Assembly (NCBI GenBank): GCA_025057245.1
Contig: JANWYC010000001.1
Location: 1 to 30,557, forward strand
Length of the DNA: 30,557 nt
Direction of reading: 5' to 3'
From: Aquificaceae bacterium
GTDB lineage: Bacteria; Aquificota; Aquificia; Aquificales; Aquificaceae
Under the pieces are notes generated by a model. The model worked only from the letters and a program-made list of their open reading frames with translations, ran no database searches and was not told where the DNA came from. A program made the position numbers and the translations under genes. Of this stretch, positions 1 through 30,557 are shown piece after piece. Numbering within the stretch: position 1 is the stretch's first letter; each line of letters opens with the position of its first letter.

Positions 1-526
1 TTGCATCTCCGTAGTTTTTATCACTAAAAATCAGTTTGTAGTCTGGGACTGAAAAAACTCTCAAACCAAAATTACCACCAAGACCTACCGCAAGATACTT
101 GCCATCCTTTGAGTAAGAAAGGGCAAAAACAACCTCAGGAAGAGCTTTGATACTCTTTATGATTTTGCCAGTCTTTAGGTCAAAGATGTAAATAGTAAAA
201 GTCTTCCCATCCCAACGTCCTGTCCAACCTCCTACTGCAAGATGCTTACCATCGGGCGAAAGTGCTACCGTGTATATCCTACCCTCGTCGCCCTCGTCTA
301 TTGGCACTCTCAGGGCTTTTGCCAAGTTTCCTGTCTTTAGCTCCCATACTCTTACTGTCTTATCAGTCGAACCTGTTATCAGATATGTCTGAGAAGAGTC
401 TACTGCTATTCTCCATATAGTTGCAGTGTGCATCTGGGTTTCTATTCTCAAAAAGGGCTTTGTAGGCACTTGCCGTGCCAGTGCCTGAGATAAGAGAACA
501 ACAAGAAGTAAGGCTAACAGCTTCAT
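1..526 (-). CDS. Exported WD40-repeat protein, 5' part (3' end outside window)
   Basis: About 175 codons are present, and the reading frame runs off the left edge. The N-terminus (MKLLALLLVVLLSQALA) is a typical signal peptide, so the protein is probably periplasmic or outer-membrane associated. It is followed by WD40-type beta-propeller blades, with recognisable segments such as DKTVRVWELKTGN, VALSPDGKHLAVGG and LSYSKDGKYLAVG. The ATG at 524-526 is preceded by AAGGAGGG (533-540) and a TATAAT hexamer (546-551). No enzymatic domain is visible in this part. WD40 proteins usually serve as binding scaffolds; the partner is unknown. Confidence 0.8.
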   Translation of the reverse strand, partial: MKLLALLLVVLLSQALARQVPTKPFLRIETQMHTATIWRIAVDSSQTYLITGSTDKTVRVWELKTGNLAKALRVPIDEGDEGRIYTVALSPDGKHLAVGGWTGRWDGKTFTIYIFDLKTGKIIKSIKALPEVVFALSYSKDGKYLAVGLGGNFGLRVFSVPDYKLIFSDKNYGDA

Positions 527-545
527 GCTTTACCCTCCTTAAAGC

Positions 546-551
546 ATTATA
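546..551 (-). promoter_or_regulatory. Predicted -10 element of the WD40 gene
   Basis: TATAAT on the minus strand lies 19 bases before the ATG, with AAGGAGGG between them. This gives a short leader carrying a ribosome binding site, unlike the apparently leaderless starts elsewhere in the window. Confidence 0.5.
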
Positions 552-692
552 TCTCAAAAAATCTGAAACACCTCGTGAAACCACTGCGTGATATAGCGGG
601 ACGAGTTTGAAACAAAAATAGTCTAATATAAATATTGCAGTAAGGAATTCCGGGAGCTTATAACTAGTGCGCAGATTTTTTAAATAGACATA

Positions 693-1193
693 GTGGAACC
701 AATAGGACACAAGGCAAGGGAAAAGAACAAAGCTTATAAGGCACAATACGACGCAGTGTTAAATAGGCTTGTTGGGGAATTTATTAGATTATTCTGTAGG
801 CAAGACGGTGCGGTGGACTGGGAGAGGCTTGTAAGGTTTGCCTCCGAAAAGGGATATAGACTGAGGAGAATAGGAACATACCGAGGGATACTCAACTTAA
901 AAATCTTCAAGGTTTGGGTTAAATGGGATGCTTCCATACTCTCCACCTTCTACTATTACCTTCCTACCATCTACTTTTACCCTGCCTTGAGAAATCCAGC
1001 TTATAACCTGTGGAAGTATTCTGTGTTCGTAAGAAAGTATCCTGTGGGAAAGGCTCTCTTCTGTATCTTCTGGAAGCACTGGCACGCACGCCTGAGCTAT
1101 TACTGGTCCGCCGTCAAGCTCTTCCGTAACAAAGTGAACTGTGCATCCCGCTATTCTGACGCCGTATTCAATCGCCTGTCTCTGTGCGTTTAA
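693..1193 (+). CDS. Unrecognised ORF, possibly a truncated gene
   Basis: A GTG start at 693 opens 166 codons; an in-frame stop lies just upstream at 681-683. The first about 68 codons (to about 896) lie outside any other gene and look protein-like: charged, with hydrophobic spacing and AGG/AGA arginines (segments [18 protein letters not shown] and [12 protein letters not shown]). The remainder runs antisense through purN and looks like chance readthrough. No Shine-Dalgarno is seen. It may be a gene remnant whose original 3' end was lost beside purN. The rest of the 527-896 gap holds the WD40 promoter and AT-rich sequence with no other recognisable gene. Confidence 0.25.
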
Positions 1194-1544
1194 ACCCTGA
1201 AAGGCTGGTGTAAGAGAGGGATGGATGTTTATCACCTTCATCGGAAAGGCATTGAGAAAGGTTGATGAGAGTATGCGCATAAAGCCTGCAAGCACCACAA
1301 GCTCCACGCCAGCCCTTTTTAGCTCTTTTACTATAGCAAGCTCAAACTCTTCTTTGCTTAAAAAGTCCTTTCTCTTTATAACCATGTATGGCAATCCATG
1401 CCTTTTACACCTTTCTATAGCCTGAACACCTTCTTTGTCTGAGACTACTAAGGATATCCTGTCTTTAAGTTTACCTCCTTCTACAGCATCTACTATGGCT
1501 TGAAGGTTTGAACCCCGCCCCGACACAAGAACGCCTAAATTCAT
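897..1544 (-). CDS. purN: Phosphoribosylglycinamide formyltransferase
   Basis: PurN transfers a formyl group from 10-formyltetrahydrofolate to GAR, the third step of de novo purine synthesis, in the cytoplasm. The 215-residue length is normal. The N-terminal [17 protein letters not shown] carries the phosphate-binding glycine/serine loop, and the catalytic region contains [12 protein letters not shown] (family Asn-His pair) and the later conserved Asp in [10 protein letters not shown]. The frame extends upstream to 1772 but that part is antisense to hpf; the start at 1544 begins exactly at the family N-terminus. A TAGAAT hexamer at 1553-1558 sits 8 bases upstream and no Shine-Dalgarno is present, so the message may be leaderless. 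It is divergent from hpf. Confidence 0.95.
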
Positions 1545-1587
1545 GCTATCATATTCTACTCCGAAACACCGCAAAAGGAGGAAATAG

Positions 1588-2190
1588 ATGAACATAGAGT
1601 TTATAGGAAAGGGTATTGAATGGACTGAATCTATGAAGGCATTTGTAGAAGGTAAGTTGGAAAGGTTTAACAGATATCTTAGAGAAGCGGAGGAAGACCA
1701 AGTAGAAATAGTGGTTACTATGTCCACACCAAAGGCTAAGCAGAAAGACTTTGCCGCAGATAGCAGACCCACACTATATAGAGTAGATATAGACGTTTAC
1801 TTAAAAACTTGGGGTGGTGGTGCTCTGCACGCTTGGGATGAAGACATAGACCCGTTCTCAGCCCTTGACAGGGTCATGGACGAGATAGAGAGACAGCTGA
1901 TAAAGTTGAAACAAAGAAGGCACGAACTGAGAAGAAGGGGGCACAAGATAAAAGAAGAGCTCATCATGGAGGAGATACGCCCGCACGAGGAACGGGAAAG
2001 ACCCCTTATAGTTGAAGAGGAGTTGGTAGTGGAAAAACCCATGAGCGTAGAAGATGCTGTTTTCGAACTCCAGCACTCTGGCATATACTTTTTACCTTTC
2101 ATAGATGTTGAAACGGGAACGCTTAAAATAGCCTACAGAAAAAGAGGAGGAAACTACGGCATTCTAAACACAAAGTGTAAAGGTTTGTAG
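1588..2190 (+). CDS. hpf: Ribosome hibernation promoting factor, long form
   Basis: The protein binds the decoding centre of idle 30S subunits and dimerises 70S ribosomes into inactive 100S particles. At 200 residues it is a long HPF: an S30AE/YfiA beta-alpha-beta domain in residues 1-about 105 (start [16 protein letters not shown]), a basic linker rich in Arg/Lys around 105-125, and a C-terminal dimerisation domain at about 148-192 ([20 protein letters not shown] and [11 protein letters not shown]). The ATG at 1588 has an AAAGGAGG binding site at the correct distance. It heads a plus-strand run with the DksA-like regulator, another stress/stringent factor, which fits shared growth-arrest control. 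A coding remnant in another frame overlaps its last codons. Confidence 0.95.
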
Positions 2191-2318
2191 CTATTAGAGA
2201 TTTACAGTATGTCATTAACGGGAGAAGCGTGTATGCGTCAAGCACTCCTAATCTCTTCTTGGGGGGAGTAAACACAGGAAGTGCGGACGGTTTATATTAT
2301 TTAAAAATTGACATATAA
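2181..2318 (+). pseudogene. C-terminal remnant of an unidentified gene
   Basis: In the frame opposite to hpf an open stretch follows a stop at 2178-2180 and ends at TAA 2316-2318. It reads like real protein, for example VINGRSVYASSTPNLFLGG followed by VNTGSADGLYYLKIDI. There is no ATG and no ribosome binding site; the only possible start is a GTG near 2229. The likely explanation is the 3' end of a gene whose 5' part was lost when the hpf-dksA junction formed. I do not recognise the family. The Shine-Dalgarno of the next gene overlaps its stop region. Confidence 0.35.
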
Positions 2319-2329
2319 AGGAGGTAAGC

Positions 2330-2773
2330 ATGTTAAGTAGAGAACAGCTGGAGCTCTTAAGAAACAAGTTGATGGAGGAAAAGGCAAAGCTATTAGAAAG
2401 GTTCAGAAAAAAAGAGGACACTCAAGCAAGGATTGAAGAGGAAGTTAAAGAACCAGGAGACCTTGAGGACATAGGACAGATGACCTACACTCAGGAACTC
2501 TTGGACACTCTCTCATCCAGAGAGATTTTTATAATAAAGGAAATAGACCACGCGCTTAGCAAAATTCACTCTGGAACTTACGGTTTGTGTGAATACTGCG
2601 GTGATGATATACCCTTTGAAAGGCTCATGGCTATTCCTTGGGCCAGATATCACGCTCACTGTGCGGAGAAGGCTGAGGAAGAGGGCATAGTCCCCACCTA
2701 CCCTGCCATGACCTTTGAAGCAACCATCCCAGAGGAGATTGAACTGCAAAGAGAAGACATCACCGAGGCATGA
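2330..2773 (+). CDS. DksA/TraR-family zinc-finger regulator
   Basis: This family binds in the secondary channel of RNA polymerase and modulates transcription, often together with ppGpp. The 147 residues show an N-terminal coiled coil (about 1-75; the DksA tip acidic pair is not clearly recognisable) and a C-terminal zinc finger. The finger reads CEYC at 87-90 and, after 17 residues, HAHC at 108-111, so one of the four usual cysteines is His108. A short acidic tail follows. The ATG at 2330 has AAAGGAGG nearby. Its TGA overlaps the next ATG (ATGA), so the downstream dehydrogenase is translationally coupled. Because the DksA tip residues are not evident, TraR/YocK-like is a safer label than true DksA. 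Confidence 0.85.
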   Translation: MLSREQLELLRNKLMEEKAKLLERFRKKEDTQARIEEEVKEPGDLEDIGQMTYTQELLDTLSSREIFIIKEIDHALSKIHSGTYGLCEYCGDDIPFERLMAIPWARYHAHCAEKAEEEGIVPTYPAMTFEATIPEEIELQREDITEA

Positions 2774-3930
2774 ATTTTGAATTCTACCTACCCGTTGAAG
2801 TGCTCTTCGGCACAGGTTATGCGGACAAAGTGGGGGAGGTAGGAAAACGGTTCGGTTACAGGGTGCTTGTAGTCACTGGAAGAAAAAGCACTAAAGAAAA
2901 CCGCACTTTAGAGAGGGTGTTAAACTCTCTAACCAGAAACGGTGCGGAGGAAGTTCTTATTTACGACAAAGTGGAAACAAACCCTACCGATAAGATGGTA
3001 AACGAGGCAAGTAAGCTCGTAGTAGAGCATAGGATAGACTACATAGTAGGTCTGGGAGGTGGTAGCAGTTTGGACGTAGCAAAGGCGGTATCCATCGTAT
3101 CCTCTAACGAAGGTTATGCCTGGGATTATGTGAACTATCCAGAAGGTCCAAGGTTAATACCCTTTCTTAACAGACCTGTTATTTGCATACCTACAACCGC
3201 AGGCACTGGTAGTGAGGTCAACAGATATTCAGTGTTATCCAACACTCTTAGAAAAGAAAAACTGGTTCTATCTCACTCTCTAAACTATCCTAAAGTAGCC
3301 ATTATAGACCCAACTACCACCGTAAGCATGGATAGGAGGTTAACCGCCATTACTGGCATTGATGCTCTTATGCACGCTCTTGAGTCGCTTACCAATAAAC
3401 TCTCCAACATACTCGCAGAAGAGCTTGCGGTAAAAGCTATTACTTTGATAAAAAAGTATCTACCCATAGCGTTGGAAGAGCCAGAGAACCTTGAGGCAAG
3501 GTCTTATATGAGCTATTCAGCCATGCTGGCAGGTATAGCTATAGACAGAAAGAGAGTTGCTCTCATACACGGAATGGAACACCCCGTATCCGCCCACTAC
3601 CCCAACATAACCCACGGTGAAGGTCTTGCGGGTTTAGCGGTAGCGGTTACGGAGTTTAACTACAAAGGCAACAAAGATAAATACTCACTCTTTGCGGAGC
3701 TGATGGGATACAAGCCTCAGCCACATATGGCGGTAAAGGCAGTAGAAGACTTTTTGGAAAAAGTAGGTATGAGGGTCAGTTTAAAAAATTTAGGCGTAGA
3801 AGAGGAAAAAATAGAACGGTTAACCGAAGACGTTTACATGCTTTCAAGAGGTCTTTTCTCCATAAACCCTGTAGAACCCACCCAAGAGGATATATTCAAA
3901 CTTTACGAGAAGGCTTACGCTGGTTTTTGA
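2770..3930 (+). CDS. Iron-containing alcohol dehydrogenase family protein
   Basis: A group III NAD(P)-dependent alcohol dehydrogenase of 386 residues, the usual length. The dinucleotide-binding segment contains GLGGGSSLDVAKAV (about 94-107) and PTTAGTGSEV (141-150). The probable metal ligands are Asp198 and His202 (in GIDALMHALES), His267 (LIHGMEHP) and His282 (NITHGEG), as in FucO/AdhB-type enzymes; the spacing from His267 to His282 is one residue longer than in FucO. The substrate cannot be read from sequence; butanol, lactaldehyde or other aldehyde reductases are all possible. It starts inside the stop codon of the DksA-like gene (ATGA) and is followed by a hairpin. Confidence 0.9.
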   Translation: MNFEFYLPVEVLFGTGYADKVGEVGKRFGYRVLVVTGRKSTKENRTLERVLNSLTRNGAEEVLIYDKVETNPTDKMVNEASKLVVEHRIDYIVGLGGGSSLDVAKAVSIVSSNEGYAWDYVNYPEGPRLIPFLNRPVICIPTTAGTGSEVNRYSVLSNTLRKEKLVLSHSLNYPKVAIIDPTTTVSMDRRLTAITGIDALMHALESLTNKLSNILAEELAVKAITLIKKYLPIALEEPENLEARSYMSYSAMLAGIAIDRKRVALIHGMEHPVSAHYPNITHGEGLAGLAVAVTEFNYKGNKDKYSLFAELMGYKPQPHMAVKAVEDFLEKVGMRVSLKNLGVEEEKIERLTEDVYMLSRGLFSINPVEPTQEDIFKLYEKAYAGF

Positions 3931-3940
3931 ACGCTCTCTG

Positions 3941-3961
3941 AAGCTCTGCATTCAAGAGCTT
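3941..3961 (+). terminator. Putative hairpin terminator after the dehydrogenase
   Basis: AAGCTCT and AGAGCTT form a perfect 7-bp stem around a 7-base loop, beginning 10 bases after the stop codon. The downstream T tract is weak (TTTAG), so it may be an inefficient terminator or an mRNA 3'-end stabiliser. Confidence 0.4.
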
Positions 3962-4024
3962 TAGAATAGTGCTACTCGCAGTTCTATTAGTTTACCGCTT
4001 TTCCCTACAGTGCCCAATACGTAA

Positions 4025-4357
4025 TGTCTAATAAATCTTTCGCTTTTAACTCATCTGGGTTTTGATAGTTGATATTATAGTATAAAACAGGACTTCATGC
4101 AGAAAACTCAAGGAGGTTTCCAAAGCTCTCACAAGAGGACCTATATGAACCCGAACAACTTACAGCACTCTAATACACCTCTCTAAAAACCTGTCTTAGG
4201 CTATCCACATGCTTCCCAAATCTCACAGAGATCTCTTAAATACATGCAATACTAACTTTTGTCTTCCTTAATGCATTTAACCTTTTTCGCAATACATTAT
4301 GTTTTATACTATAGTTTATGAATACCAAGTCCCGGAGTGTATTTTTAGACAGAGCAG
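4025..4357 (+). repeat. Intergenic repeat, copy A (two-module family, expanded)
   Basis: The left module (4025-4059) begins TGTCTAATAAATCTTTCGC and the right module (4335-4357) contains GTATTTTTAGACAGAGCAG. The same pair occurs in the same order at 5940-6055 and 26157-26253, and inverted at 6593-6955. The outermost bases resemble an imperfect terminal inverted repeat: TGTCTAATAAAT on the left against TGTCTAAAAAT on the right in reverse complement. A degenerate extra left module lies at about 3981-4005. The gap 3931-4467 holds no convincing gene, only this repeat, its internal insert and the birA promoter. Confidence 0.5.
4076..4313. repeat. Possible insert inside copy A, bounded by 13-bp inverted repeats
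   Basis: TATAGTATAAAAC at 4076-4088 is repeated inverted as GTTTTATACTATA at 4301-4313. Removing the segment would leave copy A about 95 bases long, close to copy C (97) and copy B (116), so it looks like a secondary insertion. AAAGCTCTCAC at 4122-4132 lies 33 bases after the first 13-mer; the same pair with a 34-base gap occurs at 20227-20284. No coding sequence is evident inside. Confidence 0.35.
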
Positions 4358-4454
4358 ATTCCAACTGGTTCTAATGCAGAACAAATCCCGCCCTGCGAAC
4401 ACAAACATACCCCAATTTTGGTGTCAACTACTTCGTTTAGTAAAGAGCTTGATG

Positions 4455-4460
4455 TATACT
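4455..4460 (+). promoter_or_regulatory. Predicted -10 of birA
   Basis: TATACT ends 7 bases before the birA ATG. AGCAGG is a poor Shine-Dalgarno, so transcription may begin at or next to the start codon. Confidence 0.4.
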
Positions 4461-4467
4461 AAGCAGG

Positions 4468-5157
4468 ATGTTTAAGAGTTTAATCTGGCTTCAGGAAGTG
4501 GGCTCCACTCAGGACTTCGTTAAAGAAAAGGACATGCCTACAGAAACCGTGGTAGTTGCAAACCTACAGACCAGAGGTAGGGGTAGGCTTGGAAGGAGCT
4601 GGCACTCGTCGGAGGGTGGACTTTACTTTAGCTTCTCACTATACTGCGGTTTTAAGGACGAGGATACTCTTCCTCTTGTTATGGCATGTGCCATTGCGGA
4701 TTATTTGGAATCCATAGGTTTTGTGCCTGCCATAAAATGGGTTAATGACCTTTACCTAAGGGGTAAAAAAGTTTGTGGAGTGCTTGTTGAAAGGCTAAAG
4801 GACAAGCTCGTCGTAGGTATAGGCATTAATGTAAATCAGAACACTTTTCCTGAGGAAATAGAAGCCACTTCTCTACGCATAATCTCTGGCAAGACTTTTG
4901 ATAGAGTGGGGATGCTTCTGGGATTGTTAAACCATATACAGGAAAGTATATGCAGACTGTCAAACCACGGATTTTCTGCCTTCAGACATGAGGTGGAAAG
5001 AAGGCTACTCTTCAAAGACAGCGAGGTGATTCTCTATACGCCTGAACCAGTGGTAGGGATATTGCAAGGTGTGGGCTTGGATGGAAGTCTTTTGCTTCTT
5101 ACTCAGGATGGGTTAAGGTCTTTTCGTATAGGAGAACTTTCCCTTAGAGCTCTGTGA
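4468..5157 (+). CDS. birA: Biotin--[acetyl-CoA-carboxylase] ligase, class I
   Basis: The enzyme activates biotin with ATP and attaches it to the biotin carboxyl carrier lysine of carboxylases. In this lineage the targets may include carboxylases of the reductive TCA cycle as well as acetyl-CoA carboxylase. The 229 residues comprise only the catalytic and C-terminal SH3-like domains; the N-terminal winged helix of E. coli BirA is missing, so it should not repress biotin genes. Visible motifs are the biotinyl-AMP loop GRGRLGRSWHSSEGG (about 37-51), KWVNDLY and KKVCGVLVE with the ligase lysine. hisG starts 13 bases downstream. Confidence 0.95.
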   Translation: MFKSLIWLQEVGSTQDFVKEKDMPTETVVVANLQTRGRGRLGRSWHSSEGGLYFSFSLYCGFKDEDTLPLVMACAIADYLESIGFVPAIKWVNDLYLRGKKVCGVLVERLKDKLVVGIGINVNQNTFPEEIEATSLRIISGKTFDRVGMLLGLLNHIQESICRLSNHGFSAFRHEVERRLLFKDSEVILYTPEPVVGILQGVGLDGSLLLLTQDGLRSFRIGELSLRAL

Positions 5158-5170
5158 TACTATATAAGCA

Positions 5171-5779
5171 ATGCTTCGCATAGCATTACCAAAAGGTAGG
5201 CTCTTTGAGGAGACTTTGGAGCTCTTTATCAAAAAGGGCTTACTTCAGCAAAGACTGGATGAAGGAAGGAAGCTGAGCGTAAAAGTTGACGGTTTTGAGT
5301 TCCTATTGGTAAAGCCTTTTGACGTGCCTGTTTACGTGGAAAACGGCGCTGCGGACTTGGGCGTGGTGGGCAGGGATGTTCTTTTAGAGAGAAAGCCAGA
5401 CATTTATGTGATGTCAGATTTACGCGTAGGCTTTTGTAAGGTGGTTGTTGCAGGGAAAGAGGAGAGCAGGGAAACATATTACAAAAGCTCTTACATCCGG
5501 GTAGCCACCAAGTATCCAAGGATTACTCAAGACTTTTTTCTCGAAAAAGGCGTGAAATGTAAGGTTGTAAACCTGAGTGGCTCTGTGGAACTTGCACCAC
5601 TTATAGGTCTTTCGGACTACATAGTGGATTTGGTCCAAACAGGCAGGACATTGAGAGAGAACAATTTGGTAATCATAGAAGAAATAACACACTCCACAGC
5701 CATGTTAGTGTGCAACAGAACAAGCTACAGAAACCTGAGGGAGGAAGTTCTCAGCGTAGTGGAGAAGTTTCTGGATTAG
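5171..5779 (+). CDS. hisG: ATP phosphoribosyltransferase, short form
   Basis: HisG condenses ATP with PRPP in the first committed step of histidine synthesis. At 202 residues it lacks the C-terminal ACT-like regulatory domain and belongs to the short HisG_S class, which needs the HisRS-like partner HisZ for activity and feedback inhibition. hisZ is not in this window. Recognisable parts are MLRIALPKGRLFEETLELF at the N-terminus, the DLGVVGRDVL segment, and the PRPP-loop region DLVQTGRTLRENNL. There is no clear Shine-Dalgarno; the AT-rich TACTATATAA just before the ATG could be a separate -10, so hisG may have its own promoter besides readthrough from birA. Confidence 0.95.
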   Translation: MLRIALPKGRLFEETLELFIKKGLLQQRLDEGRKLSVKVDGFEFLLVKPFDVPVYVENGAADLGVVGRDVLLERKPDIYVMSDLRVGFCKVVVAGKEESRETYYKSSYIRVATKYPRITQDFFLEKGVKCKVVNLSGSVELAPLIGLSDYIVDLVQTGRTLRENNLVIIEEITHSTAMLVCNRTSYRNLREEVLSVVEKFLD

Positions 5780-5939
5780 AGGTCTTGAAAACCTTCTCGC
5801 TCGAATTGTGAGCTTTACACAGAAAGATGAGAATGTTTAAAATTCGCTATGTCTTATGTTTGTTAGGCTTACGAGTTGCTTTGTAAAAAAGTGCTTTATT
5901 AGGTCTGATATTCAACCTTACTGCGCTTAACATCTAACC

Positions 5940-6055
5940 GTCTAATAAGCTTCTCCGCTCTAACTCTTTAGGGCTTTGTGAACTCTTGTAGAGTTATACT
6001 CAAATCCTGAAGTAGCCAAGCATCAAGCCTTAGAGAGCATTTTTGGACACGGCAG
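5940..6055 (+). repeat. Intergenic repeat, copy B
   Basis: Left module GTCTAATAAGCTTCTCCGCT begins at 5940; right module GAGCATTTTTGGACACGGCAG is at 6035-6055. Both match the modules of copies A and C in order and strand, with a different interior. Confidence 0.5.
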
Positions 6056-6082
6056 TTTTTTATTAGCCACTTTTTATTGCTG

Positions 6083-6088
6083 TATAAT
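6083..6088 (+). promoter_or_regulatory. Predicted -10 of the adaptor gene
   Basis: TATAAT ends 7 bases before the ATG and there is no Shine-Dalgarno, which suggests a leaderless transcript. Confidence 0.5.
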
Positions 6089-6095
6089 CTTTTCC

Positions 6096-6584
6096 ATGAT
6101 ATTGCTTTTGAATTTACTTTTTGTTCTTGTAGTCTTCTCTCAGGAAGTGAAAGTCTCAGCCATAGTGCAGGGTATGGTGGAGAAAATCTACGTAAAAGAA
6201 GGTCAGCGTGTAGAAAAGGGCGATGTGCTTTTACGCATAGACCCAGTTCTTTACACTACTCAGAGGGATAGTCTTAAGGCTCAGCTTGAGGCTCAGAAGG
6301 CTACCTTAGAAAAGATGGAAAGAGACTTTAAAAGGTATGAAGAGCTTTTTAACAGAGGACTTCTTTCAAGAAGCGAATACGAAGACTGGAAGAACAAATA
6401 CGAAAAAGAGTTAAGCCATCACCAATCTCTAAAAGCTCAAGTAGAAAGAGTAGAGAAGCTGATAGAGTATTGCACCATAAGGTCTCCCGTGCGAGGAGTA
6501 GTTAGGAGGATTTTAGTTAGAGAGGGCGTCTTTGTAAACGGCACTGTAAACCCAGAACATCTGTTAACAATTCAAGAGAGATAA
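6096..6584 (+). CDS. HlyD-like periplasmic adaptor (short membrane-fusion protein)
   Basis: The 162 residues start with a hydrophobic signal or anchor (MILLLNLLFVLVVFSQ). This is followed by a biotinyl-lipoyl half-motif (VQGMVEKIYVKEGQRVEKGDV), an alpha-helical hairpin rich in Lys/Glu (about 50-130, containing the typical FNRGLLSRSEYEDWK), and the returning lipoyl half (IRSPVRGVVRRILVREGVFV). This is the core of efflux or type I secretion adaptors, but the usual beta-barrel and membrane-proximal domains are missing, since full-length members have 300-400 residues. No transporter gene is adjacent, so the partner is unknown. It stands alone between two repeat copies. Confidence 0.8.
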   Translation: MILLLNLLFVLVVFSQEVKVSAIVQGMVEKIYVKEGQRVEKGDVLLRIDPVLYTTQRDSLKAQLEAQKATLEKMERDFKRYEELFNRGLLSRSEYEDWKNKYEKELSHHQSLKAQVERVEKLIEYCTIRSPVRGVVRRILVREGVFVNGTVNPEHLLTIQER

Positions 6585-6592
6585 CTACATAA

Positions 6593-6955
6593 TGCTGTAT
6601 GCAAAAATGCTTTCTGAAGTTTGATGTTAGCACAGACACTTATTCCATGCTTCAGGTTAAAGGACTATTGCGGGCAATCCCACCAGTGAGTTCCACGCCT
6701 TACTCCAGTATCGTTCACACCACTCATCACTCTGGTAAATCCCGAGCATTGAAGTATTGTTTCATGCTACGCCCACACATCCCTTACTTGACACGAGAAT
6801 GTAGGTCAGCGGATGCGTTCACGACGGCGGTAAGGATGGATAATACACAGCAAAAAGCTAAGTTTGCCAAGAGATTAAATCACTAATTGCTAAGACTAAT
6901 ACTAATTCGGAGTTTGAGCTCTAATATAAGCCAAAAAAGAAAGATTTATTAGACA
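6593..6955 (-). repeat. Intergenic repeat, copy E (inverted, expanded)
   Basis: Read on the minus strand, it begins with TGTCTAATAAATCTTTC (6939-6955; identical to copy A over 17 bases) and ends with AGCATTTTTGCATACAGCA (6593-6611). It fills the 385-base gap between two convergent genes almost exactly: 8 bases after one stop and 14 before the other. The interior is unusually free of stop codons in more than one frame on the minus strand (for example a frame reading DEWCERYWSKAWNSLVGLP), but I recognise no protein family. A plus-strand ORF at 6599-6886 is judged unlikely. Confidence 0.45.
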
Positions 6956-6969
6956 ATTAGACATAACGA

Positions 6970-7629
6970 CTACCTAACCACTTCCCACTCAGTTATAAGA
7001 TGCTTCCCTTTCTTAAAGTTAGACCTTAGCCTCAAGTGTAGAAGATTTTTTAAACTTTTGAAGCCTTCGCCTCCCACAAGAGTAGGCACGTTCTCTCCAC
7101 CTACTATCACGGGAAGGTGTATAAGCCTTATCTCGTCCACATAACCTCTTTTGATAAACTCCCAGTTTATGGAAGCTCCACCTTCTACCATAAGGCTTTT
7201 TATTCCCCTCTCGTAAAGGGCGGGCAGTAGCTTATCAAAGTCTACCAAGTCTTCACCTACTACCATCACCTCCGCACCCAGAGCTCTTATTTTCTGCAGT
7301 TTTTCCCCTGGTGCGCGCTTTGTGGTAACTATCAAAGTAGGCGCGTCCTTTGAAAATATGTTGGCATCCAATGGCACGTTGGCAGTGGAACAAGGTATTA
7401 TTCTTGTAGGGTTTTTCCCTTCCACATACCTCACAGTAAGGCTCGGGTTGTCAGTCCTGACGGTTTCACAACCTACCATTATACCGTCCACTTTTGCTCT
7501 GGCTTCGTGAAGATACCTGTAAGCCTCTTGGTCCATTAGCGTCATAAGTTCCTTACTGGAAGCACCCCTGTATAGAGTGAGCTTTCCATCCACGCTAACC
7601 TCTGAGACTATTATCACATAAGGTCTCAT
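6970..7629 (-). CDS. RibD C-terminal-type reductase (pyrimidine/diaminopyrimidinone reductase)
   Basis: This is a stand-alone RibD_C/dihydrofolate-reductase-like protein of 219 residues without a deaminase domain. It probably reduces the ribosylamino-pyrimidinone phosphate intermediate of riboflavin synthesis with NAD(P)H, as archaeal and fungal Rib7 enzymes do. Visible features are VSVDGKLTLYRGASS at the N-terminus, the VGCETVRTDNPSLTVR segment (about 52-67), and the cofactor-binding SLMVEGGASINWEFI near 141-155. Its ATG overlaps the stop of the upstream gene (ATGA), making it the last gene of the ilvC operon. The exact substrate is not proven by sequence. Confidence 0.8.
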   Translation of the reverse strand: MRPYVIIVSEVSVDGKLTLYRGASSKELMTLMDQEAYRYLHEARAKVDGIMVGCETVRTDNPSLTVRYVEGKNPTRIIPCSTANVPLDANIFSKDAPTLIVTTKRAPGEKLQKIRALGAEVMVVGEDLVDFDKLLPALYERGIKSLMVEGGASINWEFIKRGYVDEIRLIHLPVIVGGENVPTLVGGEGFKSLKNLLHLRLRSNFKKGKHLITEWEVVR

Positions 7630-8249
7630 TCGTATTCCCTCCCATAGTGCTTGTAAAGGTAGATTATCCTCAGCATCAAAGAAGCCATGGTTAAGACCGC
7701 TATAAGTTTTATACCAAACTCCAAACCTAACGGTGAACCCACCCTTTCAAGAATTGCAAAGATTACCAGTGTTATGTGCGTCTCTGGGCGTCCAAAAAAG
7801 CCTACGCCTTCAAGTGGGTCTTTTATCTTACCCTTTACCCTCTCTTTGTAGCCTACCTCCGCATAGACCACCGGTTTTATGAAAGAATGAAGCATAGAGC
7901 TGGTAACCACGGTTATGGCAGTCAGTGGTCCTGCGTAAACGTAACCAACCGCGCCGAGAACAAAACCGTCTACCCACTTGTCTGCCAGCCAATCAAAAAT
8001 GGCACCGAATTTAGAAGCCTTGTCAGAAAGCCTTGCCACTACGCCATCCGCTAAATCAAATAAACCTGATATTAAGAGCAAGACCGCACCAGTAATTAGC
8101 TTCTCGTGGTAAAAAGCGTAGGCGGATGCCATTCCGAAGGCTATGGAAAGTATGGTTATAAAGTTGGGTGGTAGGTGAAGCCTATGAAGGGCAACCCCCA
8201 CCGGCGCATACACCTTTTTAAAGGCATCCCTTCTTTTTGTCAGGTTCAT
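7626..8249 (-). CDS. CDP-alcohol phosphatidyltransferase family membrane protein
   Basis: This integral membrane enzyme moves a phosphatidyl group from CDP-diacylglycerol to an alcohol. It has 207 residues with several hydrophobic helices. The complete family signature D-x2-DG-x2-AR-x8-G-x3-D-x3-D is present: Asp65, Asp68-Gly69, Ala72-Arg73, Gly82, Asp86, Asp90. The overall look (short cytosolic N-terminus, [10 protein letters not shown] before the second helix) is closest, from memory, to archaetidylinositol/phosphatidylinositol phosphate synthases rather than to PgsA or PssA. That assignment is inference. It overlaps ilvC upstream and the reductase downstream by 4 bases each. Confidence 0.85.
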
Positions 8250-9247
8250 TTAAGCTCCTTACTAGTTATCCAAGGCATCATCCTTCTTAGTTGTTCTCCT
8301 ACCTTCTCTATGGTGTGCTGTCTGTCCCTTTCCAACAATGCGTTAAAGACTGGTCTACCTGCTTGGTTCTCTAATATCCACTCTCTGGCAAATTCACCCC
8401 TCTGTATTTCTTTGAGAAATTCTCCCATCAAAGGCTTAACCACTTGGTATATCCTGTCTCCGCGCGTTACATCTCCGTATTTTGCGGTGTCCGATATGGA
8501 ATACCTCATGCCCGCTATACCATACTGGTATATAAGGTCTACGATTAATTTCAGCTCATGAAGGCATTCAAAGTATGCTACCTCAGGTTGATAGCCTGCT
8601 TCGACCAAGGTCTCAAACCCAGCCTTTATGAGAGCGGTTACACCGCCACACAAAACTGACTGCTCGCCAAAAAGGTCCGTCTCCGTCTCCTCTTTAAAGG
8701 TGGTCTCTATAACACCAGCCCTCGTAGAGCCTATAGCCTTTGCGTAAGCCAAAGCCTTATCCATGCACGTGCCAGATGCATCTTGATAAACAGCCACCAA
8801 AGCTGGAACACCTTTGCCCTCTTCATACATCCACCTTACCAAATGTCCTGGTCCCTTAGGTGCAACCATAAACACATCCACATCCCTTGGTGGCACGATT
8901 TGTTTAAAGTGGATGTTAAAACCGTGAGCGAAGGCTAAGGTTTTGGAGCTGTCTATAAGAGGCTCTACGCTCTCCTTGTATATTTGTGGTTGAACCGTGT
9001 CTGGTGTTAGAAACATTATAATGTCAGCCTCTTCTACCGCCTTTTCTGGTTTAAGAACAGGAAAGCCGTCCGCCAGAGCTTTAGCTTTTGACTTACTCCC
9101 TTCGTAAAGACCTATGATAACCCTTACACCGCTGTCCCTTAGGTTTAGAGCGTGAGCATGCCCCTGACTTCCGTAACCTATTATGGCTACAGTCTTGCCT
9201 ATAAGTGGTTCAAGGCTTGCATCCTCTTCATAATATACCTTTGCCAT
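8246..9247 (-). CDS. ilvC: Ketol-acid reductoisomerase, class I
   Basis: IlvC isomerises and reduces acetolactate or acetohydroxybutyrate in valine, leucine and isoleucine synthesis, using Mg2+ and a nicotinamide cofactor. The protein has 333 residues, standard for class I. The Rossmann motif [17 protein letters not shown] (24-40) is followed by the cofactor-specificity loop GLYEGSKS (46-53), in which Glu49 is unusual. Metal ligands lie in [14 protein letters not shown] and in the FECLHELKL segment. A start 7 codons upstream (9268) is possible, but [10 protein letters not shown] at 9247 is the family N-terminus and has GGAGGAAAAAG just before it. It is the first gene of a three-gene overlapping operon. 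Confidence 0.96.
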
Positions 9248-9276
9248 CTTTTTCCTCCAGATAAGCAATTATAACA

Positions 9277-9732
9277 CTACTTTTCAAACCTGAAGAAGAC
9301 AGACAAACTATCCTTACCCATTTTGTAACGATTTATGAGAAGTTTTTCTAAAAACTGCCTTGGTATTTTCCTATAAGACTCTGTCAAAGACACCGCCTTC
9401 ATAACTTCCATACCAACATACTCTCCATCTAACCTAAAGGCATCAAGTTTCAGTATATCCTCAAGCCCAGCCTTTGAAAGCACCTTGAAAAAGACCCACT
9501 GACTCTGGTTTTCTCTGTCTTTTTTCACACCCCCACCTTCGGAGAGCCTAACTTCAACTTTCCTGTTCCAGAACAGCACGCGTCTATTAATGAATATCCT
9601 GAGTATGCCTTCCTTTATCTCAAAGTCAAGCTCAGGATAAGCTGTGGCAAGCTCTTGTGCACTTAGTTTTATCTCAAGCTCTGTATCTATCAGATTCCCA
9701 AAGTTCATAAGGTCTTCTATGAACACACCCAT
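9277..9732 (-). CDS. Conserved-looking protein of unknown function
   Basis: I do not recognise this 151-residue protein. The chosen start gives MGVFIEDLMNFGNLIDTE; an upstream ATG at 9786 would add 18 residues but would overlap the divergent gene. It is mixed alpha/beta and charged, with no signal peptide or membrane segment. An amphipathic strand-rich centre (EGILRIFINRRVLFWNRK) is followed by a basic C-terminal part. No Shine-Dalgarno is visible; AT-rich TATATTTTAAA lies directly upstream. It is divergent from the diguanylate cyclase, so the two promoters overlap within about 25 bases. It ends 29 bases before the ilvC start and could be co-transcribed with ilvC. Confidence 0.7.
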   Translation of the reverse strand: MGVFIEDLMNFGNLIDTELEIKLSAQELATAYPELDFEIKEGILRIFINRRVLFWNRKVEVRLSEGGGVKKDRENQSQWVFFKVLSKAGLEDILKLDAFRLDGEYVGMEVMKAVSLTESYRKIPRQFLEKLLINRYKMGKDSLSVFFRFEK

Positions 9733-9742
9733 GGGTTTAAAA

Positions 9743-9748
9743 TATAAT
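9743..9748 (+). promoter_or_regulatory. Predicted -10 of the diguanylate cyclase gene
   Basis: TATAAT ends 7 bases before the ATG at 9756, with no Shine-Dalgarno in front. This is again a leaderless arrangement, and it sits back to back with the promoter region of the divergent unknown gene. Confidence 0.5.
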
Positions 9749-9755
9749 CTAAGAT

Positions 9756-10775
9756 ATGGAGGAATGTAAGCTATACCACAAAACACTAGAAGGAATACCC
9801 CTCACGGATGTTGAGGTAAAACTGCTGGGGGATATTATAAGAGAAGAGCTGAAGTTTCTAGTACGGAACAACATCCTACCCACGCCTAAGAATTACGAGA
9901 AATGGTTTGTGGTTTTCTGCATTGCTTATGAAATGCTGGGAGAACTGCCATCTGACGAAAAACTTTTAGAACTTTACAATAGTGTGCATAGAGTTGATAA
10001 ATTAAGCGATATAAGATTTGATGTAGGTGTGTCGCTGGAAGCTCTTTCCAAAATTGCTAAAGATTTTCACAATATGATTAGAGAACACAAGGAATACGTT
10101 CACAGTAAGGAGCAAGAGCTATCCAGCATGGAAGTGGATATTTCTGGGGATAACCTTTCAAGGGTTTTGCTTGAACTCCTTAAAAGTGTCAAGGAAATAA
10201 GATACCAAAACGAAAAATATATAAGAAAAATAGAAGAACAACAACGTATTATAAAAGAACTGAAGGATAAGATAGAGCAAGTAGAAAATGAAGCTAACAT
10301 AGACCACCTCACTCAAGCATACAACAGACGTTCTTTTGAAAGAGCTCTTAGAGACTCCTTTGAAGAGTTCAAAAATGGAAGCATGCCCTTTTGTCTCGTG
10401 CTAATTGACTTGGACGGCTTTAAACCTATAAACGACAACTACGGACATAACATAGGTGATTTAGTGCTTAGAAAAGTAGCCCAAACCCTGAGGCAAGGTC
10501 TTAGAGCGCGTGACGTGCTGGCAAGATGGGGGGGTGACGAGTTTGCTATAATCATGCCTAACACGCAAAAAACGCAAGCCTTAAGAGTTGCGGAAAGACT
10601 AAAGAAAACAATTGAAGATTTGGATATTATCATAGAGGGGGAGAGACTAACGCTGTCTTTCAGCTACGGCGTTGTAGAAGTCAGTGAAAAATATAAAGAT
10701 GTAGGGGAGATGATTGAGGAAGCGGACAGACTTATGTATGAGCAAAAGAGAAGCAGGAAGGTTGGAAAGGTTTAG
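9756..10775 (+). CDS. Diguanylate cyclase (GGDEF domain)
   Basis: The protein makes cyclic di-GMP from two GTP. It has 339 residues: an N-terminal helical domain (about 1-110, containing PTPKNYEKWFVVFCIAYE, a pattern seen before GGDEF domains of sensor cyclases), a long coiled coil rich in Lys/Glu (about 110-185), and a GGDEF domain (about 185-339). The active-site motif is intact (GGDEF at 259-263, in RWGGDEFAI). An RxxD inhibitory site is present at 250-253 (RARD), so product feedback inhibition is expected. There is no transmembrane segment; it is probably cytosolic and activated by coiled-coil dimerisation. The signal sensed is unknown. Confidence 0.93.
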   Translation: MEECKLYHKTLEGIPLTDVEVKLLGDIIREELKFLVRNNILPTPKNYEKWFVVFCIAYEMLGELPSDEKLLELYNSVHRVDKLSDIRFDVGVSLEALSKIAKDFHNMIREHKEYVHSKEQELSSMEVDISGDNLSRVLLELLKSVKEIRYQNEKYIRKIEEQQRIIKELKDKIEQVENEANIDHLTQAYNRRSFERALRDSFEEFKNGSMPFCLVLIDLDGFKPINDNYGHNIGDLVLRKVAQTLRQGLRARDVLARWGGDEFAIIMPNTQKTQALRVAERLKKTIEDLDIIIEGERLTLSFSYGVVEVSEKYKDVGEMIEEADRLMYEQKRSRKVGKV

Positions 10776-10799
10776 ACTTTTCTGTTTTGTGTGCTAACT

Positions 10800-10837
10800 G
10801 CTATATTTATAAGCTATGGCTATATTTATAAGCTATG
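10800..10837 (+). repeat. Perfect 2 x 19-bp tandem duplication of a promoter/start unit
   Basis: GCTATATTTATAAGCTATG occurs twice back to back (10800-10818 and 10819-10837). Each copy has a TATATT hexamer, an 8-base spacer and an ATG. The second ATG (10835) starts the molybdopterin oxidoreductase. The first (10816) opens a different frame of 37 codons that ends inside that gene. A 19-bp shift necessarily puts the two ATGs out of frame. Confidence 0.85.
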
Positions 10838-11425
10838 AAGAGGATAGTAAGCCCCATAAATCAAAGAGAAGACCGCCTTCCACCTGGGCAGAGGTGGATA
10901 AGCTCGCCCATAGTTTACGACATAGTTGACCACATACCCGAATGGGACATAGGCAAATACAGGTTCAAAGTCTTCGGACTGGTGGAAAATCCGCTTGAGC
11001 TTAACTACGAGGAGCTTCTCAAAATGCCCTCAGTTGAACTAATTGCGGACTTTCACTGCGTAACTCGCTGGAGCGTAAAGGACATACTGTGGGAAGGCAT
11101 TCAGACCTCCTCTCTCCTTAGCCTTGCAAAACCAAAGGGAGAGGCAAGGTATGTTATGGTTCATTCCCTTGATGGATATACCACCAACATGCCCTTAGAG
11201 TATCTTCTTTACGAGGATAGCTTGCTGGCATACAAGATGAATGGACAGACCATTCCTCTCAGGCACGGATATCCTCTTAGACTTATAGTGCCCAGGCTGT
11301 ATGCTTGGAAAAGTGCCAAGTATGTTTGGGGTATTGAGCTCTTAGCGAAGGATGCACCAGGATACTGGGAGCAGAGAGGCTACAACATGAGGGGAGACCC
11401 GTGGAAAGAGGAACGATATTGGTAA
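10835..11425 (+). CDS. Sulfite-oxidase-like molybdopterin oxidoreductase
   Basis: A single-domain member of the sulfite oxidase/MsrP (YedY) molybdenum-cofactor fold, 196 residues and shorter than full sulfite oxidases. The molybdenum-ligating cysteine is Cys75 in ADFHCVTRWSVKDILWEG. Other family segments are FKVFGLVENPLELNYEELL near the N-terminus, GYTTNMPLEYLLYEDSLLA, and the cofactor-binding HGYPLRLIVPRLYAWKSAKY. No signal peptide or Tat motif is visible, so it seems cytoplasmic. The substrate is unknown. Translation begins in the second copy of a 19-bp tandem repeat, without a Shine-Dalgarno. Its last codons overlap the start of the pseudouridine synthase gene. Confidence 0.88.
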   Translation: MKRIVSPINQREDRLPPGQRWISSPIVYDIVDHIPEWDIGKYRFKVFGLVENPLELNYEELLKMPSVELIADFHCVTRWSVKDILWEGIQTSSLLSLAKPKGEARYVMVHSLDGYTTNMPLEYLLYEDSLLAYKMNGQTIPLRHGYPLRLIVPRLYAWKSAKYVWGIELLAKDAPGYWEQRGYNMRGDPWKEERYW

Positions 11426-12150
11426 GGCTAAACCGTTACATCTCCATGTGCGGTATAGCATCCAGAAGAAAGGCGGAAGAGCTAATACTTCAGGGAAAGG
11501 TAAAGGTCAACGGTCTGGTGGTAAAGGAGTTAGGCTGGAGGGTAGACCCTCAAAAGGATGTGGTAGAAGTGGAAAGCATAGAGGTAAAACCCATTAGAAA
11601 AAGATACATTGTGCTCTACAAACCATGCTGTTATATTACCGCCCTCGGAGAGTCAAAAGACAACAAGAAAACCATTCAAGAGCTTCTAAAAGACATTCCT
11701 GAAAGGGTGTATCCCGCAGGCAGGCTTGACTACAACGCGGAGGGTTTGCTCATTCTTACCAACGACGGAGAGTTAGCTCACAAAATTATGCATCCAAGAC
11801 ATAAACTACCTAAGACCTATCTTGTGTGGGTAAGCGGGAAGGTGAGCTTGCAGACCATAGAGAGCATGAAAAGGGGCGCTACGCTTGAAGACGGCTTTGC
11901 TAAGCCGGATAGAGTGAAACTGATTGAACACGAAAGGGACAAGAGCCTTCTTGAAATAGTTTTCCACGAAGGTAGAAAACATATAGTAAAAAGGTTCGTA
12001 TCTCACTTCGGACACAAGGTTACTAGACTGAAAAGAACCGCCATAGGTCCTATTAGTCTGGAGGGCATGAAGCCGGGTCAGTGGAGGGACATGAAGGCAG
12101 AGGAGCTAAAAAAACTTAAAATCGCTTTGGGTTTAAACAGGAGGTCTTAA
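11419..12150 (+). CDS. rRNA pseudouridine synthase, RsuA/RluB/RluE family
   Basis: It converts specific uridines of rRNA to pseudouridine. An N-terminal S4 RNA-binding domain (about 1-60: VRLNRYISMCGIASRRKAEE) precedes the catalytic domain with GRLDYNAEGLLILTNDG, where Asp104 is the nucleophile. The HEGRKHIVKRF segment is typical of the RluB branch. I place the start at TTG 11419 because AAAGAGGA lies 6 bases before it and the protein then begins at the S4 domain; GTG at 11401 would add six residues. The start overlaps the end of the upstream gene, suggesting coupling. The target is probably 23S rRNA near position 2605, by family only. Confidence 0.92.
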   Translation: MVRLNRYISMCGIASRRKAEELILQGKVKVNGLVVKELGWRVDPQKDVVEVESIEVKPIRKRYIVLYKPCCYITALGESKDNKKTIQELLKDIPERVYPAGRLDYNAEGLLILTNDGELAHKIMHPRHKLPKTYLVWVSGKVSLQTIESMKRGATLEDGFAKPDRVKLIEHERDKSLLEIVFHEGRKHIVKRFVSHFGHKVTRLKRTAIGPISLEGMKPGQWRDMKAEELKKLKIALGLNRRS

Positions 12151-12151
12151 G

Positions 12152-12535
12152 ATGGAGAGTCTGCTAAAGCTTGTAGCTCTCTTTTTAGCACTCTTCTTCG
12201 GTTTTATGTTCCTTCTAAGGCTCTACGCAACGAAAAGGAGTAAGGAGATGCAAGGAAAAGCCTTTACACAGTTAAGAGACGGCGTGGTTTATTTCTACTC
12301 AGAGCGCTGTGGTGCTTGCAAGCTTATGAAACCGGAGGTGGAAAGGCTTAAAGAAAAGGTTCAGGTTCTGGAGATGGACGTGAGCAGACCGGAAGGGTTC
12401 AAACTGGCTCAGGAGCTCGGAGTTATGGCAACACCTACCACTGTGGTGGTGAAGGATGGTATAATTAGGAAGGTCTTTGTAGGTGTGGTAAAATATCAGA
12501 AGTTATTAAAGGAGGCTTTGGATGTTAAGGGGTAG
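12152..12535 (+). CDS. Membrane-anchored thioredoxin-like protein
   Basis: The 127 residues form one N-terminal membrane helix (about 5-25, LLKLVALFLALFFGFMFLL) and a thioredoxin fold. The redox motif is ERCGACKLMKPE with Cys53 and Cys56, and a cis-proline loop MATPTTVVV follows at the expected place. The domain may face the periplasm or the cytoplasm; the basic stretch after the helix (RLYATKRSKE) favours a cytoplasmic domain. CGAC is an uncommon active-site pair compared with CGPC. It starts one base after the rluB-type stop, with ACAGGAGG upstream, and belongs to that operon. Confidence 0.88.
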   Translation: MESLLKLVALFLALFFGFMFLLRLYATKRSKEMQGKAFTQLRDGVVYFYSERCGACKLMKPEVERLKEKVQVLEMDVSRPEGFKLAQELGVMATPTTVVVKDGIIRKVFVGVVKYQKLLKEALDVKG

Positions 12536-12602
12536 AGAGGTGGGTTTGACGGTGAATGGGGGCTTTTTTAAAAAAGGAACTAAAAAACTTACGGAGGTGT
12601 GA
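12522..12602 (+). CDS. Candidate 26-residue small protein between thioredoxin and transaldolase
   Basis: An ATG inside the last codons of the thioredoxin gene follows AAAGGAGG (12508-12515) at ideal distance. The frame runs 26 codons, beginning MLRGREVGLTVNGG and ending TKKLTEV, and stops 3 bases before the transaldolase ATG. It contains a 14-bp perfect palindrome CTTTTTTAAAAAAG (12563-12576). It may be a real small protein or a coupling device carrying ribosomes to the next gene. No family is recognised. Confidence 0.4.
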   Translation: MLRGREVGLTVNGGFFKKGTKKLTEV

Positions 12603-12605
12603 AAG

Positions 12606-13262
12606 ATGCAGTTCTTCCTTGACACTGGTAACGTGGAGGAGATAAGACAGGCACTGGATTGGGGAATATTGGACGGTGTTACCACCAATCCTACGCTCAT
12701 AGCAAAGACAGGAAGACCCTTCCTTGAGGTAGCTAAGGAAATACTCAAGTTGGTAGACGGTCCAGTTAGCTTGGAAACGGTCTCGCCAGATGCGGATGGT
12801 ATGGTAAAGGAAGGTAAGATGCTGGCAGAGTTGGGAGACAACGTGGTAGTTAAAATACCCATGACGCCAGAAGGCATGAAGGCAGTCGCACGCCTGGAGT
12901 CTGAGGGCATACCTACCAACGTAACGCTTATTTTCTCGCCTTCTCAGGCTCTTATAGCGGCAAAGGTAGGAGCCTCCTATGTCTCACCCTTCGTAGGTAG
13001 GGTGGACGATGTTTCCAACGACGGCATGAAGCTTATAAGGGACATAAAGACCATTTTTGACAACTACAACATAACGGAGACTGAGATTATCGTCGCCAGC
13101 GCGAGACATCCTATGCATGTGGTAGAAGCTGCCTTAATAGGTGCGGATATATGCACCATGCCCTTTGATGTGATGAAAAAACTCTTTCAGCATCCTCTCA
13201 CAGATAGAGGTATAGAGCTCTTCCTCAAGGATTGGGAGAAGGTGCCAGGTAAGCCCTTTTAA
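12606..13262 (+). CDS. tal: Transaldolase / fructose-6-phosphate aldolase-like, small subfamily
   Basis: The 218-residue length and [20 protein letters not shown] identify the short TalC/MipB subfamily. These TIM-barrel enzymes transfer dihydroxyacetone units in the pentose phosphate pathway, or in a few cases cleave fructose-6-phosphate. The Schiff-base lysine is Lys83 in [25 protein letters not shown] and [11 protein letters not shown] are also conserved. A GGAGG (12593-12597) precedes the ATG by 8 bases. Most bacterial members act as transaldolases, hence the label. The gene ends tail to tail with rseP, their stop codons sharing TTAA. Confidence 0.93.
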
Positions 13263-14554
13263 AACTTTCCACCGCTAAGTATTCTGAGAATATCGTTGAT
13301 TATGACAAAGCCCGCAAGGACTATGACGATGGCATAACCTGCCTTTATCCACGCTTCTTTGAACTTAGGAGAGAGCGGTCTTCTCAGAACGGACTCTATC
13401 AGAAAAAGTAGTATTAAACCGCCGTCAAGGACCGGCAGTGGTATAAGGTTAAATATGGCAAGCTGGATGGAGATAAAAGCCATCATACCTATGAATGGAA
13501 GGACGCCTTGCTGAGCGGATTCTCCCGCAAGCTGGGCTATAGCTATGGGACCTCCGAGATTCTTCACGGATATACTTCCTGTTATAAGACTCCACACAGC
13601 CTTGATGGATAAAACCGTTAGAGTATAGGTCCTTTCTACGCCTTCTATCAAAACATCGAGCATACCCTTGTCTATCAACACGGTTTCCACGTAAGGTGTT
13701 ATACCTATTAAAGGTGTCTTTGTTTGTGGGTCAATCTTGGGAACTAAAGTCTTCTCCTCCACTTGAGAACCTCTTTTCAGAACTATGGTTATGGGTTTAT
13801 CCCCAGAAGCTCTTATTGCTTTTACTAACTCGTGCCAGCTTCTTACTTCCGCTCCGTTTACGCTCAGCACCCTATCTCCCCTTTGCAGTCCCACTTGGTA
13901 AGCTGGGCTATCCTTTATCACGCTACCTATGGCAGGTGGAAGGTATGGCTCCGCACCAAAGCCCCCCGCACGGCTTATGCCTTCTTGTGCAAACAGTTTT
14001 ACCTCCTTTCCTTCCCTCAACACCTTAACCTCCCAGTTTTTGTTCAGTATGTTCCTGAAGACCGCTCTTTCTATGTCCTTCCATTTTTCCACTCTCTTGG
14101 AGTTTATCTCCAATATCAGGTCTCCCTCTCGTATGCCCATCCTGTGAGCAAAGCTGTTTTCTACCACATGACCCACTACGGGCTTTTCAAAAAGGTGCTT
14201 AGGCACTTCTCTGTTGAAAGCGGATAGTAGGACAAAAAGAAGCAACGCAAGAATTACGTTAAAAAGTGGTCCACCAAAGGCTATGAGTATTTTCTGCCAA
14301 TTAGGTTTAGAAGAGAAGGCTCTTGAGTCCTGAAGGGACTCCTCCTCTCCGTATAACTTTACAAAACCACCCAAAGGGATAGCGGATAATCTATACTCTG
14401 TCTCTCCCACGCTTTTCCTTACTAAAACGGGACCAAAGCCTACGGAGAACACTTCAACCTTTACACCAAACAGTTTAGCCATAAGAAAGTGCCCAAGCTC
14501 GTGAAACCATATAAGAACACCTACAAGAACGATAAAAGCCAACAGGTATTCCAT
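13259..14554 (-). CDS. rseP: Site-2 intramembrane zinc protease (RseP-like)
   Basis: It cuts membrane-bound substrates such as anti-sigma factors within the membrane. The 431 residues show HELGH at 18-22 in the first transmembrane helix (zinc site and catalytic Glu19), two PDZ domains ([19 protein letters not shown] and [20 protein letters not shown]), and the third zinc-ligand motif [11 protein letters not shown] in the C-terminal membrane part. All catalytic parts are intact. AAAGGAGG precedes the ATG. It follows yjbQ by one base and is the last gene of the V4R-yjbQ-rseP unit. No anti-sigma gene is nearby, so its substrate here is unknown. Confidence 0.95.
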
Positions 14555-14555
14555 A

Positions 14556-14954
14556 TTATTCCTCCTTTATCACCTTAACCACCACCTTCCTCTCCCTCGG
14601 ACCGTCAAATTCAGCCAGAAATATGGACTCCCAAGTGCCTAAAAGGAGCTCTCCGTTTTCTATTGGTATGACCCTTGAGTTCCCTATTATGGCACTTCTT
14701 ATGTGCGCCGCAGAGTTGCCTTCTCCGTGAGCGTAGCTGTCGTTCCACGGTATGAGCTTTTCCACTGAGTAAGCTATATCTTTTACCACGTCTGGGTCTG
14801 CACCCTCGTTGATAAAAACGCAGGCGGTTGTGTGTGGAACGTATATCACGCATATGCCAGAGTTTACACCAGAAGACTTTACTACCTCTCTAACCTGACT
14901 GGTAATGTTAACAAAACTGGTATGCTTAGTAGTTCTTACCCTTATAACAGCCAT
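14556..14954 (-). CDS. YjbQ/UPF0047 family protein
   Basis: The 132 residues match the small YjbQ family in full: HTSFVNITSQV, CVIYVPHTTACVFINE, the conserved WNDSYAHGEGNSAAHIRSA histidine region, and GTWESIFLAEFDGPRERKV at the end. The family forms trimers with a metal-binding His cluster; some members have weak thiamin-phosphate synthase activity, but the physiological role is not settled. It sits between the V4R protein and rseP with near-zero spacing, so the three are likely co-transcribed without an obvious functional link. Confidence 0.93.
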   Translation of the reverse strand: MAVIRVRTTKHTSFVNITSQVREVVKSSGVNSGICVIYVPHTTACVFINEGADPDVVKDIAYSVEKLIPWNDSYAHGEGNSAAHIRSAIIGNSRVIPIENGELLLGTWESIFLAEFDGPRERKVVVKVIKEE

Positions 14955-14955
14955 G

Positions 14956-15441
14956 CTATTTAAGGTTTATTTTAAATTTACACCTATCGTATCCCTGTGC
15001 TTTGCAGGCAATTTCTTTAACGCTTAGCTTTTTTTCCAAAAGCTCGCTGAGAAAACCCTCAAAAAAGCCCGCCATAGGTTCACAAGTAGGTTCACCGCTC
15101 TCCCCAACTGCTTCCACCAGTATGGAACCATCCACTCTTATTTCCATACTATCAAGGTCATACTCAAAGGCATCAAGAAGTCTTGAAGACTCCGCTATAA
15201 CAGTTAGCACGTCCAACGCTTCGTCAAGTCTGTCCGTATATATGCCGTAACGCTCCTTGAGTATCCTTGCACCCTTCCTACCACCGTACTCGGTAGCCTT
15301 TTTTATTACCTTGTCTATACCCAACCTACTTAGCTTATGCAGGTCCCTGTATCCATCAACCAGAGCGGCCCGGTGCACCAACACAGACTCCCTTTCAATA
15401 GCCTCCGCCAGAGCTCTAAACTTGTCCTTTAAGTATTCCAT
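14956..15441 (-). CDS. V4R-domain protein
   Basis: The 161-residue protein ends in a V4R (4-vinyl reductase) domain. The diagnostic C-terminal pattern is CEPMAGFFEGFLSELL followed by EIACKAQGYDRCKFKI, with cysteines that may bind a metal. V4R domains bind small hydrophobic ligands in regulators, tetrapyrrole biosynthesis proteins and TRAPP-like proteins. The N-terminal half is helical (EYLKDKFRALAEAIERES) without a DNA-binding motif, so it may be a ligand sensor that works through a partner. GGAAGGA at 15447-15453 is its ribosome binding site. It is the first gene of its operon. Confidence 0.82.
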   Translation of the reverse strand: MEYLKDKFRALAEAIERESVLVHRAALVDGYRDLHKLSRLGIDKVIKKATEYGGRKGARILKERYGIYTDRLDEALDVLTVIAESSRLLDAFEYDLDSMEIRVDGSILVEAVGESGEPTCEPMAGFFEGFLSELLEKKLSVKEIACKAQGYDRCKFKINLK

Positions 15442-15585
15442 CTTAATCCTTCCATATATTTTATATTTTATTCTTACATACGTATCTTAGTATAGAAGTT
15501 TATCATAAAAATTTTTAAAAGCATAACTACTCTGGAATGTTTAAAGGTTATCCAGTATGCATAGCTCCCATTACTTAATAGTCAT
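15442..15585. other. AT-rich promoter region and flank of the IS remnant
   Basis: Very AT-rich sequence (15455-15515) includes TATAAA-like hexamers serving the minus-strand V4R operon. The bases adjoining 15586 may include the right end of the IS607-type element, where full elements encode the TnpB guide RNA. No gene is seen. Confidence 0.4.
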
Positions 15586-15897
15586 TCATTCAACCACCAG
15601 AACAGGTCTCGCAGGTAGAGGGACTATAGACTCCTCTATGAACCGTCTGAGAATGTTTTTAGCACCAACAATGTCCGCATCTTCTCGGTGTCCACATCGT
15701 AGGCATTTGAAAATGTCCCCATTGCAGTTCAACTTGTCCTGATAGCTACAGTTGGAACAAGTCCTGCTGGTGTATTGCGGAGAAACTGTGTGCCATTGAA
15801 CGCCGACTACCTCATCGCCTGTTTCCCCATCCTTAAACATCTGCCACGCCCTGCGGTAGCTTATGCCTATCTTTTTAGCCTAATTAGAAGGCTTCAT
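15586..15897 (-). pseudogene. Internally deleted IS607-type element: TnpA N-terminus fused to TnpB C-terminus
   Basis: A single frame from ATG 15895-15897 reads MKPSN, a TAG stop, then AKKIGISYRRAWQMFKDGE. This is the MerR-like helix-turn-helix of the IS607 serine recombinase TnpA. After TGDEVV it becomes the TnpB C-terminus: SPQYTSRTCSNCSYQDK, CLRCGHREDADIVGAKNIL (four-cysteine zinc ribbon and the RuvC-III Asp). About 1.5 kb that would encode the recombinase core and most of TnpB is missing, yet the frame is kept across the junction. The TAG is probably a mutated TGG. Translation could restart at Met 15840, giving 84 residues. It is not functional as a transposase. Confidence 0.8.
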
Positions 15898-16118
15898 AGG
15901 TAAAAAAATTATATAACAAACAACTATTTTTGTCGGAGTTTATCTATTTTGTCGAATGTTTGTAGCTGATACTCACACAGAGTGTAAATATTTTTTTCGC
16001 CTGCCTTTCCTTGAAGCACGACTTTTTGTGTCCTGTGTGTTATAGACTTTGTCCTCGTTGCCCTTGAAGTATTCAAAACATTCTAAGGTAGGGATACGAG
16101 GCAAACTCTCAGCAGATT

Positions 16119-16129
16119 TATACTATAAT
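16119..16129 (+). promoter_or_regulatory. Predicted -10 region of the O-antigen-ligase-like gene
   Basis: TATACTATAAT offers two overlapping hexamers, the second ending 14 bases before the ATG. No Shine-Dalgarno follows. The 220 bases upstream, back to the IS remnant, contain only AT-rich sequence with an imperfect direct repeat (CTATTTTTGTCG and CTATTTTGTCG at about 15926 and 15948). Confidence 0.4.
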
Positions 16130-16143
16130 TCTAAAACTTTGCC

Positions 16144-17301
16144 ATGCTGACAGGTTTGTTCGCAACTGCACTGATATCCATAACCCTGTTTGAGGCGGTA
16201 ATAATAATCCTTCTATTTTACGTGGCTTTCAAAGCCCTCAGAGAAAGGATAAGGTTTCATGGTTCCTTGCTCGTGCCTCTTGTTCTTCATGCAATAGTGG
16301 TTGTGTCCTCTACTCTTCTATTCCATCCATCACAGTTGGGAAAAGCTATAGAGAGAGGTGTTTTCCTTCTGGCTTATCCTTTTGGTGGTTTTCTTAAAGC
16401 AGACAGCAGAGCTCTGCTTGTTTTCAACTACTTTCTTGCTCTTGCTGGGCTTTTGTTCCTACCATTGACAATCTATAAGTTTTACAAAACCGGTCAGCCT
16501 GCCATGCTTTGGGGCGGGTGGTTTGAGGTGGGCACTTTTTACAGCATTTTTGCGGTTGCCAGCTTTTCTCTTTTCCTATACCACAGAAGACTTTTGTATT
16601 TGCTAATTTTGGTGCTGTTTGTAGGAACTGTGTTTATGACCATGAGAAGGTCGGCTATGTTAGGGCTTGCCTTTGCCCTTCTTGCCTTTGTGTTTTTACT
16701 CGGTAAAAAAGCATCAAAGAAAACCCTTCTGGCTGTGGTTTTTATACTCCTTACTGGCTTTGTTTTAAGTAGCCTAGTGCTTGTTAGGATAGATTTTAGG
16801 TACGCAACCCTTTATGAAGTGCTTACTTCTCAAAGAAGCCTTAACGAAGAAGCCCTTGACTTAATGCTCAGTGGGCGATGGCAGATAGCCAAGGCAGGCA
16901 TAGAGGTTGTAAAAAGGGACCTGCAAGAGGGCAACTGGCTTGAGCTTTTAATAGGACACGGCGTAAACTCGGGCTTTTACCTTGAGCCAAAAAGTCCCGT
17001 GGGAGGTATATACGAATCCGTACTTCCCCTATCTGAGTTTATAGAAAAAGGTCTTCTTGGGCTACTGGGCGTTTTGTGGGTCTATGTGGCATATGCTAAG
17101 TTTCTTCTGAAGTTTAGAATTCAGGGAAAGGAAGACTGCCTTCTTATGCCCTTACTCCTCTCCCTTGGTATACATCTGGTGGGTGCGGTTTTTACATTCT
17201 TCTGGGATGCCATGTTACCTCTGTTCCTTATTATGTTTAACCTCGTGGAAAGACTCAGGCTCGCACCACCAAGCGGTGAGCCTTACCAACCAGCTCGCTA
17301 A
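16144..17301 (+). CDS. O-antigen ligase/polymerase-like membrane protein
   Basis: The 385-residue polytopic protein has about 10 hydrophobic helices and a large loop in the C-terminal half, the layout of WaaL/Wzy enzymes that join or polymerise surface polysaccharide at the outer face of the inner membrane. Supporting segments are FMTMRRSAMLGLAFALL (conserved Arg before a helix), SGRWQIAKAGIEVV, LLIGHGVNSGFYLEP, and LPLSEFIEKGLLGLLG, which resembles the periplasmic-loop H/E pattern of Wzy_C proteins. No sugar-transferase genes adjoin it, so the glycan is unknown. Its last 47 bases overlap the convergent pyrD. Confidence 0.8.
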   Translation: MLTGLFATALISITLFEAVIIILLFYVAFKALRERIRFHGSLLVPLVLHAIVVVSSTLLFHPSQLGKAIERGVFLLAYPFGGFLKADSRALLVFNYFLALAGLLFLPLTIYKFYKTGQPAMLWGGWFEVGTFYSIFAVASFSLFLYHRRLLYLLILVLFVGTVFMTMRRSAMLGLAFALLAFVFLLGKKASKKTLLAVVFILLTGFVLSSLVLVRIDFRYATLYEVLTSQRSLNEEALDLMLSGRWQIAKAGIEVVKRDLQEGNWLELLIGHGVNSGFYLEPKSPVGGIYESVLPLSEFIEKGLLGLLGVLWVYVAYAKFLLKFRIQGKEDCLLMPLLLSLGIHLVGAVFTFFWDAMLPLFLIMFNLVERLRLAPPSGEPYQPAR

Positions 17302-18187
17302 AGCTGTTTATAGACCTGCTATGTAAATACTCGTCTATGCCCTCAACTATCTTCAGAGGTGCGTATGGGTCAAAGAAGTTTGCAGTTCCCACTTGCACGC
17401 AAGAAGCACCAGCCAATACATGCTGAAGGGCCGAGTCTGTGTCGTATATGCCACCAACGCCTACTATGGGAATAGACCATCCAAACTTGGAGAAGACCTC
17501 CCAGACCATGCGCACAGCCACTGGAAGTATTACAGGACCAGAAAGACCACCCATTAGAGTGGACAGCTCTGGAACTTGCCTTTTCACATCTATCTTCATT
17601 CCCAGAAGTGTGTTTATAAGCACAAGACCATCAGCACCAGCCTTTACGCATACCTCCGCATAAGAACTTATGTCACCAGTGTTAGGCGATAGTTTAACGA
17701 GCACTGGCTTTTTAACCTTTGCCTTAACCCTCTCCACGAGCCTTCCAAGAACCGCTTTGTCATGACCGAACAGCATACCGCCTTTCTTGACGTTAGGACA
17801 CGAGACGTTAAGCTCGTAGGCAACCACCTTCTCCGCACCCTCAAGAGCTATACAAACCTCCACATACTCCTCTTCAGTTTCACCAAAGACGTTGGCTATA
17901 AAGTGTGTGTCTATGTTTTTTATCTGAGGATAGATTTTTTCTAAAAAGCCTTCCACCCCCGGATTTTGAAGCCCAATGGAATTAAGCATACCACAAGGCG
18001 TCTCTGCTATACGCTCGGGTGCGTTGCCTTCTCTGGGTCTAAGGGATATGCCCTTTGTTACTACCGCTCCCAGCTTTGATACAGGGTAAAGCTCAAGAGC
18101 TTCCAGCCCATAACCAAAAGTGCCAGAGGCAACCCATACAGGGTTTTTAAACTTTACACCAAAAAGCTCTACAGAAAGCTCAGGCAC
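17255..18187 (-). CDS. pyrD: Dihydroorotate dehydrogenase, class 1B catalytic subunit
   Basis: It oxidises dihydroorotate to orotate with FMN in pyrimidine synthesis. Class 1 is shown by the soluble N-terminus (MPELSVELFGVKFKNPVWVA) and by a cysteine as catalytic base, Cys130 in ELNVSCPNVKKGG; class 2 would use serine. Other motifs are ASGTFGYG, CGMLNSIGLQNPG, PVLVKLSPN and GVGGIYDTDSA. Class 1B enzymes work with the PyrK electron-transfer subunit, which is not in this window. The 310 residues are normal. It overlaps the SDR gene by 8 bases and is the last gene of the tat operon. Confidence 0.95.
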   Translation of the reverse strand: MPELSVELFGVKFKNPVWVASGTFGYGLEALELYPVSKLGAVVTKGISLRPREGNAPERIAETPCGMLNSIGLQNPGVEGFLEKIYPQIKNIDTHFIANVFGETEEEYVEVCIALEGAEKVVAYELNVSCPNVKKGGMLFGHDKAVLGRLVERVKAKVKKPVLVKLSPNTGDISSYAEVCVKAGADGLVLINTLLGMKIDVKRQVPELSTLMGGLSGPVILPVAVRMVWEVFSKFGWSIPIVGVGGIYDTDSALQHVLAGASCVQVGTANFFDPYAPLKIVEGIDEYLHSRSINSFSELVGKAHRLVVRA

Positions 18188-19121
18188 GCGTTAACCTCCT
18201 AAACCCTTCCAAGCTCCAGCTAAGGGAACTCTCGTAAGGTATAGGCTCTCTTCCACAGAGCTCTTCTACGCCCCTCGGCTGAGCATCCACATCAAGACCG
18301 CAAACATTATCCCTCCACATCATCAGCATTTGGTCTGAGCTAAAAGGTGGAGTGGGTAGAAGCCTTTCCAGAACCAGACCTCCAGCGTACATAAGACCCT
18401 TTGGAACGGGCAGGAAAATAACCTTCCTACTCCATGCGTTGAATATATCTTGCAAAAGTCCTTTAAAGCTAATCCTTCTGTCTCCACAGAGCTCGTAGGT
18501 TTTTCCGTCGCTTTCGGTCAAAGTTAGAGCTCTAACAAAAGCCTGAGCCACATCTCTAACATCCACAGGCTGGAAAAGGTATGAACCACCATCGGGAAGA
18601 GCCATAACTCTTAAAAACTTTGTAATGTGCCATAGGTCTTGGAAGAGTTTCTGCTCTGGACCAAGTATGAGAGAAGGTCTGATTATGGTGTATGTAAGAC
18701 CTGACCTTTTGAGCTCCTCCTCCGCCATGTGCTTGGTGCGATGATACATGGAGGGCGCATCCCTGTGAGTGCCTAAGGAGCTCATGTGGACCACCTTTTT
18801 TACTCCGTATTCCCTTGCAACTTCGTACAGGTTCTTTGAGTAGACGTAGTGAACCTTCATAAAAGTCTGCCCTTTCCTCCTGTCTTCAAGAAGGATGCCT
18901 ATGAGATGTATTAGAAAGTCTGAGGCAAATTCCTCAAAAGCTTTTTTAAGGGATGTTTTATCCTCAAAGTCTACTTTGTATGCCTTTACCGACTCCCCTA
19001 TGACTTTAACAGCCTTGTTAACATCCCTTACCAAACAGCCCACTTGGTAGTTTTGGGAAATTAGTTCTCTTGCCACATACCTTCCCACAAAACCCGTCGC
19101 ACCCGTTAAAAGCACCTTCAT
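18180..19121 (-). CDS. NAD(P)-binding SDR, NDUFA9-like subgroup
   Basis: The 313 residues form an atypical short-chain dehydrogenase. The N-terminal nucleotide motif is GATGFVGRYVARELI (7-21), and a YHRTK motif (Tyr-x3-Lys) lies near 129-133, followed by YTIIRPSLILGPEQ. The set resembles the complex I NDUFA9-like family, whose members bind NAD(P)H without a clear catalytic job or act as nucleoside-diphosphate-sugar epimerases. It overlaps tatC upstream (4 bases) and pyrD downstream (8 bases), so it is certainly part of the same transcript. The function remains open. Confidence 0.85.
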   Translation of the reverse strand: MKVLLTGATGFVGRYVARELISQNYQVGCLVRDVNKAVKVIGESVKAYKVDFEDKTSLKKAFEEFASDFLIHLIGILLEDRRKGQTFMKVHYVYSKNLYEVAREYGVKKVVHMSSLGTHRDAPSMYHRTKHMAEEELKRSGLTYTIIRPSLILGPEQKLFQDLWHITKFLRVMALPDGGSYLFQPVDVRDVAQAFVRALTLTESDGKTYELCGDRRISFKGLLQDIFNAWSRKVIFLPVPKGLMYAGGLVLERLLPTPPFSSDQMLMMWRDNVCGLDVDAQPRGVEELCGREPIPYESSLSWSLEGFRRLTRA

Positions 19122-19876
19122 GCTCCTGCCTCCGCTATTGCCTTTTCTTTACCCTTTTTCCTTCCCAGCCTGCCCACAAGGAGGGACAACTCGTAGAGCA
19201 ATATGAGAGGTATAGCCATAAGCACCTGAGTAGTCACATCTGGGGCTATAAGAGCGCCCACCACAAAGGCGATGACAATAAAATACTTTCTAAAAGCTTT
19301 TAACTGTTGCTCTGTAACTATGCCAGCTCTCTGCAGGAGAAAGATAACCACTGGAAGCTCAAAGGCTAACCCAAAACCCACTATCATCTTCAGAAGGAAA
19401 GAGATGTAAAGGTTCACTGAGAGGAAGGGCGTAGCCTGAAGCTGTGAAAGACCTATACCAATTAAAAACCTCAAAGCCATGGGAAGGGCTAAAAAGTAAG
19501 AAAAGGCACCCCCCGTAAGGAAGAGAGCGATGGAGAAAAAGGTAATGGGAAAAACCAGTCTTTTCTCCTTAGGGTAGAGAGCTGGTTCTACGAACCTCCA
19601 GATTTGATACAAGATTACTGGAGAAGAGAGTATAAAACCGAAGACTATGGATATTTTTAGCAGTATAAAAAGAGGCTCTGTCGGAGACAAAGTAACCAGC
19701 TCCACCTTTGGGTAAGACCTCCTAACTGGTTCTTTTAGTATTTCAAAAATGATGCTGGCAAAGTAAAAGGCAACGCCCGTTCCGAGAAGGAAGGCTATTA
19801 TGGACTTAATCAGCCTGCTTCTTAGCTCCCTCAGATGCTCCGTCAGAGGCATCTTTGGAAGTTTCTGACTCTCCAT
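19118..19876 (-). CDS. tatC: Sec-independent translocase subunit TatC
   Basis: TatC is the multispanning receptor for twin-arginine signal peptides. The 252 residues contain six membrane helices and the hallmark N-terminal MPLTEHLRELRSRLI, the first-loop SPTEPLFILLKIS, and FGLAFELPVVIFLL. The ATG at 19876 is chosen because AGGAGG lies upstream (about 19892-19897); Met9 is an alternative at 19852 with no binding site. With the upstream start the gene overlaps tatB by 71 bases in another frame, so TatB and TatC synthesis is tightly linked. Confidence 0.95.
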   Translation of the reverse strand: MESQKLPKMPLTEHLRELRSRLIKSIIAFLLGTGVAFYFASIIFEILKEPVRRSYPKVELVTLSPTEPLFILLKISIVFGFILSSPVILYQIWRFVEPALYPKEKRLVFPITFFSIALFLTGGAFSYFLALPMALRFLIGIGLSQLQATPFLSVNLYISFLLKMIVGFGLAFELPVVIFLLQRAGIVTEQQLKAFRKYFIVIAFVVGALIAPDVTTQVLMAIPLILLYELSLLVGRLGRKKGKEKAIAEAGA

Positions 19877-20135
19877 CGTTCTTGTTCACCTCCTGAGGCT
19901 TTTCTTCTTGTGATGTTTCGTATTGTATAGGCTCTTCCACTTTAGGAAGCTCTCTACTCTGCTCATCTATCTTCCTACTAATGTTCTCCAGATACAGCTG
20001 ATATCTTAGCTCATCCCATGTCTCTCTTATCTTACGCAAGAACTCTCCCAGTTTTGTAGCCACTTCTATCATCTTCTCTGGTCCGAGGAATATGAAGGCT
20101 ATGGCGAGTATTACTAAAAGTTCTGGAAAATCCAT
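19806..20135 (-). CDS. tatB: Twin-arginine translocase subunit TatA/TatB
   Basis: The 109 residues start with a short membrane helix MDFPELLVILAIAFIFLGP, then an amphipathic helix (EKMIEVATKLGEFLRKI) and a long charged tail. The FLGPEKM and the Glu after the periplasmic N-terminus resemble TatB more than TatA, which usually has FGxxKLP. The acidic/Lys C-terminal tail is encoded in the stretch that overlaps tatC. A small leader ORF ends 3 bases upstream. No Shine-Dalgarno lies right before the ATG, so translation may depend on termination and restart from that leader. Confidence 0.9.
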   Translation of the reverse strand: MDFPELLVILAIAFIFLGPEKMIEVATKLGEFLRKIRETWDELRYQLYLENISRKIDEQSRELPKVEEPIQYETSQEEKPQEVNKNDGESETSKDASDGASEGAKKQAD

Positions 20136-20138
20136 GGT

Positions 20139-20207
20139 TTACACGCTCCAATCACGTTTAAACACTGTTTTATAGGCTTGCTCGAGCGTCCAGCTGGCTT
20201 TTTTCAC
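20139..20207 (-). CDS. Candidate 22-residue leader peptide ahead of tatB
   Basis: A GTG start (20205-20207) follows a perfect AGGAGGT (20214-20220) at 6-base spacing, itself about 10 bases after a TATACT hexamer. The frame begins KKASWTLEQAYK, ends FKRDWSV and stops 3 bases before the tatB ATG. The close spacing suggests translational coupling. Two Trp and four Lys codons in 22 leave room for an attenuation role, but that is speculation. The family is unknown. Confidence 0.45.
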   Translation of the reverse strand: MKKASWTLEQAYKTVFKRDWSV

Positions 20208-20226
20208 TTTCAAACCTCCTAAGGTA

Positions 20227-20311
20227 TATAGTATAAAACCATACGAGCTCACCTGATGGTTTGACCGCACGCTAAAGCTCTCACGATTCAACCGCAGGTG
20301 TTCTATTAGAC
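20227..20311 (-). repeat. Shared promoter-region repeat, copy D
   Basis: GTTTTATACTATA (minus strand, 20227-20239) includes the tat -10 TATACT (20230-20235). GTGAGAGCTTT (20274-20284) lies 34 bases upstream. The same two strings with a 33-base gap occur near 4076-4132. Further upstream, minus-strand GTCTAATAGAACACCTGCGG (20292-20311) partly resembles the left module of repeats A-C. The herA promoter lies on the other side. Confidence 0.4.
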
Positions 20312-20363
20312 GGAGCTTATCCTACTCCGCATTTTACTTTTGGGCTTATACTTATATGTAGAT

Positions 20364-22013
20364 ATGAGAGTGGGTATAGTTCTTGGAACGAAGCCTATTA
20401 GTCCATTAGAGTTCTGGGTGGGTGTGGAAGGTGGTAACGTGGTTCAGCTGGACGATGTGTTCTACGCAGTGAGTAACTCGGGAGGTTATGAGGTTAAGTA
20501 TTACGGAGTGGTAAGCGAGGTTTACAAATATCTCGAGGGTGCGGAGTTTGTCTACGATGCGCACTTGGTAAACAAGGGTCTAATACCAGTAAACATAGCC
20601 TATATAGCTAAGTTAAGCGTAACCAGGATAGAGCCTGAAGTTTTCTCACCTCCCTCTCCGGGTGATGCGGTATACAGAGCAACTGGAAGGGAGTTTGAAA
20701 GAGCTCTCTACTACGACCAGATGAAGGAAAAGATACCCGCAGGCATAGACAGGAACGGCAACGTGGTCTATGTAAACTACCATTTTATAAGCGGTGTGGA
20801 AGGCGCTCACGTGAGCATTTCTGGCATGTCTGGTATAGCCACCAAGACTTCTTACGCCCTTTTCTTGCTCTACTCAATCCTCGATAAGGCAGGGGATAAA
20901 GATAGAGTTCATGGCATCATATTCAACGTAAAGGGAAAGGACCTGCTTTGGATTGACAAGAAAAACAAAATACTTAGTCAAGAGGACAAAAAGGTTTACG
21001 AGCTTATGGGTCTTAAAGCAGAACCCTTTAAGTCTGTTACCTTTTATGTGCCACCCTCCCCCATAGACCCCAAAACGCCAGACTGTGAAAGGCTTGATGG
21101 TCAGGTTTCATCCTTCTATTGGAGTATGAGAGAGTTTGCGGAGGAAGGTCTAATAAGGTTTATGTTCACCGAAGGAGAAGACGGCGTCTCCAACATACAC
21201 TACGTGATAGACAGGGTAGCCAACAAGCTCTACACCTTAGCTCAAAATAGCCCAGAGGGTCGCCTGTTGGACGACTACTCAACGGACATAGAAGACCTGT
21301 GGGACTTGGAAAGGCGTTTGGAGGATGCAATCAGAGACAGAGAGCAAAACAAGAGCTCTGAGCTATACAGAGGCTGGTTCGGGGATGCCCAGCTACAAAC
21401 CGCTTACGCCTTCTTCAGAAGGTTTAGCAGGGCATGTCAGCATGTGGGTAGGCTGGTAAGAACTTCTTCTCAGCCACCCAGGTGGGAAGACAACAGGCTC
21501 TCAGTGGTGGACATAAGCGGTTTACACAGCATAGGCAAGATGTTCGTAGTGGGTGCCATACTTAAGAAGGTCTTTCGCCACAAGGAGAACATAGGCAAGC
21601 CTTACCCTAAAGTTTTTGTGGTTCTTGACGAGTTAAATAAATACGCACCTAAGGAGGGCTGGAGCCCTATAAAGGATGTGGTGCTGGACATCGCAGAAAG
21701 AGGGAGGAGTTTAGGCGTGATACTTATAGGAGCTCAGCAGACTGCCAGCGAGGTGGAGAAAAGAGTTGTAGCCAACTCCGCTCTTAAGGTGCTTGGTAGG
21801 ATGGACTCCAGTGAGGTGCTGGGTAAAGAATACGAATACCTAACTGGCAACTTTAAACAGAGGGCTATTATGCTGAAAAAGGGTAGTATGATACTCTACC
21901 AGCCAGATATACCCAGCCCCCTTATAGTTAGGTTTCCCAAGCCTGCGTGGGCTACAAGATACTCAGAAGTGGAGGAAGAGGTTCATGTTCCTGAGGATTT
22001 TAGTAATTTTTAG
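20364..22013 (+). CDS. HerA-like hexameric ATPase (FtsK/HerA superfamily, DUF87)
   Basis: A 549-residue ATP-binding protein related to HerA DNA translocases. The N-terminal about 120 residues look like a HAS-barrel. The P-loop is GMSGIATKTS (154-163, with Lys161), a non-canonical Walker A; the Walker B is VFVVLDELNKYAP (Asp422-Glu423). It is followed by the sensor region ILIGAQQTASEVEKRV and VLGRMDSSEV. Archaeal HerA works with NurA nuclease in DNA end resection; no nurA is next to it here. The frame extends 8 codons upstream (TTG 20340), but ATG 20364 gives the natural N-terminus, with TATACT at 20347-20352 and no Shine-Dalgarno. Its end overlaps the amidase gene by 29 bases. Confidence 0.85.
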   Translation: MRVGIVLGTKPISPLEFWVGVEGGNVVQLDDVFYAVSNSGGYEVKYYGVVSEVYKYLEGAEFVYDAHLVNKGLIPVNIAYIAKLSVTRIEPEVFSPPSPGDAVYRATGREFERALYYDQMKEKIPAGIDRNGNVVYVNYHFISGVEGAHVSISGMSGIATKTSYALFLLYSILDKAGDKDRVHGIIFNVKGKDLLWIDKKNKILSQEDKKVYELMGLKAEPFKSVTFYVPPSPIDPKTPDCERLDGQVSSFYWSMREFAEEGLIRFMFTEGEDGVSNIHYVIDRVANKLYTLAQNSPEGRLLDDYSTDIEDLWDLERRLEDAIRDREQNKSSELYRGWFGDAQLQTAYAFFRRFSRACQHVGRLVRTSSQPPRWEDNRLSVVDISGLHSIGKMFVVGAILKKVFRHKENIGKPYPKVFVVLDELNKYAPKEGWSPIKDVVLDIAERGRSLGVILIGAQQTASEVEKRVVANSALKVLGRMDSSEVLGKEYEYLTGNFKQRAIMLKKGSMILYQPDIPSPLIVRFPKPAWATRYSEVEEEVHVPEDFSNF

Positions 22014-23196
22014 CCTGCTGTTGGGTATAAGCTACGCCCAGAATGCACTGGTTAGAGTGGGCAAGTATCCTGACAAGGAAAGGATAGTCCTCCAGCTGGG
22101 AAAGAATGCGGATTACAAGGTCTATACCCTTGAATCTCCAAAAAGAATAGTGGTGGATGTGTTTGAACAGCTATCCGTGGATTTACCAAGCTGGTTGCAG
22201 GCACGCGTGGGAAGGCATCCGTGGGGAACAAGGGTGGTCTTTGAGAAAAACTTTGAGAGTATAAAAGCCTTCTCACTTCAGGAACCTTTCAGGATAGTCA
22301 TAGACCTTTACTTTAAGAGAGAGATGGAAACTCAAACCGCAAAGGGTAGCGATGATGAGCTCATAGAGATAATTGACCCAGTCTTTGTAAGAATTGTTAG
22401 AGAGTCTGGAAGCTCGCAGAGAAGGTTGGTTAACGAAGTAAAAGGTGGGCAGGTGATAACTCAAAGAAGGGTGGTGGTTATTGACCCGGGACATGGAGGA
22501 CATGACCCTGGAGCCATAGGCTTTAACGGCATAAGAGAAAAGGACGTGGTGCTTTCCATAGGTAAAAGGCTTGCCAAACTTCTTCAGGAGGATGGGCGCT
22601 TTATAGTGATAATGACAAGAAGTAAGGACGAGTTTATACCACTTCAGGAAAGAGCGAACATAGCCATTAGAAACAGGGCGGACCTTTTCATTAGCCTGCA
22701 CGCAGACGCCCACCCTCAAAAACTACCAGACGCCAGAGGCACCACCATTTTTGCCATATCTTCTGAGGCAGCCCAGAAAAGAAGACAGCACATAGTAAAC
22801 AGCGAGCAATATGCCAGGCTTATCTTTGGAAAGTCTGACATACCCACATCCGCAAGAGTGGTTTTAGCGGACCTTGCCATGGATGTGACGCTTAACGAGA
22901 GCTTGGTCTTTGGCAAAAGTCTGGCAAAGTCCATAAGGAAGGAACTTGGTAGAGACGTGCACTTTAGGGGCATACAGAGAGCTGGTTTTGCAGTTTTAAA
23001 AACGCCTGGCATACCTTCCCTTCTTGTTGAAGTAGGCTTTATGACAAACCCTCAGGAAGCTGTCATGATGTCTGATGCCAGTTTTCAGGAAGAGTTTGCA
23101 AGGGCTGTGTACCTTGCCATAGTGGAATACTTTTTCCCAAGCAATAAAAAGGTCACTTCAGGTGGAAAAGCTTATGCAGTTGCGGGAGAACCCTAA
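21985..23196 (+). CDS. N-acetylmuramoyl-L-alanine amidase, AMIN + Amidase_3
   Basis: It cleaves the amide bond between muramic acid and the peptide stem, usually for cell separation. The 403 residues have a signal peptide (MFLRILVIFSLLLGISYAQ), an AMIN domain (about 25-110, RIVVDVFEQ) that targets peptidoglycan, and a zinc amidase domain beginning VVVIDPGHGGHDPGA (first zinc His). The later motifs RADLFISLHADAH (second zinc His) and SLLVEVGFMTNPQEA (catalytic Glu) are intact. This is the AmiC layout. It starts inside the HerA gene and overlaps convergent queE by 44 bases. Confidence 0.94.
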   Translation: MFLRILVIFSLLLGISYAQNALVRVGKYPDKERIVLQLGKNADYKVYTLESPKRIVVDVFEQLSVDLPSWLQARVGRHPWGTRVVFEKNFESIKAFSLQEPFRIVIDLYFKREMETQTAKGSDDELIEIIDPVFVRIVRESGSSQRRLVNEVKGGQVITQRRVVVIDPGHGGHDPGAIGFNGIREKDVVLSIGKRLAKLLQEDGRFIVIMTRSKDEFIPLQERANIAIRNRADLFISLHADAHPQKLPDARGTTIFAISSEAAQKRRQHIVNSEQYARLIFGKSDIPTSARVVLADLAMDVTLNESLVFGKSLAKSIRKELGRDVHFRGIQRAGFAVLKTPGIPSLLVEVGFMTNPQEAVMMSDASFQEEFARAVYLAIVEYFFPSNKKVTSGGKAYAVAGEP

Positions 23197-23800
23197 CCTG
23201 ATAGCCAAGGTTTAAAAGATTGACTTGCAACTCCAACGCCTTTTGGAAAAAAACTTCTTTGTTCCCCTCCGGCTGTAGCACAACGCACTGTTTTTTCAAA
23301 AAGTCCTCAAACTTGAGAAGAACATCCAGATTGAGATTCTGGTCCACCACCATCTTAAGCTCTTTTGCGTACTGTCTTATTTTTGGATGCACCTCCCAGC
23401 CAGCGCACGCTTTGGGTGAGCATGTTATGTGTATCTGACTGGCAAACTCCTCCATACGCTCCTGCCACAGCGTGCAGTTGGTCTCTATCTGCACTGACTT
23501 GTTCATTTTCAAGATACCCTCTACCAAGTATGGTAGGTTCTCCTCGGTGAAAGGTTCACCGCCAGTTATAACCACGTGACCGTGAGGGTAGAGCTCTATA
23601 AGCTTAAGGATGCGTTCCAGCTCCACTCCTCTCTGCGAAAAGCTCAGGGCTTCGGGCTGATCACACCAAACGCACCTTAGATTACAGCCTTGGATTCTTA
23701 CAAAAACCGCCGGCACGCCCGAGAGAAGCCCTTCGCCCTGAATGGTGGTGTAAAGGTCGTTAAGGTTTATTGTGGTTTTTCCAACTTTACTTCGTAGCAT
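23153..23800 (-). CDS. queE: 7-carboxy-7-deazaguanine synthase (radical SAM)
   Basis: QueE rearranges carboxytetrahydropterin to 7-carboxy-7-deazaguanine, the precursor of the tRNA base queuosine. The 215-residue protein has the [4Fe-4S] motif at Cys39, Cys43, Cys46 ([14 protein letters not shown]), with the CxxxCxxC spacing. It also has [10 protein letters not shown] before it and HVVITGGEP (SAM-binding GGE) after. It overlaps the infB 3' end by 34 bases, which makes the N-terminus about ten residues longer than usual; no better start is seen. queA, a later step of the same pathway, is 5 kb away in another operon. Confidence 0.92.
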
Positions 23801-26064
23801 TCTATTATGTCACCCACCTTTACGTCGTTGTAGTCCTTTAGCTTTATACCGCATTCAAAACCTTTGGCAACCTCCTGAACGTCTTCTTTGAACCTCTTAA
23901 GGCTTTCTATTTTACCGTCAAACGCCACGACGCCATTCCTTACGAGCCTAGCTCTTGCGTTCCTCAGCACCTTACCGTCAAGCACGTAGCAACCCGCCAC
24001 AGTGCCTACGCCCTTTATCTTAAAGGTAGCCCTAACCTCCGCAGAGCCATGCACCACCTCTCTTTCTACTGGCTTGAGCATACCCTTGAGAGCTTTCTTT
24101 AAGTCCTCAATAGCTTCGTAGATAATACCGTAGAGTCTTACGTCCACCTTCTCCGCTTCTGCGGTCTCCCTTGCTTTCAGGTCAGGTCTGGTGTTAAAGC
24201 CTATCACGATGGCACCGCTGGCTTTTGCAAGCATAACGTCGTTCTCCGTTATACCACCAACATCGCCGTGTATAATCATTACAGAAACCTCTTGGTTAGA
24301 TAGCTCAGAAAAGGACTTTTTAAGAGCTTCAAGAGAACCCACAGTGTCCGCTTTTACGATGAGCCTTAGTTCCTTTAGCTCACCCTCTTGTATTTTCTTA
24401 AACACTTCCTCAAGGATAAGACCCTTCGCCACCTTCTCCGCTTGCTCCTTCTTTATCTTTCTCTGCTCTGCTATTTGCTTAGCTTTTCTCTCATCATCCA
24501 CCACTTTTAGCTGGTCCCCTGCCATGGGGAGCTCTTCAAAACCTAAAACCTCCACGGGCACGGAGGGTCCAGCCTCTTTAAGCTTTCTACCCTTGTCGTC
24601 AAACATAGCCCTAACGCGCCCGAAGGTGGTTCCCGCTACGAAAGCATCCCCCATACGCAAAGTGCCGTCCTGAACAAGCACGGTAGCCACCACACCCCTC
24701 TGTTTGTCTAACTTAGACTCAATAATAGTTCCCCTCGCTTTTCTGTTGGGGTCCGCTTTCAGCTCCAGCAAGTCCGCAACTAAAAGGATGTATTCTAAGA
24801 GGCTATCCACATTCTGCCCAGTCTTTGCGGAGACGTCAACGAAAATAGTATCACCACCCCACTCTTCTGGAATAAGACCTATCTCGGAGAGCTCGCGCCT
24901 TACCCTTTGTGGGTCTGCACCGGGCTTGTCTATTTTGTTTACCGCTACTATTATGGGCACGTTAAAGGCTTTTGCGTGGTTTATGGCTTCTATGGTCTGA
25001 GGCATGACGCCATCGTCCGCAGCCACCACCAACACCGCCACATCAGTTACCTGCGCACCCCTTGCCCTGAGAGAGGTAAAGGCTTCGTGTCCCGGTGTAT
25101 CAAGAAAGGTTATCTTTCTACCGTCAGACACTTCTACCAGCGATGCACCTATGTGCTGGGTTATACCACCCTTTTCCTTCTCCGCTACTCTGGTCTTCCT
25201 TATGGTGTCTAAGAGAGTGGTTTTACCGTGGTCTACGTGCCCCATGACCACCACCACGGGCGCTCTGGGTTCTGTTCCTTCCTGAGGCGACTCCTCCTCT
25301 TCCTCCTTGACCTCTTCTGACTTTATCTCCGCAAGAAAGCCCATAGCCTCCGCTACCTGAAGGGCAACTTCAGAAGGAACCGTCTGGTTTATGGTGGCGA
25401 GGACGCCCCTTTTTAGGAGCTCAGACATTATTTGATTGGGTGGCACTCTGAGTAATTCAGACAACTCTCTAACGGTTACCACCTCAGGTATTTGAACTAT
25501 TTTTATCTCTTGTTCTTTCTCCTCCTTTTTCTCCTTCTTTATCTGTTGTTCTAATTTTTTCAGTATTTGCTCTTCGCCTTTGGTAGATTTATCCTTTGGC
25601 GGTTGCGGTTTGTGGGGTTTTTCCTCAGCCTTCTGGTCGCGAGAAGGTGGCATGGGTGGAGGTGTTGGTATCCTTGGGGGTAAGGGTCTTCTATCCTCCA
25701 CCTTGCGCGGTTTTTCTCTCTCAAAAGGCTTCTCTTTGCTAGATGGAGCCTTTTCTCTAAACTGTGGTTTTGGTCTGTGTTCACTTTGTCTGTGTTCACC
25801 TTGCCTCCTCTCTTCCCTTTTGGGTTGTGGAGGCTTTTCCTCTACGGGCGCAGGCTTTTTTTCCTCGAGTACTTTCACTCCTTCGCCGTCCTCTTTTTGC
25901 TTTTCCTTTGGTGTAGAAAGGTTGTCGTAAACTATTTGGAGCTCCTCTTCATTAAGATAAGCAAAGTTTCCTTTATCTATGCCCCATTCTTTAAGCACCT
26001 CTCTTACCGTTCTAACTGGCACGCCCAGTTCCTTCGCCACATCTTGAACCCTTAATTTTCCCAT
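23767..26064 (-). CDS. infB: Translation initiation factor IF-2
   Basis: IF-2 is the GTPase that brings initiator tRNA to the 30S subunit and promotes subunit joining. The 765 residues start with a short IF2_N helix-turn ([20 protein letters not shown]), then a Pro/Lys/Glu-rich linker (about 50-195), a second IF2_N, and the G domain: GHVDHGKT (about 275-282), DTPGHEAF (switch II), NKID and SAKTG. Domains II-IV follow to the C-terminus. A TATAAT ends 8 bases before the ATG with no Shine-Dalgarno, so the message of this initiation factor may itself be leaderless. Confidence 0.97.
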
Positions 26065-26072
26065 ACTTTATA

Positions 26073-26078
26073 ATTATA
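26073..26078 (-). promoter_or_regulatory. Predicted -10 of infB
   Basis: TATAAT on the minus strand, 8 bases from the start codon. Confidence 0.5.
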
Positions 26079-26156
26079 AGCCCTAAGCTACAACCCATGT
26101 AAGACTGAAGTGTAAATCCTTCTGTTTATCAGCTCATGCGGTGTCCAACAGGTAAG

Positions 26157-26253
26157 TGTTTGATAAATCCCTTAACTCTAACACATGCGGGTTCTAACAC
26201 TTCTTTCGGATTTTGTAGTGAGTGAATCTAAAGAGTATTTTTAGACAGAGCGG
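26157..26253 (+). repeat. Intergenic repeat, copy C (compact form)
   Basis: The left module starts TGTTTGATAAATCCCTTAAC (26157) and the right is GAGTATTTTTAGACAGAGCGG (26233-26253). Over 16 bases (TATTTTTAGACAGAGC) the right module is identical to copy A. At 97 bases it is the shortest copy and best shows the basic unit. Confidence 0.5.
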
Positions 26254-28016
<1,763 letters not shown>

Positions 28017-28018
28017 GT

Positions 28019-29023
28019 TTAGAGTATTAACATACCGTCTCCGTAGCTGTAGAACCTGTATCTTTCTTTTACCGCTTCAGCGTAAGCTCTCATTATGTAA
28101 TCCTTTCCACCAAAGGCGCAAACCAGAAAGAGAAGGGAGGACTTTGGAAGATGGAAGTTTGTAATAAGAGCGTCTACCACTTTGAAAGTGTAGTTTGGAT
28201 AGATGTAAAGTTCAGTCCAACCTTCAAAAGGTCTAAAGCCTGCGGTCTCAAGAGCTCTTACTACGGTAGTTCCCACCGCAACCACTCTACCACCTGCCCT
28301 CTTGGTCTCTTCTATTAGCTTTATGGTCTCTTCTGGCACATTCACATACTCTGGGTCAACTTTGTGAAGCTCCACCTCTTGCACCTTTACGGGCTTAAAG
28401 GTGCCGTAAGACACGTGCAAGGTTATGAAAGCCTTCTTTATTCCATACTCCTCAATTCTTCTCAGGAGCTCTTCGGAGAAGTGAAGGCTTGCGGTGGGCG
28501 ATGCCACTGAACCTTCCACCTGTGCGAAGACCGTCTGATAGTAGACTCTATCCACCGGCTCTTCTTCTCTTTTTAGGTAGGGCGGTATGGGTATTTTACC
28601 GTATTTATCTATAGCCTTTAAAGGTTCAGATGACAAGAGCCTTACTCTGAACTTGCCACCTTCCACATGCTCCAAGACCTCTACCCAAAAGTCCTGAGCT
28701 ATCTCTATTCTCAACCCCTCCCTTATTCCCTTACCACCCATTAGGGCATACCACTCTTCTTTGCTTAGAAAATCGGTCAGGAGAACCTCCACCCTGCCAC
28801 CTGTGGGCTTTCTTCCGTAAAGCCTTGCGGGCAGAACCTTTGAGTTGTTAAAAACCAAAAGGTCTCCTCTCTTCAGGTATAAGGGCAGGTTCCAAAATGT
28901 GTCGTGTTTTTTGCTCTCGTCCTTTCTGTTTAAAACCATAAGCCTTGCGTTGTGTCTTGGCTGTGTAGGATATTGAGCTATTAACTCTTCAGGTAGCTGA
29001 TAGTCAAAGTCTTCTACTTTCAT
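28019..29023 (-). CDS. queA: tRNA preQ1(34) S-adenosylmethionine ribosyltransferase-isomerase
   Basis: QueA transfers and isomerises the ribosyl part of SAM onto preQ1 in tRNA, giving epoxyqueuosine. The 334 residues match the family throughout: MKVEDFDYQLPEELIAQYPT at the N-terminus, GDLLVFNNSKVLPARLYGRK, GSVASPTASLHFSEELL, ITLHVSYGTFKPV, and ITNFHLPKSSLLFLVCAFGG near the C-terminus. Its start overlaps the antiporter stop by 4 bases (ATGA). With queE in this window two of the queuosine genes are present, in separate operons. Confidence 0.96.
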   Translation of the reverse strand: MKVEDFDYQLPEELIAQYPTQPRHNARLMVLNRKDESKKHDTFWNLPLYLKRGDLLVFNNSKVLPARLYGRKPTGGRVEVLLTDFLSKEEWYALMGGKGIREGLRIEIAQDFWVEVLEHVEGGKFRVRLLSSEPLKAIDKYGKIPIPPYLKREEEPVDRVYYQTVFAQVEGSVASPTASLHFSEELLRRIEEYGIKKAFITLHVSYGTFKPVKVQEVELHKVDPEYVNVPEETIKLIEETKRAGGRVVAVGTTVVRALETAGFRPFEGWTELYIYPNYTFKVVDALITNFHLPKSSLLFLVCAFGGKDYIMRAYAEAVKERYRFYSYGDGMLIL

Positions 29024-30207
29024 TCCTTTGCAAGCACCTTAAGGATAACGGGAGCTACCAGCGTGGTTACCGCCACCACAAAAATCACCACCGCATACAA
29101 CATGTCGTCGTATATACCGCTCTGCCTTCCAAACTCAGCGAAGATAAGACCAACCTCACCCCGCGGAAGCATGGAAAAGCCTATAAGGAGTTTCTCTCTC
29201 ATAGAACCCTTTACGAAGAAGCCAGATATGACCTTTCCGAGGATTGCCACCAGAAGTATAAGAGAAGAGAGAACCCAGAACTTAGGAGAGGTAAAGTCAA
29301 TAGCTTTAAGGTTCAGCTGAAGACCTACGTAAACAAAGAATATGGGCGTCATTACCCACATGAGAGGCATAATGGTATGCTCTACCTTGTGAGCCATCCT
29401 CTCGTCCGTTTTCAAAAACACCGCAAAGGGCAGGGCAAAACGTCTTGAGAGGGCAAGACCTGCGGTAAAAGCACCCAGTATTTCCGGAGAACCTACTTCA
29501 TGGGCAAGGTAAGCAAACAGAAACACCGTTGCCACCACCGTGGGCGGTATAAAGTCTTCCGTCTCCAGTCTTTTCGAAAACAGGCTTATTAATCTTGCCA
29601 ATATTTGGGCAAGCAATGGAGAGAAGAGAAAGAAGCTGGTTATGTAAAGCACTAACATGGTAAGGGCGTCAAAATTTACCACACCCTCCTTAGAAAACTC
29701 GTAAAGACCCGCAAGAACTATGACGCCAAAGATATCATCAAGCACCGCAGCACCCAGAACAATCTGGGCGAACCTCTCCTTCATCTTCCCCAGGTCGTCC
29801 AAAACCCTGACCGTTATTCCTATACTCGTTGCGGTTAGAGTGCCACCTATAAACAGAGAGACGGTGAGAGAAAGATCAAGCAGGTAGTGACTCAGTAAAG
29901 TTCCCAGAATCATAGGAACGGAGGCACCCACAAAGGCAACTACAAAGGCAGGCACGCCAACCCTTTTGAGCTGGTTTATGTCAGCCTCAAGACCTATGTG
30001 GAAGAGTAGAAGAATAACGCCTATCTCCGCAAGAAGTTTAAGCACCTCGTTAGGCTGTATCAGACCAAGGGCACTCTGACCCAGAAGTATTCCCACCAGT
30101 ATTTCACCCAGCACCGGCGGGAAGCCTAACTTCCCAAAGGTATCCCCAATTATACGAGCAAGAAAAAGAATTATGGCAAGGTGCAAGAACAAAGTGTGAA
30201 TTTCCAT
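29020..30207 (-). CDS. Cation:proton antiporter, CPA2 family (KefB/NapA-like)
   Basis: The 395-residue membrane protein has about 12 helices. Typical CPA2 segments are LVGILLGQSALGLI, LLFHIGLEADINQLKRVGV (end of the third helix), and the ion-binding double aspartate in GAAVLDDIFGVIVLAGLYEF. It lacks the C-terminal TrkA-N/TrkA-C nucleotide-sensing domains of KefB, so it is closer to bare Na+/H+ antiporters. Ion specificity (Na+ or K+) cannot be fixed from sequence. TAATAT ends 7 bases before the ATG and no Shine-Dalgarno is seen. queA is coupled downstream. Confidence 0.9.
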   Translation of the reverse strand: MEIHTLFLHLAIILFLARIIGDTFGKLGFPPVLGEILVGILLGQSALGLIQPNEVLKLLAEIGVILLLFHIGLEADINQLKRVGVPAFVVAFVGASVPMILGTLLSHYLLDLSLTVSLFIGGTLTATSIGITVRVLDDLGKMKERFAQIVLGAAVLDDIFGVIVLAGLYEFSKEGVVNFDALTMLVLYITSFFLFSPLLAQILARLISLFSKRLETEDFIPPTVVATVFLFAYLAHEVGSPEILGAFTAGLALSRRFALPFAVFLKTDERMAHKVEHTIMPLMWVMTPIFFVYVGLQLNLKAIDFTSPKFWVLSSLILLVAILGKVISGFFVKGSMREKLLIGFSMLPRGEVGLIFAEFGRQSGIYDDMLYAVVIFVVAVTTLVAPVILKVLAKE

Positions 30208-30214
30208 AGCTCAA

Positions 30215-30220
30215 ATATTA
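30215..30220 (-). promoter_or_regulatory. Predicted -10 of the antiporter-queA operon
   Basis: TAATAT on the minus strand ends 7 bases before the ATG; CATAAT, overlapping it, is an alternative. Confidence 0.4.
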
Positions 30221-30349
30221 TGTCATAGAAATGGTCGCTACGAACGCATTTGAGTCGCTTAGTATTCCAGTTAGTTTCAGCATGCAAGAGGTGAAACTGA
30301 GCTTGCGGACAAGAGAGTGGCAACCCCACACAGTGGCATTAAAACTAAC

Positions 30350-30366
30350 GCATATGGCACATATGC
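30350..30366 (-). terminator. Hairpin after the coiled-coil gene
   Basis: GCATATG and CATATGC are separated by 3 bases, forming a perfect 7-bp stem 9 bases downstream of the stop codon. On the minus strand GTTAGTTTT follows, a weak U-tract. It could also be a dyad operator for a neighbouring gene. Confidence 0.35.
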
Positions 30367-30375
30367 TAGAAAAGT

Positions 30376-30557
30376 TTATTTGTCTTCTTTGTGAGGAACT
30401 TCCAAGACTCTATACAAAAGCTGGCGGATTTCTCGTAGCTCTTCTTTAAGCTCTTGCCTTAGCTCGTCAATCCTTTTGTTCGTGTCATCAATCCTTCTAT
30501 TGATGTCATCAATCCTTTTATTTAACAAGGTAACTGCAATGCCTATGACAACCGCCA
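30376..30557 (-). CDS. Membrane-anchored coiled-coil protein, C-terminal part
   Basis: About 60 codons are visible and the 5' end lies outside the window. The fragment begins with hydrophobic residues (AVVIGIAVTLL), the end of a probable membrane helix. A charged heptad array follows (KRIDDINRRIDDTNKRIDEL, then RQELKEELREIRQLLYRVLE) and a short polar tail ends in HKEDK. Such small anchored coiled coils are common as hypothetical proteins; no function can be given. The heptads are encoded by 21-bp repeats. Confidence 0.7.
   Translation of the reverse strand, partial: AVVIGIAVTLLNKRIDDINRRIDDTNKRIDELRQELKEELREIRQLLYRVLEVPHKEDK
30462..30524 (-). repeat. Three tandem 21-bp repeats within the coiled-coil gene
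   Basis: TGTCATCAATCCTT recurs at 30483-30496 and 30504-30517, with a diverged copy at 30462-30475. Each 21-bp unit encodes one heptad (KRIDDIN, RRIDDTN, KRIDELR). Such repeats allow in-frame length change of the coiled coil. Confidence 0.75.

Follow-up and report, generated by a model that had tools for sequence, protein, structure and literature searches.

The stretch of DNA analysed here, referred to as the window, is the whole 30,557-nucleotide contig C111 of an Aquificaceae genome (G000; GenBank assembly GCA_025057245.1) of 1,306,173 bases in 265 contigs that is 90% complete. Among named records, those closest to its guaB protein come from an Aquificaceae metagenome genome (87% identity) and a Thermocrinis one (82%). 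Three repeat families account for the long gene-free gaps of the window. Four of the gaps hold repeated pieces, designated copies A (4006-4356), B (5919-6054) and C (26137-26252) on the plus strand and E (6593-6968) on the minus strand, that are very probably decayed copies of a MITE of about 136 bp belonging to an IS5/IS903-like element. The original prediction had described these gaps as sharing a left and a right module in fixed order around interiors that vary in length and sequence. All four copies with the ordered pair exist, and both modules are halves of a single element of about 136 bp with inverted-repeat ends (TGCTGTGTCTAATATC...TTTTTAGACAAAGCA), the profiles from the outer parts of the copies having merged into one continuous element. 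Its consensus spans TGCTGTGTCTAATATCTAATTGTCTAATAA to GAGAGTATTTTTAGACAAAGCA, with terminal inverted repeats (TIRs) TGCTGTGTCTAATA / TTTTTAGACAAAGCA, and the boundaries are sharp: conservation runs from TGCT to AGCA and the flanks are random, without information. The imperfect inverted repeats suspected at the outer ends are present as these TIRs, though what was earlier taken as the left module, TGTCTAATAAATC, repeats the terminal sequence within the element, whose left end is in fact about 20 bases further outward. As 136 bp is too short to encode a transposase, the MITE is without one of its own.

What had been taken for variable interiors are other repeats inserted in copies A and E; copies B and C are uninterrupted. 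Copy B (5919-6054, plus strand) is complete at 136 bp, has profile matches and is 74% identical to the consensus. Copy C (26137-26252, plus strand) is a short form of 116 bp, the shortness being due to internal deletion, and it too has profile matches, with 75% identity to the consensus. The left part of copy A (4006-4075, plus strand; profile matches at 4011-4069, model 1-60, and 4010-4081, with the left end placed by eye against the consensus) is parted from its right part (4314-4356, plus strand; profile match at 4309-4351, E 0.00067, with right end GACAGAGCA) by a 238-bp repeat, 'MITE-2', at 4076-4313, that has perfect 14-bp inverted ends TATAGTATAAAACA / TGTTTTATACTATA. On the minus strand, the left part of copy E (6898-6968; profile match at 6906-6964, model 7-88) adjoins the 3' end of the ORF at 6970-7629, and a repeat of about 269 bp, 'repeat 3', at 6629-6897, lies between it and a degenerate right part (6593-6628, right end at 6593) that was recognized by eye against the consensus and is without a profile match. 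There is also a weak remnant of the right half of a fifth copy at 3930-3967 on the minus strand (nhmmer, model 81-118, E 0.0057).

Abundance and placement of the element

A model, R1, built on 25 copies from sequence only and used as a 138-position profile, gave at least 150 matches at E ≤ 0.01 in the genome, 150 being the number scored out of 713 candidates, which from that minimum amounts to a burst in the Aquificaceae of about one copy per 9 kb of the 1.306 Mb. Divergence among the copies defeats plain DNA comparison: such a search with copy C returned 16 matches, all of them weak (E ≥ 0.006) except copy C itself. No match in the genome was obtained with a strict gapped pattern of the left half, which failed on known copies too. 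The TIR pattern TGCTKTGTCTAAWA, with at most one mismatch, occurs 64 times in G000 (28 + 36) against none for the reversed pattern; the recurrence of the modules as an ordered pair is far above chance. Elsewhere in the genus it occurs 19 times in G009, 17 in G004, 10 each in G001 and G013, 8 in G007 and 1-4 times in the other eight members, with the reversed control at 0-2 per genome across the genus.

The element itself is much more restricted. In the 14 genomes of the genus, at E ≤ 1e-4, there are at least 150 copies in G000, nine in G009, three in G004 and one in G001, and the other ten are without it at that threshold, so the proposed search of genome and relatives found the family in three of the 13 other members of the genus. 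With a wider set and stricter filters 11 of 61 genomes had a match at E ≤ 0.01, several of them weak and including that of same-genus G003. Among the 103 near-complete copies of its own genome, identity to the consensus averages 77.4% (range 65-88%), and 110 copies together carry 2151 transitions and 992 transversions relative to it. No description of Aquificaceae MITEs was found in the open-licence literature; this is a newly found, densely repeated family of a kind of element that is already known.

Placement with respect to genes was assessed on 122 stretches (210 kb), mostly picked for carrying matches. In these nhmmer gave 184 matches at E ≤ 0.01, of which 168 are strong (E < 1e-5), and in some cases several matches are parts of one copy. 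The great majority of the strong matches (162 of 168) touch no ORF of 120 or more amino acids, and just one lies mostly inside an ORF, against 51.8 ± 4 for random places in the same stretches.

In G000 copies also occur in tandem or abutting, in clusters of two or three, on contigs C42, C210, C194, C177, C225, C242 and C38, those on C242 and C38 being arranged tail to tail. The copies at C44:2872, C61:2718 and C211:5708 have their flanks in common as well, and because the flanking sequence is common to all three they were probably duplicated within a larger unit.

Target duplications and the partner insertion sequence

For target duplications, copies were aligned end to end with the consensus and those counted as clean-ended had both ends matching it at six or more of nine bases and readable flanks. 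Of 110 copies (103 from the own genome and seven from relatives), 46 were excluded, having an end below that level or a missing flank. In eight of the remaining 64 the flanking 9-mers agree at seven or more of nine positions, where 0.29 are expected and none of 2000 permutations reached that number, and this alignment of copies with their flanks bears out the duplication that the original prediction had proposed to look for. At six or more of nine positions ten of the 64 agree (1.26 expected). Allowing two mismatches at other lengths, two copies have duplications of 8 (0.28 expected, p 0.03) and none has one of 10. Examples are aatattaca/aatatttca (C27), agtttgagc/agtttgagt (C177) and cttctcaga/cttctcaag (C99); another of the eight, on C42, is A-rich. 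With cruder ends (50 copies) z was about 3.3 at several lengths and 9 was not singled out; exact end placement sharpened that modest signal. The 9-bp target duplications of the MITE are mostly decayed, and at the copies in the window none can be read. Orthologous empty sites were not found in relatives, the genes around the gaps not being beside birA/hisG; of 12 loci examined in relatives, 11 have birA and hisG themselves no more than 600 bases apart.

One copy, on the plus strand at C177:5922-6045, has on either side of it a piece of an older copy in minus orientation. Removal of the insert together with one 9-mer restores the older copy in register (model 26-106, 24.7 bits), which is suggestive of a single case of the MITE nested in itself. 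When right flanks were dealt anew, 57 of 100 permutations had at least one junction-spanning match, and with a looser rule three such matches were observed against 0-6 in permutations; the flanks abound in MITE fragments, which makes this control weak. An earlier scan for MITE within MITE had returned split copy A alone, the other high scores being neighbouring copies.

The original prediction knew of no described element with these ends, but an IS5-family element of this genus has matching ones. Several TIR-pattern ends adjoin PF01609 transposase genes. In the complete genome of the relative G013 the insertion sequence (IS) is 1007 bp long and encodes a 295-amino-acid IS5-family transposase that matches NF033579 (transpos_IS5_2) with 248 bits (cut-off 140, E 1.2e-73), and also PF01609 and PF13737. 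Its three copies there are almost the same, with 99-100% protein identity and a stop in one of them, and one of the three has a perfect 9-bp duplication, GTTTTTTGT. Six IS copies in all have both ends, and inspection by eye found no duplication at five of them (two in G013 and three in G001 and G007). The MITE consensus begins with 15-16 bp that are the same as the 5' ends of IS copies in G000 (a fragment), G001 and G007; at its other end, the last 12 bp match the G013 IS. Beyond these terminal 12-16 bp BLAST found nothing in common between MITE and IS, and so there is no support for the MITE having arisen by internal deletion in this IS.

Nine of the 14 genomes of the genus have transposase matches: all four MITE-bearing genomes and, among the ten others, five. 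None of the seven matches in G000 is complete (three contain a stop codon and one is cut by a contig end), a partial protein there scores 115 bits with NF033579, under the cut-off of 140, and no intact copy was found in this 90% complete genome. G013 further has two copies of a 134-bp element (C1:434393-434526 and 907596-907729) with the TIR of the MITE and a different interior, each flanked by a perfect 9-bp duplication, ATAGAAAGG and GATTATAGT respectively. This element, not found in the other 13 genomes of the genus at E ≤ 0.001, likely represents a younger family of MITEs that goes with the same IS. A short element on contig C24 of G009 has a right end matching the IS by BLAST and a left end resembling a G009 IS by eye, and so far as these ends indicate it is likely an internal-deletion derivative of the IS.

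Origin and known counterparts

The proposal that the repeats are a short non-autonomous mobile element is upheld by the TIRs, the 9-bp duplications, the IS with the same ends, the intergenic dispersal and the lineage-specific amplification. An IS5-family transposase, IS903-like as judged from the 9-bp duplication, would have recognized the TGCTKTGTCYAAWA ends of the MITE and mobilized it, each insertion duplicating 9 bp of target. Amplification to at least 150 copies in the G000 lineage would have followed, with copies surviving almost only between genes and afterwards decaying. That this transposase was the mover is inferred, as very probable, from the sequences compared; events probably took this order, and in G000 the family is probably an inactive fossil. 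With more than 150 decayed copies here and intact partner IS copies in a complete relative, it becomes possible to measure how a bacterial MITE decays, how it chooses targets and how it is filtered towards intergenic sites.

The 9-bp duplication, seen for the partner IS at one of three G013 copies, fits the IS903 group, being a length that all eight elements of this group have in the part of PMC3281130 that tabulates them for Paracoccus. The resemblance to the IS5 family and its IS903 group lies in the transposase family NF033579, a length of about 1 kb and the 9-bp duplication at one copy of the partner IS; the MITE differs from the group in having no transposase gene and in sharing the terminal 12-16 bp only. 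The IS903 end GGCTTTGTTGAATAAATC resembles TGCTKTGTCTAATA, and on duplication length and these ends the element may be called IS903-like.

It seems improbable that part of the MITE population was co-opted after the burst, with intergenic copies now serving as transcript-end, mRNA-processing or chromosome-organizing sites. If this were so, more than 150 intergenic copies, often clustered, would act together in the compact genome of a thermophile. For certain Correia and ERIC copies, effects on the cleavage and decay of mRNA are reported (PMC10969869).

More doubtful still is that a different transposase moved the MITE and that its ends resemble those of an IS5-family element by chance. The restriction of common sequence to the terminal 12-16 bases and the failure to find an intact IS copy in G000 are what such a reading would draw on. 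Against it, TIR sequence and duplication length agree independently, the match is at both ends, and in the complete relative G013 IS copies and 134-bp elements of other interior all have the same ends.

The least likely reading, that of a dispersed structured RNA or regulatory element whose fold (a multi-stem consensus structure being predicted) is kept by selection, may appeal to the almost wholly intergenic copies, to a consensus that folds well (-36.1 kcal/mol with short flanks and -34.9 without) and to copies 0.9 kcal/mol more stable than simulated decay, less than one fifth of the spread, but it is rejected on absent covariation and the decay simulation. The structured RNA of the original prediction fares poorly on each count: pairing over 70 copies is at shuffle level (73.5% of cells versus 73.8%), the covariation check that had been proposed yields 113 both-side changes in the same copies against 117 ± 8 in shuffles, and 80 near-full copies have a mean folding energy of -25.8 kcal/mol, near the -24.9 ± 5.1 of simulated independent decay, shuffled copies averaging -22.6 kcal/mol. 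RNAalifold on 25 copies gave no consensus structure, and Rfam has no match in the window at gathering score. As the copies are without compensatory changes, a maintained structured RNA is unsupported, and the decayed MITE of an IS5/IS903-like element is the reading kept here.

Given the sizes of the host genomes, the Aquificaceae family presumably matches in density the examples of Correia and ERIC elements in the review PMC10969869. The target duplication of the Correia element is TA, which sets that element apart from the 9 bp of the present one. ERIC elements have a length similar to that of the Aquificaceae MITE and imperfect inverted repeats; they differ in that for the latter the ends, the duplication and a partner IS are identified. 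Both comparisons are by description only. The likeness to Correia is that of a short high-copy MITE, the review giving more than 120 copies in one genome for this Neisseria element and, for the intergenic ERIC elements of enterobacteria, up to hundreds of copies.

Other repeats in the window

The 238-bp repeat within copy A came up in a search with that copy, which also gave short matches to its outer parts; elsewhere in the genome the repeat has nine more long matches, of 117-245 bases and with E values from 1.9e-103 to 9.2e-19. Ends and lengths were compared in seven copies, that of the window included. They belong to another MITE-like family, 224-242 bp long apart from one form of 302 bp; its inverted ends are TATAGTATAAAACA, and it may be a TA-target element. 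No longer element bearing these ends was found in the scanned loci. Repeat 3, within copy E, has five other copies or pieces with 74-85% identity, on contigs C26, C2, C219, C58 and C155. Its left end is hairpin-like (AGCATGGACACTTATTCCATGCT), and in one frame of one copy an open stretch is kept, perhaps the last part of a coding sequence. Elsewhere in the window, at 15586-15840, there is a fragment of a TnpB-like protein (Cas12f1-like TNB domain), a possible remnant of an IS605-type element.
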